Shown here: positions 1-64,000 of the stretch, piece by piece
How the letters are laid out: each line of letters begins with the position of its first letter
Position numbering within the stretch: the first letter of the stretch is position 1
Source: Haloterrigena alkaliphila
Lineage (GTDB): Archaea > Halobacteriota > Halobacteria > Halobacteriales > Natrialbaceae
DNA: 64,000 nt
Direction of reading: 5' to 3'
Assembly: GCF_017352155.2 (NCBI RefSeq)
Contig: NZ_CP071462.1
Coordinates: forward strand, 2,728,001 to 2,792,000
Program-made: the position numbers and the translations under genes
The notes under the pieces: generated by a model
Database searches by the model: none
Told to the model about the DNA's origin: nothing
The model's input: only the letters and a program-made list of their open reading frames with translations

Positions 1-1389
1 TCGCTGGTCGATACCGTCGATCTCGGCGAGCACCTTGTTTCGGCGGACGCGACCGTCCTCGAGTCGGGTCAGCGTCTGGACCGAGAGGATGTCGAGGCTC
101 TGGACCATCGGCCGGGGAACGTTGATCGGGTCGTTCTCGAGGCGATTGATCGCCGTCTGGACCGAATCGGCGTGCATCGTCGAGTAGGTCGTGTGGCCCG
201 TGTTCATCGCCTGGAAGAGGGTGATCGCCTCCTCGCCGCGGACCTCGCCGACGACGATGTACTCGGGGCGGTGGCGCAGGGCCGAGCGCAGGAGGTCGTA
301 CATTGTCACGTCCTTGCCTTCGTGAATGCGCTCGCGCGTGACCGAGGAGAGCCAGTTGTCGTGGTGTAGCTGCAGCTCGCGGGTGTCTTCGATCGTCAGG
401 ACCTTCGCGCGCGGCGGGATGAACATCGAGACGGCGTTCATGCTCGTGGTCTTCCCCGAGGCGGTCCCGCCGGCGAAGATGAGGCTCTTGTTGTGCTCGA
501 TCGCCAGCCAGAGGTACGCCAACTGCTCGACGTTGAACGTCCCGTACTCGAGCAGGTCGATCGGCGTGAACGGCTCGTCGGCGTACTTACGGACGGTGAA
601 GGCCGAGCCGCGGGGAGTGACCTCCTCGCCGAGGGCCAGTTCCGCGCGCGAGCCGTCGGGGAGGGTCGTTTCGACCATCGGATCGCCGATCGAGATGTGC
701 CGGCCCGAGTGCTGGGCGAGGCGGACGACGAAGCCGTCGAGGTCCGCCTTCGCGAAGGCGACGTCCGTCGCCACGTCCGCGTACTCGTCGTGGTAGACGA
801 AGATCGGCAGGTCGTAGCCGTCACAGGAGATGTCCTCGACGTGGGGGTCGTGCATGATCGGCTCGAGGCGGCCGTAGCCCCGGAAGTCCCGGTGGATGTA
901 GTAAAACAGGCGGTAGAACGTCGCCATGTCGATCTCGGCGCCGTAGCGCTCGAGGTACTCGTGGATCGTCTCCCGCAGGAGCGTCTCGACGTCGGCCGGC
1001 TCGTCCTCGCGGTACAACAGCGGATCGCGGATATCGTCGAACAGGGTCTCGAGCAGGGCCGCCTCGTCCTCGCGGAGCGTCGGCTCGACGGTGTGATACC
1101 GGTACTGGTTCGTGTCGGGATCGTGGCCGATCGTAACGAACGAGAAGGGGGCGTCGACCCAGTAGCGCTCGGCTTCGTCGACGCCGTCGATGCCGTCGAA
1201 CTCGAGCAGCGGGCCGTGGGCTCCCGGGTCGTAGTTCGTGACCTCGATCTCCGAGCCCTGGAGCGTCTCGCGGACCCGGCGGATCGTCCGGCGGGCGGTC
1301 GCGATCGTCGACTCGAGTCGGCCGCCGGCGTCGGCGTCGTCGCCGACTGGGGGTCGGTCGGCCGTTCCTGCGTCGATCTGGTCTGACAT
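1..1389 (-). CDS. Type II/IV secretion (pilus) ATPase, GspE/PilB/VirB11 family, C-terminus off window
   Basis: Cytoplasmic secretion ATPase that should power assembly of type IV pilus-like filaments. About 463 residues are visible; the frame is still open at base 1, so the C-terminus is missing. Read on the complement, ATG at 1389 begins [14 protein letters not shown]. Walker [10 protein letters not shown] lies near residue 307, the [10 protein letters not shown] segment near 371 and [11 protein letters not shown] near 396, the order usual for this family. The N-terminal 200 residues are acidic and haloarchaeal in character. A TadC/PilC-type membrane partner is normally adjacent and would lie to the left of the window. 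The family is certain; whether it serves adhesion pili or another filament cannot be told here. Confidence 0.9.
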
Positions 1390-1575
1390 CTGTGAGGATC
1401 TCCGAGGCGAAGTCGTTCTCGTGGCATGTCGCGCGCGAACCGCCATAAGTGAGATGGCCGATCGATCGGCGACGCGCCGGTCCGCGTATCGACAACGACG
1501 CGCTCGAACTGACCGGATCGTTGATTCGTTGTGCGTTACGTTGATACGGTGTGAGTGCGAAGCCACCGGTACGGA

Positions 1576-2046
1576 ATGAGGCGCGAGCATTTCACGCTAG
1601 ACGTCAGCAACGTCGACTGGGTCGAGACCGACGGCGAACCGAGTAAACCCTCGGTATCGATCGACTTTACCGGCCCGGCGACGATGCTTCGCGAGCGCCT
1701 TACCGGTCCCGACGGCGACGTTCTCGAGGCGGGGGAAACCGACGTCGCCCTCCGTCTGCAGGGACCGCTCGGGGAAGATACCGACGGCGTCGTCAGCGTC
1801 ACGAACCGGGTTACCGGCGAGTTCATTCTCGAACTCAACGAGCCGGCCCAGGACGTCCTGACCTTCATCCAGGCCGCGCGAGGGTACGGAGAGGACGCGA
1901 CGGAGGACGACGGCCGCTACGAGGTCGAAATCACGCTCGACGGCGACGGGTTCGTCTCCTACGACAAACGGACCTTCCTCGTCTACGACGAGGAGGGGAA
2001 CCTGCTCCGTCAGCACAGCCTGATCCCCAGCGGCGTCGAACTGTAA
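1576..2046 (+). CDS. Conserved haloarchaeal hypothetical protein (DUF5793-like)
   Basis: A 156-residue soluble acidic protein with no signal peptide or membrane segment, beginning MRREHFTLDVSNVDW. The pattern of alternating short hydrophobic stretches suggests a beta-rich fold. I recall this N-terminus from haloarchaeal proteins labelled DUF5793, but the function is unknown. The ATG at 1576 is chosen because a TATA-like TTGATACGG at 1541-1549 sits about 30 bases upstream; a GTG at 1555 is an in-frame alternative. The gene is divergent from the secretion ATPase. Its last codons and stop form the first unit of the tandem repeat that follows. Confidence 0.75.
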   Translation: MRREHFTLDVSNVDWVETDGEPSKPSVSIDFTGPATMLRERLTGPDGDVLEAGETDVALRLQGPLGEDTDGVVSVTNRVTGEFILELNEPAQDVLTFIQAARGYGEDATEDDGRYEVEITLDGDGFVSYDKRTFLVYDEEGNLLRQHSLIPSGVEL

Positions 2047-2180
2047 CCCCGGCGTCGAACTGTAACCCCGGCGTCGAACTGCAACCCCGGCGTCGAACTG
2101 CAACCCCGGCGTCGAACTGCAACCCCGGCGTCGAACTGCAACCCCGGCGTCGAACTGCAACTCCCGGCGTCGAACTGCGC
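2032..2180. repeat. 19-bp tandem repeat, eight copies, starting inside a stop codon region
   Basis: The unit GGCGTCGAACTGYAACCCC begins at 2032, 2051, 2070, 2089, 2108, 2127 and 2146, and a final unit begins at 2166 after a one-base insertion. The first copy contains the last codons and TAA stop of the upstream gene (Val-Glu-Leu-stop). Copies one and two keep TAA; later copies read CAA at the same place. There are no spacers, so this is not a CRISPR array. It is best explained by slippage duplication of a gene's 3' end. Confidence 0.95.
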
Positions 2181-2217
2181 CCGTCGGTCTTCCCGACCGT
2201 CGGAACCGACCGGCAGC

Positions 2218-2242
2218 TATAAGTGTTTTAGGGGTGCCTAAA
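2218..2242 (+). promoter_or_regulatory. TATA box and iron-regulator-like palindromic operator
   Basis: A TATA-like TATAAG at 2219-2224 is followed at 2227-2242 by TTTAGGGGTGCCTAAA, a dyad with perfect 6-bp arms (TTTAGG and CCTAAA) around four bases. DtxR-family metal regulators (SirR/Idr in haloarchaea) bind TTAGG-N-CCTAA-like sites, and the position between TATA and the expected transcription start suits repression. The gene behind it is an iron-type ABC ATPase, which supports the reading. That an Idr-like protein binds here is inference. Confidence 0.65.
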
Positions 2243-2283
2243 TCCAATAGACGCGGCACCGCCGGCTACCGGAGGATCGATCA

Positions 2284-3471
2284 ATGTCGAACGAACAAGT
2301 TCTCACGACGACGGCCGAGGGACGACGACCCGAGCACACCCCGGACGACGACGAGGTGGTGCTCGAGCTAGACGGCGTCGTGAAACGGTACGGGCGCGAG
2401 GAGGTCATCACCGACCTCTCCCTGTCCGTTCGCGACGGCGAGATTCTCACGTTGCTCGGTCCGTCTGGGTGTGGCAAGACGACGACGCTGCGACTGATCG
2501 CCGGGCTGGAGCGGCCCGACGACGGGCGGGTTCTCCTCGAGGACGACGCCGTCGCGGGGGCCGACTGCTTCGTCTCCCCGGAGGACCGTGGCGTCGGCGT
2601 CGTCTTTCAGGAGTTCGCCCTGTTCCCCCACCTGTCCGCCCGCGAGAACGTCGCCTTCGGCCTCCAGGAGTGGGACGCCGAGGAGCGAGCGGCTCGCGTC
2701 GACGAACTGCTCGAACTCGTCGGCCTCGAGGCCCAAGGGGACGCGTATCCGGACGAACTCTCCGGCGGCCAGCAACAGCGGATCGCGCTGGCCCGCTCGC
2801 TGGCGCCGGAACCCGAGATGCTGTTGCTCGACGAACCGTTCTCGAACCTCGACGTCGACCTTCGCGTCGAGATGCGCGAGGAGGTCCGCCGGATCATCAA
2901 GGAAACCGGCGTCACCGCGATTTCCGTGACCCACGATCAGGAGGAGGCGCTATCGATTTCCGACCGCGTCGCGGTGATGAACGACGGCGACGTCGAACAG
3001 ATCGATCGCCCCCAGCGGATCTTCCAGCAGCCCGAGTCCCGGTTCGTCGCGGGCTTTCTCGGCCACGCGAGCTTTCTCGAGGGGGACGTCCACGGCGACA
3101 GCGTCGACACCGCCGTCGGGCGCGTGCTCCGCGACGACGTCAACGGCCTCGCCCACCAGTACGACGGCACCGCGATCGACCTGCTGCTCCGCCCGGACGA
3201 CGTGACGGCGTTCCCGGTCGACGACGAGAGCGACGACGAAGCCGACGGTCGCGTCGTCTACCGGCGCTATCTCGGCCCGACGGTCCTCTACCGGGTCGAA
3301 CTCGACTCCGGTGAGACCGTCGAGTGCATGCACAACCACTCCGACCGAATCGATCTCGACGAGCGCGTCGCCGTCCGCATCACCGCCGACCACGACCTCG
3401 CGTGGTTCCCCGCGGGCCAGCGCGAGGCCGCCGCCGAAGCGTCCGACGCGGCCGACGCCGCCGCGGACTGA
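2284..3471 (+). CDS. ABC transporter ATP-binding protein, Fe3+/spermidine/thiamine importer class
   Basis: A 395-residue ATPase subunit of a binding-protein-dependent importer, acting on the cytoplasmic side of the membrane. Walker A GPSGCGKT is near residue 59, signature LSGGQQQR near 159, Walker B LLLDEP near 180 and the H-loop TH near 219. About 110 C-terminal residues form a TOBE-like regulatory region, and the last 25 are Ala/Asp-rich. Size and C-terminal extension match the FbpC/PotA/CysA group. GGAGG at 2270 precedes the ATG by about 10 bases. No permease or binding protein is adjacent, so it must pair with proteins encoded elsewhere. The upstream iron-type operator points to ferric iron, but the substrate is not shown. 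Confidence 0.85.
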   Translation: MSNEQVLTTTAEGRRPEHTPDDDEVVLELDGVVKRYGREEVITDLSLSVRDGEILTLLGPSGCGKTTTLRLIAGLERPDDGRVLLEDDAVAGADCFVSPEDRGVGVVFQEFALFPHLSARENVAFGLQEWDAEERAARVDELLELVGLEAQGDAYPDELSGGQQQRIALARSLAPEPEMLLLDEPFSNLDVDLRVEMREEVRRIIKETGVTAISVTHDQEEALSISDRVAVMNDGDVEQIDRPQRIFQQPESRFVAGFLGHASFLEGDVHGDSVDTAVGRVLRDDVNGLAHQYDGTAIDLLLRPDDVTAFPVDDESDDEADGRVVYRRYLGPTVLYRVELDSGETVECMHNHSDRIDLDERVAVRITADHDLAWFPAGQREAAAEASDAADAAAD

Positions 3472-3578
3472 TACTTCTGCCTCATCGGTGCCGACGCTGC
3501 CGCGGACTGTCCCTCTTGCCTCGGCGCTGCCCGGTGGAGACGAACAGTTTGATAGTCGGCTGCTGACATTCTCAGACG

Positions 3579-4229
3579 ATGAGTACTCGGTCTCGACGGC
3601 GGATTACGACGGCCTGCGGATTCGCCGCTCCCCTCGTCGCGCTGGGAGCGATCGGTCTCGCGACGCTGCTGGCCGCGCCGGAGACGTTCACCTGGCGCGC
3701 CCGCGCGCTCTCGGACATGGGTCGCGTCGGGACCCGAACCTTCCTCCTGTTCAACGGCGGCCTGATCGCCGGCGGGCTACTGGGAGTTCCCTTCGGCTGG
3801 CAGCTCTGGGTCGCGGCCCGCAACGGCCTCGAGCGAGTGGGCGTCGCGCTGCTGTGGGCGGCGACCGCCGCGCTGGTCGGGATCGGCGTCTTCTTCCTCG
3901 GCCACGACGCGTACTACCTCGGAACGGAGCTTCACGCGCCGGTCGCCCTGCTGTACTTCGGGCTCGCGCCGCTCGCGCAGTGGCTCTACGGGAGCGGCCT
4001 CGTCCTCGCGGGCGACGCCCGACTCGGTCTCGTCTCGATCTGGCTCGGGATCGCGCACCCGCTGACCTGGCTGGGTTGGCTCGTCTCCAGAGCCGCCGCC
4101 GGCGATCCCTCCGCGTGGTTCGCCGTGCCCGAGTTCGTCGCCGCTGTCGCGTTCGGCGGCTGGGTAGTGGCGCTGGCCGCGAACCGGTATCGTCGTCTCG
4201 CCGACAACCGCCCGAAATCGAGGATTTGA
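3579..4229 (+). CDS. DUF998 family membrane protein
   Basis: A 216-residue integral membrane protein with about six hydrophobic helices, starting close to the N-terminus (CGFAAPLVALGAIGLATLLA) and ending with a short basic tail. The segment FTWRARALSDMG after the first helix and LSDMG-type wording are typical of DUF998 proteins, whose role is unknown. The ATG at 3579 is the only sensible start and gives a short basic leader before helix 1. It lies about 100 bases after the ABC ATPase on the same strand, so it may be co-transcribed, though no functional link is evident. Confidence 0.8.
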   Translation: MSTRSRRRITTACGFAAPLVALGAIGLATLLAAPETFTWRARALSDMGRVGTRTFLLFNGGLIAGGLLGVPFGWQLWVAARNGLERVGVALLWAATAALVGIGVFFLGHDAYYLGTELHAPVALLYFGLAPLAQWLYGSGLVLAGDARLGLVSIWLGIAHPLTWLGWLVSRAAAGDPSAWFAVPEFVAAVAFGGWVVALAANRYRRLADNRPKSRI

Positions 4230-4268
4230 GCGCTCCGTCCGGGTATTGTACCTGTGTTCCACACAACG

Positions 4269-4274
4269 TTTAAG
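4269..4274 (+). promoter_or_regulatory. TATA box of a leaderless transcript (UPF0058 gene)
   Basis: TTTAAG at 4269-4274 is centred 27 bases before the ATG at 4299. This spacing is the standard archaeal distance from TATA box to transcription start, so the mRNA would begin at or next to the start codon. It also decides between the ATG at 4299 and an upstream in-frame ATG at 4254. Confidence 0.7.
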
Positions 4275-4298
4275 CCCGGACCGTTCGTACACACGTGC

Positions 4299-4577
4299 AT
4301 GCATAAGGACGAACTCCTCGAGCTTCACGAAGAACTCGTCGTGATCATGGAGTACTTCGCCCAGCGGGAGGACGTCGACGAAGCGCTGTTCGAACCCTAC
4401 CGCAACCTCGACGTGGATCCGTCGCACGTCCACAAGTCCAAGAGCGAGCACAAACACGCCGTCTTCGTGTTAGGCAACGCCTTAGCGAAGGGAATGAGCG
4501 AGGACGAGTTCTCGAGCGCCGGTCGGATCGGCAAGCGAATGAAGGAGCTCGCCGAGGACGCCGAGTCAAAAATATAG
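4299..4577 (+). CDS. UPF0058 family protein
   Basis: A 92-residue soluble, probably all-helical protein that begins MHKDELLELHEELVVIMEYF and contains VHKSKSEHKHAVFVLGNALA, both diagnostic of UPF0058, an archaeal family of unknown role. The start at 4299 matches the family's usual N-terminus and the TATA box 27 bases upstream. It is followed after about 50 bases by the large 865-residue gene on the same strand. Confidence 0.9.
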   Translation: MHKDELLELHEELVVIMEYFAQREDVDEALFEPYRNLDVDPSHVHKSKSEHKHAVFVLGNALAKGMSEDEFSSAGRIGKRMKELAEDAESKI

Positions 4578-4625
4578 ACTCTATCTAGGCGAAACGTATT
4601 TGGTGCGGTTCCCGCTTGTTGTCGT

Positions 4626-7223
4626 ATGGACCCGCGCACGCAAGAGCGCGTCGAACGATGGGATTCTCGCCCGTTCAACGGCGGTTATGACGGCCTTACT
4701 GATCTCGCTGACGCTGATTTCTCCGGAGCTGTCGCCGCTGCCGGCACGTGGCTGTTCATGCTCAACGGCCGCGTCGTCGGCGTCTTCGACGGCACGATCG
4801 AGGACTTCGACGGCGCGTCCGGCACCGCCCACGAGGCACCGGATCCCGCGCTCCCGCTCCTCTGTACGATGGAGGAACGGGGCGGTGAGACGAGAGCGAA
4901 CTACTACACGAACGAAACGCCCCTCCGGGAGGTCGACGAGACCCTCCAGAACGGCTCCTTTACCGGCTACGTCAAGCTGAGCGAGAACGTTCTCAGCGGC
5001 GACTACTACACCGTCTACTACGGCGGCCGGCGGATGGCCGCGGCCTACATCGGGAACGCCGAACGGCTGCTGACCGGCGAGGAGGCGTTCGAACGCGCCG
5101 CCGACGAGGTCGGCATCTACGAGGTCGTCGACGTCGAGATCGAGGTGACCGACGTATCTGGCGCGGCGTCGGACGGCCCCGACGAGAGCGGTTCCGACGC
5201 CGACGCCGGATCGAACGCAGGCGCTGGATCGACCGCCGGCGCGGACGCCGAGACCGGCTCGAGCGAACCGGAGCGGACCGAACCGAGTACGGACCCGACC
5301 GAGTCGGCCGTCGAGTCGATCGACATCTCGGGATCGGAGCCCGAGACTGCGGCCGACGCCGGGGGCACCGCCGCACCGATCGAGGACGTCTCGTTCGACG
5401 AGGCCGCTATCGACGGCGCATCGTCCGACTCCGCGGACGCGCCGTCGGGAATCACGGCCACCGACGACGCGAATCCGGACCCGGAACCGGCCTCGAGCGG
5501 CATCACCGATACCGGCGTGGGTACGGACGCGACCGAGTCGCCCGCGGACGACGACCACCCGGACGTCCAAGCGGCGATCGGCGAGGTCGACTCCGAGACC
5601 CCGGACGAGACCGAGGCGCAACCGACGACGGAGACAACGGTCGAGGAGGCCGTAGAGCCAGCGGCGAGCAAGGGCCCCGACGCGGCCGACATTCAGGCCG
5701 ACGGCGACCAGAGGGCGTCGACGACCGATCCCGAGACCGACACCGAGACCAGTGACTCGAGCCCCGACCTCGCCGAAGTCGAGGCCGCCGCGGAGCAACT
5801 GGACCAGAACGACATCTCCTGGACCGAGGACGACGTCGACTCGACGACCGACGAGGAGTCGACGACCGAAACCGCCTCCGCCGTCGCCGCCGACACGGCG
5901 ACCGAGGCCGCGGCCGACGCGCCGGAGAACGAGGAGCGATTCGAGGAGGAGGCTCAGTGGCGGGAGACGCGTAGTATCCCGTCGATCGATCCGGACAACA
6001 GCGAGACGGCCGACTCGACCCAGCGCGGGGCCGCCGGCCGCGACGGAACGACCCAGCGCGGGACCGGCCGCTCGTCGGAGGCGGACCGATCCGACGGCAG
6101 GTCGCGCGGTACGGCCGCGGGGTCGACACAAACGAGCCGTCAGCGACAGTCCGATGCGAGCGGCCAGCGCGCGGCCCAGCGGACGGACCGCGCCGAGGCC
6201 AAGAGCCCCGGAACGGCCGAGTCCGGCTCCTCGTCGGGCGGGGCGGCGAACGGCGGCCGCGCCGACGAACGGGTCGCCGAACTCACGCAGCGCATCGAGA
6301 CCCTCGAGGCACACCGCGAGAAACTCGCGGCCAAAGCCGAGGAACTCGAGACCGAACGCGACGAGTTGCAGTCGGAGAACGAGGAACTCTCCTCGACGGT
6401 CGACCGCCTGCAGTCCCGGATCGAGGAACTCGAGGCCGAACTGAAACGAGCCCGCGAGTCGGGATCGGACGGCGGCGACGCGACGCCGTCGGCGAGCACC
6501 ACGCTGTCGCCCCAGCGGGCGCTGGCCGACACGAACCTGTTCGTCCGGTACGTCTCGAAGAGCCAGCCGACGCTGGAGTCCGCCCACGACGGCGACGCCG
6601 ACCGAACCGACGTCGCCTCGAACCTGCGACTGGAGCACCACACCGGGTTCGACGCGGCCGACGTCGCGGTCGACGGCCGGCCCTACGAGACGTTCCTGAC
6701 GGAGACCATGGAACACCGGTTCGTCGACTGGCTCACCGAAATGCTGCTCTTCGAGATCCGCGACACCGGCAGCGCCGACGCGCTGGCCGACCTCTACGAC
6801 GCGATTCCGCGGATCGACCGCGCAGAACTCGGCGCGACGCTCTCCCTCGAGGAGGACGATACCGAAGACGTGCCCGACCAGGTGACCTTCGACGTCGTCG
6901 CGTTCGACAAGATGGGCAATCCGCTCGTGGTGGCGAACCTGAACGACTCGCGCGACCCCGCGACTCAGGGGATGCTCGAGGAGATGGAGGAGGCCGCCTC
7001 GGCGGTCAAGGCCAACTATCCCGACCTGGCGGCGGCGGTCGTCGTCACCTCGAGTTACTTCGAACCCGGCGCGCTCGAGGTGGCCGAGCAGGCGACCAGC
7101 GGCGGTCTGTTGAGTCGCGGCTCGAAGCTGAGCTACGTCAACCTCTCGCGGAAACAGGGCTATCACCTCTGTCTGGTGGAATCGCGCTCCGAAGGGTTCC
7201 ACATGAACGTCCCGGAACTGTAG
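4626..7223 (+). CDS. Large conserved haloarchaeal protein: N-terminal domain, acidic linker, coiled coil, C-terminal domain
   Basis: An 865-residue protein without signal peptide or clear membrane helix. Residues 1-175 form one folded domain (YTVYYGGRRMAAAYIGNAER inside it). Residues 176-545 are a low-complexity linker very rich in Asp, Glu, Ser, Thr and Ala. Residues 546-612 are a strongly predicted coiled coil with repeats such as ELETERDELQSENEEL. Residues 630-865 form a second folded domain with a core DVVAFDKMGNPLVVANLND that looks like a restriction-endonuclease-type or sensor alpha/beta fold, though I cannot assign it. I know of haloarchaeal homologues only as uncharacterised proteins. 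The ATG at 4626 follows shortly after UPF0058. It may act as a cytoplasmic scaffold; that is a guess. Confidence 0.8.
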   Translation: MDPRTQERVERWDSRPFNGGYDGLTDLADADFSGAVAAAGTWLFMLNGRVVGVFDGTIEDFDGASGTAHEAPDPALPLLCTMEERGGETRANYYTNETPLREVDETLQNGSFTGYVKLSENVLSGDYYTVYYGGRRMAAAYIGNAERLLTGEEAFERAADEVGIYEVVDVEIEVTDVSGAASDGPDESGSDADAGSNAGAGSTAGADAETGSSEPERTEPSTDPTESAVESIDISGSEPETAADAGGTAAPIEDVSFDEAAIDGASSDSADAPSGITATDDANPDPEPASSGITDTGVGTDATESPADDDHPDVQAAIGEVDSETPDETEAQPTTETTVEEAVEPAASKGPDAADIQADGDQRASTTDPETDTETSDSSPDLAEVEAAAEQLDQNDISWTEDDVDSTTDEESTTETASAVAADTATEAAADAPENEERFEEEAQWRETRSIPSIDPDNSETADSTQRGAAGRDGTTQRGTGRSSEADRSDGRSRGTAAGSTQTSRQRQSDASGQRAAQRTDRAEAKSPGTAESGSSSGGAANGGRADERVAELTQRIETLEAHREKLAAKAEELETERDELQSENEELSSTVDRLQSRIEELEAELKRARESGSDGGDATPSASTTLSPQRALADTNLFVRYVSKSQPTLESAHDGDADRTDVASNLRLEHHTGFDAADVAVDGRPYETFLTETMEHRFVDWLTEMLLFEIRDTGSADALADLYDAIPRIDRAELGATLSLEEDDTEDVPDQVTFDVVAFDKMGNPLVVANLNDSRDPATQGMLEEMEEAASAVKANYPDLAAAVVVTSSYFEPGALEVAEQATSGGLLSRGSKLSYVNLSRKQGYHLCLVESRSEGFHMNVPEL

Positions 7224-7465
7224 TCGGGGCGCGCGGCGGTCCGGTTTCGGGCCGTCAGTGGCGTGAGAAGACGCGGTTTTCGTCGGGCTGTCGACGTCGC
7301 GACTAGCGGCGGTACCGTGTCGAAAAGCGGTCGTTCGGTCGTTCCGGACCGATCAGAACGGCGTCGCGATCGGTGGCGATCGGCTCCGGTCCGGCCCCCG
7401 ATCCCCGGCCCCGAACGGCTCGCTACCGGGCGCTGGTAGTCGAGTCGGACGTGCGGGCAGAGAGA

Positions 7466-7771
7466 CTAGCCTTCGATCTCGGCGACGTCTTCGATCTTCA
7501 TTCCGTCGAGCTTGTCCATGATGTCGTCGAGCTTGTCGTCGAGTTCGTCGACGAACTCGGCGGTGCGCTCGGTCTTGATCGCACCCTGGCTGGAGGGCTC
7601 GATGAGGTTCTCCTCCTCGAGGACGCGCAGGGAGTAGCGGACTTTGTGGTGGGGGTAGCCCGTCTCGTTAGACATCTTTACGATCCCGATCGGTTCGTTT
7701 TCGATGACCATCTTCAGAACCTGAAGATGGCGTTCCAGCATATCGACTTCCTTCTCAAGTCGGTCTATCAT
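7466..7771 (-). CDS. Small coiled-coil winged-helix DNA-binding protein
   Basis: A 101-residue protein starting with a coiled-coil segment (MIDRLEKEVDMLERHLQVLK), followed by a helix-turn-helix in which PIGIVKMSNETGYPHHKVRY and SLRVLEEENLIEPSSQGAI form the recognition region, and ending in an acidic helix. This resembles haloarchaeal regulators of unknown target. A TATA-like TTTAAA at about 7797-7803 (complement strand) is 28-30 bases before ATG 7771, so the transcript is probably leaderless. It is divergent from purA across 354 bases. Confidence 0.8.
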   Translation of the reverse strand: MIDRLEKEVDMLERHLQVLKMVIENEPIGIVKMSNETGYPHHKVRYSLRVLEEENLIEPSSQGAIKTERTAEFVDELDDKLDDIMDKLDGMKIEDVAEIEG

Positions 7772-8125
7772 GGCATTTGTTAACTTGTCTTCGGACCTTT
7801 TAAACGTTACTCTCGATGATTCGAGCGTCCACTCTCAACTGAATGCTCGTTCCTGTCAGTAGTTAACGCTTCGGGTTGCGGCCGATCTCCGCGGGCGAAA
7901 CCCTGATATCGTTCGTTATCGTTCTCGATGCGCTCGAATTCTGAATCGGTCGTCGACGTCCGCGGACCGAAGCTCGGGGGTCGGATCCGCCCTCGCGGGC
8001 GTCGTCGATATCTCGCCGAGCGATGTCGCGTCCTCGCGTGGCCCTCCCGACAACCGTGGCTCTCACTGCGTGGCCCCGGCCATACCGTAATCTGTTTATC
8101 GACCCGGCAAGAACCCGCCGCTGTT
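7772..8125. other. Intergenic region with two divergent promoters
   Basis: This 354-base gap separates the minus-strand HTH gene and purA. It holds the HTH gene's TATA-like element near 7800 and the purA TATA-like TTTATC at 8095-8100. Open frames crossing it have no recognisable protein content, and I see no RNA gene or repeat. Confidence 0.6.
8095..8100 (+). promoter_or_regulatory. TATA box of purA
   Basis: TTTATC at 8095-8100 lies 26-31 bases before the ATG at 8126, the spacing expected for a leaderless archaeal mRNA. This supports 8126 over the upstream in-frame start codon at 7928. Confidence 0.65.
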
Positions 8126-9505
8126 ATGACCGTCACTATCGTCGGGTCGCAACTCGGCGACGAAGGCAAGGGTGGGGTCGTCGATCTCTACGGCGACGCC
8201 GCCGACATCGTCGCTCGCTATCAGGGCGGCGACAACGCTGGACATACCGTCGTACACGACGGTGCAAAGTACGAACTTTCGCTCGTCCCGTCGGGCGCCG
8301 TCCGGGGGAAGGTCGGCGTCCTCGGTAACGGGTGCGTCGTCAACCTGCGGACGCTGTTCGACGAACTGAGCACGCTCCGAGAGCAGGGGCTCGAGCCGGA
8401 CGTCCGGGTGGCCGAACGCGCCCACGCCATCCTGCCGCTCCACCGCGTCCTCGACGGCATCGAGGAGGACGTCAAGAGCGAAACGGATCAGGAGGTCGGG
8501 ACGACCGGCCGCGGCATCGGCCCGACCTACGAGGACAAGGCCGGACGCCGCGGCGTCCGGATCGGGGACCTGCTCGACCCCGACGTCCTCCGGGACCGAC
8601 TCGAGTACCTGGTCCCCCAGAAGCGCGCGCTCGTCGAAGAGGTCTACGGGCTCGACGTCGAGGACCTCGAGGATCCCGACGCGTTCGACGTGGACGCGCT
8701 CTTCGAGGAGTTCCGCGAGTTCGGCCGTCGCCTCGAGGAGGAGAACATGACCGTCAACGCCGGCGACTTCCTCTCGGATGCCATCGACGACGGACGGACC
8801 GTCGTGTTCGAGGGCGCACAGGGGACGCTCATCGACATCGACCACGGCAACTACCCGTACGTGACGTCGTCGAACCCGACGGCGGGCGGCGCCGCGGTCG
8901 GTACGGGGCTCAGCCCCGGCGTCGTCGGCACCGGTGAGATCATCGGGATCGTCAAGGCTTACCTCACGCGCGTCGGAAGCGGTCCGCTCCCGACCGAACT
9001 CGGCGGCGTCGTCGGCGACACGCCCGGCTACGACGAGGGGACGGAGGGCCGGAACGAGGAACTGGCGACGTACATCCGCGAGGAGGGTGGCGAGTACGGT
9101 ACCGTCACCGGTCGCCCCCGACGCGTCGGCTGGCTCGACGTACCGATGCTCCGCCACGCCGCCCGCGCGAACGGCTTTACCGGCCTCGCTGTCAACCACA
9201 TCGACGTGCTCGCGGGCCTCGACGAGGTGAAGGTCGGCCACGCGTACGAACTCGACGGCGAGGAGATCCGCACGATCCCCTCGACCACCGAGGAGTGGGG
9301 CCGGTGCGAGGCGACGTTCCGCAGCTTCGAGGGCTGGCCCGAAGTCGACTGGAGCGAAGTCGCGGAGGCGGGGTACGATGCGATCCCCGAGAACGCGCGC
9401 ACGTACCTCGAGTACATCAGCGACGAACTCGACGCGCCGATCTACGCGGTCGGCGTCGGTCCCGGCCGCGAGGAGACCGTCGTCGTCGAGAACCCCCACG
9501 AGTAG
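8126..9505 (+). CDS. purA: Adenylosuccinate synthetase
   Basis: Catalyses GTP-dependent joining of IMP and aspartate, the first committed step from IMP to AMP. The protein has 459 residues. The N-terminus reads MTVTIVGSQLGDEGKGGVVD, with the catalytic Asp12 in GDEGKG, and the catalytic His40 follows in GGDNAGHTVVHDG. Further family blocks are EGAQGTLIDIDHGNYPYVTS and TGRPRRVGWLDV. The family usually reads GDEGKGK; here it is GDEGKGG. The start is set by the conserved N-terminus and the TATA-like element 26-31 bases upstream. Confidence 0.97.
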   Translation: MTVTIVGSQLGDEGKGGVVDLYGDAADIVARYQGGDNAGHTVVHDGAKYELSLVPSGAVRGKVGVLGNGCVVNLRTLFDELSTLREQGLEPDVRVAERAHAILPLHRVLDGIEEDVKSETDQEVGTTGRGIGPTYEDKAGRRGVRIGDLLDPDVLRDRLEYLVPQKRALVEEVYGLDVEDLEDPDAFDVDALFEEFREFGRRLEEENMTVNAGDFLSDAIDDGRTVVFEGAQGTLIDIDHGNYPYVTSSNPTAGGAAVGTGLSPGVVGTGEIIGIVKAYLTRVGSGPLPTELGGVVGDTPGYDEGTEGRNEELATYIREEGGEYGTVTGRPRRVGWLDVPMLRHAARANGFTGLAVNHIDVLAGLDEVKVGHAYELDGEEIRTIPSTTEEWGRCEATFRSFEGWPEVDWSEVAEAGYDAIPENARTYLEYISDELDAPIYAVGVGPGREETVVVENPHE

Positions 9506-9556
9506 GCGGTCCCTGACGCGCCGGGGATCGCGGTCCGAGATCGCGCCGAAAACCCG

Positions 9557-9575
9557 CCCACTATCAATCAGTGGG
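9557..9575 (+). terminator. Possible hairpin terminator after purA
   Basis: CCCACT at 9557-9562 and AGTGGG at 9570-9575 can pair around a seven-base loop, and the sequence then runs GTGTTTATTC. The hairpin is short and the T-tract weak, so this is only a candidate transcript end between purA and the glycosyltransferase. Confidence 0.3.
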
Positions 9576-9647
9576 TGTTTATTCACCGTCATTAACTACC
9601 CAACAAGATAGATAGATTCATTATACACTTCTGAGATGTTGTCGAGT

Positions 9648-10937
9648 ATGGTTGTAGACCTTCGTGACGCAGTCGGTCTCAGTGGCTCGTTTACGGGGGT
9701 TGGGTTGTGCCTCGCGATCGGGTTCTATCAGGGGATTCAGCCGGTCGCGGTGATCCTCGAGGTTCCCGGGTCCGCGATCCATCTCGCGACGAAGAGTGCG
9801 GTGCCGGCGATACTGCTCTTCACGTTTCTCACGGCGCTGTCGGGCCTGATGCTCACCCGCGAAGTCTATCAGCGGCGGGACACCGAGGCGCGGCTCACCG
9901 AGGGGCCGACGGTCGCCGCGATCGTTCCGGTCTATCGGGACGGCGGCGTCCTCGAGGCGAGCGTCGGATCGCTCCTCGAGTCCAACTACGAGAACCTCGA
10001 GGTCGTAATCGTCGGCGAACCGGGAGACGAGGCGACGCTTGCGGCCGCCCGTGAACTGGCCGACCATCCGGACGTTCGGCTCCTGCTCAATCGCCAGCCC
10101 GGCTCGAAGGCGCGAGCGATCAACGACGCCGTCTCGCGGCTCGACGCGGAGTACTTCTGTGCGTTCGACGCCGACGAACGCGTGGATCCCGAGTTCGTCC
10201 CGACGGCGATGTACGAACTGCTCGAGAACGATCGCGACGTCTTCCAGGTGCGACGCGTTCCGCGCGCCAACGGCCACGTCGAGGCGTTAGCCTACTGCGA
10301 GCGGCTCCTCTTTCACGCCAGCTACAAGCTCATCGAACCGCTGGGCTTTACCTACTGCCGGAGCTCCTCGTCGGCGTTTACCCGCGAGGCCTTCGAGCGC
10401 GTCGGCGGCCTTGACGACATCCTCACCGAGGACATCGACTTCGCTCACAAGTGCTTCCGCCAGGGACTCGACGTCAAGCAGTCCCGTCACATCACCAACG
10501 AGATGGAAGCGCCCCACACCCTCGCGGACCTCTGGGGGCAGCGCAAACGCTGGCGGATCGGCCACATTCAGGTCTTCCAGAAGGCGGTGACCCGCGGGTT
10601 CGAACCCGCCGGCCTGCGCGGCGCCGCGTCGACGATCCGCCTCGCGACCAGCCTCTCGGCCAGCCTGTTCATGGTCGCGGTGGTCGCCAAGATTGCCGTC
10701 CTCGTCTACTACGGGCTCTACGCGGTCGCGGCGCTGCCTCTGATCGCAGTCGCGCTGACGGTTCTCCCGACGCTTTACCGCGACTACCGGGCCGGCCATA
10801 TCCACGGACTGACCCCGGCGTTCCTGCTTGCTCCCCTCGTCTACCCCGGCTTCGGTCTCGTGACGATCCGCTGTGCCTTCGAGTACCTCCTGAGCTGGGA
10901 CGGCGAGTGGTATCAGGTCGAGAAGACGGGCGCGTGA
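9648..10937 (+). CDS. Membrane glycosyltransferase, family 2
   Basis: A 429-residue processive-type GT2 enzyme of the cellulose synthase/poly-GlcNAc synthase layout. Two hydrophobic helices precede the catalytic domain, which begins GPTVAAIVPVYRDGG. The metal-binding FDADER is near residue 172, the catalytic-base region LTEDIDFAHKC near 260 and the QRKRWRIGH acceptor motif near 297; two or three helices close the protein. It should build or modify an exported polysaccharide or glycolipid from the cytoplasmic face. ATG 9648 is preferred because a TATA-like TTATAC at 9621-9626 is about 25 bases upstream; ATG 9636, four codons earlier, is an alternative. Confidence 0.88.
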   Translation: MVVDLRDAVGLSGSFTGVGLCLAIGFYQGIQPVAVILEVPGSAIHLATKSAVPAILLFTFLTALSGLMLTREVYQRRDTEARLTEGPTVAAIVPVYRDGGVLEASVGSLLESNYENLEVVIVGEPGDEATLAAARELADHPDVRLLLNRQPGSKARAINDAVSRLDAEYFCAFDADERVDPEFVPTAMYELLENDRDVFQVRRVPRANGHVEALAYCERLLFHASYKLIEPLGFTYCRSSSSAFTREAFERVGGLDDILTEDIDFAHKCFRQGLDVKQSRHITNEMEAPHTLADLWGQRKRWRIGHIQVFQKAVTRGFEPAGLRGAASTIRLATSLSASLFMVAVVAKIAVLVYYGLYAVAALPLIAVALTVLPTLYRDYRAGHIHGLTPAFLLAPLVYPGFGLVTIRCAFEYLLSWDGEWYQVEKTGA

Positions 10938-11049
10938 TTCGAACCGATCCGATTCGACCAGGGAGCGGGGCGCACGCTCCCCTCGAACCCCATCGACTCA
11001 CGCCCGACGTTCCCGAAACCTTTTGCTTGATGCGGTCACCCTTCCTACT

Positions 11050-11256
11050 ATGAAGGAGTCGTTACTGGAGATCCTCTGCTGTCCGCTGGACAAACACGAA
11101 CTGGAACTCGAGGACGCCGACTACGAGGGCGACGACGAGGACGCCGAACTCATCGGTGGGGACCTCGTCTGTACCGAGTGTGGCGAACGGTACCCGATCG
11201 AAGACGGCATCCCGAACCTGCTCCCGCCGGATATGCGCGAGGAGACCCCGGCCTGA
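11050..11256 (+). CDS. trm112: Trm112-like zinc-binding methyltransferase activator
   Basis: A 68-residue protein that matches Trm112, the small obligate partner that stabilises several tRNA, rRNA and protein-release-factor methyltransferases, including in haloarchaea. The sequence starts MKESLLEILCCPLDKHELEL, has CTECGERYPI with Cys41 and Cys44, and ends IPNLLPP. Cys10/Cys11 and Cys41/Cys44 are the likely zinc ligands. The ATG at 11050 fits the family N-terminus; an upstream in-frame TTG is less likely. The next gene starts 16 bases downstream. Confidence 0.88.
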   Translation: MKESLLEILCCPLDKHELELEDADYEGDDEDAELIGGDLVCTECGERYPIEDGIPNLLPPDMREETPA

Positions 11257-11272
11257 ACGGCCAGATTCACCC

Positions 11273-11848
11273 GTGTCCCCGGAGGTCATCGTCCACGTCA
11301 ACCGTGGATCCGCCGACTCGCTCGAGGCCGCAGTCGACACCGTCGAGACGCGCGGCTCGTTCGGCCTGCGCGTCCAGAGCCACGGCTCGCCCGCGCACGT
11401 CCACTGTCGTCTCGACGACGCGCTCGCGCGGATCGCGACGCTCGAGACGTCGAACTACTACGTCGAGGAGGATGGCGAAACGATCGTCCCGGTCCACGTC
11501 GCCGCCGAGCGAATCGACGATTCCATCGCGGGCGAACTCGAGATACTGACCGGCTACGGATCCGAATCGCTCTCGATCCCCGTGACGGTCGGCCCCGCAC
11601 CGGACGGGGTCGACGTCGACGACTCGCTCGCCGACCCGCCCGCCGACCGGTCCGACCGGTCCGCTCTCGAGCGAGCGGTCGACGTCACCGCCCTCGAGCC
11701 GGCGTCGCTGGCGATCGGTGCACTCGGCGCGATCGCGGTCATGGTCGGTGTGCTGACGGCGACGGCGATCGGCGGTCCGGTCGCCGCTGCGGGACTGGCA
11801 GTCGTCGTTCTCGGCGTCGCCGTCGCGTTGTTGCTGTTGGCGTGGTGA
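11273..11848 (+). CDS. Conserved haloarchaeal membrane-anchored protein with two C-terminal TM helices
   Basis: A 191-residue protein. Residues 1-120 form a beta-rich domain (PEVIVHVNRGSADSLEA; SPAHVHCRLDDALARIATLE). Two hydrophobic helices near the C-terminus (IGALGAIAVMVGVLTATAI and AAAGLAVVVLGVAVALLLLA) would anchor it as a tail protein. Similar proteins are known in haloarchaea only as domains of unknown function (I think DUF7524). The GTG at 11273 begins the conserved part and lies 16 bases after trm112, so the two are probably one operon. No function can be stated. Confidence 0.75.
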   Translation: MSPEVIVHVNRGSADSLEAAVDTVETRGSFGLRVQSHGSPAHVHCRLDDALARIATLETSNYYVEEDGETIVPVHVAAERIDDSIAGELEILTGYGSESLSIPVTVGPAPDGVDVDDSLADPPADRSDRSALERAVDVTALEPASLAIGALGAIAVMVGVLTATAIGGPVAAAGLAVVVLGVAVALLLLAW

Positions 11849-11854
11849 GCGCGA

Positions 11855-12307
11855 TCACTCGGCGGTGACGACCGTTCGGTACGGCGTCTTCTCGTACCGG
11901 CTCGGCGTTTCGAACGACGTCGGGCGGTCGATCTCCGGATCGCGATCGACGTGCCGGGCGAGTAGCTGGAGCAACATCCGAAAGTCCATCGTGATCGCTT
12001 CCCGTCCCGGGAGGGTATCCCAGGTGACGTTCTCCTCGCTGTACGACCCCGACTGAACTGTCTCCTCGACGATTTCTCGCTGGCTCATCGCCAGCCCGAT
12101 CGTCTCGTAATCGAGCACCTCGATCGACGGGTCGGTATCGGCTGCGGACTCCTCGATCGGGCCCTCGATCTCGAGCGTGTACGTGAGGCCATTGTCTTCC
12201 CCAGCGAGTGCGGAACAGCCGGCTGCCAGCGGGAAGGTCGTCGACACTGTGGTCGTCAGGAACTCGCGGCGATTCACGTCTGCACTGTTCGAGTACCGGT
12301 ACACCAA
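11855..12307 (-). CDS. Twin-arginine-type lipoprotein, hypothetical
   Basis: A 150-residue secreted protein. The N-terminus has the twin-arginine stretch NRREFLTTTVS, a moderate hydrophobic core and a lipobox ending LAAGC, so it should be exported folded by the Tat pathway and lipid-anchored. The mature part contains no motif I recognise. It converges on the preceding gene with only six bases between the stops. The start at 12307 puts ten residues before the RR pair; an alternative in-frame GTG nearer the RR is possible. Confidence 0.7.
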   Translation of the reverse strand: MVYRYSNSADVNRREFLTTTVSTTFPLAAGCSALAGEDNGLTYTLEIEGPIEESAADTDPSIEVLDYETIGLAMSQREIVEETVQSGSYSEENVTWDTLPGREAITMDFRMLLQLLARHVDRDPEIDRPTSFETPSRYEKTPYRTVVTAE

Positions 12308-12427
12308 AATTGCGGCCGACGGCGCGCGACTGGTCCCCCGTCTGGGTCACGGGGACGGGCAGTGGTCATCCCGGTTCGGCTCTCGGGGGCCGCCCGGTCG
12401 TCGTCCCGTTCCCGCTCGCAGCGGTGA

Positions 12428-13615
12428 TCAGTCGTCGACCCGCCTTCCCTCGAGGTCCCCCTCCTCGTCGAACCGCTTGGCCCGGAGGTAGCGTGCCCGG
12501 AAACGGTTCGCACCGTCGTTGACGTCCGCTTCGCGGATCTCGTCGGTTCGGCCCTCGGCGACCGCGTCGATCAGTTCCGCGAGCTGGTTGTACTCGCTGG
12601 TGGTCAACTCGAGTTCGTAGGTGTGCTCCGCCTCGGACTCGAGGATGGTCCACTTGCGGGCGGCGGCGACGACCAGCGAGCAGGGCTCCCGACAGGGAAA
12701 CGGGCCGTCGCCGCCGTCGACGTCGAGGTCGTCGCCCGCCTCGTACTCCCACTCGCGTCGTCGCAGACACTGCGAGTCGACGCAGCAGGCCTCGGCCACC
12801 CACTCGACGGCCTCGCGGGGTAGCTCGTCGAGGACGTCGTAGATGCCGGTCTGGCGCTCGGCGGTCTCGACCCAGTGGTCGACGTCCAGTTCCCCGCGCC
12901 GTTCGCGGTGCCAGTTGGCGACCGTCGCGGGGTAGACGAACTCCACCGTCTCGACGAGTTCCGCGCCCGAGAGGCCGGTGAACGCCCACCCCGAGGGCAG
13001 CGTGGGCGCGGTCTTCAGCGGGCGGTACCGACCGTCCTCGTCGTACGTCGCGATCTCGCGGGCCTCGAGGGGATCGTCGTAGATCTCGAGGTCGGCGATG
13101 TCGCTGGCGGCGTCGTCGACGTGCCACAGGTCGTAGACGCGCTCGCCGGCGGGTTCGTCGACGTCGTCGCCGAGCCGGGCGGTGATGCACAGCTGGCCCC
13201 ACTCACGGTCGATCCCCTCACGCAGGGCCTCGTAGCGCTCGGGAACGGGAAGCGGGTCGTCGACCGACGGATGGTCGGGATGGTCGGTGTCGGCGTCCGC
13301 CGGTTCGTCACCGTCTCCCTCGAGCTCGAGGGGCGCTCGTTCACACCACCGGAGGAACGCCCGCCGGGCGGTCCCCTCGCCGCCGACCGACCGCTGCCAG
13401 TAGCGCCAGTTCGTGACGTACGCCGCGAGCGGCTCGAGGGCGTCTCGGAGGTCGTCGGCTTCGAGGCCGGTCCACTCGTCGTCGGGCGTCTCGAGGGTGT
13501 AGCCGTCGCCGTCCGAGGCGCGATCGATCCGGAGCCCGTCGAACCCGACCGTCCCGTCGGCGTCGACGGCCTCGAGCAGCGCCTCGAAGTCGGCTGCCGG
13601 CAGCGTCGCCGTCAC
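12428..13615 (-). CDS. DR2241-type iron-sulfur protein, partner of cobaltochelatase
   Basis: A 395-residue protein of the DR2241 group. The signature is a cluster of cysteines: CCVDSQC near residue 276 and CREPC near 308, which would hold a 4Fe-4S cluster. It begins MTATLPAADFEALLEAVDAD and has a conserved YVTNWRYWQR block. It lies three bases downstream of the CbiX-like gene on the same strand; this pairing is the usual one in haloarchaea, where both belong to cobalamin (corrinoid) synthesis. Its exact chemical role is not established; it may stabilise or assist the chelatase. Confidence 0.85.
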   Translation of the reverse strand: MTATLPAADFEALLEAVDADGTVGFDGLRIDRASDGDGYTLETPDDEWTGLEADDLRDALEPLAAYVTNWRYWQRSVGGEGTARRAFLRWCERAPLELEGDGDEPADADTDHPDHPSVDDPLPVPERYEALREGIDREWGQLCITARLGDDVDEPAGERVYDLWHVDDAASDIADLEIYDDPLEAREIATYDEDGRYRPLKTAPTLPSGWAFTGLSGAELVETVEFVYPATVANWHRERRGELDVDHWVETAERQTGIYDVLDELPREAVEWVAEACCVDSQCLRRREWEYEAGDDLDVDGGDGPFPCREPCSLVVAAARKWTILESEAEHTYELELTTSEYNQLAELIDAVAEGRTDEIREADVNDGANRFRARYLRAKRFDEEGDLEGRRVDD

Positions 13616-13618
13616 CCG

Positions 13619-14530
13619 TCAGTCCCCCATCTCCGCGCTCGGTTCGGGATCGGTCCCGCGGTCGCCGTCGCCCGTCGGAGCGACGCCCTCGCGGACCGCC
13701 TCGAGCGCGCCCCCGATATCGGCGCCGGCGTCGGCCGCTCGCTCGAGGACGACGTCGGCCATCAGCCCCTCCGTGCCGACGGCGCCGGCGTACCAGATGC
13801 GGTGGCCGTCGACCTCGCTGGGCACGTCCCAGCCCAGCCGGTAGTCCTCGGTCAGCCCCATGTCCTCGGGGATGTCCTCCTGGGTGTGGTAGCCGTCGGC
13901 GATGAACAGCGGGACGACGACGACATCGTCGCTGTCGAAGTAGTCGGTGACGTCGTCGACCTCCGGCTCCTCGTCCATGAACAGCGCCTTCGCCTCGTCG
14001 AAGCGGTCCCGCTCGCGGATGCGCTCGGTGTGGTACTCGATGGCCTTCGCGGAGTTCTCGTTGCGCTCGGTGCCGTGGCCGACGACCGCGAGGCCGACCC
14101 CCTCCCCCACGTCGGGATCGGCCGTGACCGACTCGGCGCGCTGGACGATCACGTCCGTCATCGCGTCGTGCGTCCCGACGGGGCCGCAGTAGTGGACGGT
14201 CTTGTTCGCGTCGCCGACCTCGAGGGTCACCTGCGAGGCGCTCGTGCCGTCGGAGTCCCACTTCTCGGGATTCCACTCCTCGAGGCGCAGTTCCCGCGGG
14301 ATGACCTGCTCGGTGAAGTAGCCCTCGCTGATGAAGAGCGGGACGACGAACACCTCGTCGGACTCGAGGGTGCGGATCACCTCCCGGAAGTGCGGTTCCT
14401 CCTTCCAGAAGGCCTCCCGGACCTCGTCGAACGCGCCCGTCTCGCGGACGGTGTCCGCGTGGACGTAGGTGGGGTCAGAGGCGTCGGGATTCAGGTGTGA
14501 ACCGTGCGCCGCGATGACCAGCGCTTGCAT
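13619..14530 (-). CDS. cbiX: Sirohydrochlorin cobaltochelatase, CbiX family, two-domain
   Basis: Inserts cobalt into sirohydrochlorin in anaerobic-type cobalamin synthesis. The 303-residue protein is a tandem of two CbiX-like halves: MQALVIAAHGSHLNPDAS (His9, His12) with VVPLFISEGYFTEQVIPREL, then LAVVGHGTERNENS (His152) with VVPLFIADGYHTQEDIPEDM. One half keeps the metal-binding histidine in GYHT and the other has GYFT, so the halves may not be equally active. TTTATA at 14555-14560 (complement TATAAA) is about 27 bases from ATG 14530. The DR2241 gene follows in the same operon. Confidence 0.9.
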   Translation of the reverse strand: MQALVIAAHGSHLNPDASDPTYVHADTVRETGAFDEVREAFWKEEPHFREVIRTLESDEVFVVPLFISEGYFTEQVIPRELRLEEWNPEKWDSDGTSASQVTLEVGDANKTVHYCGPVGTHDAMTDVIVQRAESVTADPDVGEGVGLAVVGHGTERNENSAKAIEYHTERIRERDRFDEAKALFMDEEPEVDDVTDYFDSDDVVVVPLFIADGYHTQEDIPEDMGLTEDYRLGWDVPSEVDGHRIWYAGAVGTEGLMADVVLERAADAGADIGGALEAVREGVAPTGDGDRGTDPEPSAEMGD

Positions 14531-14554
14531 GGGCTTCCCTTCGGACGGAAGCGA

Positions 14555-14562
14555 TTTATACT
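14555..14562 (-). promoter_or_regulatory. TATA box of the cbiX operon
   Basis: On the complement the sequence reads AGTATAAA, centred about 28 bases before ATG 14530, consistent with a leaderless mRNA for the cbiX-DR2241 pair. Confidence 0.65.
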
Positions 14563-14681
14563 CTATGGAAAGGCGAATAGTCCTCCCCGAAACCCGAACC
14601 AGAGTTGTATAGTTGGGAAAACTCCTTTCAGAAAGAAGAACCTCGTTCGATGGGACCGCGGACGAGCGCTGGCGCGATCGA

Positions 14682-15035
14682 TCACTCCGGAACGGTGACC
14701 GACGTTCGCGCCTCGCAGGACGCCTCCTGTGTTCGCAACTCGGCGGTGACGGTGTACTCGCCTGTCCGCGGCCGCTCCCACTCGGCCTCGTAGGTCGACG
14801 ACCCGTCGGGTTCGAGGTCCTCCCGACTCAGCATCTGGGCGAACAGTCGGCCCTCCGTGTAGCGCCAGACCTCGCGGTCGCCGTCGCGGACGACGAACTC
14901 CGCCTTGCACGCGTCCGAAAACTGCAGTTCGACGGGTTCGGAGCCCGCGTTGGTGACGGTAAACGCGAACGAGACCGTTCTCGAGTCGCCGTCGGTCGGC
15001 CGCACGTCGGCTTCGAGCGCCCCCTCGAGTGTCAT
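14682..15035 (-). CDS. BsuPI-related domain protein
   Basis: A 117-residue small beta-sandwich protein beginning MTLEGALEADVRPTDGDSRT. The segment VSFAFTVTNAGSEPVELQFS followed by FVVRDGDREVWRYTEGRLFA and GTYEAEWERP-like wording is the pattern of the intracellular proteinase inhibitor (BsuPI) family. No signal peptide is visible. The longer frame upstream of 15035 has no recognisable content, so the ATG at 15035 is taken as the start. Function in archaea is unknown; protease inhibition is a family-level inference. Confidence 0.78.
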   Translation of the reverse strand: MTLEGALEADVRPTDGDSRTVSFAFTVTNAGSEPVELQFSDACKAEFVVRDGDREVWRYTEGRLFAQMLSREDLEPDGSSTYEAEWERPRTGEYTVTAELRTQEASCEARTSVTVPE

Positions 15036-15155
15036 ACGATCCGGTAGGGCGGAGGGTCGGATAGGTCTTCCCTCGCGTGACGGTTCGAGAGCGGTGACGA
15101 CCGACTCGAGGCCGGGAGCGCTACGCCTATTTGCGCCCGGTCCCAAGCCGGAGGC

Positions 15156-15911
15156 GTGCAACTGGTCGGCTACGAACCGAGCGGCCGCGGGTCGATGCTG
15201 CTGGTCAGCGACGGCGACGCCGTCGACGCCCGCCCGCTCGAGTCCGGGGCCGACCTCGCCTACGCGCTCGGGGAGCGCCACTGCGCCGGAACGATCGACG
15301 AGGACGGCGACCACGTTTCGTGTGATCGACCGTCGGCCCCCTACTGCGAGTACCACACGAGTACGTGGGTCTGCGCCCGCTGTACGGGCACCTGCCTGAA
15401 GGACGAGATGGACTGCTACGAGGAACACGCCGTCTACATCGCCGCCTTCGCCCCGGACACGTTCAAGGTCGGCGTCACCAAGAGTCGCCGGCTCGAGACC
15501 CGCCTCCGGGAACAGGGCGCCGACCGCGCGGCCCACGTCCACACCGTCTCGAACGGCCGAATCGCCCGCGAACTCGAGGCCGAGATCGCCGAGCGGCTGG
15601 TCGATCGGGTCCGGACGCCGGCGAAGGTCGCCTCACTGGCCGCGACGATCGACGGTGCGGCGTGGGAGTCGGTTCTCGACGAATTCGACGTCATTCAGCG
15701 GTTCGAGTTCGACTACGGCCTCGGCCTCGAGGCCCAACCGGTCCGCGAGACCATCGCCTCGGGGACCGTCGTCGGCGTGAAGGGGCGGCTGCTGGTGCTC
15801 GAGACCGGCGGGACGACCTACGCCGTGGACATGCGCGATCTGGTGGGGTACGACGTCACGGCCGGCGAGACGAGTCGCAGCCTGCAGTCCTCGCTCGGGT
15901 CGTTCGGCTAG
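15156..15911 (+). CDS. DUF2797 family zinc/GIY-YIG-like protein
   Basis: A 251-residue protein. Residues 43-90 hold seven cysteines in pairs (CARCTGTC among them), suggesting a zinc-binding module. The next block, YIAAFAPDTFKVGVTKSRR followed by LREQGA, resembles the GIY-YIG nuclease fold, in which a Tyr-Ile pair is followed by a K-V-G-x-[TS] strand and an Arg helix. This combination is the DUF2797 family, of unknown role. A GTG start at 15156 begins the conserved MQLVGYEPSG. It is divergent from the BsuPI-like gene across 120 bases. Confidence 0.82.
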   Translation: MQLVGYEPSGRGSMLLVSDGDAVDARPLESGADLAYALGERHCAGTIDEDGDHVSCDRPSAPYCEYHTSTWVCARCTGTCLKDEMDCYEEHAVYIAAFAPDTFKVGVTKSRRLETRLREQGADRAAHVHTVSNGRIARELEAEIAERLVDRVRTPAKVASLAATIDGAAWESVLDEFDVIQRFEFDYGLGLEAQPVRETIASGTVVGVKGRLLVLETGGTTYAVDMRDLVGYDVTAGETSRSLQSSLGSFG

Positions 15912-16359
15912 TCGAGTCGATTCGTCCAGTCTGCTCGAGTCGGTCGCTGTGGCCACTCTCGGTCTATTTCGCAGCGGAGTGGTCCGTTCGAGATGCGACG
16001 ACGTCGACTATCATCGCGTTCGTTACGACTTCTGGCAATAGGGAATCGCCACGCCCTCCCCAACCGATTCGTTCGCTCCTTGGCTCACGGTGGTTCGAGA
16101 GAGCTTCGCTCTCTCGTCATCAAGCGAAATCGAAGATTTCGCGGACCTCGCGGAACTCCGTTCCGCTCAGTCACGAAACGCCGTCGGCGATTCGAACGAC
16201 TCGCCGTTCGCCTTTCCGCGGCGCGTAGCGCCGCGCGTCCGTCGCTCACTCATCCCTCGCGCATTGTCATCGGCCGTCCTCGCGCTCGCTCGGACGGCCG
16301 ACAGCGCGCGCCACCGCACGCCGAATCGTCGGTCCGGAGTGGCGGACTCGAAGACGTGA
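15912..16359. repeat. Intergenic cluster of perfect hairpins with three-base loops
   Basis: This 448-base gap contains no credible gene. It holds a run of perfect inverted repeats: 16096-16116 (9-bp arms, loop TTC), 16124-16142 (8-bp arms, loop GAA), 16150-16166 (7-bp arms, loop TCC), 16217-16235 (8-bp arms, loop GTA), and 16271-16300 (9-bp arms, longer loop). Four of the five have exactly three loop bases and the first three are spaced 7-8 bases apart. Similar hairpins occur at 26924-26982 and 51080-51128. Origin and role are unknown. Confidence 0.85.
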
Positions 16360-16989
16360 CTAGTACGTCAGTTTCAGGTCGCCGGTGTCGCCCCAGCGCT
16401 CGAGTCGATCCTCGCCGACCCCGTACTCGATGCTGTAGTCGCGCTCGACGGTCCAGCCCTCGTCGCCGAGGTGGTCGGCGACCGCCCGGGCCGCGTCGCC
16501 GTAGTGGTCGCCCCGGTGAAAGTGCGAGGAACTGGGGTCGAAGACGTCCAGGTGGGCGTGGATCGCCACCCGGTCGTCGTCGACGTCCCAGACGTGAACG
16601 TGGGTCCACTCGTCGCCCAGTCGCGGTCGCCGCACCGAGTAGTCCGGCGGAACGAGTCGCTCGCGCTCGCGGTCCCACGCCCGCGCGGTCGCGTCGGGGA
16701 ACACGCGCGTCCACTCGAGGTTCGAGAAGCCAGCGAAGGCGTCCTCGACCGTCGCCAGCGCCGCGCCGTCGCTCGAGTCGCGCGCGTGGACGTTGATCGG
16801 AAGGACGGGGTTCCACTCCCCGTCGCCGTCGGGCTTGTAGAGACAGCGCGGATAGTCGCCCTCGCGGTCGGCGTCGACGACGGCCTCGGCGGGCGACTCC
16901 TGTGCCCCCGCGAGGCCCGCGCTCGCCCCGACCGCGACCGCACTCCCGATACCCGCCATCGCTTCGCGTCTGGTCAGGTCCGGCGTCAC
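16360..16989 (-). CDS. Tat-exported hypothetical protein
   Basis: A 209-residue protein with a clear twin-arginine signal (TRREAMAGIGSAVAVGASAG, then LAGAQ), so it is exported folded across the membrane. There is no lipobox cysteine. The mature part is about 180 residues with many Trp, His and Asp residues (EWTHVHVWDVDDDRVAIHAH) and no motif I can name. It ends at 16360, next to the hairpin cluster. A secreted enzyme is possible, but nothing in the sequence proves it. Confidence 0.75.
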   Translation of the reverse strand: MTPDLTRREAMAGIGSAVAVGASAGLAGAQESPAEAVVDADREGDYPRCLYKPDGDGEWNPVLPINVHARDSSDGAALATVEDAFAGFSNLEWTRVFPDATARAWDRERERLVPPDYSVRRPRLGDEWTHVHVWDVDDDRVAIHAHLDVFDPSSSHFHRGDHYGDAARAVADHLGDEGWTVERDYSIEYGVGEDRLERWGDTGDLKLTY

Positions 16990-17164
16990 GGCCGCTCACC
17001 GACGGCAACCGGCGCGTCGAGTACCGTTTCGTCGTATCGATTCGGCGTCACGACGGTCCGTTGGCCTACACTCGAGACAAGCGTTCGGCCTGAACGTTCG
17101 TGGTCGCCCGTTCGGCCTATGCGACTGCAGCGCGCTCGAGCGGGTCCCGTCGCTTCAGGCGGTT

Positions 17165-17509
17165 TCAGGGACCGATGCCCTCGACGGGGACCTCCGTCTC
17201 GCAGTTGGGACACGACGCGTGCTCGTCCCCGCCGGTGTAGGTCCAGGTTTTGCCGCACTCGTGGCAGGTCAACTCGACGCCGTCCGACGACTCCGCTCCG
17301 CTCCCGGTCCCGCCGGCGTCGGTTCGCGCGTTGCGAACCCGCGACAGGACGGTCGCGGCGGCGTCCAGATCGGTGTCCCCGAGAGGGACGGCGTGTTCGC
17401 GGTCGTCGGTGACGAACCAGTAGTCCGTCGATTCGCTCTCTTCGGCCGCGACGACCGCGTACCGGCCCTCGCTGGCGATCGGCTCTCCGTCGGCGCTCGC
17501 GTCGTTCAT
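17165..17509 (-). CDS. Small zinc-ribbon protein
   Basis: A 114-residue protein whose C-terminus has two CxxC pairs, CHECGKTW and CPNCETEV, separated by about 15 residues, the pattern of a single zinc ribbon. The N-terminal 60 residues contain a compact segment RYAVVAAEESESTDYWFVTD. It starts at ATG 17509 (MNDASADGEPIASE); a longer reading upstream has no support. Such haloarchaeal zinc ribbons usually have unknown roles in protein or nucleic acid binding. It is divergent from the Gly/Met-rich gene. Confidence 0.72.
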   Translation of the reverse strand: MNDASADGEPIASEGRYAVVAAEESESTDYWFVTDDREHAVPLGDTDLDAAATVLSRVRNARTDAGGTGSGAESSDGVELTCHECGKTWTYTGGDEHASCPNCETEVPVEGIGP

Positions 17510-17681
17510 ACGGGCGCTTCCGTCCCGACCGGGTTCCGTCTTCTGCAAGCGATACCAGCGTCGATGGTCCCAGAGCCAGCCCGGGACCCGCGTCCGGACG
17601 AGACGACTCGTCCCGCCGACTGGCCGCTACCCGGTTCGAAACATGGCAATCCTTTTCCGCGGCCGTCCAGAATCCGATGGT

Positions 17682-18053
17682 ATGACGGACGAAAACGAAT
17701 CCAACGGCGAAGCGGACGACGGCGAGGAGAAGTCCTTCCGCGAGCGAGTCGAAGAGATTCGAGAGAAGCGCGCCGAAGAAGGCGACGGCGAGGGCGAGCC
17801 GCCCGAGAGCCCGTTCGGCGGTGGCGGCGGCCCAGGCGGCATGGGCGGCGGCGGCAACCCCTTCGCGCAGATGATGGGCGGCATGATGGGCGGCGGCCCC
17901 GGCGGTCCCGGCGGCATGGGCGGCGGTCCCGGCGGCCGCGGCGAAGAGGTCGGGAACGAAGAACTCGTGCAGGAAGTTCGCCAGCTCCGCGACGAGATGC
18001 GCGACCAGACGCGCGCGCTCAAGCGGATCGCCGACGCGCTCGAGGATCGGTAA
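17682..18053 (+). CDS. Gly/Met-rich low-complexity protein with flanking charged helices
   Basis: A 123-residue protein with three parts: an acidic helical N-terminus (ERVEEIREKRAEEGDGEGE), a middle of about 45 residues made almost only of Gly, Met and Pro (such as MMGGMMGGGPGGPGGMGGG), and a charged C-terminal helix (VQEVRQLRDEMRDQTRALKR) likely to form a coiled coil. No membrane helix or enzyme motif is seen. The ATG at 17682 is preferred over one 13 codons upstream because the T-rich stretch near 17655 would then be 27 bases ahead. Function unknown; the tract could drive self-association. Confidence 0.65.
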   Translation: MTDENESNGEADDGEEKSFRERVEEIREKRAEEGDGEGEPPESPFGGGGGPGGMGGGGNPFAQMMGGMMGGGPGGPGGMGGGPGGRGEEVGNEELVQEVRQLRDEMRDQTRALKRIADALEDR

Positions 18054-18175
18054 CGACCGTTCCGTTCGCTCGATTTTTCGGATTACCAGCCCGGTAGCGT
18101 CGCGATTCGCGATCGATCGTCGCCGGTCGCTCGTGGCTGCCGATCGGAGACCGCGGGCCGGCGCCCGTCTCGGCC

Positions 18176-19003
18176 TCACTCGACGTGGCTGCTCAGGCGT
18201 TCGCGGAACGTTTCGTACAGTGTCGTTACCGACCAGCGACCGACGATGCGGTCGGAGGCGACGACGCAGACGACCGCGAGGATGAGTCCGCCGATGACGT
18301 CGATCCCCCAGTGGATACCCAGATACATCGTCGAGATGATGACGCTGACCGCGAAGACGACCGAGACGGGGAACCAGTTCGGATACTCCGACCGGGTCTG
18401 ATAGGCGAACATGGCGACGGTCGCGGACAGCGAGGTGTGCAGCGAGGGGAAGACGTTGGTGTTGCGGTTGACCTCGCGGGTGAGGTGCTGGGCCTCCGGG
18501 TTCACGTTGTACAGGATCGTCGGCAGTTCGGGCATGAAGTTCCGCGGTCCGTAGGCGATGACGAGCGCGTAGATGACGACCCCGATCGCGTAGTTGAGCG
18601 AGTAGGCCGTCAGCAGCCGTCGAAACGGTCGGGTGTTCGACAGGGCGAAGTACGCGATCGGCGGGAAGATCAGCAGGAACGCGTAGCCATAGATGTACGT
18701 AAACGAGAAGTACAACGTCACGTCCTCCGAGGCGATCGCCTGGAAGATCAGGACGAACTCCCCCTCGATCGAGCGGATCGTCCGGGTCATGTAGACGCCG
18801 ATATCCGGCTGATTGTCCCGCATAATACGGTTGAAGACCAGGACGCACGCAAGGACGGCGAGAACTGGCGCAGAGACTCGAACTCGGGACAGCCACTCCC
18901 TCTGCGTCTGCTCGAGGCGGTCGCGGCCGATGAATACGGCTGTGGAGAGAACCACCATGAGGCCGACGACGATCGCTACCTGCGTCAGAATGTCGCTGAG
19001 CAT
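18176..19003 (-). CDS. PAP2/Aur1-type membrane phosphatase or phosphotransferase
   Basis: A 275-residue integral membrane protein with about six helices. The PAP2 catalytic motifs are visible: VFPSLHTSLS near residue 187 and YLGIHWGIDVIGG near 233, giving the His and Asp of the active site. This subgroup (PAP2_3, inositolphosphotransferase-like) removes or transfers phosphate on lipid substrates at the outer membrane face. ATG 19003 shares its first base with the TGA stop of the binding-protein gene upstream (TGATG), so translation is probably coupled. The actual substrate is unknown. Confidence 0.85.
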   Translation of the reverse strand: MLSDILTQVAIVVGLMVVLSTAVFIGRDRLEQTQREWLSRVRVSAPVLAVLACVLVFNRIMRDNQPDIGVYMTRTIRSIEGEFVLIFQAIASEDVTLYFSFTYIYGYAFLLIFPPIAYFALSNTRPFRRLLTAYSLNYAIGVVIYALVIAYGPRNFMPELPTILYNVNPEAQHLTREVNRNTNVFPSLHTSLSATVAMFAYQTRSEYPNWFPVSVVFAVSVIISTMYLGIHWGIDVIGGLILAVVCVVASDRIVGRWSVTTLYETFRERLSSHVE

Positions 19004-20814
19004 CAGTATTTCCTCAGCACCCGTCCCTCGTCGTCGATGGGATAGCCCGCGGATTCGAACGCAGCGCGGGCTGCTTCGACGTTGAGCGTTCCGTCGCTGC
19101 CGGCGAACGGTGTCACGGGGTCCTCCCCGTCCCACGCGAGGTCGTCGGGCGTCCACTCGTCGGTCAAGGGCGTCGCCAGCGGCTGTGCGTGACCGTGGAA
19201 GACCTCGTCGACCAGCCACTGCGTATCGATCGCCTGACACACGGCGCGGCGGAAGTGGAGGTTACTGCACGGCGGGCGGCGCGTATTGAACCCAACGTGG
19301 AAGAACGTCCACGACGGCGAGTCCAGCCGTTCGATGTCGGAATCGTCGGGGATCCCCCTGATCGTGGACGACGCGAGCATCGAGGCCGTGACGTCTCCGT
19401 TCCCGCTCTCGATGCGGTTGATCGACGACGCGCTTCCGGTGTCGACGGTAAACCGGAGTTCCTCGGCGAGGGGCGCGCGAAGGTGATCGGCCTCGGCGTC
19501 CTCGCGCAGCGTGAAGTGGTCGTCGAACCGCTCGAGTAACACGTGGCTCCGTTCTTCCCGCTCGGCGAGCCGGTATGGGCCGCTGCCGATCGGCGGGACC
19601 GAATTGGAGGTGACGAGTCCCCACCGACCCTGCGGTGCCGTGAACTCGTCGAGGTCGTCGATCCGGTTCTCGAGTTCCTCGCGCCAGATGTGACGGGGGA
19701 AGATCGGCACCGTAAACGCGCGTTTGGCGACCTCGGTGCTGGCGTCGAACGTGAACCGGAGCGTCCGCTCGTCCACGATTTCGACGTCCTCGACGGCGCT
19801 CGTGTGGCCGCGATAGCGCGGCGGCGGCGACGGATGCTGGGCCTGTCCGAGTGCGGTGTCCGCGAGGAATCGATACGTGAAAAAGACGTCGTTCGCGGTG
19901 ACCGTCCGGGGCGTGTTCGGTTCATCGTCGTGGAACCGACAGTCCTCTCGGAGCGTAACCGTCGCGGTCGTTCCGGGCGAGTCGTCCGACTCGTCCGAGG
20001 CGGGTTCGAACTCCCAGGATTCCGCGAGCCACGCTGTTACCTCGCCGTCGACGACGGTTCCAAGCGAGTCGTACAGCAGGTCGACGACCGTCCCCCGATC
20101 TCGAGTCGTCGCCGAAAGGGGGTTGAGGTTCTGCGACGCGCGCGCGTCGGTGACGAGTGCGTTCAGTCGGTCGGTGTCGGAGACCGGATCGAGGCCGAGA
20201 TAGGCGCTTCGCGTGGGGAAGAGCGTCTCGTCCCAGCCCTCGAATCGATCGGTTCTGGCGATTCGAACCTCGTCGGGCCGGCAAATCGGTTGAAACGGTT
20301 TTTCGTTGGCGATTCCGTCCAATACCTCTGCGATGTCGCGCCGTCGATCCTCACCGTCGGCCCGACGCTGGTCCTCCAGGAGGGAATCGAACGACCATCT
20401 ATCGAATCCGAAGGGGTTCTGCCAGCCGGATTCGGTGGCGTACGTGGAGTGGAGGGCCTCGTAGAGGAAGTCGGGATCGTAGTCCGCGGGGTGGCGGCCG
20501 ACGTAGATGTCGAAATCGTGGTCGATCAGGACCTTCTCCAGGAAGTCCGCGGGCGAACGCATCGTGAGACTGGCGTTGATACCGATCTCTTTGAGGTTGC
20601 GCTCGAGATGGCGGGCGATCTGAACGGTCTCGGGGCCGGCGTCGCCGGGAACCGTGACGATGGAGAGCGACATGTGCTCGTTTCCGTCACCGTTGACGAC
20701 GCTCTGCACCGACTCGACACACCCGCTCAACGAGAGCGAAAGCCCGGCCGCACCGGCGGCCAGGACGGAGCGGCGATCGACGCCGTCAGTCGGATCAGTT
20801 GGATTGCATTTCAT
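19003..20814 (-). CDS. ABC-type oligopeptide/nickel-class substrate-binding lipoprotein (SBP_bac_5)
   Basis: A 603-residue secreted binding protein. The N-terminus has a twin-arginine pair (DRRSVLAAGAAG) and a lipobox LSGC, so it is Tat-exported and lipid-anchored. The body has the family 5 binding-protein features: a TVTLREDCRFHD strand, DVFFTYRFLAD, LRFTFD and FRRAVCQAIDTQWL near the end. Residues 48-175 form an unusual repeat-like extra domain that also looks like part of this fold. No permease or ATPase is adjacent; instead the PAP2 protein follows with a one-base overlap. The AT-rich TATATAAC element near 20842-20850 serves as promoter. Confidence 0.85.
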   Translation of the reverse strand: MKCNPTDPTDGVDRRSVLAAGAAGLSLSLSGCVESVQSVVNGDGNEHMSLSIVTVPGDAGPETVQIARHLERNLKEIGINASLTMRSPADFLEKVLIDHDFDIYVGRHPADYDPDFLYEALHSTYATESGWQNPFGFDRWSFDSLLEDQRRADGEDRRRDIAEVLDGIANEKPFQPICRPDEVRIARTDRFEGWDETLFPTRSAYLGLDPVSDTDRLNALVTDARASQNLNPLSATTRDRGTVVDLLYDSLGTVVDGEVTAWLAESWEFEPASDESDDSPGTTATVTLREDCRFHDDEPNTPRTVTANDVFFTYRFLADTALGQAQHPSPPPRYRGHTSAVEDVEIVDERTLRFTFDASTEVAKRAFTVPIFPRHIWREELENRIDDLDEFTAPQGRWGLVTSNSVPPIGSGPYRLAEREERSHVLLERFDDHFTLREDAEADHLRAPLAEELRFTVDTGSASSINRIESGNGDVTASMLASSTIRGIPDDSDIERLDSPSWTFFHVGFNTRRPPCSNLHFRRAVCQAIDTQWLVDEVFHGHAQPLATPLTDEWTPDDLAWDGEDPVTPFAGSDGTLNVEAARAAFESAGYPIDDEGRVLRKY

Positions 20815-21099
20815 TCAGTCTATTACACCTCTTTGTTGTTGATATATAACAATATTGCGTACTACGATCGGCTATGGGGCATCGTCAAAAACTTTTCCAA
20901 TCGCCCATATATACCCCACGATTGACGGCCCTGGCCAAAAATCAGCCCGAACGACGACGAGAGGCGTTGTTATCGAGGGTTCTCGGTCGACGCCGTTCGG
21001 GTCGATTCGATCGGTGAGCCGTGGTTGTCGGTCCGTGGAGGCCGCCCCGCGGAGCCCTGAGAACGCAACATCAATAGGCGAACCACCGCAAGACGGAGT

Positions 21100-21378
21100 A
21101 TGGACGTCGCCGCCGAGCGAATCGACCGCCTCCACGAGCTGGCTCGAGCGGCAACAGCGGACGACGACTACGACCGAGCGCGGTACTACGTCCGCCTCGC
21201 GCGTCGCATCGCCGAACGGAACCGGCTCACGCTCCCCCGCGAGTTTCGGCGGTTCGCCTGCGATCGCTGTGACGCGTACCTCCGGCCCGGACGGAACGCT
21301 CGCGTCAGGCTCCGGGACGGCCACGTCGTGATCACCTGTGACTGCGGGGCCCACGCGAGGTACCCCTACGAGGACTGA
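21100..21378 (+). CDS. rnp4: RNase P protein component 4
   Basis: Archaeal RNase P subunit (homologue of eukaryotic Rpp21/Rpr2) that helps the catalytic RNA mature the 5' ends of tRNAs. The 92-residue protein has an N-terminal helical pair (MDVAAERIDRLHELARAAT; YYVRLARRIAERNRLTLP) and a zinc site from Cys54, Cys57, Cys80 and Cys82. The second pair is CDC rather than the usual CxxC, which is a slight deviation. A YhbY-type RNA-binding protein and an MscS channel follow on the same strand. Confidence 0.9.
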   Translation: MDVAAERIDRLHELARAATADDDYDRARYYVRLARRIAERNRLTLPREFRRFACDRCDAYLRPGRNARVRLRDGHVVITCDCGAHARYPYED

Positions 21379-21500
21379 GTGACCGGCCGCCACCGACGAC
21401 TGAGTGGTCGACCGCCGCTATCGGACCCGTCGGCGATGGACCTGGGAAGCGGAATTCCGATTCGAGAAGATACAAACGGCTCGGTTCGCTATCGACGGGT

Positions 21501-21749
21501 ATGGATACCCAGAAACTCAAGCAGGAGGCACACGATCTCGACGTCACCGTCTGGGTCGGCAAGAGCGGCGTCGAATCGGTCGTCGACGAACTCGACGACC
21601 AGCTTTCGACCCGAGAACTCGTGAAGGTCAAATTCCTCCGCGCGGCCCGCGCGGGCAGTTCCACCGAGGAGAAGGCGGCCGATCTCGCGGATCGGGTCGG
21701 CGCCGAACTGATCGAGACGCGCGGGCACACTGCGGTGTTGTATCGATGA
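21501..21749 (+). CDS. YhbY family RNA-binding (CRM domain) protein
   Basis: An 82-residue single CRM-domain protein, beginning MDTQKLKQEAHDLDVTVWVG and containing KSGVESVVDELDDQLSTREL and VKVKFLRAA. CRM domains bind structured RNA and in bacteria associate with ribosome precursors; in archaea the genes sit beside RNase P and ribosome functions, as here. Its TGA stop (21747-21749) overlaps the ATG of the next gene in ATGA, so the two are translationally coupled. Confidence 0.9.
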   Translation: MDTQKLKQEAHDLDVTVWVGKSGVESVVDELDDQLSTRELVKVKFLRAARAGSSTEEKAADLADRVGAELIETRGHTAVLYR

Positions 21750-22678
21750 CCGGCGGCCCCAGTTCGATCGTGCTCCAGGCCGACGAACTGGGTCCGATCG
21801 GTCGCGGACTCGAGGCGCTAGATATTCCGTACGTCGGGCCGACCGTCGCCGGGAGCGTCGCGAGCGTGATCCGGTTCGTCCTCGCGTTCGCCGCGATCTG
21901 GGTGATCGGTCGTCTGGTCGTGGTGCCCCTGGTCCGGCGGGCCCTCGACGGGCGCGACCTCGACGACCACGCGAAGAAGCCGCTGTTGCGGCTGACGACG
22001 TTCGGGATGCTGTTCGTCGCCGTCGCCATCGCCTTCGGCTTCGCCGGCTTCGGAAACTTCCTCGTTTCGATGGCCGGCATCGCGGCGGCCGGGGCGCTCG
22101 CCGTCGGCCTGGCGATGCAGAACGTCATCTCGAACTTCGTCGCCGGCGTCTTCATCTACGTCGACAAGCCGTTTCGCATCGGCGACTGGATCGAGTGGGA
22201 CGACGGGACCTACTCGGGGGTCGTCGAGGACATCAGCCTCCGGGTGACCAGGGTGCGCACGTTCGACAACGAACTCCTGACGGTGCCGAACTCGAGTCTC
22301 ACCGATAGCGTCCTCAAGAACCCGGTCGACGGCGACAAACTCCGACTGAAGTTCGTCTTCGGAATCGGCTACGGCGACGACATCGAGAAGGCCACCGATA
22401 TCATCGTCGACGAGGCCGAGCGCCACCCCGACATCATGGACGATCCAGGGCCGTCGGTCCGACTGACGGAACTCGGTGACTCCGACGTCGGGCTCCAGTC
22501 GCGGTTCTGGATCGCGAACCCCTCGCGGGCCGACTTCGTGCGGATTCGCGGCGAGTACGTCACGAGCGTCAAACAGCGCTTCGACGAGGAGGGGATCGAC
22601 ATCCCCTACCCCGTCCGCACGCTCGAGGGCGGGCTCACGCTCGAAGACAGGCCGAGTATCGGTCAGCCGGCAGAATAA
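21746..22678 (+). CDS. MscS-type mechanosensitive channel
   Basis: A 310-residue small-conductance mechanosensitive channel subunit. Three hydrophobic helices occur in the first 130 residues; the third, GIAAAGALAVGLAMQNVISN, is the pore-lining helix typical of MscS. The beta domain follows (FRIGDWIEWDDGTYSGVVED), with the mixed alpha/beta C-terminus after it. It should open during hypo-osmotic shock to release solutes, a relevant job for an organism that accumulates salt. Start ATG at 21746 overlaps the YhbY stop by ATGA; the longer upstream frame is not supported. Confidence 0.9.
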   Translation: MTGGPSSIVLQADELGPIGRGLEALDIPYVGPTVAGSVASVIRFVLAFAAIWVIGRLVVVPLVRRALDGRDLDDHAKKPLLRLTTFGMLFVAVAIAFGFAGFGNFLVSMAGIAAAGALAVGLAMQNVISNFVAGVFIYVDKPFRIGDWIEWDDGTYSGVVEDISLRVTRVRTFDNELLTVPNSSLTDSVLKNPVDGDKLRLKFVFGIGYGDDIEKATDIIVDEAERHPDIMDDPGPSVRLTELGDSDVGLQSRFWIANPSRADFVRIRGEYVTSVKQRFDEEGIDIPYPVRTLEGGLTLEDRPSIGQPAE

Positions 22679-22730
22679 GGCGACGAGCACCGAGCGGTTT
22701 CAACGTACACCGCGCCTCCCACAGTCGGCG

Positions 22731-23528
22731 CTACCACTCCTCGACGGTCACGTTTTCCGGCGGGTCGAAGGCGAACCGATCGTCCTCGAGACCGCTGTTG
22801 AACGTCACCGATTCGAATTTCTCGATCATCACGTGGCGGGTGCCCGCTGGTCCCTCGAAGACCAGTTTCTCCTTGAGCGGGTAGTCGAATTCCGCGTCGA
22901 TCCAGATCGTCTGCTCGACGACGGTGAGTTCGTCTTCCGGATCGATCGTCTCGAGGGCGTAGACGTACTCGGTGTCCCCGACGAGGACCGAGAGTCCCTC
23001 CGTGACCACCTCGTCTTTCGCATCGACGTCGAGGACGTGGGCCTCGCGGTCCGCGATTTCCGCCGTCCCCTGATACTCGAGGTCGTACAGCTCGCGTTGC
23101 TCCGCGGCCATGTCGGCGCGACTCTCGCGGACGGACGCGTCTTCGAACGGCTCCTCGAACTCGGTGTACTGGGCGACCCCGGCGTCGGGGTAGTACCACC
23201 ACTTCGTGGTCGCGTTCGAGACGTAGACGTCGCCGACGCGGTCGGGGTTCGACGCCTCGAGGACTTCGTCCCGGTAGTCGACGTAAGGACGTTCGGCCAT
23301 GCGGACGCGTTCGACGACCGACCGGTCGCCGTCGGTCACCTCGGTCCGCATCTCGCCGCTAACGTCCTCGAGATCGTCGCTGTGGACGAACGCGCCCTCG
23401 AAGACGGCTTCCGGATCGGGGTCGTCGGCGTCGCCCGGCGCCCCCTCGCCGGACGGGACGCCGACGCAGCCGCCGAGGACGATCAGCGCGAGCAGGCAGC
23501 ACAGCGCCGCGAATCGGCGAGGTTGCAT
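22731..23528 (-). CDS. LolA-like lipoprotein
   Basis: A 265-residue lipoprotein. The N-terminus MQPRRFAALCCLLALIVLGG is followed by Cys in a lipobox (LGGC), giving a lipid anchor. The mature protein has the LolA/LppX outer-membrane-carrier-like pattern: VSGEMRTEVTDGDRSVVERV, WWYYPDAGVAQY, then a strand-rich body ending NSGLEDDRFAFDPPENVTVE. Archaea lack an outer membrane, so carriage of lipids is not implied; many haloarchaea have such genes with unknown function. It converges on mscS with about 50 bases between them. Confidence 0.8.
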   Translation of the reverse strand: MQPRRFAALCCLLALIVLGGCVGVPSGEGAPGDADDPDPEAVFEGAFVHSDDLEDVSGEMRTEVTDGDRSVVERVRMAERPYVDYRDEVLEASNPDRVGDVYVSNATTKWWYYPDAGVAQYTEFEEPFEDASVRESRADMAAEQRELYDLEYQGTAEIADREAHVLDVDAKDEVVTEGLSVLVGDTEYVYALETIDPEDELTVVEQTIWIDAEFDYPLKEKLVFEGPAGTRHVMIEKFESVTFNSGLEDDRFAFDPPENVTVEEW

Positions 23529-23644
23529 AGGAGTAGTCAGCCGGTTAGACAGTACTAAGCGTTTTCATCCTCGAACCGAAACGATCCGGCTCGGACCCGA
23601 ATCGGTCCGGAACGCCAGTTTTTTGCGCGGCGACCGCTCAGCAC

Positions 23645-24505
23645 GTGCATACCCACGACGACGCGGGCCGCGACCGGGAATCGACTCGACGATCCGCGGC
23701 CGCGTTGCCCGAGGAGAACTTCCCGATGTTGACAACGAACACCGTCGCCCGTGCCGGACTGGACGCGATCGCGCTGAAGCCCGCCGAGTGCGACGTCTCG
23801 GCCGCGAGCGCGCTGCCGGTCGAGACGATCGCGATCGACTACGAGGGTCGCGAGCACCTCCCCGCCCGCGAGACCCTTCGCGCCCTCTCGAACGAAGCCG
23901 CGGTCTACCTCACGACGCCGGTCCGGGCCGACGGCTTCGATCCGCTGGGCGACGACTCGCTGGTCGCGGAACTACCCGATTCGGTGGGGCGGGTCCTCGT
24001 CGCCGGCCACCCCGCCTACCTCACCTCGGACGAACGCGAGCGGGCCGTCGCCCCCCGACTCGGTGCGGCCCTCGAGCGCGACCCGGACGCCTGGGTCGGC
24101 ACCGAGAGCGTCGAACGGATCGCGATGGCCACGGGCGCGACCCAGTACGAACTGCTCTCCCGGACTACCCACCGCGACCTGCGGGCGCTGCGGGCGGCCG
24201 GCTTCGACGGCGGCGTCGCCGTCTACGCGCCGACGGTGCTGACCGACGACGAGGACCGAATCCTCGAGGCCGTCGGGGACTACGTCGCCCGGCGGCGCCC
24301 CGTCGCGGAGGCGTTACCCGCGGGCGCCGCGACGGACGCGAGCGCGACCGGACGCGCTCGAGAGGTCTTGCTCGCCGCGGCGACGGACTACGCGCTCGTC
24401 GGCACTGCAGACGAGGTCCGCGAGCAGACCGACGCCGTCCGCGAGGCCGGCGCGGCGACGGTCGTCGGCTACCCCGCACAGGGTCTCGAACCGTTTCTCG
24501 AGTGA
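23645..24505 (+). CDS. Luciferase-like (TIM-barrel) conserved haloarchaeal protein
   Basis: A 286-residue protein whose main part begins at residue 28 (MLTTNTVARAGLDAIALKPA). The C-terminus, DYALVGTADEVREQTDAVRE then AGAATVVGYPAQGLEP, looks like the end of bacterial-luciferase-like flavin monooxygenases, where a GT-x-EEV-x-EQ helix closes the barrel. The typical flavin-binding segments of that family are not clear, so activity is uncertain. The start may be 23645 (ATG) or the ATG at 23726. It is divergent from the LolA-like gene. Confidence 0.72.
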   Translation: MHTHDDAGRDRESTRRSAAALPEENFPMLTTNTVARAGLDAIALKPAECDVSAASALPVETIAIDYEGREHLPARETLRALSNEAAVYLTTPVRADGFDPLGDDSLVAELPDSVGRVLVAGHPAYLTSDERERAVAPRLGAALERDPDAWVGTESVERIAMATGATQYELLSRTTHRDLRALRAAGFDGGVAVYAPTVLTDDEDRILEAVGDYVARRRPVAEALPAGAATDASATGRAREVLLAAATDYALVGTADEVREQTDAVREAGAATVVGYPAQGLEPFLE

Positions 24506-24601
24506 CCGCTCGCGGATGAGCGGCGCCGCCTGCAGTCTCGATCAGTCTCCGTCGATCGACAACCACCCAGAGGTAAGTGCCCGCCACCCCCAGTAGCCGC
24601 T

Positions 24602-24679
24602 ATGACGAGTTTCGTTCGGGCCATCGACGGTCGAGTACAGCGCCGGACGGCCGGCGGATCGGAGCGTGATCGGCGATGA
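24602..24679 (+). CDS. Possible 25-codon upstream ORF coupled to the FAD oxidoreductase
   Basis: An ATG at 24602 opens a 25-residue basic peptide (MTSFVRAIDGRVQRRTAGGS, then ERDRR). Its TGA at 24677-24679 overlaps the ATG of the oxidoreductase at 24676 in the sequence ATGA. A TAAGTG-like box lies about 27 bases before the ATG. The ATGA overlap is what a translationally coupled leader would show, but it could also be chance. No homology is known to me. Confidence 0.4.
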   Translation: MTSFVRAIDGRVQRRTAGGSERDRR

Positions 24680-25863
24680 GCGGTATCGACGACGATCCGG
24701 AGATCGCCGTCGGCGCGGACGCCTTCACGCAGTCGGGTGCCGGCCTCGAGATCGCGGTCGTCGGCGCCGGCGCCGTCGGTGCGACGACCGCCTACGACCT
24801 CGCGCGGGAGGGGGCGGACGTCACGCTCTACGAGAAGGGATCGATCGCGAGCGGCTCGAGCGGTCGGGCCGCGGGCATCTGCTACGACGCGTTCGCGGAC
24901 CCCCTCGACGCCGAAATCGCCAGCGACGCCATCGAGCGGTTCCGCGCGTTCTCGGGCGACGAGACGTTCCCGTTCGTCGAGTGTCCCTACGTCTGGCTCG
25001 CCCGCGAGGGCGATACGGAGCGGGCCGACGCCATACGCGAACAGGTCGAGCGGATGCAGGAACAGGGGATCGTCGCCCTCGAGGCCGACGGCGACGCGCT
25101 CGCGGATCGCTTCGACGCCCTGCGAACGGACGACGTCGCCGTCGCGGGCATCGCGGGCGCGGCGGGCTACACCGATCCCGCCAGATACACCGCCTGCCTC
25201 GCCGCCGCGGCGGACGGCGCCGGCGCAACCCTCGAGCCCGAGACGCCCGTCGAGGTCGCGCTCGACCCCGCGCGGGTGGTCCTCGCGGACGGTACCGAGC
25301 GCGAGGTGGACGCGGTGGTCGTGACCGCAGGCGCTCACACGACGGAACTGCTCGCGGACGCCGGCGTCTCGATCCCGGTGAAACCCTACCGGGTGCAGGC
25401 GTTGGTCGCCAGCGCCGACCTCGAGGAACCGATCTGTTACGACGCGAGCGACTCCTTTTACCTCCGCCCGCACCCCGACGGCCTCCTCGCGGGGGACGGC
25501 ACCGAGCACGTCGAGAGCGACCCCGACGACTACGACCGCGAGGCCGATCCCGAGTTCGCCGACGACCTCCTCGAGCGGGTCGCACACCGGCTTCCGGGGG
25601 TTGACCTCGAACTCGACCGGGCGTGGGCCGGGCTCTGTACGGCGACGCCGGACCGGGACCCGCTGGTCGGCCGCGTCGCGGCGGGGTGTTACGTCGCGAC
25701 CGGCTTCCAGGGCCACGGCTTCATGCGCGCGCCGGCGATCGGCCAGCGGCTCGCAGAACAGGTTCTCGGCGGCGACGGCATCGACGCGTTCGATCCGGCG
25801 CGGTTCGGCGGCGACGAAGCGTTCGATATCGTCGACGGGATGTCGATCGAGTCGGAGAATTAA
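24676..25863 (+). CDS. FAD-dependent oxidoreductase of the D-amino-acid oxidase (DAO) group
   Basis: A 395-residue flavoprotein. The FAD-binding motif is VVGAGAVGATTAYDLAREGA near residue 29, followed by GSSGRAAGI, and the family C-terminal block reads GCYVATGFQGHGFMRAPAIG. This is the sarcosine/glycine oxidase-like fold, which oxidises amines or amino acids; the substrate is not shown. The first 22 residues are an acidic extension before the Rossmann strand. Its ATG overlaps the stop of a short upstream reading frame. It converges on the hsp20-like gene. Confidence 0.88.
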   Translation: MSGIDDDPEIAVGADAFTQSGAGLEIAVVGAGAVGATTAYDLAREGADVTLYEKGSIASGSSGRAAGICYDAFADPLDAEIASDAIERFRAFSGDETFPFVECPYVWLAREGDTERADAIREQVERMQEQGIVALEADGDALADRFDALRTDDVAVAGIAGAAGYTDPARYTACLAAAADGAGATLEPETPVEVALDPARVVLADGTEREVDAVVVTAGAHTTELLADAGVSIPVKPYRVQALVASADLEEPICYDASDSFYLRPHPDGLLAGDGTEHVESDPDDYDREADPEFADDLLERVAHRLPGVDLELDRAWAGLCTATPDRDPLVGRVAAGCYVATGFQGHGFMRAPAIGQRLAEQVLGGDGIDAFDPARFGGDEAFDIVDGMSIESEN

Positions 25864-25925
25864 GACCGACGGCGGGGCCGACCGGTCGGCCGCGGGACGC
25901 AGGGAGTGGGCCCGGAGAGATCTGA

Positions 25926-26369
25926 TCAGTCGTCGGCGGTGAGTTCGTCCGCTTCGGAGGCGGGGTCGGACTCGCTCTCGTCGCCCTCGACCGTCGAGTC
26001 CTTCGGAATGTCGATGCGCAAGGTGCCGTTCTCGGTCAGCGTCGCCGTCCCCGAATCGGGGTCGACCATCGCGTCCGACGGCAGTTCGGTTTCGCCCTCG
26101 AGTTCCATCCCGCGGCCGGGAAAGCGCATCTCGTAGCCGTCGCGGTACTGGCGGAACCGATCGATTTGGATCTTGACGTTCCCTCCGAGATAGCGGACCT
26201 GGACGTCGTCGGGTTCGGCGCCGGGCGCGTCGAAGACGACCCGATACGACGCGTCGTTCTCGAGCACGTCGACGGGCAGCGAGCGGTGGTTCTGGAACTC
26301 TCCGTTCGCGCGGCCGACCTGCCGGTAGAGCACGCTGCCGACCGATTTCGGGAGATCGCCGAGGCTCAC
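25926..26369 (-). CDS. hsp20: Hsp20/alpha-crystallin small heat shock protein
   Basis: A 147-residue small chaperone that binds unfolding proteins. The alpha-crystallin domain is visible: NHRSLPVDVLENDASYRVVF, DAPGAEPDDVQVRYLGGNV, then a long loop and GTLRIDIPKDS, the beta-strand that ends the domain. A short acidic tail (VEGDESESDPASEADELTAD) replaces the usual IxI motif. The start is a GTG at 26369 (MSLGDLPKSVGSV). A possible 22-residue upstream ORF ends in an overlapping GTGA. It lies downstream of the converging FAD oxidoreductase. Confidence 0.85.
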   Translation of the reverse strand: MSLGDLPKSVGSVLYRQVGRANGEFQNHRSLPVDVLENDASYRVVFDAPGAEPDDVQVRYLGGNVKIQIDRFRQYRDGYEMRFPGRGMELEGETELPSDAMVDPDSGTATLTENGTLRIDIPKDSTVEGDESESDPASEADELTADD

Positions 26370-26434
26370 GCGGCGTCACCCCTGCTAGCTGTTCGCAGGG
26401 CGGTGGTGGGGACCTGGAGGTACGTCGAAGTCAT
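26366..26434 (-). CDS. Possible 22-codon leader ORF overlapping the hsp20 start
   Basis: On the complement, ATG at 26434 opens MTSTYLQVPTTALRTASRGD followed by Ala-Ala and TGA at 26368-26366, which overlaps the GTG start of hsp20 as GTGA. A TATA-like GATATGAA at about 26461-26468 is 30 bases before the ATG, so this ORF would be the first thing translated on a leaderless mRNA. It may regulate hsp20 translation. It could instead be chance. Confidence 0.4.
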   Translation of the reverse strand: MTSTYLQVPTTALRTASRGDAA

Positions 26435-26536
26435 GGCTCACGAGGAGTTACGATGGCGCCATTCATATCTCTTTTGATGGGTCAAAATAAACGTCTGACA
26501 CGTGTCCGCCGCGAGCGGCCGGTACAGCGGCCACGC

Positions 26537-26695
26537 CTACAGTTCGACCCGCTCGAGGCAGTCAGTCCCCCCGCAGACGGGACAGGAGAGTTCCGTCACC
26601 TCGAGGTCGTCGGGGACGTCGTACGTGTAGTGGTTCTCGAAGATGTCGAGAAAGCAATCATCGTCGGTGCAGACGACTTCCTCGGTCGGTGGCAT
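26537..26695 (-). CDS. Small CxxC zinc protein (haloarchaeal, 52 aa)
   Basis: A 52-residue protein beginning MPPTEEVVCTDDDCFLDIFE and containing ENHYTYDVPDDLEVTELSCP and CPVCGGTDCLERVEL. Cysteines occur as C-x4-C near the start and CPVCGGTDC near the end, a likely zinc site. Very similar short proteins are common in haloarchaea (I recall DUF7559) and have no known role. The ATG at 26695 is chosen because the longer frame upstream encodes a basic, non-conserved stretch. Confidence 0.75.
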   Translation of the reverse strand: MPPTEEVVCTDDDCFLDIFENHYTYDVPDDLEVTELSCPVCGGTDCLERVEL

Positions 26696-27015
26696 ACCCG
26701 ATAGTAGCGCCACGAGCACTATCAACGTCGGGGTTGCGGCACCTCGATTACAGGCTGTCTCCGTTCGGCCCCTGTCAGGAGAACACCCTCGGCCGCTCGA
26801 GTCACTCGGACGCGCCACCAGCACGCATCGCGTGCTGAAACACGGCTCGAGTACCGCTCGATATCGGCCAATCCGGCCGGTTGACTCGTATCGGCCGGCC
26901 GGTCGAGCAACGGCGGTGGGCGGGACTGAAAGGGGCTGCCGCTCGCGCCGCGAAGCGTCGCGAGCGGCAGCCCCTTTCAGTCATCGTTTTACCCCTCGAG
27001 GCGCTATCGGCGGCT
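26696..27015. other. Intergenic region with a large hairpin and the radical SAM promoter
   Basis: This 320-base gap separates the small zinc protein from the radical SAM gene. It holds the perfect hairpin described separately at 26924-26982 and a TTTTAC box at 26987-26992 that lies about 27 bases before ATG 27016. Other frames crossing the gap have no recognisable content. Confidence 0.6.
26924..26982. repeat. Perfect 23-bp inverted repeat hairpin
   Basis: The left arm is 26924-26946 (starts GACTGAAAGGGGCTGCC) and the right arm is 26960-26982 (starts GCGAGCGGCAG); they are exact reverse complements. Between them CGC-GAA-GCG at 26949-26957 pairs again with a three-base loop, after one extra G-C pair and one mismatch. 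It ends four bases before the TTTTAC box of the next gene, so it would overlap the promoter's upstream element. Confidence 0.9.
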
Positions 27016-28743
27016 ATGACCGACCCCGAGACGCTGTCCGTGACGATCGTCGACGGCTACGTCGACGAGCCCGCACACTTCGGGGTGCCGCCGTACATCT
27101 CGACGTACCCCCGCTACACCGCGGGGGCGCTCGTCGACGCGGGAGTTCCCCGCGAGCGGATCACCTACCACACGATCGACGGCCTGCGCGACGAGCCGGA
27201 TCGGTGGCGCGACGTCGACGAGGCGGATCTCATGATCTACATCGGGGGGATGACCGTCCCCGGGAAGTACGTCGGCGGCACGCCCGCCGAACCCGACGAG
27301 GTGCGAAAGCTGGCGTGGACCGCGAACGGCACGAGCCTGATGGGCGGCCCCGTCAAGTTCGGCGTCGGCGACGAGAACGCCGGCGCCACCGAAACGGAGC
27401 GCCAGGACCTGGACTTCGACTTCGTCGCCAAAGGAGACGTCGAGGCCGCCGTCTACGACCTCGTCACAGGCGGCCTCGAGGGCTTCAACAACCGGATGCG
27501 CGATATCGACGAGGTCTCGCGGTGGGCACAGGAGGGTGCCTTTATCGTCGAGCACCACCCCAACCACCCGGACCACCTCATCGCGGAACTCGAGACCTCC
27601 CGCGGCTGCGCCTATCGGTGTTCGTTCTGTACCGAGCCGCTGTACGGCAACCCCTCGTTCCGTCCGCCGCCGACGGTCGTCGGCGAGGTCGACGCGCTCT
27701 CCGATTTCGGCGTCAAGCACTTCCGACTCGGCCGACAAGCCGACATCCTCGCCTACGGCGGCGACGGCGAGGCGCCGAACCCCGACGCCCTCCGCCAACT
27801 GTACAGCGGGATCCGCGAGGTCGCGCCCGACCTCGAGACGCTCCACCTCGACAACATGAACCCGATCACGATCGTCGAGTGGCCCGAGCAGAGCCGCGAG
27901 GGGATCCGGATCATCGCCGAGCACAACACGCCCGGCGACACGGCCGCGTTCGGACTCGAGTCGGCCGATCCCGTCGTGCAGGAGGCGAACAACCTGAACG
28001 TCACCGCCGAGGAGTGCTTCGAAGCGGTCAAAATCGTAAACGAGGAAGCGGGATGGCGTCCCGGAGAGGAACCCGGGGACGGCCCGAGTTTCGGTCCGGA
28101 CGCCCCGAACCGGCTCCCCAAGCTCCTCCCCGGAATTAACCTCCTACACGGCCTCAAGGCCGAGCGCGAGGAAACCTACGAGCGCAACCGCGAGTTCCTC
28201 CAGCGAGTCTACGACGAGGGGTACATGCTCCGGCGGATCAACATCCGGCAGGTGATGGCCTTCGACGGCACCGAGATGAGCGAGACGGGGGCCCAGATCG
28301 CCAACGAACACAAGCAGCTGTTCAAACGGTACAAGAAGCGGGTCCGCGAGGAGATCGACAACCCGATGCTCGAGCGCGTCGCGCCCCGCGGGACCGTCCT
28401 CCCGGACGTCCACCTCGAGTACCATCAGGACGGCAAGACCTTCGGCCGCCAGCTCGGGACCTACCCGCTGCTGGTGGGCATCCCCGGCGAACGCGAACTC
28501 GGACGGATGATCGACGTCGCGGTCGTCGACCACGGCTACCGCTCGGTGACCGGCGTCCCGTACCCGCTCGATCTCAACGCGGCCTCGATGGACGAACTGA
28601 CCGCGATCCCCGGCATCGGCGACCGGACCGCCGGCGACATCGTCGTCAATCGGCCCTACGAGGCCGTCACGGAGGCCGATCTCGGCTCCGAGGTCGACCT
28701 CGAGGGGTTCGCGACGACCCGCGCGCTCGAAGGCGCGGACTGA
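27016..28743 (+). CDS. Radical SAM protein with B12-binding-like N-terminus and helix-hairpin-helix C-terminus
   Basis: A 575-residue enzyme. The iron-sulfur site CAYRCSFC (CxxxCxxC) lies near residue 198 in ETSRGCAYRCSFCTEPLYG. Residues 1-170 resemble a corrinoid-binding or similar Rossmann-type region (YIGGMTVPGKYVGGTPAEPD). The C-terminal 30 residues, LNAASMDELTAIPGIGDRTA then GDIVVNRPYE, form a helix-hairpin-helix of the kind that binds nucleic acid. The overall layout is that of archaeal YgiQ-like or UPF0313-type radical SAM proteins, whose reactions are unknown. The HhH suggests an RNA or DNA substrate. Confidence 0.85.
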   Translation: MTDPETLSVTIVDGYVDEPAHFGVPPYISTYPRYTAGALVDAGVPRERITYHTIDGLRDEPDRWRDVDEADLMIYIGGMTVPGKYVGGTPAEPDEVRKLAWTANGTSLMGGPVKFGVGDENAGATETERQDLDFDFVAKGDVEAAVYDLVTGGLEGFNNRMRDIDEVSRWAQEGAFIVEHHPNHPDHLIAELETSRGCAYRCSFCTEPLYGNPSFRPPPTVVGEVDALSDFGVKHFRLGRQADILAYGGDGEAPNPDALRQLYSGIREVAPDLETLHLDNMNPITIVEWPEQSREGIRIIAEHNTPGDTAAFGLESADPVVQEANNLNVTAEECFEAVKIVNEEAGWRPGEEPGDGPSFGPDAPNRLPKLLPGINLLHGLKAEREETYERNREFLQRVYDEGYMLRRINIRQVMAFDGTEMSETGAQIANEHKQLFKRYKKRVREEIDNPMLERVAPRGTVLPDVHLEYHQDGKTFGRQLGTYPLLVGIPGERELGRMIDVAVVDHGYRSVTGVPYPLDLNAASMDELTAIPGIGDRTAGDIVVNRPYEAVTEADLGSEVDLEGFATTRALEGAD

Positions 28744-28863
28744 CGACCGCCCGGAAACGAGTGTCTACCCACGCGTCTTTTGAGCGCTACCCCGGCAAAT
28801 GTCGGCTTTCGGTCGGTAGTTCTATTATGGAGGCGCTTCAGAGGTGGAATTGAGGGTCTACCT

Positions 28864-29268
28864 GTGGAAATATCTGAAAAACTCCTGTGTCTGTTCAGCG
28901 CGGACGTCTCGGCAGAGGAGGACCGTTACGTCATCGAGGTACCACGCCAGGAAGTCGAGACCGGCGACATCGAGCCGGACGAGGTCTACCGCGTCGCACT
29001 CATTTCCCGCGACGAAGCGGCCGACAGCGAGGGGGCGTCGGCCACGCCGGGGAGCGCGCCGTCGGAACCGCAACCGCCGGTCGACGTCGGCGAAACCCGC
29101 TACGTCGAGATCGAGGACATCGGCAAACAGGGCGACGGCATCGCGCGCGTCGAGCGCGGCTACGTCATCATCGTCCCGGGGGCCGACGTCGGCGAGCGCG
29201 TCAAGGTCGAAGTCACCGAGGTCAAATCGAACTTCGCCGTCGGCGAAATCATCGAGGACACCTTCTAA
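28864..29268 (+). CDS. TRAM domain RNA-binding protein
   Basis: A 134-residue protein. Residues 1-50 are a helical N-terminal part (ISEKLLCLFSADVSAEEDRY) and residues 75-134 a TRAM domain: RYVEIEDIGKQGDGIARVER, GYVIIVPGADVGERVKVEVT, EVKSNFAVGEI. TRAM domains bind RNA, and in archaea single-TRAM proteins act as RNA chaperones. A GTG start at 28864 begins the conserved MEISEK. A longer reading frame from 28780 exists but its first residues are not conserved in pattern. Confidence 0.85.
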   Translation: MEISEKLLCLFSADVSAEEDRYVIEVPRQEVETGDIEPDEVYRVALISRDEAADSEGASATPGSAPSEPQPPVDVGETRYVEIEDIGKQGDGIARVERGYVIIVPGADVGERVKVEVTEVKSNFAVGEIIEDTF

Positions 29269-29831
29269 CGCACCGCTGTAGCCGGGGCCTCGCTGGCGTC
29301 TCGGGTGCCGGTCTCGACGCTCGCGACACCGCTCGCGCAACAACCAGGAGCGATCGCGTTCGCACCTCCCGTTCGAATCGTTGAAACGCGCGATGACGGC
29401 CGAGTCCGGCTACGAATCCCGCTCGAGGAACGGCCAGGCGGAGCGTGCCGTCACCTACTGGCCCCCGTCTCGAGCCAGCGCCGACGCGGTCGCCGGATAC
29501 GGCCCCTCGAGCCACTAGAACTCGTTTCGGTGACAGGAACGACGAGTGACGAACCGCTCGAGACAGTGGGACCACAAAGCATATTTCCACCGACCAGTGA
29601 TTGATCTGGTAGGACGGCGGACAGCGGGTAGGGGTACTCGCAGTTTCTGTCCGCCGGTTTATTACCCGTCTAGTGCCCCCTATCGCGCCGGTTCGTCGGC
29701 CGACCGGGCGACGCTAGCGGACCGATCACTGTTCACCACTCCGGTCTCGGCTGGACGAACGACCCGTGGCGACACCATCCGGCGAGTCCGCCCCGACCCC
29801 GTCGCTATCGCGGATTGCTAAAACAGGACCA
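29269..29831. other. 563-base gap between convergent genes; hairpin with possible small RNA
   Basis: No credible protein gene is seen on either strand. The main structure is a stem with 10-bp arms CGGCGGACAG (29615-29624) and CTGTCCGCCG (29647-29656) around a 22-base loop, followed by GTTTATTACCC. A TATA-like CATATTT at about 29580 is 27-35 bases upstream, so a short transcript from about 29607 to 29665 is possible. This is an inference; the rest of the gap has no visible feature. Confidence 0.4.
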
Positions 29832-30596
29832 CTATTCTGGAATCGTCTCCCGGAACGTCTCCGGGTCGTCGTGAAAACAGTCGCCGACGACGACGGCGTC
29901 CGCACCGGCCGCGAGGATCTCGGTCGCCCTCGCTCGGCTGTCGATACCGCCGCCGTACCACAGCGTCGTCTCCTCGAGGTAGCGAGCGGCGGCGACGACG
30001 TCCTCGGGGCCGCCGTAGGTTCCGGAGTACTCGACGTAGAAGACCGGGAAGCCGTAGAACGCCTCGGTCGCGAGGGCGGCGCCGGCGACCTGCGCGCGGG
30101 TGTAGCGCTCGTCGACGCCCGCGGTGGCCGCGGCGGCCGACTCGAGGTGTTGGACGACGTAGCCCTCACCGACGAGTTTGTTCGCGAGATCCGCGATGGC
30201 GTCGGCGGCGGTCGCCGCGTCGGAATCGCCGTCGGCCGACGACTCGCTTCCGAGCACTGCGTCGGCTTTGCGGCCGATCTCGGTGAACAGATCGACGTGT
30301 TTGCCGACGAAGTGCTCTCGGTCGCCGTTGTAGACGGCCGGAACGGCGATCGCGTCGGCGGCGTCGATCGTTTCAACGGAGACGTGAGCCGCGTCGTAGG
30401 GTTCCTGGAGGACGGGCAGTTCCGGCGCCGCGTCGTCGATCGCGCGGACCGTCTCGAGCGTGTTCGTTTCGGTGACCGCGTCGGAGCCACCGACGATCAC
30501 CAGATCGGTCCCCTCGAGGACGCCGAGATCGGCCGGCAGCGGCTTCGCGGGATCGACCTTCGTCACGTGGGTGATCCCGTCCCAGTCGAGCGTCAT
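29832..30596 (-). CDS. Geranylgeranylglyceryl phosphate synthase (PcrB-like)
   Basis: Joins geranylgeranyl diphosphate to sn-glycerol-1-phosphate, the step that creates the archaeal ether lipid backbone. The 254-residue TIM barrel begins MTLDWDGITHVTKVDPAKPL and carries VIVGGSDAVTETNTLETVRA, VEYSGTYGGPEDVVAAARYL and LWYGGGIDSRARATEILAAG, the phosphate and diphosphate binding blocks. The ATG at 30596 is used; a longer frame upstream is not part of the domain. It is followed (in transcription order) by the non-coding gap, and the YkgJ gene lies just upstream on the same strand. Confidence 0.92.
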   Translation of the reverse strand: MTLDWDGITHVTKVDPAKPLPADLGVLEGTDLVIVGGSDAVTETNTLETVRAIDDAAPELPVLQEPYDAAHVSVETIDAADAIAVPAVYNGDREHFVGKHVDLFTEIGRKADAVLGSESSADGDSDAATAADAIADLANKLVGEGYVVQHLESAAAATAGVDERYTRAQVAGAALATEAFYGFPVFYVEYSGTYGGPEDVVAAARYLEETTLWYGGGIDSRARATEILAAGADAVVVGDCFHDDPETFRETIPE

Positions 30597-30673
30597 GTCG
30601 AGGGCTTCGGCCGACCGGGTGAATGTCCTGTCGGTTTCCCACCGGCGGCGCGGCGCCACGCTGGGGGCGCCAG

Positions 30674-31348
30674 CTACTCCTCGAGGGGCATCCCGTCGAT
30701 CCGTTTCGCGCCCTCGGAGTCGTGGATGACGACCTCACCAGGGCCGGGATCGGCGGGTTCGTACGCGTCCCGGACGGCGATCGCTTCCTCGAGTTCGCGG
30801 ACGGCTCGCTCCTTCAGCGCGCCGGCGAGGTCCTCGGCGTCCTCTCGGGAGATGTCTCGTCCCAGCCCCTCGCACTCGTGGGCGCGGACGACGCCCGCCT
30901 CGTCGACTGCCTCGCCCATCGGCTGGCTCGTTCCCGCGAGTGCCACACTGAACGGGTAGGTCCGACAGATCAGCGGCCGGTCGTCGTGGGCGGCGCAGGC
31001 GCCGGTGCCGTCGTCGCCCTCCTCGTAAAAGGTACAGTCGCCGCAGCCGTCGGTCTGGAGCGCCCACTCGAAGGTCTCACCCTCGAGGTCCCCGTCGTCG
31101 GTCTCCGAGAGGCCGTACGGCATCGGTCGGGCGACGTCGCGCCAGTCGTAGTCGCCGTCGTAGCTATCACTCGCCTCGAGGTCGCGCACCTCGTCGGGAA
31201 AGACCGTCGCCGTGTGGTCGTCCTCGTCGTCGCTCTTGCAACAGGCACCACAGCGGGTACACTCGAAGCCGATCGACTCGATGGCGTCCGCGAGGTCGTC
31301 GATCTCCAGCGCGCGGGCCGCCTCGAGTTCGGCTTCGAGCGATTGCAC
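30674..31348 (-). CDS. YkgJ family cysteine cluster protein
   Basis: A 224-residue cytoplasmic protein with three cysteine blocks: CTRCGACCKS near residue 30, GCGDCTFYEEG near 100, and CAAHDDRPLICRTYPFSVAL near 118, with a final HECEGLGRDI. This is the CxxCxxCC-type zinc or iron-sulfur binding pattern of the YkgJ/UPF0153 family, of unknown role. Acidic haloarchaeal insertions extend it. It sits 77 bases upstream of the lipid synthase gene on the same strand and may be co-transcribed. Confidence 0.87.
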   Translation of the reverse strand: MQSLEAELEAARALEIDDLADAIESIGFECTRCGACCKSDDEDDHTATVFPDEVRDLEASDSYDGDYDWRDVARPMPYGLSETDDGDLEGETFEWALQTDGCGDCTFYEEGDDGTGACAAHDDRPLICRTYPFSVALAGTSQPMGEAVDEAGVVRAHECEGLGRDISREDAEDLAGALKERAVRELEEAIAVRDAYEPADPGPGEVVIHDSEGAKRIDGMPLEE

Positions 31349-31419
31349 ACCCGGTCGTGGGGCGGCGACGCGGAAAAGTCAGTCGCTCAGCGATCGGGCT
31401 CCCTCGGTCGCGGTCACGG

Positions 31420-32208
31420 TCACTGGCCTACCGGCGTCGCGCGCTCGCCGTTCCACTCGAGTCGGCCTTCTACCGCGAGTTTCTCGAGGTGGGCTCGGAC
31501 CGTCGCTTTCGCGAGATCCCGGACCCCGGAGAGGTCCTTCTCGTACGCTTCGTCCAGAATCTCCTCGAGCGTTCTGGCGCCGTTTTCGACGGCCTCGAGC
31601 ACCCGTCGCTCGCGCTGCGAACGGTGGTCCAGCAGTCGCTCGAGGGTTTCCCGTGGCGCGTCGATTTCGGGGCCGTGACCCGGAGACAGCGTCGGCGGGT
31701 CCATCGCCCACAGCCGTCTGAGGGTCGTCACGTACGCGCGCATGTCGCCCTCTGGTGCGCCCACGACGACGCTCCCTTCGCGGACCGCGCAGTCGCCACA
31801 GAGTATCGGGCCGCCGCGGCCGGCCTCGAGGGCGACGTGATCCGGCGCGTGCCCGGTCGCGTCGAGGACGCGAACGCGGCCGTCCTCGAGGGGGATCGTC
31901 GTTCCGTGCGCGAACGTCCGATCGGGCTCCCGGCCCGTCGCCTCGCGAAAGCGTTCGGTTCGGCCGTATCGTGCCCACACGGTCGCGTCCGTTTCGGCGG
32001 CGTAGGCGTCGACGGCGCCGACGTGGTCGGGGTGGGTGTGCGTGACGACGACGTGTGCGACCGCTCGCTCGCCGACGAGTCGGTCGAGTTCGTCGGTCCG
32101 GGCCGCGGGATCGACGAGGACGGCCGGATCGCGGCCGAGCAGATAGGCGTTCGTCTCGCCGGCTGGCGCACGCGTCGCAACTGGGACGGAACACCGAGTG
32201 ACGTCCAT
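31420..32208 (-). CDS. Metallo-beta-lactamase-fold hydrolase, LACTB2-like
   Basis: A 262-residue hydrolase. The zinc site HTHPDHVG lies near residue 57 and further ligands occur at GHAPDHVA near 119, ILCGDCAV near 134 and SPGHGPEI near 174, giving the usual binuclear zinc arrangement. The C-terminal 70 residues form a small winged-helix-like domain (LEEILDEAYEKDLSGVRDLA), as in human LACTB2 and its relatives, which often act on RNA. ATG 32208 is the start. Substrate unknown. Confidence 0.85.
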   Translation of the reverse strand: MDVTRCSVPVATRAPAGETNAYLLGRDPAVLVDPAARTDELDRLVGERAVAHVVVTHTHPDHVGAVDAYAAETDATVWARYGRTERFREATGREPDRTFAHGTTIPLEDGRVRVLDATGHAPDHVALEAGRGGPILCGDCAVREGSVVVGAPEGDMRAYVTTLRRLWAMDPPTLSPGHGPEIDAPRETLERLLDHRSQRERRVLEAVENGARTLEEILDEAYEKDLSGVRDLAKATVRAHLEKLAVEGRLEWNGERATPVGQ

Positions 32209-32349
32209 GTATCGAGTGACTCAGCGGGCGAAAAAGTGTGTATCGGCGAGACGGTGAGACCGTCCTCCGCGGCCACCCCCGTTTCCACCCCCAGAGCGGA
32301 GAAGACCGGGTCGCCGGCGGATCGGTCGTCGATCAGTGGTTGCGGTCGG

Positions 32350-32631
32350 TCAGTGCTTGAGGAAGTAGACCTGCTTGCGCGCGTCGCGGAAGCTGTACCG
32401 GGAGCCGACGATTCCGACGTCCTCGAGCCGATTGAGGGCGTAGCGGACGGTGCGGTCGGGCAGCAGCGACTCCTCGGCGAGCTGGCCCTGCGAGAGCGGC
32501 GAGTCGGTCTCCAGCACCTTCGCGACGAGCTTTGCACTCGGCGGCAGGTCGCGGAGCCGGTCGCGGTATTCCTCCTCCGACAGGGTGTCCTCGGCAGCGG
32601 CGGCACGGTCCTCGGCGGTACTCAAGCTCAT
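32350..32631 (-). CDS. Small winged-helix (MarR/ArsR-like) DNA-binding protein
   Basis: A 93-residue protein in which residues 15-90 form a winged helix: KLVAKVLETDSPLSQGQLAE is the first part, ESLLPDRTVRYALNRLEDVG the recognition helix and SRYSFRDARKQVYFL the wing. This single-domain type is frequent in haloarchaea and acts on unknown promoters. ATG at 32631 is used. It lies 140 bases upstream (transcriptionally) of the LACTB2-like gene, and about 250 bases separate it from the divergent methyltransferase. Confidence 0.85.
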   Translation of the reverse strand: MSLSTAEDRAAAAEDTLSEEEYRDRLRDLPPSAKLVAKVLETDSPLSQGQLAEESLLPDRTVRYALNRLEDVGIVGSRYSFRDARKQVYFLKH

Positions 32632-32881
32632 ATACTCTTCAGCGGAATCGCCGATGGTAAAGCTTCCCTATATGTGGATACGAACAGTTCAGTTTGTATA
32701 AGGGGTATGAATGGTGTATTAACACAGGACCGCCAATCCGATCCAGTCACGCGGTTTCGGAGGAATCTCTCCGGCGAATTGGGACGGTTCGGCGGCAGAT
32801 CGGACCCGACTCGGCACGCGTGCGAGGTCGGCCATTCCTCGAACGAGTCCAGTATCGTTTTATCCTCCCGCTCCTGTAGTT

Positions 32882-33598
32882 GTGCCCAGTGTGAAAGGAC
32901 AGGAGTGGTACCAGGCCGACGACGTCGCCGAGGAGTACGACGATAAACGGTTCTCCCAGGGCGGCCAGCTGATCGACCGTCGGGAGAAGGCAGCCGTCCT
33001 CGAGGCGATCATGCCCGTCGAGGACCGGAACATCCTCGAGATCGCCTGTGGTACCGGGCGGTTCACGGTGATGCTCGCCGAACAGGGTGCCGACGTCGTC
33101 GGACTCGACATCTCGGCGGCGATGTTACAGCAAGGGCGAAACAAGCGGGAGAACACGGCTCTCGAGGGGACACTCGAGTTCCTTCGCGGTGACGCGGGAC
33201 GACTGCCGTTTCCGGACGATCACTTCGATACCGTCATCGCGATGCGGTTCTTCCACCTCGCGGACGATCCAGAGGCGTTCCTGAAGGAGATGCGGCGGGT
33301 ATCTAGCGACCAGATCGTCTTCGACACGTTCAACCGGTTCAGCGCGCGCAGCATCTACAACTGGGCGCTGCCGATGGGCTCGCGACTCTACTCGAAGAGC
33401 GAAGTGGCCGTTCTGCTCGCCAAGACGAACCTGACGCTCGTCGACGTCGAGGACGATTTCCTCGTTCCCTACGGACTCTACCGGTCGATCCCGAACGGGC
33501 TGGCGTCGCCGATCCGCGGGCTCGACGAACTGATCGGGTCGCTGCCGGTGACCGACCACCTCGCGTCGGTCTCCTACTGGAACACGCGCGTTCGGTGA
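32882..33598 (+). CDS. Class I SAM-dependent methyltransferase
   Basis: A 238-residue methyltransferase with the SAM-binding motif ILEIACGTGRFTVMLAEQGA near residue 51, motif II GLDISAAMLQQ near 75 and FDTVIAMRFFHLADDPEAFL near 117. The substrate is unknown. A GTG at 32882 fits the leaderless pattern with a TTTTATCC box at about 32855; a GTG three codons later is an alternative. The glycosyltransferase gene follows by 110 bases, and the two are often neighbours in haloarchaeal surface-glycan loci, so a role in glycan or lipid modification is plausible. Confidence 0.87.
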   Translation: MPSVKGQEWYQADDVAEEYDDKRFSQGGQLIDRREKAAVLEAIMPVEDRNILEIACGTGRFTVMLAEQGADVVGLDISAAMLQQGRNKRENTALEGTLEFLRGDAGRLPFPDDHFDTVIAMRFFHLADDPEAFLKEMRRVSSDQIVFDTFNRFSARSIYNWALPMGSRLYSKSEVAVLLAKTNLTLVDVEDDFLVPYGLYRSIPNGLASPIRGLDELIGSLPVTDHLASVSYWNTRVR

Positions 33599-33708
33599 CC
33601 GCGTGCACTAGCCCCCTCGGTTCCCCCACGAATGCCCCGAGATAGCGACTGGCACGCTCCGATACGGATTTCCCCTAATTTTACTATCGACGAACCCTAT
33701 CTCGGGAT

Positions 33709-34608
33709 ATGGAGCTCTCGGTAGTGGTATCGACGCTCAACGACCGAGAGCGACTGCTGTCCTGTCTCGACGCCCTCGCGGAGCGAACGCCCCCCGGGAC
33801 CGAAATCATCGTCGTCAACGGGCCCTCCTCCGACGGAACGACGGGCGTGGTCCGCGACCGATCCGACGTCGACGTGCTCGTCGAGATCTCCGAGCGAAAC
33901 CCGAACGTCTCGCGTAACGCGGGCCTGCGGGCCGCCACGGGCGACGTCGTCGCCTTCCTCGACGGCGAGTACGCCGTCGACCACAGCTGGTACGACGCCG
34001 TCGAGCGATCGATCGACGACGGGATCGACGTCGTCTCCGGGCCCGTCACCGGCGGCGGGACCGACTACGACCTCGAGAACCCGCGAACCGTCGCCGGCCG
34101 GAGCGTCACCCACTTCGACGGCGACAACGTCGCGTTCGACCGGACCGTCCTCGACGCGCTGGACGGCTTCGACGAGTACCTCGCGGTCGGCGGCGAGCGC
34201 GACTGCGCCCACCGCGTGGCCGGGTTAGGTTTCGACGTCGCCTGGGACGCGGAGATGGCCGCCCGCTGTGAGGTCGGAACCGACGGCGGCAGGACCGGCG
34301 ACGACTGGGGCGACACCTACCGCTCGCGGTCCTACCGGCTCGCGAAGAACTACGGGCTGCGACCGTCGGTCGTCGGTCGGCTGCTCGGCGGGGCCCTCCG
34401 CGACGGTTTCTCGGGCGTCCGCGACGTCGTTTCCGGCGACGTGACGCCGACGGACTGGCTCTCTAACGGCGGCGCCGTCTTCGCGAACGGCGCGCGCGGA
34501 CTGCGGGACGGACTCCGCGCGCGCTGGGCCGATCGATCGGCCCAGCGAAATCCGAACGGCGTCTCGGTGCGCCACGACCGCGCGGTTCGGATGTACGACC
34601 GTCGGTAG
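33709..34608 (+). CDS. Glycosyltransferase family 2 protein
   Basis: A 299-residue soluble GT2 enzyme. It begins MELSVVVSTLNDRERLLSCL, has IIVVNGPSSDGT near residue 33, and FLDGEYAVDHSWYD near 84 as the metal and sugar-nucleotide binding loop. ALDGFDEYLAVGGERDCAHR near 152 is the acceptor region. No membrane helix is evident. A TTTACT box at about 33680 is 27-29 bases before the ATG. It probably adds a sugar to a lipid-linked or surface glycan; the neighbouring methyltransferase fits this. Confidence 0.88.
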   Translation: MELSVVVSTLNDRERLLSCLDALAERTPPGTEIIVVNGPSSDGTTGVVRDRSDVDVLVEISERNPNVSRNAGLRAATGDVVAFLDGEYAVDHSWYDAVERSIDDGIDVVSGPVTGGGTDYDLENPRTVAGRSVTHFDGDNVAFDRTVLDALDGFDEYLAVGGERDCAHRVAGLGFDVAWDAEMAARCEVGTDGGRTGDDWGDTYRSRSYRLAKNYGLRPSVVGRLLGGALRDGFSGVRDVVSGDVTPTDWLSNGGAVFANGARGLRDGLRARWADRSAQRNPNGVSVRHDRAVRMYDRR

Positions 34609-34656
34609 CCGTCTCTCGCCGAGACGATTCGTCGCCTCGCCGGTTCTTCGCAACCC

Positions 34657-35445
34657 CTACTCGCCGCGGAACTCGGGCTCTCGGTCCTCGAGTCGCGCTT
34701 CGAACCCCTCGCGGTAGTCGCGAGTGTCGTCGAGTTCGTGGCCCAACTGGCGCTCGTACTCGAGGCCGTGCTCGAGGGGCATGTCGAACGCGGCGTTGAG
34801 CGCCTGCTTGCCCTTCCGGAGTCCGAGCGGGGCGTTCTCGCAGAGGTCGTCCGCGAACGCCTTCGCGCGCTCGTCGACGGCTTCGGCGTCGACGACCTCG
34901 TGGACCAGTCCCATCTCGGCGGCGTCCTCGGGATCGACGAACTCGCCGGTCAGGACGATTTCCTTCGCGTTCGACAGCCCCACCAGCCGCGGCAGGCGCT
35001 GGGTCCCGCCGCCGTGGGGGAAGGTCCCGAGTGCGACCTCGAGCAGGCCGTACTTCGCGTCCCGGCCGATGACTCGAAAGTCACAGGGGAGCGTGAGTTC
35101 GAACGCGCCGGCGGGTGCGGCGCCTTTGATCCCGGCGACGACCGGCTGGCGAGCGGTCTCGATGGTATCGAGGACCTCCGGGAAGACGTCGCGATCGATC
35201 TCGGAGTCGGATTCGACACGGTCGCGCATCATCTCGAGGTCCATGCCGGCGGAGAAGACGGGGCCCTCGCCGAGCAGGGTCACGGCGCGAACGTCGTCGT
35301 CGGCGTCGACCCGTTCGAAGGCCTCGATCAGGTCCCGCATGAGCGGGACCGTCATCGCGTTTCGCTTGTCGGGACGCGAGAGGTAGACGTCCGCCCGATG
35401 GTCGTTCCAGTCGATCACCGCGAGGCCGTTGCCTACGGATTCCAT
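34657..35445 (-). CDS. Enoyl-CoA hydratase/isomerase family protein
   Basis: A 262-residue crotonase-fold enzyme, probably hydrating or isomerising enoyl-CoA in fatty-acid breakdown. The oxyanion-hole region is GEGPVFSAGMDLEMMRDRVE and the second block KGAAPAGAFELTLPCDFRVI, with LEVALGTFPHGGGTQRLPRL after it. The catalytic acidic residue usual after GG is not obvious at the normal place, so the exact activity is open. The ATG at 35445 is selected because TTAAGAG at 35468-35474 (complement) is centred 27 bases upstream; the GTG at 35466 would overlap this box. Confidence 0.85.
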   Translation of the reverse strand: MESVGNGLAVIDWNDHRADVYLSRPDKRNAMTVPLMRDLIEAFERVDADDDVRAVTLLGEGPVFSAGMDLEMMRDRVESDSEIDRDVFPEVLDTIETARQPVVAGIKGAAPAGAFELTLPCDFRVIGRDAKYGLLEVALGTFPHGGGTQRLPRLVGLSNAKEIVLTGEFVDPEDAAEMGLVHEVVDAEAVDERAKAFADDLCENAPLGLRKGKQALNAAFDMPLEHGLEYERQLGHELDDTRDYREGFEARLEDREPEFRGE

Positions 35446-35538
35446 GCCCGTGCGATCCAGTGCCACGCTCTTAACGGTGTGGAAAACGAGAGCGAGTACC
35501 GGTGGCCGGCGGGCCGCTGAATTCGGGCCGACCGCCGG

Positions 35539-36318
35539 TCAGCCTTCGAGAACTTCGTAGGAGACGTCGGCGTCCCGGAGGGTGTCGGTGACCCGGCCGA
35601 CCTCGTCGGTCGTGGCGACGGCGGTCACCGCGAGACCCCGCTCTGCCCCCTCGGCGGCGATTTCGCCGGCTGCGAACGGCACCGCCGGATCCGCCCCGGT
35701 CTGTCGGCAGGCGACGACCGCCTCGACGCCGGCCGCCACGATCAGATCGGCCCCCTCGCAGCGGTCGGCGAGGCGGTCGGAATCGACCGCGCGACTCCCG
35801 CCGGTGCGGACCGCGGGCACCTGAACGACGGTGACCGAGCCGGGCTCTAAGTCCATGACGCCCTCGAAACTCGTGACGCCGACGTCGGTTCCCGCCTCGG
35901 CGTCGGTCGTCGCCACGCCGGTCGCCGGCCCTTCCTCCCCGGGCGCCGCGTGGAGCAGGCCGTCCTCGACGAACAGGGAGACGGTGTCGCCCTCCGCGAT
36001 GTCGTCGGTCGCGAGGTAGGCCGCCTCGCTCATCGCGTCGAGGACGTCGCCGGTCACGTGGTCGGCGAACCGGCGGATGTCGTCGGCGGTCCGGAACAGC
36101 CAGTCGACGCCCTCCGGCGTGACGCGATAGCGCGAGCGACCCTCCTTTTCGACGAGGCCGTCGTCGACGAGTTCGCGGATGTACTCGCTGACCGCCTGAC
36201 TGGTCACGCCGACTTCCTCGGCGATCTCACCCTGGCTGACCGCGGGCTGGCGCTCGGCGATCTGCACGAGGATCCGGAGGCGCGTCGCGGCCCGCTTGTT
36301 GTCGAGGACGTCGACCAT
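35539..36318 (-). CDS. MarR-type winged-helix transcriptional regulator with ligand-like domain
   Basis: A 259-residue regulator. Residues 1-75 are a winged helix (ILVQIAERQPAVSQGEIAEE then VGVTSQAVSEYIRELVDDGL). The rest, from about residue 90, is an alpha/beta domain (AVPTVVQ-like VTVVQVPAVRTGGSRAVDSD; LIVAAGVEAVVACRQTGADP) that may bind a small ligand. I recall such proteins as a haloarchaeal family of unknown target. A CTTTTTGG box near 36344-36351 lies 27 bases from ATG 36318. It is divergent from archaeosortase A and could regulate it. Confidence 0.83.
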   Translation of the reverse strand: MVDVLDNKRAATRLRILVQIAERQPAVSQGEIAEEVGVTSQAVSEYIRELVDDGLVEKEGRSRYRVTPEGVDWLFRTADDIRRFADHVTGDVLDAMSEAAYLATDDIAEGDTVSLFVEDGLLHAAPGEEGPATGVATTDAEAGTDVGVTSFEGVMDLEPGSVTVVQVPAVRTGGSRAVDSDRLADRCEGADLIVAAGVEAVVACRQTGADPAVPFAAGEIAAEGAERGLAVTAVATTDEVGRVTDTLRDADVSYEVLEG

Positions 36319-36489
36319 GCGCTCACACTTTCACGAGCGCGCCAAAAAGGTGCTCGGTCGAAGTCGGGCACCAGCGGTCGACTGCACTGGCCTGACGACC
36401 GGACGACCCTCGCGGGGGTCGGCATCCTGCCTCCGCGCGCGGAATCCGCGAGGCGTCAAGTTGATAGCAGGGGCGTCCTTCAGTCGAGC

Positions 36490-37533
36490 ATGACTATGTC
36501 GTCCGCACCCGCCGCGACCGGGGCCGCGTCGGTCGTCGGCAGCGAACTCGCCGGCGCAACGACCCTCCTACCGGGGATGGCCGCGGTCGCCGGGATCGAT
36601 CCGTCGGACCTGCTGGCGTGGGTCGCCATCGGCGCGTTCCTCGCGGCGTTGCTCCTCGCATATCAGGGATACCTCGAGGCAGCGCGCTATCTCGGAACGG
36701 GTGCCTGGATCACCTTCGGTCTCTTCTGGCTGACGATGGTGCCGTACTACTACGGCGAGGCCCAGAGCCCCCTCAAAACGGTGCTGGGACTGCTCGCGTT
36801 GCCCCTGTGTCTCTACACCGGCTACCTCCTCTGGGAGGGGCGCGACTCGCTGCTGGTCCTCACGAAGGCCGTCGCCTGTATGGGCCTGATCTACCTCCCG
36901 GTCGAGACGATGCCGTTCGTCAAGACGTGGCTGATCGAGACGACGGCGGCCCAGACGCACTTCGGGATGGAACTGCTCGGCTACAGCCCCGGCCTCGAGG
37001 TCGGGAGCAACGGCTACCAGAGCAAGTTCGCCTTCGATCCCCAGGAGACGGTGACCGGGCGGACGACCTACATCGTCCTCGCCTGTACCGGCATCGGGAG
37101 CATGGCCATCTTCGGGGGTCTGGTCGCTGCCGTGAAGGCCCCGCTGAAGCGCAAGGTCACCGCCTTCGGCCTGGCGGTCGGGGTCATCTGGTTCCTCAAC
37201 CTCGTGCGCAACGTCTTCATCGGCCTCGCGTCGCCGTGGGGCTGGTTCCAGCAGGACTGGCTCGTCTCGTTCATGACCACCTACATGGGCGCCGAGGCCA
37301 ACCGCGTCTCCTACCTCGTCGCGCACAACTACATCGCCCAGACGCTCTCGATCGTCGCGCTGATCGGGATCACCTACCTCGTCGTCAGGATCCTCCCCGA
37401 GGTGCTCGTCCCGCTCGAGGAGGCCCTGTTCGTCGTCACCGGCAACGAGTACGACCTCTTCGAGGCGCTGGGGGCGGAGGAGATGCAAGCGCGGGCCGAC
37501 GGCGGCCCGGACGCCGCGGACCGCGACCGATAA
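36490..37533 (+). CDS. artA: Archaeosortase A
   Basis: Membrane transpeptidase that cuts surface proteins at a C-terminal PGF-CTERM signal and links them to an archaeal lipid anchor. The 347-residue protein has about eight hydrophobic helices. The active site is visible: Cys199 in VLACTGIGSM, Arg240 in LNLVRNVFIGL and His279 in YLVAHNYIAQ, the Cys-Arg-His order known for the exosortase/archaeosortase family (41 and 39 residues apart). Start ATG at 36490 or 36496. A protein with a PGF-CTERM signal is encoded at 56183. A metallophosphoesterase gene follows after four bases. Confidence 0.92.
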   Translation: MTMSSAPAATGAASVVGSELAGATTLLPGMAAVAGIDPSDLLAWVAIGAFLAALLLAYQGYLEAARYLGTGAWITFGLFWLTMVPYYYGEAQSPLKTVLGLLALPLCLYTGYLLWEGRDSLLVLTKAVACMGLIYLPVETMPFVKTWLIETTAAQTHFGMELLGYSPGLEVGSNGYQSKFAFDPQETVTGRTTYIVLACTGIGSMAIFGGLVAAVKAPLKRKVTAFGLAVGVIWFLNLVRNVFIGLASPWGWFQQDWLVSFMTTYMGAEANRVSYLVAHNYIAQTLSIVALIGITYLVVRILPEVLVPLEEALFVVTGNEYDLFEALGAEEMQARADGGPDAADRDR

Positions 37534-37537
37534 CGCC

Positions 37538-38245
37538 GTGACCGAGATCGACCTCCCCGTGGCGCCCCTCGAGCGCGCCCTCTTCGTCCCCGCAGCCGAC
37601 GCGCTGGTCGTCGCCGACGTCCACCTCGGGCGCGCGGCCGACTCGAACGTCGACGCACCGATCGACGACGGGCGGGACGTCCGCGAGCGCCTCGCGTCGC
37701 TGCTCGGGCGCACCGACCCCGAGACGGTCGTCGTCGCGGGCGACCTGCTCCACTCCTTTCAGCGGGTCCCGCGCGGCGTCAGGCGCGACCTCGAGGCGCT
37801 CGCGGAGTGCGTCGCCGACGCCGGCGCCGACCTGCGCGTCACGCCCGGCAACCACGACACGATGCTCGCGGACGTCTTCGACGGCGAGACGGCCGCCGAC
37901 TACCGCCTCGCGGACGGCGAGACGGTCGTCTGCCACGGTCACGAACGGCCCGACAAATCGGCGTCGCGGTACGTGATCGGCCACGACCACCCCGCCCTTT
38001 CCGTCGAGGGCCGCAAACTGCCTTGCTTCCTCTACGGCCCCGGCGTCTACGAGGGGGCCGACGTGATCGTCTGCCCTTGCTTCACGACGCTGGCGGCGGG
38101 CGCGACGGTCAACGGCATGCGCGCCCGGGACTTCCAGTCCCCGCTGGTCACCGACGCGGACGCCTTTCATCCGGCGGTCTGGGACGACTCGAGCGAGGAG
38201 GTACTCTGGTTCCCGCCGCTGGGCGAGTGTCGGCGGCTGTTGTAA
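37538..38245 (+). CDS. Metallophosphoesterase (calcineurin-like, MPE/SbcD-type)
   Basis: A 235-residue phosphoesterase with the metal-binding motifs in order: VVADVHLGRA near residue 24, VVAGDLLHSF near 65, GNHDTM near 105 and VIGHDHPALS near 146. Such archaeal proteins are found next to helicase or surface-biogenesis genes and their substrates are unknown. The GTG start at 37538 lies four bases after the artA stop, so the pair is an operon. A link to archaeosortase function is inference from position only. Confidence 0.87.
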   Translation: MTEIDLPVAPLERALFVPAADALVVADVHLGRAADSNVDAPIDDGRDVRERLASLLGRTDPETVVVAGDLLHSFQRVPRGVRRDLEALAECVADAGADLRVTPGNHDTMLADVFDGETAADYRLADGETVVCHGHERPDKSASRYVIGHDHPALSVEGRKLPCFLYGPGVYEGADVIVCPCFTTLAAGATVNGMRARDFQSPLVTDADAFHPAVWDDSSEEVLWFPPLGECRRLL

Positions 38246-38305
38246 CGATACTGCGGGCCGGCCGGCGGTCGTCGGCCGGCGGCACTCGGGTCACCGAGGC
38301 CCGAT

Positions 38306-38719
38306 TCAGGTAGCGACGAGGACGACCGCGACGATCGCCAGCGCCAGTCCGGCGACGTTCGTCGTCGCGAGCTGGGCGTCGAAGAAGAAGACGCCGACGA
38401 TCGCGGGAATGACGAAGTAGAGCGCGGCGATCGCCGACACGATCGCCATGTTCCCGTGGGTCAGCGCGGCGTAGAAACTGATCGTCGCGACGGCCAGCAG
38501 GACGCCGGACAGGAGCGCGAAGCCGACGTCCGTGCGCGTCCCGACGACGGGGCGACGGGTCGCGAGTACGTAGCCGCCGACGACGGCGAGACTGGCGACG
38601 TAGGACAGCAGTACCGCGTTGACGGGCGAGAGCGACCGGGTCGCGACGCCCGCCGACACCGCCCACCCACCGTACAGCACTAACGCGCCGAGCGCGAGGA
38701 CGATCGCTGTATTGGCCAT
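38306..38719 (-). CDS. EamA/DMT-type small membrane transporter half
   Basis: A 137-residue membrane protein with five hydrophobic helices, from MANTAIVLALGALVLYGGW to LALAIVAVVLVA. The pattern YGGWAVSAGVATRSLSPVNA and ATISFYAALTHGNMAIVSAI matches a single EamA domain of the drug/metabolite transporter superfamily, which acts as a dimer in this size class. The substrate is unknown. ATG 38719 is used, with a TTTTTGG-like box upstream on the complement. Confidence 0.85.
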   Translation of the reverse strand: MANTAIVLALGALVLYGGWAVSAGVATRSLSPVNAVLLSYVASLAVVGGYVLATRRPVVGTRTDVGFALLSGVLLAVATISFYAALTHGNMAIVSAIAALYFVIPAIVGVFFFDAQLATTNVAGLALAIVAVVLVAT

Positions 38720-38827
38720 AGGGTACGGCTCTGTTTCACCACCAAAAACGTCCCGCTCTCGAGAATCATTCGCGCGAATACACGATCGGGCAGCGACGGT
38801 ACGCTACCGGGGTCGATCGGCGGTCGG

Positions 38828-40120
38828 CTATCCGGAGAGATCCTCGAGCACCGCCTTCGCCGCGTCCCGACCGCTTCGCATCGCGCCCTGAATCGACGAC
38901 CAGCGCGTGTAGTCTCCGGCGAGGTAGACGGCGCCGTCGGGGTCGCGCGTCCCGGGCAGGCGGTCGTGGATCCCCGGCGGTTGATCGAACTGCGCGAACG
39001 GGATCCGGGCGGTGTGGAGGGTTTCGAGGCCGTCGAACGCCCGTTTCGGGTACCATGACTCGAGTGCGTCTCGCGTTCGCGCGGCCAGATCAGCGTCGCT
39101 CTCCGCCCGGTCTCCGAGGTAGGTCGCACTGATCAGCGTCGATCCGTCGGGTGCGTACTCGGGCGCGACCGCGCTGTGGGGGACGACGTGGTTCGGTCCG
39201 TCGTCGTCGACAGCGTTGAGCAGGAGTCGCTTTCCCGTCTCGAGGCTCGCCCCGTCCGGCAGCGCGTAGTACTGGGTCACACAGCCCCGCGCGTCGGTCG
39301 GGATCGACTCGAGGCCGGTGAGTTCTCGGGCAGTAAGCGGATCGGTCGCGACGACGACGGCGTCGACCTCGCCGTTCATGCCGTCGGCGAGCCGGACCGT
39401 TGCGGAGTCACCCTCGCTCGAGACCGATTCGACCTCGCGGCCGGTCTCGACGGTCCCGCCGGCCTCGCGCACGCGATCCGCGAGTTGCCTCGGGATCGCC
39501 TCCATCCCCGCCGCGGGGACCGCGGCGCCGCCGGCCGCCAGCGTTCGAAACGTGTGCTCGAAGACTCGACTCGAGGTCGACAGCGAGCGGTCGAGGGTGA
39601 TCCCCCCGTAGAAGGGTGCGACGAACTTCTCGATGAATCCGTCCGAGAAGCCGCGGTTTCGGAGATAGCGCTCGATCGACTGCTCCTCGCCGCGGTCGTC
39701 GTCGAAGAGCCGGTCCGGATCAGTTCGATGGAGTTCCACCCAGAGCCGAGCGACGCGGAGGCGGTCGCCCAGCGTGATAGTGGGATTGCGCAGCGTCGCG
39801 GGAAGCGTCCCGGGCGCGCTGCGCGGGTCCGCGAGCACCGATCGACCGTCCGGTGCCGCGATGGTCGCTCCCGACGTGAACCGACGCGGCTCCAGCGCCT
39901 CGAGATCGAGTTCCCGCCGGACGGCCGGATAGGCGGGAAACAGCACCTGAAACCCCCGATCGAACCGGTAGCCGTCGCGCTCGAGCGTTCGGACGCGGCC
40001 GCCGACGGTCTCGCGGCGCTCGAGCAGCGTCGCCTCGAGGCCGCCGCCGGCGAGGTGCCTGGCGGCGACGAGGCCGGCGAGCCCCCCGCCGACGACGAGG
40101 ACGCGCGGTGTCGATGTCAT
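38828..40120 (-). CDS. NAD(P)/FAD-dependent oxidoreductase, amine oxidase/phytoene desaturase-like
   Basis: A 430-residue flavoprotein. VLVVGGGLAGLVAARHLAGG near residue 7 is the dinucleotide-binding motif, followed by GGRVRTLERDGYRFDRGFQV, the motif of amine oxidase and carotenoid desaturase relatives. The end, DGAVYLAGDYTRWSSIQGAM then SGRDAAKAVLED, is the FAD-binding C-terminus. It could act on carotenoid or steroid-like lipids, but this is only by family resemblance. It is divergent from the gluconate-dehydrogenase-like pair. Confidence 0.87.
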   Translation of the reverse strand: MTSTPRVLVVGGGLAGLVAARHLAGGGLEATLLERRETVGGRVRTLERDGYRFDRGFQVLFPAYPAVRRELDLEALEPRRFTSGATIAAPDGRSVLADPRSAPGTLPATLRNPTITLGDRLRVARLWVELHRTDPDRLFDDDRGEEQSIERYLRNRGFSDGFIEKFVAPFYGGITLDRSLSTSSRVFEHTFRTLAAGGAAVPAAGMEAIPRQLADRVREAGGTVETGREVESVSSEGDSATVRLADGMNGEVDAVVVATDPLTARELTGLESIPTDARGCVTQYYALPDGASLETGKRLLLNAVDDDGPNHVVPHSAVAPEYAPDGSTLISATYLGDRAESDADLAARTRDALESWYPKRAFDGLETLHTARIPFAQFDQPPGIHDRLPGTRDPDGAVYLAGDYTRWSSIQGAMRSGRDAAKAVLEDLSG

Positions 40121-40289
40121 GACCGAACGTTCGACGACCGGCCCCTAAGTCGTGTAACCAAACCACGATGACCGGCCGCAGTCGTCGCCGAATCCGTCCG
40201 CCGGCCGGAGACGCTGGTCACGCCCCGACCGCCGGGCCATCACCTGCAAGGATACGCGTTAACTCTCGCTTCGGAGTCCGTGAGTCCGC

Positions 40290-41354
40290 ATGGGAGACAA
40301 TGACGAACAGAAGCGGGCGAAGCTGGACTTCACGCGAGACGTGTCGCGACGGCGGGTAATGCGCGCCGGCGGCGGACTGGCGGTCTTCGGGATCGCCGGG
40401 ACCGCGGAGGGATTCGACCCCGAGCGGTTCGACGTGGCGCCGCTCCAGGACGTTCAGGAAGTCGAGGTCGAAGAACAGGGACTCGAGTACTTCACGATTC
40501 AGCAGGCGCGGGTCGTCCACGACCTGACGGCGCGGATCTATCCGTCCGACGAGAACGGTCCGGGTGCGCCGGAGGCCGGCGTCGTCTACTTCATCGACGA
40601 GCAGATGAATTCGGCGTGGGGCCGCGGCGAACGCTGGTACATGCAGTCCCCGTTCGCCGGGAAGTCGCCGACCGATCCGTTCCAGGCAGAACCGGCGGAC
40701 GCCGCGGGCGAAGAGGTCGAGGTGCCGTGGTCCGAGGAAGATCCCGCCGCGACGCAGGGGTGGCAGTACGCGCTCACTCCGAACGAAGCCTACGATCAGG
40801 GTATTCACGCCATCGAGGAGTACGTCGCCGCGGAAGCCGACGACGCGGAGTCGTTCACCGAACTCGATGCCGACCAGCAGGACGCCGTCGTCGCCGCGCT
40901 CGAGGCGGACGAGGTCGAGACGTTCGAGAATACCGGCATCGACGCCAGCGGCTTCTTCCTCATGGTTCGCCAGAACACGCTGGAGGGGATGTTCAGCGAT
41001 CCGATGCACGGCGGCAATCGGGAGATGATCGGCTGGCGGCTGAAGGGGTTCCCGGGGACGCCCGGTGCGCTCGGCAGCTACCGCGGCGTGTTGCAAGAGG
41101 GCGAGTACATCGAACTCGAGGAGGACGACTTCCGGAAACTGGCCGACGACATCGAGTCGCTCGGGATCGACGGCGAGAACGAGCAGCCGGCGAACGACCA
41201 GAGCGAGGAAGGGCACGCCCACGTCCACAACGCGGCCGAGGCCGACTATCCGAATATCGTCGACGAGGCGGCCGCACGCGGGGACGCCGACGGCGACGAG
41301 ACCACTCGCCTGCGACTCGACGACGAGGCCGCCGACGAGGGAGGTGACCGGTGA
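40290..41354 (+). CDS. Gluconate 2-dehydrogenase subunit 3-like protein, Tat-exported
   Basis: A 354-residue protein with a twin-arginine signal SRRRVMRAGGGLAVFGIAG. The body matches subunit 3 of membrane gluconate 2-dehydrogenase (ARIYPSDENGPGAPEAGVVY and FFLMVRQNTLEGMFSDPMHG then GGNREMIGWRLKGFPGTPG). It is the small partner of the flavin subunit and is needed for its export or stability. Haloarchaeal versions carry a His/Asp-rich tail. The stop overlaps the next gene (GTGATG), and the TATA-like GTTAAC at about 40259 suits ATG 40290. No cytochrome c subunit is adjacent. Confidence 0.88.
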   Translation: MGDNDEQKRAKLDFTRDVSRRRVMRAGGGLAVFGIAGTAEGFDPERFDVAPLQDVQEVEVEEQGLEYFTIQQARVVHDLTARIYPSDENGPGAPEAGVVYFIDEQMNSAWGRGERWYMQSPFAGKSPTDPFQAEPADAAGEEVEVPWSEEDPAATQGWQYALTPNEAYDQGIHAIEEYVAAEADDAESFTELDADQQDAVVAALEADEVETFENTGIDASGFFLMVRQNTLEGMFSDPMHGGNREMIGWRLKGFPGTPGALGSYRGVLQEGEYIELEEDDFRKLADDIESLGIDGENEQPANDQSEEGHAHVHNAAEADYPNIVDEAAARGDADGDETTRLRLDDEAADEGGDR

Positions 41355-43123
41355 TGGTCCAGCAACTCGAGCCGGTCGACGTCGTCACCGTCGGCGCGGG
41401 CTGGACCGGCGGGATCATCGCGAAGGAACTCGCCCAGGAGGACTATCAAGTGGTCAGCCTGGAGCGTGGCGGCGAGCGCGCGACGGAGGACTTCTTCACG
41501 GTCCACGACGAGCTGGGGTACGCACTCCGGTACAAGCTGATGCAGGACCTCTCGAAGGAGACGATCACCTTCCGAAACGCGGTCGACGACACCGCGTTGC
41601 CGATGCGCCGCTACGGCGCCTTCCTGCCGGGATCGGGCGAGGGCGGCGCCGGCGTCCACTGGAACGGCCAGACCTGGCGGTTCCTCCCCTACGACTTCGA
41701 GATCGAGTCGCGGACGATCGACGAGTACGGCGAGGAGAAGATCCCCGGGAACATGCAGCTACAGGACTGGGGGATCAGCTACGACGAACTCGAGCCCTAC
41801 TACGACGCCTTCGAGTACACGGCCGGCATCGCGGGCCAGGCGGGCAACATCGAGGGCGAGATCCAGGAGCTGGGTAACCCCTACGAGGGGCCCCGGTCGC
41901 GGGAGTATCCGCTTCCGCCGATGATGGAGACGCCGGTGCTCAGCCGGTTCAAGGAGACGACCGCGGCGCTGGGATACGAACCGTTTCAGGCGCCCTCGGC
42001 CAACCTCACGGAGCAGTATACGAACCCCGACGGGGTCCAGCAGGGCCAGTGTCAGTACTGCGGGTACTGCGAGCGGTTCGGTTGCGAGTGGGGCGCGAAG
42101 GCCTCGCCGATCACGACCGTGCTGCCGGCCGCCCAGGAGACGGGGAACTTCGAATTGCGGACGCACTCCGACGTGGTCGAACTGCTGTACAACGAGGACG
42201 AACAGCGGGTCGAGGGCGTCCGATACGTCGATCGAAAGACCGACGAGGTGTACGAGCAGCCGGCCGACGTCGTCGCGTTGACCGCCTACGTGCTGAACAA
42301 CGTCCGTCTCCTGTTGCTGTCGGAGATCGGAGAGCCGTACGACCCCGAGACCGGCGAGGGCACCGTCGGGAAGAACTACTGCTACCAGAACTTCCAGGCC
42401 AGCGCTCGCGGGTTCTTCGACGACGAGGAGTGGAACCTCTACATGGGGGCCGGAGCGCTGGGCGCGTCGATCGACGACTTCAACGGCGACAACTTCGATC
42501 ACTCCGATCTGGACTTCCTCCACGGCGGTAACGTCGCGCTCAACCAGACCGGGGACCGGCCGATCGCTAACAACCCGGTGCCCGAGGGCACCCCGTCGTG
42601 GGGCTCGGAGTTCAAGGCCCAGAGCATCGACAACTACCACAGTTCGGTCTCGATCGCCGCGCAGGGAGCGGTGCTCCCGTTCCGGGAGAACTACCTCGAC
42701 CTCGATCCCAACTACACCGACCAGTACGGTCGCCCGCTCCTTCGGATGACCTTCGACTGGCACGAGCAGGATCGAAACCTGGTCGAGTACATCGGCCCGT
42801 TCCTCGAGGAGATCATGGAAGAGATGGGCGCGGACACCGTCGACGCGAGCACGAGCCTCGAGGGGAGTTTCGACATCACGCCCTACCAGTCGACCCACAA
42901 CACCGGCGGCGCGGTCATGGGATCCGATCCGGCCGAATCCGTGGTGAACAACTACCTGCAGAACTGGGACGCGCACAACCTCTTCGTCCCCGGCGCCTCC
43001 GCGTTCGCGCACAACAGCGGCTACAACCCGACGGGTACGGTCGGTGCGCTGGCGTTCCGCGCGGCCGAGGGGATCCAGCAGTATCTGAACGAACCGGAGA
43101 TACTGGCCGCTCCGGAGAACTGA
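41354..43123 (+). CDS. GMC family flavin oxidoreductase, large subunit
   Basis: A 589-residue flavoprotein oxidising an alcohol or sugar acid on the outer side of the membrane, probably exported with the Tat-signal partner. VTVGAGWTGGIIAKELAQED is the FAD motif; CQYCGYCERFGCEWGAKASP is a Cys-rich block usual in haloarchaeal members; TPYQSTHNTGGAVMGSD and FVPGASAFAHNSGYNPTGTV hold the catalytic His and Asn. The A of ATG 41354 is the last base of the upstream TGA. The substrate is not shown; gluconate is only the family name. Confidence 0.9.
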   Translation: MVQQLEPVDVVTVGAGWTGGIIAKELAQEDYQVVSLERGGERATEDFFTVHDELGYALRYKLMQDLSKETITFRNAVDDTALPMRRYGAFLPGSGEGGAGVHWNGQTWRFLPYDFEIESRTIDEYGEEKIPGNMQLQDWGISYDELEPYYDAFEYTAGIAGQAGNIEGEIQELGNPYEGPRSREYPLPPMMETPVLSRFKETTAALGYEPFQAPSANLTEQYTNPDGVQQGQCQYCGYCERFGCEWGAKASPITTVLPAAQETGNFELRTHSDVVELLYNEDEQRVEGVRYVDRKTDEVYEQPADVVALTAYVLNNVRLLLLSEIGEPYDPETGEGTVGKNYCYQNFQASARGFFDDEEWNLYMGAGALGASIDDFNGDNFDHSDLDFLHGGNVALNQTGDRPIANNPVPEGTPSWGSEFKAQSIDNYHSSVSIAAQGAVLPFRENYLDLDPNYTDQYGRPLLRMTFDWHEQDRNLVEYIGPFLEEIMEEMGADTVDASTSLEGSFDITPYQSTHNTGGAVMGSDPAESVVNNYLQNWDAHNLFVPGASAFAHNSGYNPTGTVGALAFRAAEGIQQYLNEPEILAAPEN

Positions 43124-43228
43124 TCCGCCGAGCGGCGGTCGTTTTTTCTTCGCCTCGAGTCCTCGGACGTGAGTTCGGTACTCGTCGCCGAGCGTCGCTG
43201 GCGTCGGCGACCCGTCGCCTGATGACGG

Positions 43229-43366
43229 TTACTTGTCCGTCAGCACCCGGAGGAGGATCCCGATGAGGATCACGCCGAGTCCCCCGATCGCGCTCGCGAT
43301 CGGCGGTACTGGGAAGACGAGCATCACGATTCCGGCGAGGATCACGATCGTCGAGAGTCGGACCAT
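43229..43366 (-). CDS. Small membrane protein, 45 aa
   Basis: A 45-residue protein that is hydrophobic almost throughout: MVRLSTIVILAGIVMLVFPV then PPIASAIGGLGVILIGILLR. Two short helices separated by a Pro-Pro turn and a final VLTDK make a helical hairpin in the membrane. Similar tiny proteins are common in haloarchaea, and I cannot name a function. The start at 43366 is chosen because the longer upstream frame is basic and non-conserved. Confidence 0.65.
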   Translation of the reverse strand: MVRLSTIVILAGIVMLVFPVPPIASAIGGLGVILIGILLRVLTDK

Positions 43367-43499
43367 ACGCGGTCGTCTACGCCGCGGGGGGTATCGCTGT
43401 GGCCGACATGTACAGGGCCCGTATGCGCTCGGCCGGTGGGTGCCACCGAGTCCGCCGCCCGTTCCACACGTATATGGGTCGCTCGGCCGTGGGTCGAGT

Positions 43500-44297
43500 A
43501 TGGTCGACGCGACGCTCACGCCGATCGATCGGGGCACGATTACCACCGACGTCAACAACATCGTCGAGGGGTTTCGGCTGGGAACCGCCGACGACCCTAA
43601 CCCCGACACGGTGATGGGTGACGGACCGGTCTACAACGTCGTCATCGACCACCCCGAGGCGACGATCCTCTGGGACACCGGCTCCCACCCCGAGGCCGAT
43701 TCGGGCCACTGGCCCGACGACCTCTACGCCGCCTTCGAACACACCGGCCTGCGCCCGCTCGAGGACGACCTCGCCGACGCGGGCTACGACGTCGCGGACA
43801 TCGACGCGGTGATCCAGACCCACCTCCACCTCGACCACGCGGGCGGACTCTACGCCTTCGAGGGAACCGACACGCCGATCTACGTCCACGAGCGGGAACT
43901 GAAGTACGCCTACTACAGCGCCAAGACCGACGCGGTCGACGCCGACGAGGCCTACGTCGCCGGCGACTTCGACCGCGACCTGCACTGGGTGCCCATCCAC
44001 GGCGACCGCGAGCAGCGCTACGCGGACCTCGAGTTCGTCCGCCTGCCGGGGCACACGCCCGGCCTGCTGGGCGTCCGACTCGAGCTCGACGACGCGGGCA
44101 CCGTCGTCCTCGCCGGTGATCAGGCCTACACGCGGGCGAACTACCGCGACGAGCGGCCGCTGGGCGGCGAACTGCTCTGGAGCAAACGCCACTGGCTCGA
44201 GAGCCTCCGGACGGTCCAGGAGATCGAACGGCGCCGCGACGCGACGGTGATCTGCGGCCACGACGGCGACGACCTCGAGTTGCTCGAGTCGCTGTAG
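43500..44297 (+). CDS. Metallo-beta-lactamase hydrolase of the N-acyl homoserine lactonase group
   Basis: A 265-residue hydrolase. The zinc motif QTHLHLDHAGGLY near residue 109, LPGHTPGLLGVRLE near 181 and LAGDQAYT near 204 match the AttM/AiiA quorum-quenching lactonase group. The N-terminus VEGFRLGTADDPNPDTVMGD-like and tail also fit. In an archaeon the substrate is not known and may be another lactone. TATATG at 43471-43476 is about 27 bases before ATG 43500; the long upstream frame is not used. Confidence 0.88.
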   Translation: MVDATLTPIDRGTITTDVNNIVEGFRLGTADDPNPDTVMGDGPVYNVVIDHPEATILWDTGSHPEADSGHWPDDLYAAFEHTGLRPLEDDLADAGYDVADIDAVIQTHLHLDHAGGLYAFEGTDTPIYVHERELKYAYYSAKTDAVDADEAYVAGDFDRDLHWVPIHGDREQRYADLEFVRLPGHTPGLLGVRLELDDAGTVVLAGDQAYTRANYRDERPLGGELLWSKRHWLESLRTVQEIERRRDATVICGHDGDDLELLESL

Positions 44298-44393
44298 ACT
44301 GCAGTCGCACCGTTCGCGGTGGCCACGTGACGACTGCGGTCGCTCGTTGCCGGCGCCGGTACGACTTTGTCGTTCGCTCCGGCGATACGACGT

Positions 44394-44861
44394 ATGGGAA
44401 CGACTGACGAGACCGATCCGTCCGACGGCCCGGCGTTCCAGCCGGTCTTCGAGAACCGCGTTCGGTTCGCGGAGACCGACCAGCAGGGAATCGTCTTCTA
44501 CGGCGAGTACTTCACGTTTCAGGACGAGGCCGTCTCCGAGTTCTTTCGGCAGATAGACTACAGCTACGAGAAGATGGAGGACGACGGCTGGGAGATCCAC
44601 GTCGCCAACGCGGAACTGAACTACCGCGACGGGGCCGAGTTCGGCGACGTGCTGGTCAACGAACTGCGGGTCGCCGAGATCGGCACCGCGAGCGTTACGT
44701 TCGACTACCGCGTGCGTCGGACGGGCGACGATGCCGTCCTCGCCGACGGGACCGTCACCCACGTCGCCGTCGACGGGGAGACGGGGGAGACGACGCCCGT
44801 CCCGGACGCGTTCCGCGAGGCTATCGCGGCGTTTCAGGGCGGACTCCCGACCGACGGCTGA
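44394..44861 (+). CDS. Acyl-CoA thioesterase, YbgC/4HBT hotdog fold
   Basis: A 155-residue thioesterase that cleaves acyl-CoA to acid and CoA. The family active-site motif is visible in VRFAETDQQGIVFYGEYFTF near residue 24, with the Asp nucleophile, followed by FRQIDYSYEKMEDDGWEIHV and VTHVAVDGETGE. The start ATG 44394 is preceded by a CTTTGTCG box about 27 bases upstream. It converges on the liv operon with about 75 bases between. Confidence 0.88.
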   Translation: MGTTDETDPSDGPAFQPVFENRVRFAETDQQGIVFYGEYFTFQDEAVSEFFRQIDYSYEKMEDDGWEIHVANAELNYRDGAEFGDVLVNELRVAEIGTASVTFDYRVRRTGDDAVLADGTVTHVAVDGETGETTPVPDAFREAIAAFQGGLPTDG

Positions 44862-44935
44862 TGTCTCCCGGCGCGGCCGCTCGAGTCGAAGAAAAACCAC
44901 CGCGAAACGACGATCGAAATCGGCGACCGCCGGCG

Positions 44936-45655
44936 TCAGTGAACGCCGACGTACGCCTCGCGGACGTACTCGTTGTCGGTGAACTCGTCGTGGGTCCCCG
45001 ACAGTTCGATCTCCCCGGTCTCGATCAGCGAGAGCCGCTCGGCGTGGTTCAACGCGAACGTCGAGTTCTGCTCGGCGAGCAGAATCGTCAGCCCCGTCTC
45101 CTGCTGGAGTTTCTCGAGGGCCTCGCCGATGTCCTGGATGATGACCGGCGCGAGTCCGAGCGTCGGCTCGTCGAGCATCAGCAGGTCGGGATCGCTCATC
45201 AGCGCGCGACCGACGGCGAGCATCTGCTGCTCGCCGCCGCTCATGGACTCGGCTTCCTGCTCGCGGCGTTCGTCCAGCCGCGGGAACAGGTCGTAGATCA
45301 TCCGAAGGTCCTCTTTCACGGTGTCACGGTCGTCGCGGAACTGCGCACCCATAAGGAGGTTCTCGTGGACCGAGAAGTACGGGAACAGGTCCCGGTCCTC
45401 GGTACAGTAGATCAGCCCGTCCCGGACGATCTGCGTCGGGTTCACGCCGGCGAGGTCCGTTCCGTCGTATCGGATCGTTCCGCCGTAGTCGAGGAACCCG
45501 GCGACGGCGTTGAGCATCGTCGTCTTGCCGGCCCCGTTGGGGCCGATGACGCCGTAGATCTCGCCCTCCTTGATCGACAGCGAGACGCCCTTGAGTGCGT
45601 GCGACTTGCCGTAGTAGACGTTGAGGTCTTCGATTTCGAGGATCGTGTCGGACAT
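44936..45655 (-). CDS. livF: Branched-chain amino-acid-type ABC transporter ATPase (LivF)
   Basis: Second ATPase subunit of a high-affinity branched-chain amino acid or related amide importer, 239 residues. Walker A GPNGAGKTT near residue 38, signature MSGGEQQMLAVGRAL near 138 and Walker B LLMLDEPTLGLAP near 158 are all present. The C-terminus TGEIELSGTHDEF and EYVREAYVGVH are typical of LivF. Its ATG at 45655 overlaps the LivG stop by one base (TAATG). It closes the operon. Confidence 0.92.
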   Translation of the reverse strand: MSDTILEIEDLNVYYGKSHALKGVSLSIKEGEIYGVIGPNGAGKTTMLNAVAGFLDYGGTIRYDGTDLAGVNPTQIVRDGLIYCTEDRDLFPYFSVHENLLMGAQFRDDRDTVKEDLRMIYDLFPRLDERREQEAESMSGGEQQMLAVGRALMSDPDLLMLDEPTLGLAPVIIQDIGEALEKLQQETGLTILLAEQNSTFALNHAERLSLIETGEIELSGTHDEFTDNEYVREAYVGVH

Positions 45656-46383
45656 TATATTCCCTCCCCAGCGAGGTAGGCCTCCTGGACTTCCTGATTC
45701 TCGGCGATCTCCTCGGGTTCGCCCGAGGCGAGTTTGACGCCGTTGTTGAGCACGACGACCCGATCGACGAGATTCATCAGCCCGCCCATGTTGTGGTCGA
45801 CGACGACCATCGTCATCCCTTCCTCGCGGAAGCGATCGATCTGGGCGGCCAGCTCCGAGATCTCGGCCTGGTTCATCCCCGCGAACGGCTCGTCGAGGAG
45901 CATCATCTCGGGTTCGGTCGCCAGCGCCTTGGCGATCTCGAGGCGCCGGACGTCCGCGTGGGGCAGTTCGTCGGGCATCTCGTGGAGATCGTCCTCGATA
46001 TCGATCCGCGCGGCGTACTCGTAGATCTCCTCCTCCGTCGCGCCGCCGCGCAGCGAGACGATGCTGTCGGGCAGCGTGAAGAGTTTGATGTTGCCGGCGA
46101 CCGACATCGAGTCGATCGGATTCGACTCCTGAGAGACGCGAGAGAGTCCCTTGTTGACGACCTCGTGGGTCGCGTCGTCGGTGATCTCGTCACCGCCGAA
46201 TCGGACCGTTCCGTCGGTGACGTTGTAGATGCCCATGATGCAGTTGAACACCGTGGACTTCCCCGAGCCGTTGGGGCCGATCAGTCCGACGATCTCGCCC
46301 CGCTCGACGTCCATCGAGAAGTCGTCGACGGCGACGAGGCCGCCGAACTTCTTCGTCAGGCTGTCGACCTCGAGCAGGCTCAT
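45655..46383 (-). CDS. livG: Branched-chain amino-acid-type ABC transporter ATPase (LivG)
   Basis: First ATPase subunit, 242 residues. Walker A GPNGSGKSTVFNCIMG is near residue 36, signature LPHADVRRLEIAKALATE near 146 (the degenerate LivG form in place of LSGGQ) and Walker B MMLLDEPFAGMN near 165. Next to LivF in a liv transporter this is the normal pair. ATG 46383 overlaps the LivM stop by ATGA, and the LivF start overlaps this stop, so all are translationally coupled. Confidence 0.92.
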   Translation of the reverse strand: MSLLEVDSLTKKFGGLVAVDDFSMDVERGEIVGLIGPNGSGKSTVFNCIMGIYNVTDGTVRFGGDEITDDATHEVVNKGLSRVSQESNPIDSMSVAGNIKLFTLPDSIVSLRGGATEEEIYEYAARIDIEDDLHEMPDELPHADVRRLEIAKALATEPEMMLLDEPFAGMNQAEISELAAQIDRFREEGMTMVVVDHNMGGLMNLVDRVVVLNNGVKLASGEPEEIAENQEVQEAYLAGEGI

Positions 46384-47471
46384 TCGCGGTCACCTCCGAG
46401 TCGGTCGAGGCCGTGCCAGAGCTTCCGGAACACGCCGTCCCGGGCGAACACCAGGACCACCAGGACGGCGACCCAGATGATGATCCAGCGCAGCCTCGTC
46501 GGCAGTTCGGTCAGAATGATCCGGTCCAGACTCAGGAACAGGAACGCCCCTGCGAGCGGTCCGAGGATCGAACTCATGCCGCCGACGACCGCCATCGCGA
46601 TCATCTCGATGCTGTTGTCGACCACGACGAACGTGTACGGATCGACGCCGCCGTAGTAGTGGGCGAGCAACACGCCGCCGATCCCCATCGGGATCGCGCT
46701 GATGACGAACGACCAGAGCTTGAACTTCGTCGCGTTCAGCCCGGCCGCCTCGACGGCGCTTTCGTTCTCGCGGATCGCCGTGAATACGAGGCCGATGTTC
46801 GACCTGGCGATAAACACCAGGACGACGGCGATCACGACCATCGGGACGAACATGTAGTAGTACAGCGCGACGGGATCGTAGGTGAACACCTCCACCGACT
46901 GAAGCCCCGTCTCGCCGCCGGTCTGATCGCTGAACGGTCGGATGAGGCGGTAGAAGATCAACACCGCAACGAACGTGATCAGCGAGAAGTACGGCCCGCT
47001 CAGCCGCAGCGACGGCAGCGCGATCGCGAGGCCAACGACCAGGGTCACGAACACCGAAACCGGGGCCGTGACCATGAACGGGAAGTCGCCGACGTTGTAG
47101 AGCAACATCGCGGTCGTGTACGCCGCCGCGCCGGACAGCGCCGAGTGGCCGAAGCTGATGTAGCCGGTGTAGCCGCTCTGAATGTCCCAGCTCATCGCGA
47201 AGATCGCCCAGATCGACGCGACGGTAAACGTCTGGACGATGATGTAGTTCGACCAGAACGGAGCCGTCGCCAGCGAAATCAGCGAGACGAACAGGAGCGC
47301 GAACTGGAGCCCGTTCATCTCGCCGAAGTAGGGGCCGAGGAAGCGGTTGTAGCCGTTCGCGAGCGGCGAGAGCGCGCGGTCGATCGGTCCCGTCACGGGG
47401 CGCAGTCGATCGACGACTCTCCCCGACGACTCCCCTGCGATCGTGTTCGAACTCTCGGTTTCGCTACTCAT
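46380..47471 (-). CDS. livM: Branched-chain amino-acid-type ABC transporter permease (LivM)
   Basis: Membrane permease subunit with about eight to ten helices, 363 residues. The DIQSGYTGYISFGHSALSGA and ENESAVEAAGLNATKFKLWS blocks are the LivM family signatures, the latter being the coupling loop that meets the ATPase. The N-terminus has a soluble stretch of about 45 residues, not usual for bacterial LivM. Its start overlaps the LivH stop by eight bases and its stop overlaps LivG. Confidence 0.92.
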   Translation of the reverse strand: MSSETESSNTIAGESSGRVVDRLRPVTGPIDRALSPLANGYNRFLGPYFGEMNGLQFALLFVSLISLATAPFWSNYIIVQTFTVASIWAIFAMSWDIQSGYTGYISFGHSALSGAAAYTTAMLLYNVGDFPFMVTAPVSVFVTLVVGLAIALPSLRLSGPYFSLITFVAVLIFYRLIRPFSDQTGGETGLQSVEVFTYDPVALYYYMFVPMVVIAVVLVFIARSNIGLVFTAIRENESAVEAAGLNATKFKLWSFVISAIPMGIGGVLLAHYYGGVDPYTFVVVDNSIEMIAMAVVGGMSSILGPLAGAFLFLSLDRIILTELPTRLRWIIIWVAVLVVLVFARDGVFRKLWHGLDRLGGDRE

Positions 47472-48363
47472 GGACGAACTCCCTCCCGTAGAGGCCTTCG
47501 GGTAAGACCAGTAGGACGGCGACCAGAACCACCAGCGAGAGGATTCCCTGGTAGCTCGCGCCGATCACTTCGATCGTAAACGCCTCGAGATACCCGATGA
47601 GGTACGCAGCGACGACCGATCCCTTGATGCTGCCGATGCCGCCGATGACGACGATGATGAACGCGAGTGCCAGCGGGTTGAGCCACATGTTTGGCGACGC
47701 TGGTTGTGTCGTTGCACCGAGGAAGACTCCGGCGATCCCGGCGAAAGCGCCGGCGATCAGCCACGTTCGGGACTTGACCTTCTGGAGGCTGACGCCGGTC
47801 AGTTGTGCGCCACGCTCGCTCATTGACGCCGCGAGGATCGACCGGCCCTCGTCGGTCCGTTTCACGTAGTACCAGAGCCCGCCGATGATCACCCAGGAGA
47901 CGACGAACCCGAGGACGTGCATGTGCAGCACGCGGGTACCGACGCTCTCCAGGTTCGTTGCACCGCCCCATATCGCACGGAGAGTGTTCGGCTGGCTGCC
48001 GAACTGATAGAGAGCTACCTCCGTGAGCAGAAGCGCAACGATGACCGTCGCGAGGAACGTGATAACGACGTTCTCCTCGATATAACGGACGAGTCCAACG
48101 TACAAGACGTACGAGACGAGTGCCGCGACGAGTGCCGCGACGAGCAGGCTCGCTACTTCCGGGCCCGCACCCGGAAGCCAATCGAGCGCTCCCGACCGTG
48201 AGACGACCAAGTACGTGTATGCGCCGACCATGATCAGACCGCCATGGGCGAGGTTTAGCACCCCGCCGACGCCGAACACCATCGTGAAGCCGAGGGCGAT
48301 CAGCGCGTAGATGGCACTCATAGTCGCTCCGAGAAGGAGGACGGTAAGTAGAGAATCGAGCAT
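47464..48363 (-). CDS. livH: Branched-chain amino-acid-type ABC transporter permease (LivH)
   Basis: Second permease subunit, 299 residues and about eight helices. MLDSLLTVLLLGATMSAIYA then LIALGFTMVFGVGGVLNLAH is the standard LivH N-terminus, and ERGAQLTGVSLQKVKSRTWL is the coupling loop. It lies six bases downstream of the binding-protein gene and overlaps LivM. The translation from 47464 ends at REFVHE. Confidence 0.92.
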   Translation of the reverse strand: MLDSLLTVLLLGATMSAIYALIALGFTMVFGVGGVLNLAHGGLIMVGAYTYLVVSRSGALDWLPGAGPEVASLLVAALVAALVSYVLYVGLVRYIEENVVITFLATVIVALLLTEVALYQFGSQPNTLRAIWGGATNLESVGTRVLHMHVLGFVVSWVIIGGLWYYVKRTDEGRSILAASMSERGAQLTGVSLQKVKSRTWLIAGAFAGIAGVFLGATTQPASPNMWLNPLALAFIIVVIGGIGSIKGSVVAAYLIGYLEAFTIEVIGASYQGILSLVVLVAVLLVLPEGLYGREFVHE

Positions 48364-48369
48364 GTCTTC

Positions 48370-49710
48370 TTACATCCACTCGGGTGCGACGTGGTCGGCG
48401 GTTTGGTCGGCGCTCGGGTAGACGCACTCGACGCTGCCGTCTCCCTGCCACTGCGTGACCGGGAAGTTCTCGATCTTGTCGCTGTCGTCCCGAGTCGGTT
48501 TGAGGTCGTTCGGATACGCCTCGTCCTCGCCGAAGAACTCGATCGTTCCAGCGGCACCGGTGTAGGACACTCCCTGGAGCGTGTCGACGATGGTGTCGAG
48601 TTCCTCGCTGTAGTTGACCGTCCCCGCTTCCTCGGCGACTTCCTTGTAGAGGTGGATCGCGTCGTACGTGTTGAACCCCATGTACATGGGCTTGCTCGGC
48701 GGTTTCCCATCGGCGTACTCCTTTTCGTAGGCCTCGACGAATGGCATCGTTTTCTCGGACAGTTCGGCGACACCGCCGGCCCCCGACTGATTCGTCGACT
48801 CGTACAGGGAAGCGCCCTCAGTCGCCGCGTAGAATTCGGGCGACATCGAAGCGACGTGAGTACCCTCGAGGGCGAACTCGTACTCGCCTTGACTCCACGC
48901 CCCAACGTCGGGACCCTTCCCGGAGTGAGCGAAGAAGCGGAACAGCGCGTCGGCACCTGCCGCTTCGATATCGTCGAAGAAAGTCGTGTAGTCTTCCGTC
49001 TCTACACTCGAGGTGTTCTCGTAGACGACGTTCAGCCCGCGACCTTTGAACTCGTCGGCGATGCCGTCCTGGAACGACGTCGTCCACGCCGCGTCCTCGG
49101 GAAGGACCGCGAAGTCGGTCCAGCCGTGTCGGTCGTTGAGGTACTCGGCGTAGTCGCCGAACCCTTCGACCTGCAGTTCGGAGTTGAGCGGGCCGACCCG
49201 GAAGATGTTCTTGAACTTGTCGTAGTTCTCTCCGTGGTTGTTCGTGATCGTGTCCGGGTCGGCGGAGCCGGAGATGAGGAACGGTACGTTGCGCTCGCCG
49301 ACGTAGTCGGCGATCGTCTGGGTCACCTCGCTGGCGAAGGTGCCGACGAGCAGGTCGACGTTGTCCTGCTCGATCATCCGCTGGACCACCGAGGTGGCTT
49401 CGCTGGTATCGCCCTGCGTGTTCTCCGCGACCAGTTCGACCTCCTGATCGAGGATGCCGTCGCCCTCGATCTCGCCGACGGCGAGTTCGGCGCTTCGTTG
49501 CGAACCGCGGCCGTTCGGGATCGCGGTCGGGGCCAGATGACCGATCTTGAAGACTCCGTCGTCGCTACCGCCGCCGCCGACGCCGCCGAGACACCCGGCC
49601 AGCGCCGTCGCTGCGATCCCCGTCCCTGCGGCGCCGAGGACCGTTCGTCGCCTGACGCACCGCTTTCCAGTTCTTCTCGATTCGAGCGTATTGTTATCTT
49701 CGTTAGGCAT
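48370..49710 (-). CDS. ABC transporter substrate-binding lipoprotein (LivK/Peripla_BP_6 type)
   Basis: A 446-residue secreted binding protein and the first gene of the liv operon. The N-terminus has a twin-arginine-type segment RRRTVLGAAGTGIAATALAG and Cys in the lipobox LAGC, so it is exported by Tat and lipid-anchored. The mature part begins with a Gly/Asp linker and FKIGHLAPTAIPNGRGSQRS, and GTFASEVTQTIADYVGERNV follows. The ligand could be a branched-chain amino acid, an amide or urea; the sequence does not decide. The start is ATG 49710, with an AATAAA-type TATA (complement TTTATT) at 49761-49766, giving a short leader. Confidence 0.9.
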   Translation of the reverse strand: MPNEDNNTLESRRTGKRCVRRRTVLGAAGTGIAATALAGCLGGVGGGGSDDGVFKIGHLAPTAIPNGRGSQRSAELAVGEIEGDGILDQEVELVAENTQGDTSEATSVVQRMIEQDNVDLLVGTFASEVTQTIADYVGERNVPFLISGSADPDTITNNHGENYDKFKNIFRVGPLNSELQVEGFGDYAEYLNDRHGWTDFAVLPEDAAWTTSFQDGIADEFKGRGLNVVYENTSSVETEDYTTFFDDIEAAGADALFRFFAHSGKGPDVGAWSQGEYEFALEGTHVASMSPEFYAATEGASLYESTNQSGAGGVAELSEKTMPFVEAYEKEYADGKPPSKPMYMGFNTYDAIHLYKEVAEEAGTVNYSEELDTIVDTLQGVSYTGAAGTIEFFGEDEAYPNDLKPTRDDSDKIENFPVTQWQGDGSVECVYPSADQTADHVAPEWM

Positions 49711-49800
49711 TGTGTGTCACTGAGTTACCGATTCCCATCTCCCCCTTTCAATTCACCCATAATAAAGATGAGGGAAGTTCGCAAAGATAATTGGGAACTA

Positions 49801-49814
49801 TACACACGTGTGTA
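49801..49814. promoter_or_regulatory. 14-bp perfect palindrome upstream of the liv operon
   Basis: TACACACGTGTGTA at 49801-49814 is a perfect palindrome. It is about 38 bases upstream of the operon's TATA box (49761-49766) and about 90 bases before the start codon, a suitable place for an activator or repressor. No regulator gene is adjacent, so the binding protein is unknown. It lies 65 bases past the stop of the next gene, which is transcribed in the same direction. Confidence 0.45.
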
Positions 49815-49878
49815 GTTGTCGGCAGCAGGCGGTCACGTGAGATGATCGACGGCGGGAACGTACTGAATACCGGTTACT

Positions 49879-50880
49879 CTAGATTGTCTTAGCTTCATCG
49901 GTGCGTCGATACTCGCCGTCGTCGACCGCGACGACCCCCTCACGCCGCAGGTGATCGAGGTGGGCGAACGCCTCGCCGGGGCCGTGGACGATGTGGATTC
50001 CCGACAGCTCACCGAACAGGTGATCACTGACCGTCCACGCGTCGGCCGGTCCGTGTTCGGACAGCACGTCGAGGATCTCGTCGGTTCGATCGCGGTGGTG
50101 GTCGATGATCTCTCGGGCTCGCCCGGTCGGGTCGTCGATCGGGTCCCGGTGGCCCGGCCAGACGCGGTCGTACTCGCGGTCGGCGAGCCACTCGAGCGTC
50201 TCGAGGTAGCGCTCGAGGGGACGCTCGACGCGGACGTCGGCACCGCCGACGTTGGGCGTATATACCGGCAGGAGGGCGTCGCCGACGAACGCCGCCGAAG
50301 CGCCGGCGGCGTCGCCGTTTCCATCCCCTCGCTCCGTTCCCGGCGCCTCGCTGATCTCGAAACAACAGTGTCCGGCCGCGTGCCCGGGCGTATGCACCGC
50401 CTCGAGTCGTCGGCCGCCGACCTCGAGCACCGTCCCGTCCTCGATCGGCGTCACGTCCGCCGGTTCGCCCACGAGGTGGCTCGCGTCGTCGAAGACGGCC
50501 AGCAGTTCGGCCTGCTTCGCTTCGGGGACGCCCCATTCGTCGAGGAGAAACTGCCGGCGGTCCTCCATCGCCGCCACCGCGTCGGGATCGTCCTCGACGA
50601 GGGGCGCGTCGGCCTCGTGGACGTACACCGTCGCGTCGCTCTCGGCCTGAATCTCGCCGGCGAGGCCGGCGTGGTCGACGTGGAAGTGCGTGAGCACGAT
50701 GTCGTCGACGTCCGCGAACGAGTATCCCCGTTCGGCCAGCCCCTCTCGCAGGTCCTCGCGGACGGCCGGCGTCGAGAGGCCGGTGTCGACGAGTGCGAGG
50801 TCATCGCCGTCGTCATCATCGAGCACGTACGCGTTGTTCCGGCCCTCGAACTCCTCGTTCCCCAGCCGAATTCGGTCCAT
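49879..50880 (-). CDS. Metallo-beta-lactamase-fold hydrolase with C-terminal winged helix
   Basis: A 333-residue hydrolase. The zinc motif LTHFHVDHAGLAGE lies near residue 64, VHTPGHAAGHCCFEIS near 160 and the AFVGDALL and WPGHRDP ligands follow. The C-terminal 70 residues look like a winged helix (LDVLSEHGPADAWTVSDHLF then EAFAHLDHLRREGVVAVDDG). This two-domain type is frequent in archaea and the substrate is unknown. ATG 50880 is the start, with a GAATTACAAG box upstream. Confidence 0.85.
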   Translation of the reverse strand: MDRIRLGNEEFEGRNNAYVLDDDDGDDLALVDTGLSTPAVREDLREGLAERGYSFADVDDIVLTHFHVDHAGLAGEIQAESDATVYVHEADAPLVEDDPDAVAAMEDRRQFLLDEWGVPEAKQAELLAVFDDASHLVGEPADVTPIEDGTVLEVGGRRLEAVHTPGHAAGHCCFEISEAPGTERGDGNGDAAGASAAFVGDALLPVYTPNVGGADVRVERPLERYLETLEWLADREYDRVWPGHRDPIDDPTGRAREIIDHHRDRTDEILDVLSEHGPADAWTVSDHLFGELSGIHIVHGPGEAFAHLDHLRREGVVAVDDGEYRRTDEAKTI

Positions 50881-50964
50881 GTCGCCACCCCACACGCCGT
50901 CGGCTTGTAATTCACCCGAAAGCGGACGGTCGCATTAGAATACGAGCGTTCGTTCCTTAGCTTT

Positions 50965-51248
50965 CGAGTTCGGCCCGCAGCAACTGGTTGACGTCGCCGG
51001 GGTCGGCGCTGCCGCCGGTCAGTTTTGCCACCTTTTTCTCGTCGGGTTGCTCGCTAGGCTCGCAACCACTCTCTGTTCACGGGCGCGTAGCGCCCGTTCA
51101 CATGGTCAGCGGGACCTCCGGTCCCGCTCGACTCGAAAAATCTGGACCAAAAAGCCGAACGCTCACTTCGTTCGCGTTCGGTTCTTATCCCTCGAGTTCG
51201 GCCCGCAGCAACTGGTTGACGTCGCCCGGATCGGCGCTGCCGCCGGTC
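50965..51248. repeat. Duplicated 3' end of gatB flanking triloop hairpins
   Basis: A 56-base stretch at 50965-51020 matches 51193-51248 (inside the true end of gatB) at 54 of 56 positions, and both carry a stop soon after, so the copy encodes a parallel C-terminus (NQLLRAELES versus NQLLRAELEG). The copy lies about 170 bases beyond the real gatB stop. Between them are four inverted repeats: 51045-51067 (6-bp arms), 51080-51096 (7-bp arms, loop GTA), 51108-51128 (9-bp arms, loop TCC) and 51155-51181 (7-bp arms). The arrangement resembles the residue of an insertion or recombination at the gene end. Confidence 0.85.
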
Positions 51249-52681
51249 TTTTGCATCACCTGGCCGACGAGGAAGTTGATCGCGCCGTCGTCGCCCGACT
51301 CGTAGTCGTCGACGGCGTCCGGGTTCTCGTCGATCGCCTCGACGACGGCCTGCTGGACCTCGTCCTCGTCGGTCTTGCCCAATCCTTCTTCGGCGACGAC
51401 CTCGTCGGGCGTCCGGCCGTCGTCGAGCATCGACCGCAGAACGGTCTCGCGGGCGTTTTTCGCCGTGATCTCGTCGTCGGCGACGAGTTCGACGAGGCGG
51501 GAGATCTCCTCGAGGCGCCCCTCGATGTCCGTAATTTCCATGTCGCGGTAGTTGAGTTCGCCCAGCAGGTTGTCCGCGACCCACGTCGCCGCCAGATCGG
51601 GGTCGAACTCGCTCGCGACGTCCTCGTAGAAGTCCGCGACCTGTTTGGTCGAGGTGAGCTTCGAGGCAGCCTCCTCGTTCAGACTGTATTCGTCCTGGAA
51701 GCGCTCGCGTCGAGCGGAGGGGAGTTCCGGAATCGAAATCTCGTCCGTCCAGTGGGAGACCCGCAGCGGCGGCAGATCGGCCTCCTCGAAGTAGCGGTAG
51801 TCCTTCTCCTCTTCCTTCGAGCGCATCGAGACGGTGATCCCGCGGGACTCGTCCCAGTGACGGGTCTCCTGCTCGACCGCGCGGCCGCGCTGGATGGCGT
51901 TCTTCTGTCGGGTCTCCTCGTAGGCCAGAGCCTTCTGGGCGCCCTTGTGACTCGAGATGTTCTTGACCTCGGTGCGGTTAGCGGCCGCCAGCGCCTCCTC
52001 GCCGATCTCGGTGATATCGTCGCTCTCGATCTCCGCTTCGGGGATAATCGAGAGGTTGGCGTCGATCCGCAGGCTGCCGTCGCGTTCGGCGTCGAAAACG
52101 CCCAGGTACTCGAGGACCTCTTCGAGTTCGGCGAGAAAGGCCCGCACCTCGTCGGGACTGCGGAAGTCCGGGGCGGTGACGATCTCCATCAGCGGCGTCC
52201 CCGCGCGGTTGTAGTCGACGAGGGTGTAGTCGGCCGAATCGATGCCGCCACCGCCGCCGACGTGCTGGAGGCTGCCCGGGTCCTCCTCCAAGTGGGCGCG
52301 CTCGATCGTGACGGTTCGACGCTCGCCCTCGACGGCGACCTCGAGGTCGCCGTCGGCGCAGATCGGCTCGTCGTACTGGGTGATCTGGAAGTTCTTGGGC
52401 AGGTCGGGGTAGTAGTAGTTCTTCCGGTGGAACCGGGTCTCCTCGGGGATCTCGGCGTCGATCGCCTTCCCGATCTTGACGGCGGCCTCGACGGCGGCCT
52501 CGTTGAGTACGGGGAGGGCACCGGGGAGGCCGAGACAGACCGGGCAGACGTTCTCGTTGGGCTCGTCGGTCTGGTCGGTCGAACAGCCACAGAAGATCTT
52601 CGTGTCGGTCTCCAGCTGGACGTGGACCTCGAGGCCGATGACGGTCACGAGGTCGCCCTGCTGGACGGTCTGGGCAGTCAT
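51185..52681 (-). CDS. gatB: Asp-tRNA(Asn)/Glu-tRNA(Gln) amidotransferase subunit B
   Basis: Binds the mis-charged tRNA and directs transamidation so that asparaginyl- or glutaminyl-tRNA is made. The 498-residue protein begins MTAQTVQQGDLVTVIGLEVH and has VQLETDTKIFCGC, CPVCLGLPGALPVLNEAAVE, FDAERDGSLRIDANLS and the C-terminal tail domain ending GGSADPGDVNQLLRAELEG. The two CxxC-type clusters form the zinc site. Normal length for archaeal GatB. The 3' end is duplicated downstream. Confidence 0.95.
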   Translation of the reverse strand: MTAQTVQQGDLVTVIGLEVHVQLETDTKIFCGCSTDQTDEPNENVCPVCLGLPGALPVLNEAAVEAAVKIGKAIDAEIPEETRFHRKNYYYPDLPKNFQITQYDEPICADGDLEVAVEGERRTVTIERAHLEEDPGSLQHVGGGGGIDSADYTLVDYNRAGTPLMEIVTAPDFRSPDEVRAFLAELEEVLEYLGVFDAERDGSLRIDANLSIIPEAEIESDDITEIGEEALAAANRTEVKNISSHKGAQKALAYEETRQKNAIQRGRAVEQETRHWDESRGITVSMRSKEEEKDYRYFEEADLPPLRVSHWTDEISIPELPSARRERFQDEYSLNEEAASKLTSTKQVADFYEDVASEFDPDLAATWVADNLLGELNYRDMEITDIEGRLEEISRLVELVADDEITAKNARETVLRSMLDDGRTPDEVVAEEGLGKTDEDEVQQAVVEAIDENPDAVDDYESGDDGAINFLVGQVMQKTGGSADPGDVNQLLRAELEG

Positions 52682-52795
52682 TGGACCCCGATTCGAGCCG
52701 GGTGCGGTAAAACGTAACGGGACGGACTCGTCTCGGTGGCACCCGGATAGTGTATCACCACACTAAATTTGTATTCACAGCAACTCATTGCGACT

Positions 52796-53041
52796 ATGAG
52801 CACCGATCGGGTCGACGCCGAAAGCAAAGTCTCCGGCAATCAGGCGAACATCCCCACACGAATCCGTCGACGCCTCGATATCGACGACGGGGATCGCCTC
52901 CAGTGGAGCGTCGAAGACGACCGTTCGGTACGGGTCGAGGTCGTTCACCGCAGCAGCGGTTCGTTCGCCGATTTCACGGGTTACGACGGGGAGGACGAGA
53001 CTGACTCAGCGACGAACCACGACGCGTGGGGAGTGGAGTGA
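52796..53041 (+). CDS. AbrB/MazE/SpoVT-type DNA-binding protein (antitoxin-like)
   Basis: An 81-residue protein whose first half is a swapped-hairpin AbrB domain: AESKVSGNQANIPTRIRRRL then DIDDGDRLQWSVEDDRSVRV. The rest is acidic. Haloarchaeal AbrB proteins of this size are often antitoxins in front of a PIN toxin, but no PIN-like ORF follows; only a 16-codon frame starts at the stop. The ATG at 52796 fits the TTTGTA box at about 52769. It is divergent from gatB. Confidence 0.8.
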   Translation: MSTDRVDAESKVSGNQANIPTRIRRRLDIDDGDRLQWSVEDDRSVRVEVVHRSSGSFADFTGYDGEDETDSATNHDAWGVE

Positions 53042-53294
53042 ATGCCGCGTCCGGTCGTCGAAACGCCAACGAACCCGTACGATCCTCGCTAGTTCGATCA
53101 CCGCCGTGTCCCCAACGACCGTCAGTACCGCCGTTCGAGCACCGTCCCCGATTCGCCGACGGCCAACTGGGGCTATCGGGCGGTAGCGAGCGCGACCGCG
53201 CGCAGCTCGTTTCCAGGCCGGACGGCCGGCTGTCGGCCAGCGCGGTAATCGTTCGCTCGTACTTCCGGCGTTCGTACTTGCCCTCGTAGAATCC
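53042..53294. other. Gap after the AbrB gene; no toxin gene visible
   Basis: This 253-base region lies between the AbrB gene and the converging regulator. A short frame from 53041 (ATGCCGCGTCCGGTCGTCG) stops after 16 codons; no PIN, MazF or other toxin fold is seen in any frame. It may be a decayed toxin gene or plain intergenic sequence. Confidence 0.4.
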
Positions 53295-54524
53295 TCAGGG
53301 ATCGCCGTCATCCACCAGATCGATCACGTTCTCACGACCGATACGGAGCTTTTCAACTGTTCCCTCGTCCGCCATCCCGGAAACGACCCGCGATGTCTTC
53401 GATGCCGACCACTCGAGTTCGTCGACGATATCGGCTTGGCGCATGCGGCCGTCGTTCCGCTCGAGGAGTCGACGGACGCGGTTTTCGTCGGTGAGGAGAT
53501 CCGAGTCGAGAGCAGCGTCGGCGCCCGAAGCGGTCGCATCGGACGGTTTGGCGATCGCGGCTGATCGCGGCGGTTCGTCGGTGCTCGTGTCGGAATCGGT
53601 GTTGACGGCAGTCGACTCGGCGTCGTCCGATTCGGTCGCCGTCTCGAGCGAGTCCGGAATCGACAGCCGCGAGCCGATCGTCGAAAACGGTTCGCGATCC
53701 GAGGCGACGACGAGCGTGAGTCCGACGAGCGCGAGCATGAAGACGAACGTCATCCCGAGCAGCGTCGGGGAGAGGGAAAGCCACCGATCCGAGTCGCTCG
53801 CGCTCGCGGCCATCGATTCCGAGCTGGCGGGTTCGAAACTCGCCGTCGGCCGCTGATCGGTGAAATCGTTCGGCCCGGTCCAGACGACCGTCGTGCCGTT
53901 GGTCTCGTCGGGTTGCGGCGTCGTCGCCGTCGGCGTGTAGCCGTCGGGCCCGACGATTTCGAGGTAATCGTCCGCATCGAGATAGAGGCCGCCTTCGAAG
54001 ACGTCGCCGACGACGACCGCTTCGTCTTCGGTTGCGGTGAAGTTCGTCCAAGTGAACGAGTACGTGACGGTTCCCCACCGCCGCGGTACCTCCTGAATCG
54101 ACGTTTCGGCGCGGAACGACGACGCGGCCATCGTCCGGCCGGTCGACTCGGACGCGCTCGAGACGACGCCGGTCATGCGGCGTTCGAACCGATCGGCGTA
54201 CTCCTCGCGGTCGGCGCGGAACCGCTCTTGGAAGGCCTCGTAGTCGTCGACGTCCGACTCGTTCGTGAGCCGGGTCTGGATCGTCGCCGACCAGCGGGCG
54301 GTGCCGTTCGCCGCCACGTCGATCCGGGTGACCGTCGTGTCGACCTCGGGTCCCACCGACGGAAGGAGCGGCGATCGATCGTCGCCGTTCGTCTCGCCCG
54401 ACTGGGCGAGCGCCGCAGACGATCCGGCGGGGACGAACGCGATCAGACACAGCATGGTGAGGACCACGGTCACTGTACGATCGGATACGATACTCACGCT
54501 ATCCGAGGTTTTGAGAGGGGGCAT
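53295..54524 (-). CDS. Membrane-anchored winged-helix regulator with extracellular sensor domain
   Basis: A 409-residue one-component regulator. A signal/anchor stretch occupies residues 17-38 (TVTVVLTMLCLIAFVPAGSS), an extracellular beta-rich domain about 45-225, a single TM helix near 253-275 (TLLGMTFVFMLALVGLTLVV), a disordered acidic linker with Ser/Thr/Asp, and a winged helix in the last 70 residues (NRVRRLLERNDGRMRQADIV; DELEWSASKTSRVVSGMADE). This matches haloarchaeal HTH proteins of the DUF7345/DUF7343 kind, but the signal is unknown. The outside domain is paralogous to the protein encoded at 56183. It is divergent from the two envelope genes, and the operator repeats lie between them. 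Confidence 0.83.
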   Translation of the reverse strand: MPPLKTSDSVSIVSDRTVTVVLTMLCLIAFVPAGSSAALAQSGETNGDDRSPLLPSVGPEVDTTVTRIDVAANGTARWSATIQTRLTNESDVDDYEAFQERFRADREEYADRFERRMTGVVSSASESTGRTMAASSFRAETSIQEVPRRWGTVTYSFTWTNFTATEDEAVVVGDVFEGGLYLDADDYLEIVGPDGYTPTATTPQPDETNGTTVVWTGPNDFTDQRPTASFEPASSESMAASASDSDRWLSLSPTLLGMTFVFMLALVGLTLVVASDREPFSTIGSRLSIPDSLETATESDDAESTAVNTDSDTSTDEPPRSAAIAKPSDATASGADAALDSDLLTDENRVRRLLERNDGRMRQADIVDELEWSASKTSRVVSGMADEGTVEKLRIGRENVIDLVDDGDP

Positions 54525-54543
54525 GTAAGTTTTCTGTCCCACA

Positions 54544-54613
54544 GTTGCAACTCGCTGCAAACCGCTGCAAACGACGGTACGAATTACTCACACGGCGTGC
54601 AAACCGCTGCAAA
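54544..54613. promoter_or_regulatory. Five GCTGCAAA-like boxes phased at 10 bp in a divergent promoter
   Basis: Three boxes (GTTGCAAC at 54544, GCTGCAAA at 54554 and 54564) are spaced exactly 10 bp, then after 32 bp a second pair (CGTGCAAA at 54596, GCTGCAAA at 54606) is again spaced 10 bp. Ten base pairs is one helical turn, so the copies face one side of the DNA, as expected of a cooperative operator. The first group overlaps the likely promoter of the membrane regulator gene (start 54524). The second lies upstream of the TTTATG box at 54635-54640 that serves the gene at 54669. Confidence 0.75.
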
Positions 54614-54668
54614 TCGGTCCGATAATCGCGCCGATTTATGGGGTCCCCGTTCCGAGACGTGACCGACG

Positions 54669-56186
54669 ATGAACCGACGACTACTGACCGTCTCGATGGT
54701 CGTGGTGCTCTGCACCGCGCTGTTCGGCCCGGCGGCCGCCGCCGGGGCGGCGAACCAGCCCGAGACGGCGATCCAGGACGAATCGACCGAGAACGACGTT
54801 ACCGTTACGACCGGCGCACAGCTGTCGACGATTGTCACGGCGACGAGCGACGAGGTCCGCACCGAGTTCGAAAACACGGCGTTCGACGAACGCATGGCAG
54901 ACAACGCCAGCGATCGCGCGGCCGCGATCGCGGAGCGTGCGGCCGCACTCGAGAATCGCTCGACGACGCTGCGGGCGGAGTACGAGAACGCGACGGCCGC
55001 CTACGAGGTCGGCGACCTCGAGAAGTCTGCGTACGCACAGCGGCTCGCGTCACTCTCCGCGCGGGCCGAGAACGTCGTCTCGAGCTACGAACGACTCGAG
55101 GAGCGCGTCGAATCGGTCGATGAGATCGACCGCCGCGCCGCCGGCGTGACGCCGTCGGAACTCGCCGACCAGCGAGCGGCGGTGGCCGACCTCACGAGTT
55201 CGGGGGCCGATGCGCTGTTCCAGCAGTTCACCGGTGAGACCAACGGCAACGCCGAGATCGAGGTCGACGGCGGCGTGTCGATCGAGGTCGAGACCGACGA
55301 CGGCGAACGGACCCGCGAGTACGAGCGACCGCGCGACGGAGACGGATCACTGGCTATCTCACAGACGGACGCGCTCGACGCGGCCACCGACGTGCTCTCG
55401 CCGGTCGAAGACGGCAACTGGACGGTCACCGAAGCCGAGACGGACGACGGCGTCTACGAGTTTGAGTTCGTCCTAGCGGGCGCTGAAACCGGCGAGACCG
55501 GCGAGGCCGAGGTCAGCGTCGACGGCGAAACGGGGACCGTCTTCGAACTCGAGGAGGAGATCGAGCGGCGAGATGCGGCTGACGACGAGGACGAAGCGGA
55601 CGAAAAAGAAGACGAGGACGAACGACTCGTCGTTCTCGTCGCGTCCGGCTCCCCGGATCCGGGCGAGCAGGTGACGCTCAAACTCCTCGCGAACGGACAG
55701 CCAGCAGCTGACGCAGCGGTCACAGTCAACGATCGGGCCGTCGGCACGACGAACGACGACGGCGAACTCACCGTCACCCTTCCGGTCGAGGAGGCCGAGA
55801 TCGAAGCCGAACACGGAGATGCCGAGGGCGAACTCGAGTTCGAGTTCGATGACGGGTCTGGCGACGAGGACGCCGAATCGCAGTTCAACGCCGACGCGAC
55901 CATCGACAATGGTACCGTCACCGTCTCGGCGACGTTCGACGAGAGCCCGGTCGCAGGTGCGACCGTCGTCGCGAACGACGAGACGGTCGGGACGACGGGC
56001 GAGGACGGCACAGTGTCGTTCGCTCTCGACGACGATACTGACGAACTCGAGATCGAGGTACTCCGTGGCGAACTCGAGTCCGAACTCGAGTTCGAACTCG
56101 AAAGTGACGAGGAGGATGAAGACGAAGAAGAGGATGAAGAGGACGAAGAAGACGAAGATGAAGAGGACGACGAAACTGATCAATGA
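54669..56186 (+). CDS. Secreted multidomain protein with PepSY-like region and two beta-sandwich repeats
   Basis: A 505-residue protein with a Sec-type signal peptide (MNRRLLTVSMVVVLCTALFG then PAAAAGAA). Residues 45-165 are helical with coiled-coil character (AAAIAERAAALENRSTTLRA). Residues 235-300 resemble a PepSY-type domain (LAISQTDALDAATDVLSPVE, then DGVYEFEFVLAG). Two similar beta-sandwich modules follow: EQVTLKLLANGQPAADAAVT and NGTVTVSATFDESPVAGATV. The last 35 residues are almost only Asp and Glu, encoded with AT-rich GAT/GAA codons. The protein is probably at the cell surface. Its TGA overlaps the next ATG (ATGA), so the pair is co-translated. Confidence 0.8.
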   Translation: MNRRLLTVSMVVVLCTALFGPAAAAGAANQPETAIQDESTENDVTVTTGAQLSTIVTATSDEVRTEFENTAFDERMADNASDRAAAIAERAAALENRSTTLRAEYENATAAYEVGDLEKSAYAQRLASLSARAENVVSSYERLEERVESVDEIDRRAAGVTPSELADQRAAVADLTSSGADALFQQFTGETNGNAEIEVDGGVSIEVETDDGERTREYERPRDGDGSLAISQTDALDAATDVLSPVEDGNWTVTEAETDDGVYEFEFVLAGAETGETGEAEVSVDGETGTVFELEEEIERRDAADDEDEADEKEDEDERLVVLVASGSPDPGEQVTLKLLANGQPAADAAVTVNDRAVGTTNDDGELTVTLPVEEAEIEAEHGDAEGELEFEFDDGSGDEDAESQFNADATIDNGTVTVSATFDESPVAGATVVANDETVGTTGEDGTVSFALDDDTDELEIEVLRGELESELEFELESDEEDEDEEEDEEDEEDEDEEDDETDQ

Positions 56187-56935
56187 GTCGTGGAACTGAC
56201 CGGGACCGACTACTACCGAACGGAACGTGTCGAGCAGGACTCCTGACAGTTATCCTCGTCGGGCTGCTCCTGACGGGAACCGCCACCGCGTCCCTCGACG
56301 GCGTGCACAGCACCGATCGCTCGCAGGAAATCGACACCGACTCAGCGTTCGAGGTCGCTCTCGATTCGGACGGCGACGCGACGGTGACCGTCCACGTCAC
56401 GTTCGACCTGAGCGACGAGGCGGATCGGGCTGCCTTCGAATCGCTTGAAGCGAACGAGACGAAACGGAGTCAACTCGAAACCCGCACTGAACGGCGATTG
56501 CAGGCGGTCGCGACGAGCGCGGCCAACGAGACCGGTCGCGAGATGGCCATCGAGGACACGCGCACGTCCTTCGAAACGGACGGAGAGACCGATCGCGGTA
56601 TCGTTTCCGTCTCAGCGACCTGGACCGAATTCGCGGCCACCGACGACGATCGACTGACTGTCACCGAACCGTTCGCCAGCGGCTTCACGTCGGACCGGCC
56701 CGTCGTGATGGCTCTCCCCGAGGGCTACTCGCTCTCGGCGTCCACGCCGGAGCCGAGCGAGCGAACGGACGGACGCATCGTCTGGGACGCGAACACGTCG
56801 CTCGAAGGATACGAGACGGTCGTTACTCCGGCGGACGAAACGACGGGAGAGAAGACTGACGGACAACCCGGATTCAGCCTCGGGGCAGCAGTTGCGGCGA
56901 TCGCCGGGGGCGCCTGGCTGTGCCGCCGCCGGTAA
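56183..56935 (+). CDS. Surface protein with DUF7345-like domain and PGF-CTERM anchor
   Basis: A 250-residue protein with a signal peptide (GLLTVILVGLLLTGTATAS), a domain of about 140 residues and a C-terminal sorting signal: QPGFSLGAAVAAIAGG, hydrophobic stretch and WLCRRR. This is the PGF-CTERM form processed by archaeosortase A. The central domain is paralogous to the outside domain of the regulator at 53295, with blocks such as NETGREMAIEDTRTSF and VSVSATWTEFAATDDD against STGRTMAASSFRAET and VTYSFTWTNFTATEDE there. It overlaps the preceding gene by ATGA. Function unknown. Confidence 0.82.
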   Translation: MSRGTDRDRLLPNGTCRAGLLTVILVGLLLTGTATASLDGVHSTDRSQEIDTDSAFEVALDSDGDATVTVHVTFDLSDEADRAAFESLEANETKRSQLETRTERRLQAVATSAANETGREMAIEDTRTSFETDGETDRGIVSVSATWTEFAATDDDRLTVTEPFASGFTSDRPVVMALPEGYSLSASTPEPSERTDGRIVWDANTSLEGYETVVTPADETTGEKTDGQPGFSLGAAVAAIAGGAWLCRRR

Positions 56936-57034
56936 GCGCAGCGACGCACGGCTCCGGTTGACGCCGGTTCTCGGGAACCGATCGGATCCACTCGGACTCG
57001 ATCACGACGCTGCCGGCCGACCAACCGACACGAG

Positions 57035-59059
57035 TTATCGAGCGTCCTCGAGTTCCTCGAGCGCCGCCGGGTTCTCGATGCTGCTCATGTCGCCCAGATC
57101 CTCGCCCGTGTACGTGGCCTCGATGGCCCGCCGGATGATCTTGCCCGACTGCGTCTTCGGCAGGTCGTCGACGAACAGGACGTCCCGCGGCCGGAACGGT
57201 TTCCCGAGCTCCTCGCCGACCTGCGCTCGCAGTTCCTCGCGGAGGTCGTCCGACTCCTCGTAGCCGTCCTCGAGGATGACGTAGGTGACGACGGCCGTCC
57301 CGGTCGTGTCGTCGGGCGCGCCGATAGCCGCGGCCTGATTGACCGACTCGTGGTCGATCAGCGCCCCCTCGACCTCCGCCGGCCCCACTTTCCGGCCGGC
57401 GACGTTCAGCGCGTCGTCGGCCCGGCCGTGGAGGAACCAGAAGCCGTCCGCGTCCTGCTGGGCCCAGTCGCCGTGGTTCCACCTGTCCTCGAACGTCGAC
57501 CAGTACTCGTTCAGGTAGCGCTCGTCGCCCGACCACAGCGACTTGGTCATCGACGGACAGGAGTCTCGAGCCACGAGGAATCCTCGCTGGTTCTCCTCCG
57601 TCACCGAGTTCCCGTCGCGATCCACGATGTCGATGTCCATCCCGAGGCCGGGACCGCCGAGCGTGCAGGGTTTCAGCGGCTGGGTCGGCATCGGCATCAG
57701 GAAGCAGCCGCAAATTTCGGTGCCGCCGGAGATGTTGATGATCGGCGCCTCGCCGCCGCCGACGTTTTCGTAGAACCAGCGCCAGGACTCGGGGTCCCAC
57801 GGCTCGCCCGTCGACCCCAGCAAGCGCAGCGAGGAGAGGTCGTGGCCCTCGAGCCAGTCGTCCCCGTGCTTGCGCAGGGCGCGGATCGCGGTCGGCGAGA
57901 TGCCGAACTGCGTGAGTTCGTGGCGGTCGATCATCTCCCAGAACCTGTCGGGTTCGGGGTGGTCGGGCGCGCCCTCGTACATGAAGACGGTGCCGCCGAA
58001 GGTGTGCGTGCCGATGAGCGTCCACGGCCCCATCATCCAGCCGATGTCCGAGACCCAGAAGAACCGGTCCGCGGGCTTCAGATCCATCCCGAAGTAGACC
58101 TCCTTGGCGCACTGGACCTGCACGCCCGCGTGCGTGTGAACTATTCCCTTGGGTTTGCCCGTGGTCCCTGAAGAGTACAGCAGCATCGACTCCTGGCTCG
58201 AGTCCAGCGACTTCGTCTCGTACTCGTCGCTTTGAGTCCCGACGGCGTCGGCCCACCATTCGTCGCGGTCGTCGGTCCACGGGATTTGGTGTTCGTTCCG
58301 GTCGTCACTCGATCCCAACCGGTCGAAGACGATCGTGTCCTCGACGTGGCCTGCCTCCTCGATCGCCTCGTCGGCAGCCGACTTGAGGAAGACGGGATCG
58401 CCGCGGCGGTAGAAGCCGTCGCCCGTAAAGAGCACCGAACACTCCGAGTCCGCGATCCGGGTCGCCGCCGCGTCGACGCCGAAGCCCGAGAAGATCGGGA
58501 CCGCGATCGCGCCCACCTTGAAACAGCCGTAGAGGATCGAGACGACCTCGGGCACCATCGGCATGTAGAGCCCGACGGTGTCGCCCGTCTCGATACCGCG
58601 TTCCTCGAGGGCGTTCGCCACCATGTTCGACTGGCGGCGCAACTCGTGGTAGGTGACCTCGCGGATCTCGCCGTCCTCGCCCTCCCAGATCGTCGCGACT
58701 TTGTTGCGCCGTTCCTCGTCGCGGGCGGCGTGGCGGTCCAGCACGTTGTGCGCGATATTGATCTCGCCGCCGGGATACCAGTCAGTGAATTGCGGTCCCT
58801 CACTGTCGTCCCTGATCTCGTCGTACGCCTCGTAGAACCCGATGTCGAGGTAGTCGACGAGTTCGTCCCAGAACCAGTCGACGCCCGAGGCCTCGACACC
58901 GTCGACCTCGCTCGTCGTTTGCTCGATGAGTTCGTCGTAGTCGTCGATCCCGTACGTCTCCATGAAGTCGTAGACGTTCGTCGATTCGACGAACTCCCGG
59001 CTCGGTTCGTGGACGATCTCGTCGACGTCCTCGAGGGCCGGATCTGTTGCGTCGGACAT
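57035..59059 (-). CDS. AMP-forming acyl-CoA synthetase (acetyl/propionyl-CoA synthetase-like)
   Basis: A 674-residue enzyme that activates a short-chain acid with ATP to acyl-CoA, via an acyl-adenylate. The adenylation motif YSSGTTGKPKGIVHTHAGVQ is near residue 300, SGGTEICGCF near 443, and the C-terminal LPKTQSGKIIRRAIEATYTG carries the catalytic Lys. It is about the length of acetyl-CoA synthetases. Two bases separate its start from the stop of the SDR gene upstream, so both are one operon. Confidence 0.9.
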   Translation of the reverse strand: MSDATDPALEDVDEIVHEPSREFVESTNVYDFMETYGIDDYDELIEQTTSEVDGVEASGVDWFWDELVDYLDIGFYEAYDEIRDDSEGPQFTDWYPGGEINIAHNVLDRHAARDEERRNKVATIWEGEDGEIREVTYHELRRQSNMVANALEERGIETGDTVGLYMPMVPEVVSILYGCFKVGAIAVPIFSGFGVDAAATRIADSECSVLFTGDGFYRRGDPVFLKSAADEAIEEAGHVEDTIVFDRLGSSDDRNEHQIPWTDDRDEWWADAVGTQSDEYETKSLDSSQESMLLYSSGTTGKPKGIVHTHAGVQVQCAKEVYFGMDLKPADRFFWVSDIGWMMGPWTLIGTHTFGGTVFMYEGAPDHPEPDRFWEMIDRHELTQFGISPTAIRALRKHGDDWLEGHDLSSLRLLGSTGEPWDPESWRWFYENVGGGEAPIINISGGTEICGCFLMPMPTQPLKPCTLGGPGLGMDIDIVDRDGNSVTEENQRGFLVARDSCPSMTKSLWSGDERYLNEYWSTFEDRWNHGDWAQQDADGFWFLHGRADDALNVAGRKVGPAEVEGALIDHESVNQAAAIGAPDDTTGTAVVTYVILEDGYEESDDLREELRAQVGEELGKPFRPRDVLFVDDLPKTQSGKIIRRAIEATYTGEDLGDMSSIENPAALEELEDAR

Positions 59060-59061
59060 CG

Positions 59062-59919
59062 TTACTCGTAGGTAAGGGTCATGCCACCATCAAACAACAG
59101 GTCGCCGCCGTCGAGGTGCCGGCCCAGATCCGAGAAGCCCAGCAGGAAGAGGTTGGCGACGTCGACCGGTTCCATCATCTCCTTGACCCGGGACTGGCCC
59201 AGCATCACGTCCTCGATCACCTCGTCGACCGAGATCCCCCGCTGTTCGGCGGTGTCCTCGAGCTGGTCGGTCACCAGCGGCGTCTTCACGTAGCCGGTGC
59301 TGATCGAGTAGGCGCGGATCTCCCCCTCGCCCTCGGCGGCGATGGACTGGGTGAGGCCGCGCAGGCCGAACTTCGCGACGTTGTACGCGACCTTGTCGCT
59401 GGTCACGTAGTGGCCGTGGACCGAGCCCATGTTGCCGACGCAGCCCCGGCCGTCCTCGGTCTCCCGGAAGTGCGGGATGCACAGTTTCGAGAGGTAGAGC
59501 GGCGCCCGGAGCATGATCCGATGCATCGTATCGTAGGTCTCCATCGGAAAGTTCTCGATGGAGTCGATGTGTTGCATCCCGGCGATGTTCGCGAGATATT
59601 TGATATCGCCCAGTTCGGCGGCTTCCTCGACGATTCGCTCGAGGTCGTCGTCCTCCGTCAGATCGCCTACTATTGGCTCGATATCGCTCTCGAGGCCGAG
59701 TTCCTCGCCGCGGTCGACGGTTCCCGCGAGCCCCTTCTCGTCGATGTCCGTCGCGGCGACCGTCAACCCGTTGCCAGCGGCGGCCAGCGCGGTCGCGCGC
59801 CCGATCCCCGATCCGGCGCCCGTCACGAGACAGACGTTCCGGCCGGTAAACGAGTCGTCGTCGATGCGATGAATGTCGTCCGCCGACACCGTCGGCGGCG
59901 TCACCTGATCCTGGGACAT
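59062..59919 (-). CDS. Short-chain dehydrogenase, 3-hydroxybutyrate dehydrogenase-like
   Basis: A 285-residue SDR. VCLVTGAGSGIGRATALAAA near residue 30 is the NAD-binding motif, NIAGMQH follows, and the active site has Ser in NMGSVHGHYVTSDKVAYNVA with Tyr-x3-Lys (YNVAK). The C-terminus HLDGGDLLFDGGMTLTYE is typical of hydroxybutyrate dehydrogenases. With the acyl-CoA synthetase it may interconvert hydroxybutyrate and acetoacetyl-CoA or acetyl-CoA. ATG 59919 is preferred since TATTAA at 59945-59950 (complement) is about 27 bases upstream; GTG 59925 is two codons earlier. Confidence 0.87.
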   Translation of the reverse strand: MSQDQVTPPTVSADDIHRIDDDSFTGRNVCLVTGAGSGIGRATALAAAGNGLTVAATDIDEKGLAGTVDRGEELGLESDIEPIVGDLTEDDDLERIVEEAAELGDIKYLANIAGMQHIDSIENFPMETYDTMHRIMLRAPLYLSKLCIPHFRETEDGRGCVGNMGSVHGHYVTSDKVAYNVAKFGLRGLTQSIAAEGEGEIRAYSISTGYVKTPLVTDQLEDTAEQRGISVDEVIEDVMLGQSRVKEMMEPVDVANLFLLGFSDLGRHLDGGDLLFDGGMTLTYE

Positions 59920-59944
59920 ACTCACGTGGTACCCGGGGAGCGCG

Positions 59945-60070
59945 TTAATACTCAGCCGTTAACATATCAACGAGGCACCGACGGCGCCGCCGCTGCCGAC
60001 GGTTCGCCCGATTCTGGCCCGTCCGACCGCAAAATTGTGACATGTGCCGACGAATAGCAGATATTAATAC
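59945..60070. promoter_or_regulatory. Divergent promoters of the SDR-synthetase operon and the HTH-10 regulator
   Basis: The complement reads TATTAA at 59945-59950, about 27 bases from the SDR ATG at 59919. On the plus strand ATATTAATAC at 60061-60070 lies about 30 bases before the regulator's ATG at 60096. The roughly 110 bases between the two boxes are the natural place for the regulator to act on both, but I see no clear dyad. Confidence 0.6.
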
Positions 60071-60095
60071 CTTGTATGTAATTCCCTTCCTAGTA

Positions 60096-60812
60096 ATGAT
60101 TGACCTCGATATCGACATGCGCCAGTACGACTGTCCGTTCATCGATACGACCGACGATGTCGATATCGCCTTCTCGGCCGTCCAGTGGCAACTGGACACC
60201 GACGATGAGCAACTCGAGACGCGACTCATCGCCAAGGGGGCGTCGACCGGCGCGCTGGAGGTGGGATTGCACGAACTCCGCGATCACCCGAACATGCGGG
60301 AGTGTTACATCCTCTCGAAGCGGGAGAACGTCGCCGAGATCGGGACGACGATCGAGGAGACCAACGCCATGCGGACGATCCAGCGAAACGGCGGCTACAT
60401 CACCGGCCCGTTCCGGATCGAGGACGGCCGTGAACGGTGGCACGTCGGCTTCGACGACGACGCCGACGAGGACCGGGCGCTGGCCGAACTCGAGACCCAC
60501 AACGAGTTCACCGTCGCCGACCGCGACCAGTTCGGCCCCACCGAACTGTTCGACCTGCTGGAGAACTCCGACAGCGCGCTCCGGTTGCTCGAGGGCTGTC
60601 GGTCGCTGACCGAAACCGAGCGCGAGACCTTCGAAGTCGCCGCTCGAGAGGGGTACTACGAGACGCCGCGGGACACGACCCTCGCCGACCTCTCGGACCA
60701 CTTCGACGTCTCGAAGACGGCCGTCTCGATGAACCTGCGCCGAAGCGAACGGAAGGTGCTGCAGGCGGCGCTGTCGGCGCTGGAGAACATGGACGGGACC
60801 GGAACGCGCTGA
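60096..60812 (+). CDS. Bacterio-opsin activator-type (HTH-10) transcriptional regulator
   Basis: A 238-residue regulator. The N-terminal region (residues 1-160) is a small-molecule-sensor-like domain beginning MIDLDIDMRQYDCPFIDTTD, and the C-terminal 60 residues contain the HTH-10 helix-turn-helix: LTETERETFEVAAREGYYET, then LADLSDHFDVSKTAVSMNLR. These regulators activate light, energy or central metabolic genes in haloarchaea. Here it is divergent from the hydroxybutyrate/acyl-CoA operon, so that operon is its likely target; this is inference from position. ATG 60096 fits the upstream TATA box. Confidence 0.88.
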   Translation: MIDLDIDMRQYDCPFIDTTDDVDIAFSAVQWQLDTDDEQLETRLIAKGASTGALEVGLHELRDHPNMRECYILSKRENVAEIGTTIEETNAMRTIQRNGGYITGPFRIEDGRERWHVGFDDDADEDRALAELETHNEFTVADRDQFGPTELFDLLENSDSALRLLEGCRSLTETERETFEVAAREGYYETPRDTTLADLSDHFDVSKTAVSMNLRRSERKVLQAALSALENMDGTGTR

Positions 60813-60871
60813 TTCCGTCCGCCCGCGTGGCGACTCATCTGCTTCCGCCGCGTGACCGCTAGGAGGCCGAC

Positions 60872-61771
60872 TCAGGCCTCGAGAATCTCGTCGTCGTCGT
60901 CCTCGGGAACGGTCAGCGAGCCGTCGAGGACGGTCACGCCGCGACCGCCGACCCGGACGTCCTCCCCGACGCGAACGCGGACCAGTCCGGGCCGGTCGAC
61001 GTAGTGGCCCTGCTCGAGGCGGAGTTCGTCGGGGAGGTCGTCGTCGAACGCGCCGAACCGATCGAGGTAGGCGCCGACGGCACCGCTCGCGGTGCCCGTC
61101 ACTGGGTCTTCCGGGACGCCCGCACCCGGCGCGAACATCCGCCCGTGGAGGGTCGACTCCCGGTCGAGCGCGTCGAAGGTAAAGAGGTAGACGCCCGCGG
61201 CGTCGACCTCGTCGGTCAGTTCCTCGATCGCGCGCATGTCCGGTCGGGCGTCCCCGAGGTCCGAGAGATACGTGATCGGCACGATCAGAAACGGCAGTCC
61301 CGTCGAGGACACCGCGAGCGGAATGTCCGCGCTCGCTCCCTCGAGGGCGGCGCTCTCCACGCCCAGCGCCTCGGCGACGCGGTCGTAGCCGACGTCGACC
61401 TCGCGGACCTGCGGGGCGTCCTGGGTTATCCAGACGGTGCCGTCCTCGTCGACGTCGATCTCGAGCGTTCCGACGTTCGTCTCGAGCGTGGTCGTCCCCG
61501 CCTCGAGCCCCTCGTCGTGGAGGTGGGCGAACGACCCGATCGTCGCGTGGCCGCAGAGATCGACCTCCTGCGTGGGGGTGAAGTATCGAACCCGCCGATC
61601 GGCGGTGTCGCTCGAGCGAAGGAAGGCCGTCTCGCTGACCGCCATCTCGGCGGCGATCCGCTGCATCTGGTCGGCCGAGAGGCCGCCCGCGTCCGGCACG
61701 ACGCCGGCCGGATTTCCGGCCATCGGCTCGTCGGTGAACGCGTCGACCTGCAGGATCCGAATCGTCTGCAT
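60872..61771 (-). CDS. PhzF family isomerase-like protein
   Basis: A 299-residue protein of the PhzF/diaminopimelate-epimerase fold. MQTIRILQVDAFTDEPMAGN is the family N-terminus, Glu47 in AVSETAF is the family's catalytic acid, LCGHATIGS near residue 72 and EDPVTGTASGAVGAYL near 218 are the substrate loops. The substrate is unknown in archaea; phenazine synthesis is not implied. The TTGATAC-like box at about 61797 suits ATG 61771. Confidence 0.9.
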   Translation of the reverse strand: MQTIRILQVDAFTDEPMAGNPAGVVPDAGGLSADQMQRIAAEMAVSETAFLRSSDTADRRVRYFTPTQEVDLCGHATIGSFAHLHDEGLEAGTTTLETNVGTLEIDVDEDGTVWITQDAPQVREVDVGYDRVAEALGVESAALEGASADIPLAVSSTGLPFLIVPITYLSDLGDARPDMRAIEELTDEVDAAGVYLFTFDALDRESTLHGRMFAPGAGVPEDPVTGTASGAVGAYLDRFGAFDDDLPDELRLEQGHYVDRPGLVRVRVGEDVRVGGRGVTVLDGSLTVPEDDDDEILEA

Positions 61772-61826
61772 ACGATTGCGGTGGGCCGAGCGGCGTATCA
61801 ATCCTCCGTCGTCGGCCAACCGATCG

Positions 61827-63230
61827 TCAGCGCCCGTCGATCCAGTCGGCGAGGTCGTCGATCACCGCTTCCGCGACGTTGTTGCGCGCCCTGTACTCGT
61901 TGGGATTGGACGGGCGCCGACCCGGCATGAACAGGTGGTTGATCCCGTCGTACGATTCGAAGGCCGTGGCCGACCGATCCCCGAGTTCCTCGCGCCACAG
62001 CTCGAAGTCGTTCTCGAGGGTCACCTGGTAGTCGCGACTACCCTGGAGGAAACACAGCGGGACGTCGGTCGTTCGGGCCGTTTCGAAGGGATCGTACTCC
62101 TCGAGGCTCTGCCAGAGCGCGCCGGGGTACATCGCGACGAGTTCGCCGGCTTCGTACTCGCCGTTGCGAACGCGTTCGACTTGCGTTCGAATTTGCTCGA
62201 CACGCCGATCCAGTTGCTCCCACTCGTGCTCGCCGAGGTTCGACTGGTACTCCAACTGGTCGGGGACGAGGTCGATCATCGGTCTCGCGTTTCCGGCCAG
62301 CGAGACGGCGCCGGCGAGGTCGCCGTCGCGGTCTGCGATTCGGGGCGCGGCCATTCCGCCCATACTGTGGCCGACGACGGCGATGCGGTCCGCGTCGACG
62401 CCGTCGACCCCGCGGAGTTCGTCGATCGCGACCAGCGCGTCGTCGACCGTGACCCGATCGAGCGTGTGGTCGGCGAAATCGACGTTACACCGGTAGGTCC
62501 GTTTATCGTACCGGAGCACGGCGATCCCGCGACTCGCGAGCCCTTCCGCCAGATCCCGAAACAGCTGCGTTCCGCCGTTGTCGTAGTTCTCGTCGGCCGC
62601 GCCCGAGCCGTGGACGAGAACGACGCCCGGCACGTCGTCGCCCGCGGCCGGCTCCGTCGGGACCGCGGCGGTCCCCTCGAGGTGACAGCCCTCGCCCGAA
62701 ACGGGCACCGATTCCGCCGTAAACGCGTCGGGATCGACGTACGACGGCCGTTCGTACTCGCCGGCGAAGTCCACCGCCGTGACGTCGACGTCGATCCCGG
62801 CCAGCAGTCCGTCCTGACCGTTTTCGAACGCGAGCCCGATGCGGAAGACCGTGGCGTCGCCGAACGTCCTGGCCTGTCTGGTATCGAGGTCGTCGGTCTC
62901 CTCGACGCCCGTGAGTTCCTCGAACGCGCCGTGGGCGGACGTGTATCCCATCCAGAACTGCTCGAGATTCCCCGCGGGGATCGAACCGACGTGCGGTACC
63001 GACGTCAGTTCGCTCGCCGCTTCGAACCGTTCCGCCGCCAGTTTCTCGGCGAACGCCGTCGCGAGTTCCGCGGGCGTGTCCGGCGCCGAGTCCGTCCCGT
63101 CTTCGGACGGATCGGTCTCGTTTCCGTCGAGTTCGGACTCGCCGTCTAACGCGTCGGAACAGCCGGCCAGCGCGGCGGCCGTCGTCGTCGATATCGCCGC
63201 CAGTAGCTGTCGCCGGTCGAGAGCTGTCAT
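61827..63230 (-). CDS. Secreted alpha/beta hydrolase with N-terminal DUF3887-like domain, lipoprotein
   Basis: A 467-residue lipoprotein. The N-terminus MTALDRRQLLAAISTTTAAA with lipobox LAGC is a Tat-type lipid signal. Residues 50-160 form a small domain (AFAEKLAAERFEAASELTSV) of the DUF3887 kind. The hydrolase follows: GVVLVHGSGAADENYDNGG, the nucleophile Ser in VVGHSMGGMAAPRI near residue 292, Asp in LQGSRDYQV near 400 and His in GINHLFMPG near 432. The substrate is unknown; it acts outside the cell. The TATTTATTACC-like promoter at about 63254 suits ATG 63230. Confidence 0.88.
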   Translation of the reverse strand: MTALDRRQLLAAISTTTAAALAGCSDALDGESELDGNETDPSEDGTDSAPDTPAELATAFAEKLAAERFEAASELTSVPHVGSIPAGNLEQFWMGYTSAHGAFEELTGVEETDDLDTRQARTFGDATVFRIGLAFENGQDGLLAGIDVDVTAVDFAGEYERPSYVDPDAFTAESVPVSGEGCHLEGTAAVPTEPAAGDDVPGVVLVHGSGAADENYDNGGTQLFRDLAEGLASRGIAVLRYDKRTYRCNVDFADHTLDRVTVDDALVAIDELRGVDGVDADRIAVVGHSMGGMAAPRIADRDGDLAGAVSLAGNARPMIDLVPDQLEYQSNLGEHEWEQLDRRVEQIRTQVERVRNGEYEAGELVAMYPGALWQSLEEYDPFETARTTDVPLCFLQGSRDYQVTLENDFELWREELGDRSATAFESYDGINHLFMPGRRPSNPNEYRARNNVAEAVIDDLADWIDGR

Positions 63231-63294
63231 TATCGATTTAGATTCATGACAGGAAGGTAATAAATACTGTTACTCTCCGCTCGTGACCGATCCG

Positions 63295-64000
<706 letters not shown>

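Follow-up and report, generated by a model that had tools for sequence, protein, structure and literature searches.

The gatB gene of Haloterrigena alkaliphila ends twice. In the stretch of 64,000 nucleotides analysed here (the window), the last bases of the gene recur beyond its stop codon, with inverted repeats between the two copies. What placed a second gene end there, and is gatB alone in having one? A preliminary description of the locus had suggested a small non-autonomous element, or a past integration and excision, of which only a trace was left.

A second gatB end in the window

The duplicate itself is real: positions 50965-51020 and 51193-51248 are identical at 54 of 56 bases, and a longer, weaker alignment (50946-51033 against 51174-51261) covers 88 bases at 85%. 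The window has 216 ends of ORFs that are 150 aa or longer, and gatB alone has a strong copy of its own last bases within 900 nt; one other end gives a weak match of 43 bases at 77%. In the reading direction of gatB, the active gene end (e) and its stop are followed by a terminator hairpin (t) with a T-run and by the 5' arm of a hairpin that we call X. Two perfect triloop hairpins come next, then the remainder of X, which ends in GACGAGAAAAAGGT, and finally the second gene end (e') with its own stop (Table 1). The repeated unit is larger than first described, and also includes the terminator hairpin (51155-51181) and both arms of X (about 51126-51148 and 51030-51044). The short motif GGTG is shared as microhomology at the gatB junction.

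Table 1. Features of the repeated gatB end in the window (filled loci are those in which gatB is accompanied by X and e')
Feature	Position	Strand	Basis
gatB, amidotransferase subunit B, 498 aa	51185..52681	-	ORF; Pfam GatB_N and GatB_Yqey
Active gatB 3' end (e), duplicated; stop 51185-51187	51185..51261	-	repeat alignment
Terminator hairpin (t), CCGAACGC...GCGTTCGG	51155..51181	-	equivalent position in other filled gatB loci
Terminator T-run, CTTTTTGG	51147..51154	-	sequence; predicted from the T-stretch motif of Haloferax (available text of PMC7237163)
Hairpin X 5' arm, GGTCCAGATTTTTCGAG	51126..51148	-	match of model R1, G000:C1:2779026-2779153
Triloop hairpin inside X, 51108-51116/51120-51128, 9 bp, loop TCC	51108..51128	.	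perfect inverted repeat
Second triloop hairpin inside X, 51079-51086/51090-51097, 8 bp, loop GTA	51079..51097	.	perfect inverted repeat
X inner stem and 3' arm, GGTTGC..GCAACCCGACGAGAAAAAGGT	51030..51067	-	sequence; covariation
Second gatB 3' end (e'); stop 50957-50959	50957..51029	-	repeat alignment
Bases past the e' stop, still like the start of t	50946..50956	-	alignment stops 11 nt past the stop

The stop codon in e' (minus strand, 50957-50959) and the perfect inverted repeats with three-base loops (8 bp around GTA, 9 bp around TCC) had also been pointed out, and both are present. The triloop hairpins are not, however, the conserved part of the spacer: they form an extra insert within X that the other filled gatB loci lack. 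A sequence resembling the one at 51108..51128 is found elsewhere in the genome. We rejected coding readthrough into e', which is in frame in the window's genome (G000) but not in G004, and whose frame is broken at some other genes. At 49879-50960 of the window we also observed that four congeners (G001-G003 and G005) hold more coding-looking sequence between gatB and the MBL-fold gene; neither of the genus's two filled species, G000 or G004, has it.

Filled and empty gatB loci

X and e' are present at 9 of the 49 gatB loci compared in the family: G000 and G004 in genus g1, G056, G073, G065 and G066 in g15, G080 in g16, and G102 and G105 in g23. Within its own genus, the window's arrangement is matched by G004 and missing from G001, G002, G003 and G005. 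The 49 exclude G056b and G101C2, each a second gatB copy within its genome, and G263, which belongs to another family. Counted as empty are G076 and both G101 loci, which were loosely flagged on coding matches of 18-26 bases, and also G005, G051 and G054, which have a terminator remnant behind gatB that in G054 includes the start of an X. A search with the e' copy gave a match in 120 of 125 family genomes, mostly to the gatB end proper. The distance from the gatB stop to e' is about 95-200 bases in eight of the nine filled loci.

A duplicate present in all relatives at equal divergence had been named as the outcome that would speak against an insertion; most relatives are without it, and unoccupied sites are found in close sisters of filled species (G070 for G073; G058 and G074 for G056; G061, G064 and G075 for G065). 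In these empty sisters the native flank lies directly behind gatB, while in the filled ones it lies behind e'. For example, G070 reads ...GAACTCGAGAGCTAA-TTGGCGGTTT, and the identical tail and flank stand behind e' in G073, where the working end reads ...GGAGTTAGAAGGGTAA and is followed by the terminator. The native tail GAACTCGA occurs in 38 of 40 empty ends and in 8 of 9 e' copies; among the nine active ends, only four have it and five are recoded. The earlier proposal, in which a small insertion rebuilt the gatB end and displaced the old one beyond itself, agrees with the empty sites, the native sequence behind e' and the recoded active end. At any single locus, though, gain and loss are inseparable, since a clean empty site would also be regained if the two ends recombined.

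The two gatB ends evolve in concert. Within a genome, the core of e is 91.4% identical to its own e', compared with 80.2% to the e' of other genomes, a difference reached in none of 100,000 permutations. Identity of the two ends declines next to X, as we would expect where conversion meets unlike sequence. The stop codon of e' is lost in G004 and G065. Over the gene as a whole, filled species of different genera are no more similar than filled and empty ones (filled-filled identities.904,.884,.862,.848,.884 and.852 against filled-empty.905,.884,.868,.848,.886 and.853). With these values we see no long transferred gatB tract and set aside a recent cross-genus transfer of one, so that either any exchange was short or the event is old.

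Outside the family, gatB of G263 is followed by two successive X, and Halosimplex salinum and Halorhabdus amylolytica have one each. In a separate set of 80 named gatB loci, nine were flagged, and five loci of four species remained after inspection; we dropped L273, L278 and L329 (short coding matches far from the end) and L327 (a 25-base tandem repeat without X). In L327, from a Halovenus MAG, it is the last 25 bases of gatB that are tandemly repeated right behind the stop. Two species carry gatB twice: Natrinema hispanicum DSM 18328 has both copies on one contig in opposite orientation, each with X (L261, L262), and Natronorubrum bangense has one on the chromosome and one on a plasmid, neither with X (L264, L265). 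The gatB unit of G080 holds about 650 bp of AT-richer DNA between terminator and X (L065, 3176-3580).

A structured hairpin at many gene ends

What had been taken for only a trace at gatB is a recurrent arrangement: a gene 3' end with its stop, terminator hairpin and T-run, then hairpin X, then a second gene 3' end followed by native flank. Many genes besides gatB have X together with a copy of their own end. In an alignment of 25 X, the imperfect stem has 94.7% of cells paired, and both sides have changed in 9 of 17 pairs. The covariation score is 0.238; shuffled alignments give 0.089 (0 of 500 reach the observed score), and slid versions stay at or below 0.05. Joint change is clearest between the two bases preceding AGATTTTT and the two that follow AAAAAGGT (CC/GG, CG/CG, GC/GC, GT/AC). 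Applied to single sequences, ViennaRNA refolds a nearly identical stem unaided, with z-scores weaker than -2.2 in two of five.

A covariance model of X (R1) matches 13 places in G000 and 12-19 in each of its five relatives, and at least 213 of 242 Halobacteria genomes have a match, with up to 20 candidates scored per genome. A simple pattern for the end of X, allowing two mismatches, was found in 74 of 125 family genomes. Of 30 loci retrieved in this way, 27 were testable, and in 21 of them X is followed by a duplicate of the end of the preceding gene, 88-100% identical; two of the pattern-search loci (L093 and L096) are gatB. One tRNA in the 30 loci led us to reject tRNA as the target, and a phage origin was rejected when a search returned no match.

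Pairs of X from the same gene in different species have a mean similarity of 0.754 (33 pairs), and pairs from different genes within a genome one of 0.675 (71 pairs), a difference seen in none of 2,000 permutations. Because X is on average closer to its orthologues than to the other X of its genome, recent transposition is not supported; rather, each gene seems to hold the descendants of one old event.

We compared X with several databases. Ten loci gave no Rfam match at the gathering score, and at a permissive threshold the window region gave one match, far below its gathering score. A plasmid search returned 16 records, none covering 80% of the query, and the best of these represent another subtype. 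At the loci inspected, we found X accompanied by no transposase, integrase or reverse transcriptase, and searches of open-access papers listed no such repeat or parallel.

These results bear on the idea that the gatB spacer is an integrase's work. If a larger element had been integrated at gatB by a tyrosine integrase and later deleted between its ends, a block of identity at both ends and a rebuilt gene end would be the expected geometry, and the available text of PMC8371274 describes archaeal att blocks of 40-50 bp and of more than 100 bp. We nevertheless judge such a remnant very improbable: an identical X family stands at many different genes, no integrase fits in the window's spacer, and none lies between the ends in any filled locus, the extra bases in G080 encoding one lipoprotein-like ORF of 134 aa that has no Pfam match.

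Several variants of X were seen. One subtype, TTTTTAGCGTAGATTTTT...AAAAAGGTAC, occurs on chromosomes and megaplasmids (L085, L107, L146, L126, and the plasmids L337, L338 and L339); a conserved stretch precedes it (about AGTACAGGCGGAGGCGTTACCGCTGCGG...GCACCC) and similar bases follow, about 180 nt in total, and none of these seven loci has a copied gene end. It may be a free-standing member of the family or a structured RNA. A second subtype, CTTTTTCATCGAAGTTTTT...AAAAAGTTCG, lies a few bases from the apparent stop codon of a convergent gene (L139, L151, L160, L174, L175, L176, L178, L181, L182), as if X were a terminator common to both genes. A third variant contains an extra hairpin module (GGTCTCT...GGTCAGCGAGAGC..GCTCTCGCCAGACAGATTTTT); since this is found at unrelated genes (L010, L135, L154, L169, L074), modules seem to be exchanged between X copies.

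Geometry of the duplication at other genes

We asked how often X in the genus is followed by a direct duplicate of the stretch upstream of it, starting at most 20 nt from the end of X with E of at most 1e-4. This was so for 31 of 66 matches. By the same test, duplicates numbered 0 of 66 when the upstream strand was inverted, 3 of 396 when loci were mismatched and 5 of 66 when sought at the opposite flank of X; on these controls we set aside a chance repeat. The other 35 matches have no duplicate by this strict test, and several of them are other subtypes. A looser E of 0.01 passed 40 of 66, some plainly unrelated, and we keep the strict count.

Such counts can be set against the view that X and the second gene end together form a selected regulatory unit, a two-way terminator or a 3' UTR that needs the copied end, with selection keeping the copies alike. 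Compensatory changes in the stem, a T-run on both strands, the subtype placed directly at the apparent stop of a convergent gene and the use of the same genes by several genera would all agree with a regulatory role. Yet those 35 matches do without the copy, many species lack it, and the second gatB end of G004 and of G065 has lost its stop codon; we regard the regulatory unit as improbable. A selected two-way terminator is possible for X alone, which leaves the copied end unexplained.

Gene names at loci other than the window (hisF, hisH, purH, ileS, sufS, etfA, thiolase, trk, dph6, rSAM, MBL) are presumed from C-terminal sequence or are working labels; the identities tested with Pfam are those of the window's gatB and its MBL-fold neighbor. 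The copied stretch begins 23-118 nt before the stop (leaving out L171, to which no gene stop was assigned). Its right junction is always the end of X, while the left point varies within the gene. Most genes have one copy start, much alike across species, and hisH, dph6 and the rSAM-labelled gene have two or three. The 5' boundary is variable as well: the second copy ends after the native tail in gatB, after the terminator in trk, where the duplication in G003 spans -89 to +32 of the stop and reaches the T-run, and inside X in L087 and L102. With such a variable boundary, tandem duplication fits too.

Clean or near-clean empty sites exist beyond gatB, at hisH, sufS, hisF, thiolase and trk. The working end of hisH has the tail CSRE* in three filled species, compared with CAEE*, CADE* or CAEA* in three empty ones, and empty species at trk already have the native terminator. 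Leftovers of a duplicate without X are found at hisH in G005 and dph6 in G002. At the other extreme, a gene at L197 (G039, contig C24, about 1110-1790) is followed by an array of five 124-bp units, almost identical, each made up of gene end, terminator and X, and paired and tripled units occur elsewhere.

The strongest rival to an insertion is replication slippage at a fixed hairpin. Here X would be an immobile part of the 3' UTR or terminator; slippage during replication, with re-annealing at a point further up the gene, would have duplicated gene end, terminator and X in tandem, and parts of this tandem would later have been lost. The junction that stays constant at the end of X while the left point moves between 23 and 118 nt before the stop (L171 again aside) is as slippage would have it, and so are the tandem arrays, the second copies that re-enter X (L087, L097, L102), the GGTG microhomology at the gatB junction and the signs of one old event per gene. 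Simple slippage, however, yields two identical native ends, and gatB and hisH combine a native second copy with an active end whose tail is not that of the genus. Moreover, one X family is common to unrelated genes, and X must therefore have spread. On balance we think slippage unlikely, but a serious candidate.

A proposed insertion behind the terminator

The best explanation that we have, and one to which we give about an even chance of being right, is that a small structured element was inserted behind the terminator and came to be flanked by direct copies of the gene end, and that conversion, expansion and loss followed. X would be a small, structured, non-coding haloarchaeal element whose insertion sites lie at gene 3' ends, past the terminator, and insertion would create the direct duplication of the gene end that flanks it. 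The upstream copy, with its stop and terminator, would become the working end, and the old end and native flank would be pushed past X. From then on the two ends would act as direct repeats: gene conversion may keep both alike, and unequal recombination may multiply the unit (up to five copies are seen) or delete X and leave an empty site. Homologous exchange could carry the unit between species.

Many parts of this account are seen directly. The arrangement recurs at many genes, the stem covaries, the duplicate starts where X ends and has the native flank behind it, and the two gene ends evolve in concert. Recoded active tails, empty sites, arrays and footprints of deletion are observed as well. 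For the insertion step, we infer that X arrived as a mobile element moved by an enzyme. Our analysis suggests that this family of tiny insertions is old.

We also considered a bolder reading, which we hold to be rather doubtful. X would be a class-wide, self-maintaining hairpin that acts at the 3' end of the transcript, copies the end of its gene and, with the copy serving as its homology arm, is converted, amplified, lost or passed from species to species. A route through the mRNA 3' end came into consideration because duplication at trk stops at the T-run of the terminator. If copying did proceed in this way, it would amount to RNA-guided targeting of gene ends with no enzyme encoded in the element.

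Comparison with known systems

The SMR and PATEs of Haloquadratum walsbyi are short, non-coding, palindromic and present in many copies, and have no transposase of their own; according to the accessible portion of PMC3119063, neither duplicates its target, and the targets of SMR are other mobile elements. Judged by that portion, X resembles them in being short, non-coding, palindromic, haloarchaeal, multi-copy and without its own transposase, and differs in that this subtype sits at gene ends with a duplication of tens of bases. As in SMR, the ends of X are inverted repeats (its arms pair) and it is too short to code; unlike SMR as described there, it comes with a target duplicate. PATEs derived from IS605 are defined by having neither terminal inverted repeat nor target duplication, whereas the arms of X pair and the duplicate is present.

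Elements of the IS1549/IS1634 type produce long direct repeats of variable length, 8-514 bp in the sections of PMC2266710 available to us. X has long, variable repeats in common with these sections' account of them, here 23-118 nt of gene end (without L171). These elements encode a transposase, while X encodes nothing. We know of no tie between IS1549/IS1634-type elements and gene ends. Tyrosine-integrase elements, as presented in the part of PMC8371274 consulted, have blocks of identity, a rebuilt working end on one side and the old end displaced to the other. The X unit shares with that picture the identity block at both boundaries, the rebuilt end and the displaced old end, and departs from it in having no integrase between the ends and many different protein genes as targets.

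In Haloferax, termination occurs at T stretches, sometimes with a hairpin, and the T stretch is the intergenic termination motif, according to the available text of PMC7237163. T-runs are likewise present at the candidate haloarchaeal intrinsic terminator of our loci. Diversity-generating retroelements also consist of a gene end, a hairpin and a second copy, with differences concentrated at template adenines. The gatB copies differ at two of 56 bases and no reverse transcriptase was seen; with no adenine bias, we set aside a retroelement of this type. Integron cassettes have attC sites that are imperfect hairpins with covarying arms, and form arrays of gene piece and hairpin; integrons have reportedly been found in archaea. 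The X units are similar in their imperfect covarying hairpin and their arrays, and dissimilar in that only a gene end is included and no integron integrase was seen. Compared by the descriptions in the portions of the papers cited, SMR and PATEs, IS1549/IS1634, integrase elements and Haloferax terminators each lack some feature of the X units, and none combines them all.

Conclusions

If the insertion reading is true, haloarchaea carry a repeat family, widespread among them, by which the ends of essential genes are shaped and the last codons of a working gene can be replaced. The essential genes affected are that of the amidotransferase and, by our own reading, tRNA synthetase, histidine and purine genes. 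A concrete question follows, namely what moves a hairpin of 70 bases to gene ends. The paired ends record insertion, conversion and loss, and the X loci are natural material with which to measure short-repeat recombination in haloarchaea.

Follow-up and report, generated by a model that had tools for sequence, protein, structure and literature searches.

The divergent locus and its three proteins

The window, by which we mean the whole stretch of 64,000 nt that was analysed, is taken from Haloterrigena alkaliphila (GCF_017352155.2, NZ_CP071462.1 positions 2,728,001 to 2,792,000, forward strand) and carries at 53295-56935 a trio of genes in which a regulator on the minus strand is divergent from a middle and a surface gene on the plus strand, the promoter region being common to both directions. 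A first-pass annotation had described three genes with a shared promoter, and re-reading of the sequence bears out this layout, together with two details: the acidic tail of the middle protein and, at 56183, the ATGA by which its gene overlaps the surface gene. Past the 3′ end of the regulator, at window positions 52769-53041 (+), there is a small AbrB/MazE-like DNA-binding protein, the match being sub-threshold.

The regulator (53295..54497, minus strand) has the order DUF7345, transmembrane helix, DUF7343, as established from Pfam and hydropathy, with its start taken from the orthologue alignment. A signal-like N-terminus precedes the outside domain DUF7345 (53937..54326, −; aa 67-196; Pfam 1.8e-30, 106.2 bits against a cut-off of 27.5), which is followed by the transmembrane helix (53706..53762, −; aa 255-273; hydropathy 2.56), a long linker rich in Asp, Ser and Thr, and the C-terminal cytoplasmic winged helix DUF7343 (53316..53498, −; Pfam 1.3e-29, 102.3 bits against a cut-off of 27.6), whose recognition-helix region reads WSASKTSRVVS. 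A DNA-binding domain and at least one transmembrane region are thus found in one protein, the combination that marks a transmembrane transcription regulator of the one-component kind, and among related regulators a transmembrane helix comes after DUF7345 in 56 of 57. The three parts that had been proposed for this protein, outside domain, membrane helix and winged helix, all stand, but its proposed start at 54524 is probably to be moved: GTG 54497 is the more likely start codon, because in the promoter alignment ATG 54524 sits at the regulator TATA box of the orthologues.

The surface gene (56183..56935, +) encodes a free-standing DUF7345 with a signal peptide and a PGF-CTERM-like tail. Its domain (aa 57-189; Pfam 2.3e-25, 89.7 bits against a cut-off of 27.5) lies, as does that of the regulator, above the family cut-off, in agreement with the paralogy of the two outside domains claimed at the outset; indeed, a search of the genome with the regulator as query retrieves the surface protein (1.5e-14, 30% identity). 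In the structural model of the surface protein, DUF7345 is built from two helices and a set of strands, with pLDDT of ~93-97 across most of the domain, and a structural likeness to the regulator domain would follow from the common family membership. A PDB sequence search returned nothing usable and no solved structure matches convincingly; the Foldseek matches of the model to FMO-protein (TM 0.24, rmsd ~15 Å), and the weak ones to LppM and PA4063, were rejected as functional evidence. Members of DUF7345 weakly match DUF4897 (30/33, alignment A1) and are sporadically similar to the N-terminal domain of DUF2207, a likeness that may point to a single, wider superfamily of such outside domains.

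The sorting tail of the surface protein (56855..56932, +) has the expected succession of PGF, hydrophobic segment and arginines, but its profile score is 17.2 bits against a cut-off of 24.5. The PGF motif is retained in most relatives of the protein, and two of the eight tested exceed the cut-off (37.6 and 29.5). Archaeosortase A (ArtA), placed by the first-pass annotation at 36490, is indeed encoded there, outside the locus (36490..37533, +; TIGR04125, 341.8 bits), and is presumed to be the anchoring enzyme. The surface gene region is also where the window comes closest to a locus of another genus (L076): DNA identity is ~87-97% over window positions 55900-56950 and ~50-83% over the rest, and the corresponding distances are 0.04 for the surface domain and 0.30 for the regulators. 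The surface gene looks as if it had recently been exchanged between genera; as the surface genes are near-identical and the regulators 30% apart, there need be no tight co-adaptation between the two.

The middle gene (54669..56186, +) encodes a secreted protein in which Pfam, the structural model and the orthologues together distinguish a DUF7096-like helical bundle, a PepSY-like unit, two Ig-like domains and an acidic tail. DUF7096 is sub-threshold in the protein of the window (19.4 against a cut-off of 27), and exceeds the cut-off in the orthologue L083 (33.4) and in a paralogue (200.8); since this orthologue passes, we regard the middle protein as a divergent DUF7096 relative. The PepSY-like region noted earlier fares less evenly, as the PepSY profile is not detected in the protein of the window and reaches 23.9 against a cut-off of 24 in an orthologue, but the modelled fold of aa 232-299, a helix and four strands, fits the proposal. 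The model as a whole comprises the helical bundle, with coiled-coil, the PepSY-like unit, both Ig-like domains and a disordered acidic tail, and a Foldseek search with it gave generic Ig- and Fn3-type matches only.

Distribution of the family and gene company

DUF7345 occurs in all sampled genomes of the class (292/292, from 77/77 genera) and is sparse in the rest of the phylum; Haloferax volcanii, a tractable haloarchaeon, also encodes it. The genome under study encodes five DUF7345 regulators and one free-standing copy: at a second locus a clear DUF7096-DUF7094-Fn3 protein is encoded divergently from the regulator, and at a third a DUF7096-like gene comes after the regulator. Divergent pairing with a DUF7096-DUF7094-type protein was found in 8/8 loci of that type examined, distributed over five families, from which we conclude that a regulator beside a secreted DUF7096-type protein is an old pairing. 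The trio of the window is then one version of it, to which a free sensor domain has been added. Some neighbourhoods depart from this arrangement or extend it. In L113 (1548-6962; same genome, G000:C1 ~833-838 kb) the divergent neighbour of a paralogous regulator is a DUF7096-DUF7094-Fn3_arc protein, and after the regulator comes a subtilase (S8) that carries CarboxypepD_reg domains and, at its C-terminus, a hydrophobic segment; L112 and L131 carry a third regulator type, with WSKSKVS in the recognition-helix region and without a DUF7096-type partner beside it; and a genome outside the class (G365; loci L120 and L121) has five DUF7345 copies, one of them free-standing beside a subtilase-like frame.

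Within the family the trio is found in two layouts, divergent and same-strand. We have analysed 39 further loci that encode a free-standing DUF7345; most come from other families, and they include the L177 copy, which is labelled as a regulator by its best profile but was counted as free-standing because its frame has only 242 aa. A middle-type gene is adjacent in 38/39 and a full regulator stands beside the pair in 28/39, which corroborates the co-conservation of the three genes that had been set beforehand as a check; in the remaining 11/39 no regulator adjoins the middle-surface pair. In a tree of 91 DUF7345 domains, obtained by a quick method, with many weak inner branches and with L119 and L120 falling outside the clade, the 31 haloarchaeal free-standing trio copies form one clade (SH-aLRT 100), which splits into divergent and same-strand types and in so doing mirrors the regulators. 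Regulator and surface distances are likewise correlated (0.86 over 30 loci, reached by 0/2000 permutations), a value that could arise from common descent alone.

These data bear on whether the domain common to both proteins carries any meaning. It may be incidental, the surface protein having a structural or binding role of its own and being linked to the regulator by gene order only; we consider this a serious possibility, if a tentative one, given that the surface gene seems exchangeable between genera without the regulator and that some middle-surface pairs lack a neighbouring regulator. However, the free copies make up a single clade divided in the same way as the regulators, and the surface gene is near-constantly accompanied by the middle gene. 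The finding is in any case wider than first read: regulators and DUF7096-type proteins are paired throughout the class, and some loci have the free sensor domain in addition.

Phased repeats in the trio promoters

The shared promoter contains direct repeats of the unit YGCAAAYCGC, spaced by exactly 10 bp, which form two clusters. The first candidate operator cluster (54546..54575, +), unique in the genome, has three direct units at a 10-bp period and lies beside the regulator promoter; the second (54598..54617, +) has two, at the same period, and ends 17 bp before the TATA-like box TTTATG of the middle-surface operon (54635..54640, +), a box that is CGGTTTATG-like in 11 aligned promoters. The 4.27-Mb genome has two copies of TGCAAANNNNYGCAAA, both of them in the shared promoter, and none of its reversed form, which served as a control. 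In 11 orthologous promoters there are 25 copies of TGCAAA in a single orientation, where mononucleotide shuffles predict 0.49, and none in the opposite orientation. YGCAAANNNNYGCAAA has 14 matches in 18 relatives, 12 of which lie inside the trio promoter, and has no match in three congeners without the trio. Taken together, these repeats are a candidate operator that fits binding by the regulator. In one genome (G060; L086 and L176) the middle and surface genes are found at 4.67 Mb with the repeats retained, and the regulator is located at 0.27 Mb, where it adjoins a short piece of the middle gene.

A second operator type is evidenced by the same-strand loci. In 19 of these, the paralogue of the same genome included, the region upstream of the middle gene can be aligned without gaps, and the autocorrelation, judged against permuted columns, has a z of 4.8 for a lag of 10 bp and of 5.7 for one of 20 bp. 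These loci have units of the GTTGAACCG kind, which stop ~17 bp short of the TATA box, as in the window; the GTTGAACCG-type array of the paralogue is unique in that genome, and related units such as CTTAATCCGG are present in loci from other families. The recognition-helix region reads WSASKTS in the divergent type and WTDAKTS in the same-strand type. We have extended the analysis to 36 promoters, nearly all from a later, separate set, by scanning lags from 5 to 15, with 84 other promoters from these loci as controls. A lag of 10 bp is the strongest in 30/36 promoters and in 7/84 controls, the former not being a count of independent events as some of the loci are close relatives, and z exceeds 2.5 in 27/36 and 1/84, respectively. 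Promoters of the regulator subtype that is paired with full DUF7096-DUF7094 proteins contain no 10-bp array.

Proposed transmembrane control and comparison with known regulators

We propose, with a probability of roughly 60%, that the transmembrane one-component regulator controls, and most likely activates, the operon of its secreted partners as well as itself, the whole being a self-contained signalling module. Judged by its sequence, the regulator would expose DUF7345 on the outside and hold DUF7343 inside, at the end of a flexible linker that follows a single membrane helix. Several DUF7343 winged helices would bind side by side on the 10-bp direct repeats, all on one face of the DNA, a line-up of subunits that would suit a membrane-held protein. 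From a site just upstream of BRE/TATA the regulator would most likely activate the middle-surface operon, and it would also control its own gene. We infer the sign of this control from the position of the candidate site, since archaeal activators act upstream of BRE/TATA, and repressors usually overlap these elements or sit downstream of them (PMC6085418). Outside the cell, the DUF7096-like protein would serve as a secreted partner; the free DUF7345, presumably anchored by the sortase, could be a co-receptor or feedback partner of the outside domain of the regulator. The first interpretation is partly supported, by the co-conservation, the homology of the two domains and the candidate site in the shared promoter; competition between the surface protein and the regulator for a ligand, or the sharing of one, may be one form of such outside feedback, and a control of envelope state is conceivable.

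The opposite sign, with the phased repeats serving to repress both the operon and the regulator's own gene until an outside signal makes the regulator let go, appears unlikely: a divergent shared promoter with a cluster near the regulator's own TATA box is common in autorepressed systems, but in either operator type the units stop ~17 bp upstream of TATA, unlike the sites of the usual archaeal repressors (PMC6085418). Somewhat more improbable still is regulated proteolysis, by which the regulator would be cut in or beside its membrane helix on receiving a signal and the freed winged helix would act in the cytoplasm. The single membrane helix, and the length and flexibility of the Asp/Ser/Thr-rich linker that leads to the winged helix, would be compatible with such a cut; however, neither a cleavage motif nor a linked membrane protease was seen, and sites that are private to the locus fit a tethered factor at least as well. 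That the phased repeats are the site of another factor, the regulator acting elsewhere, is very improbable, for although the link between repeats and regulator is drawn from sequence, the repeats are private to the locus, absent from three congeners lacking the module, and change type when the recognition helix of the regulator next to them changes.

Looking beyond this locus, we offer more tentatively the view that membrane-tethered regulators throughout the class read private operators phased at 10 bp and are tuned by a sortase-anchored, free copy of their own sensor domain and a secreted DUF7096-type partner, in a feedback circuit that closes across the membrane and has no described precedent. 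In the literature searched we found no papers on the function or gene pairing of DUF7345, DUF7343, DUF7096, DUF7094, PF24036 and PF24034, and no published description of a system of this layout, in keeping with what had been stated initially. DUF7345 is present in all sampled genomes of the class, yet no function for it was found in that literature; the pairing of regulator, operator and target is concrete and testable, and the family should reveal how these archaea sense the cell surface.

The SptA promoter was considered as a possible target link, and none was found in the excerpted text of PMC6085418; CsmR (PMC13286277) was set aside, being a 13-kDa protein for which no membrane part is described. 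Among archaeal proteins, ArnR and ArnR1 of Sulfolobus are membrane-bound one-component transcription factors that control surface structures (PMC6396743), and resemble the trio regulator in being of this kind. However, in ArnR the HTH is N-terminal and is accompanied by a HAMP-like region and two transmembrane helices at the C-terminus, so that the order of domains and the number of membrane helices differ from those of the trio regulator, and a co-encoded sensor copy such as the trio possesses is not described in PMC6396743.

The trio would work most like the bacterial co-component transmembrane regulators, which have associated partner proteins (PMC10269533), without being a member of that group. 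As in ToxR/ToxS, TcpP/TcpH and VtrA/VtrC, a single-pass membrane factor holds a winged helix inside and a sensor outside, and the partner, which in the trio is presumably extracytoplasmic, acts outside the cytoplasm; the partners of the trio are co-encoded and conserved, and may act on the outside domain as in ToxR-like systems. The domains are unrelated, however, and the partners differ, being a free sensor-domain copy and a DUF7096-type protein. ToxR-like regulators have an N-terminal cytoplasmic winged helix of the OmpR type and a C-terminal outside domain, an order that is reversed in the trio regulator. The ToxR site is itself a direct repeat with a 10-bp period, TNAAA-N5-TNAAA (PMC8517210), and the comparison suggests that a ToxR-like logic of membrane-tethered winged helices and 10-bp-spaced repeats arose again in archaea, with the opposite topology.
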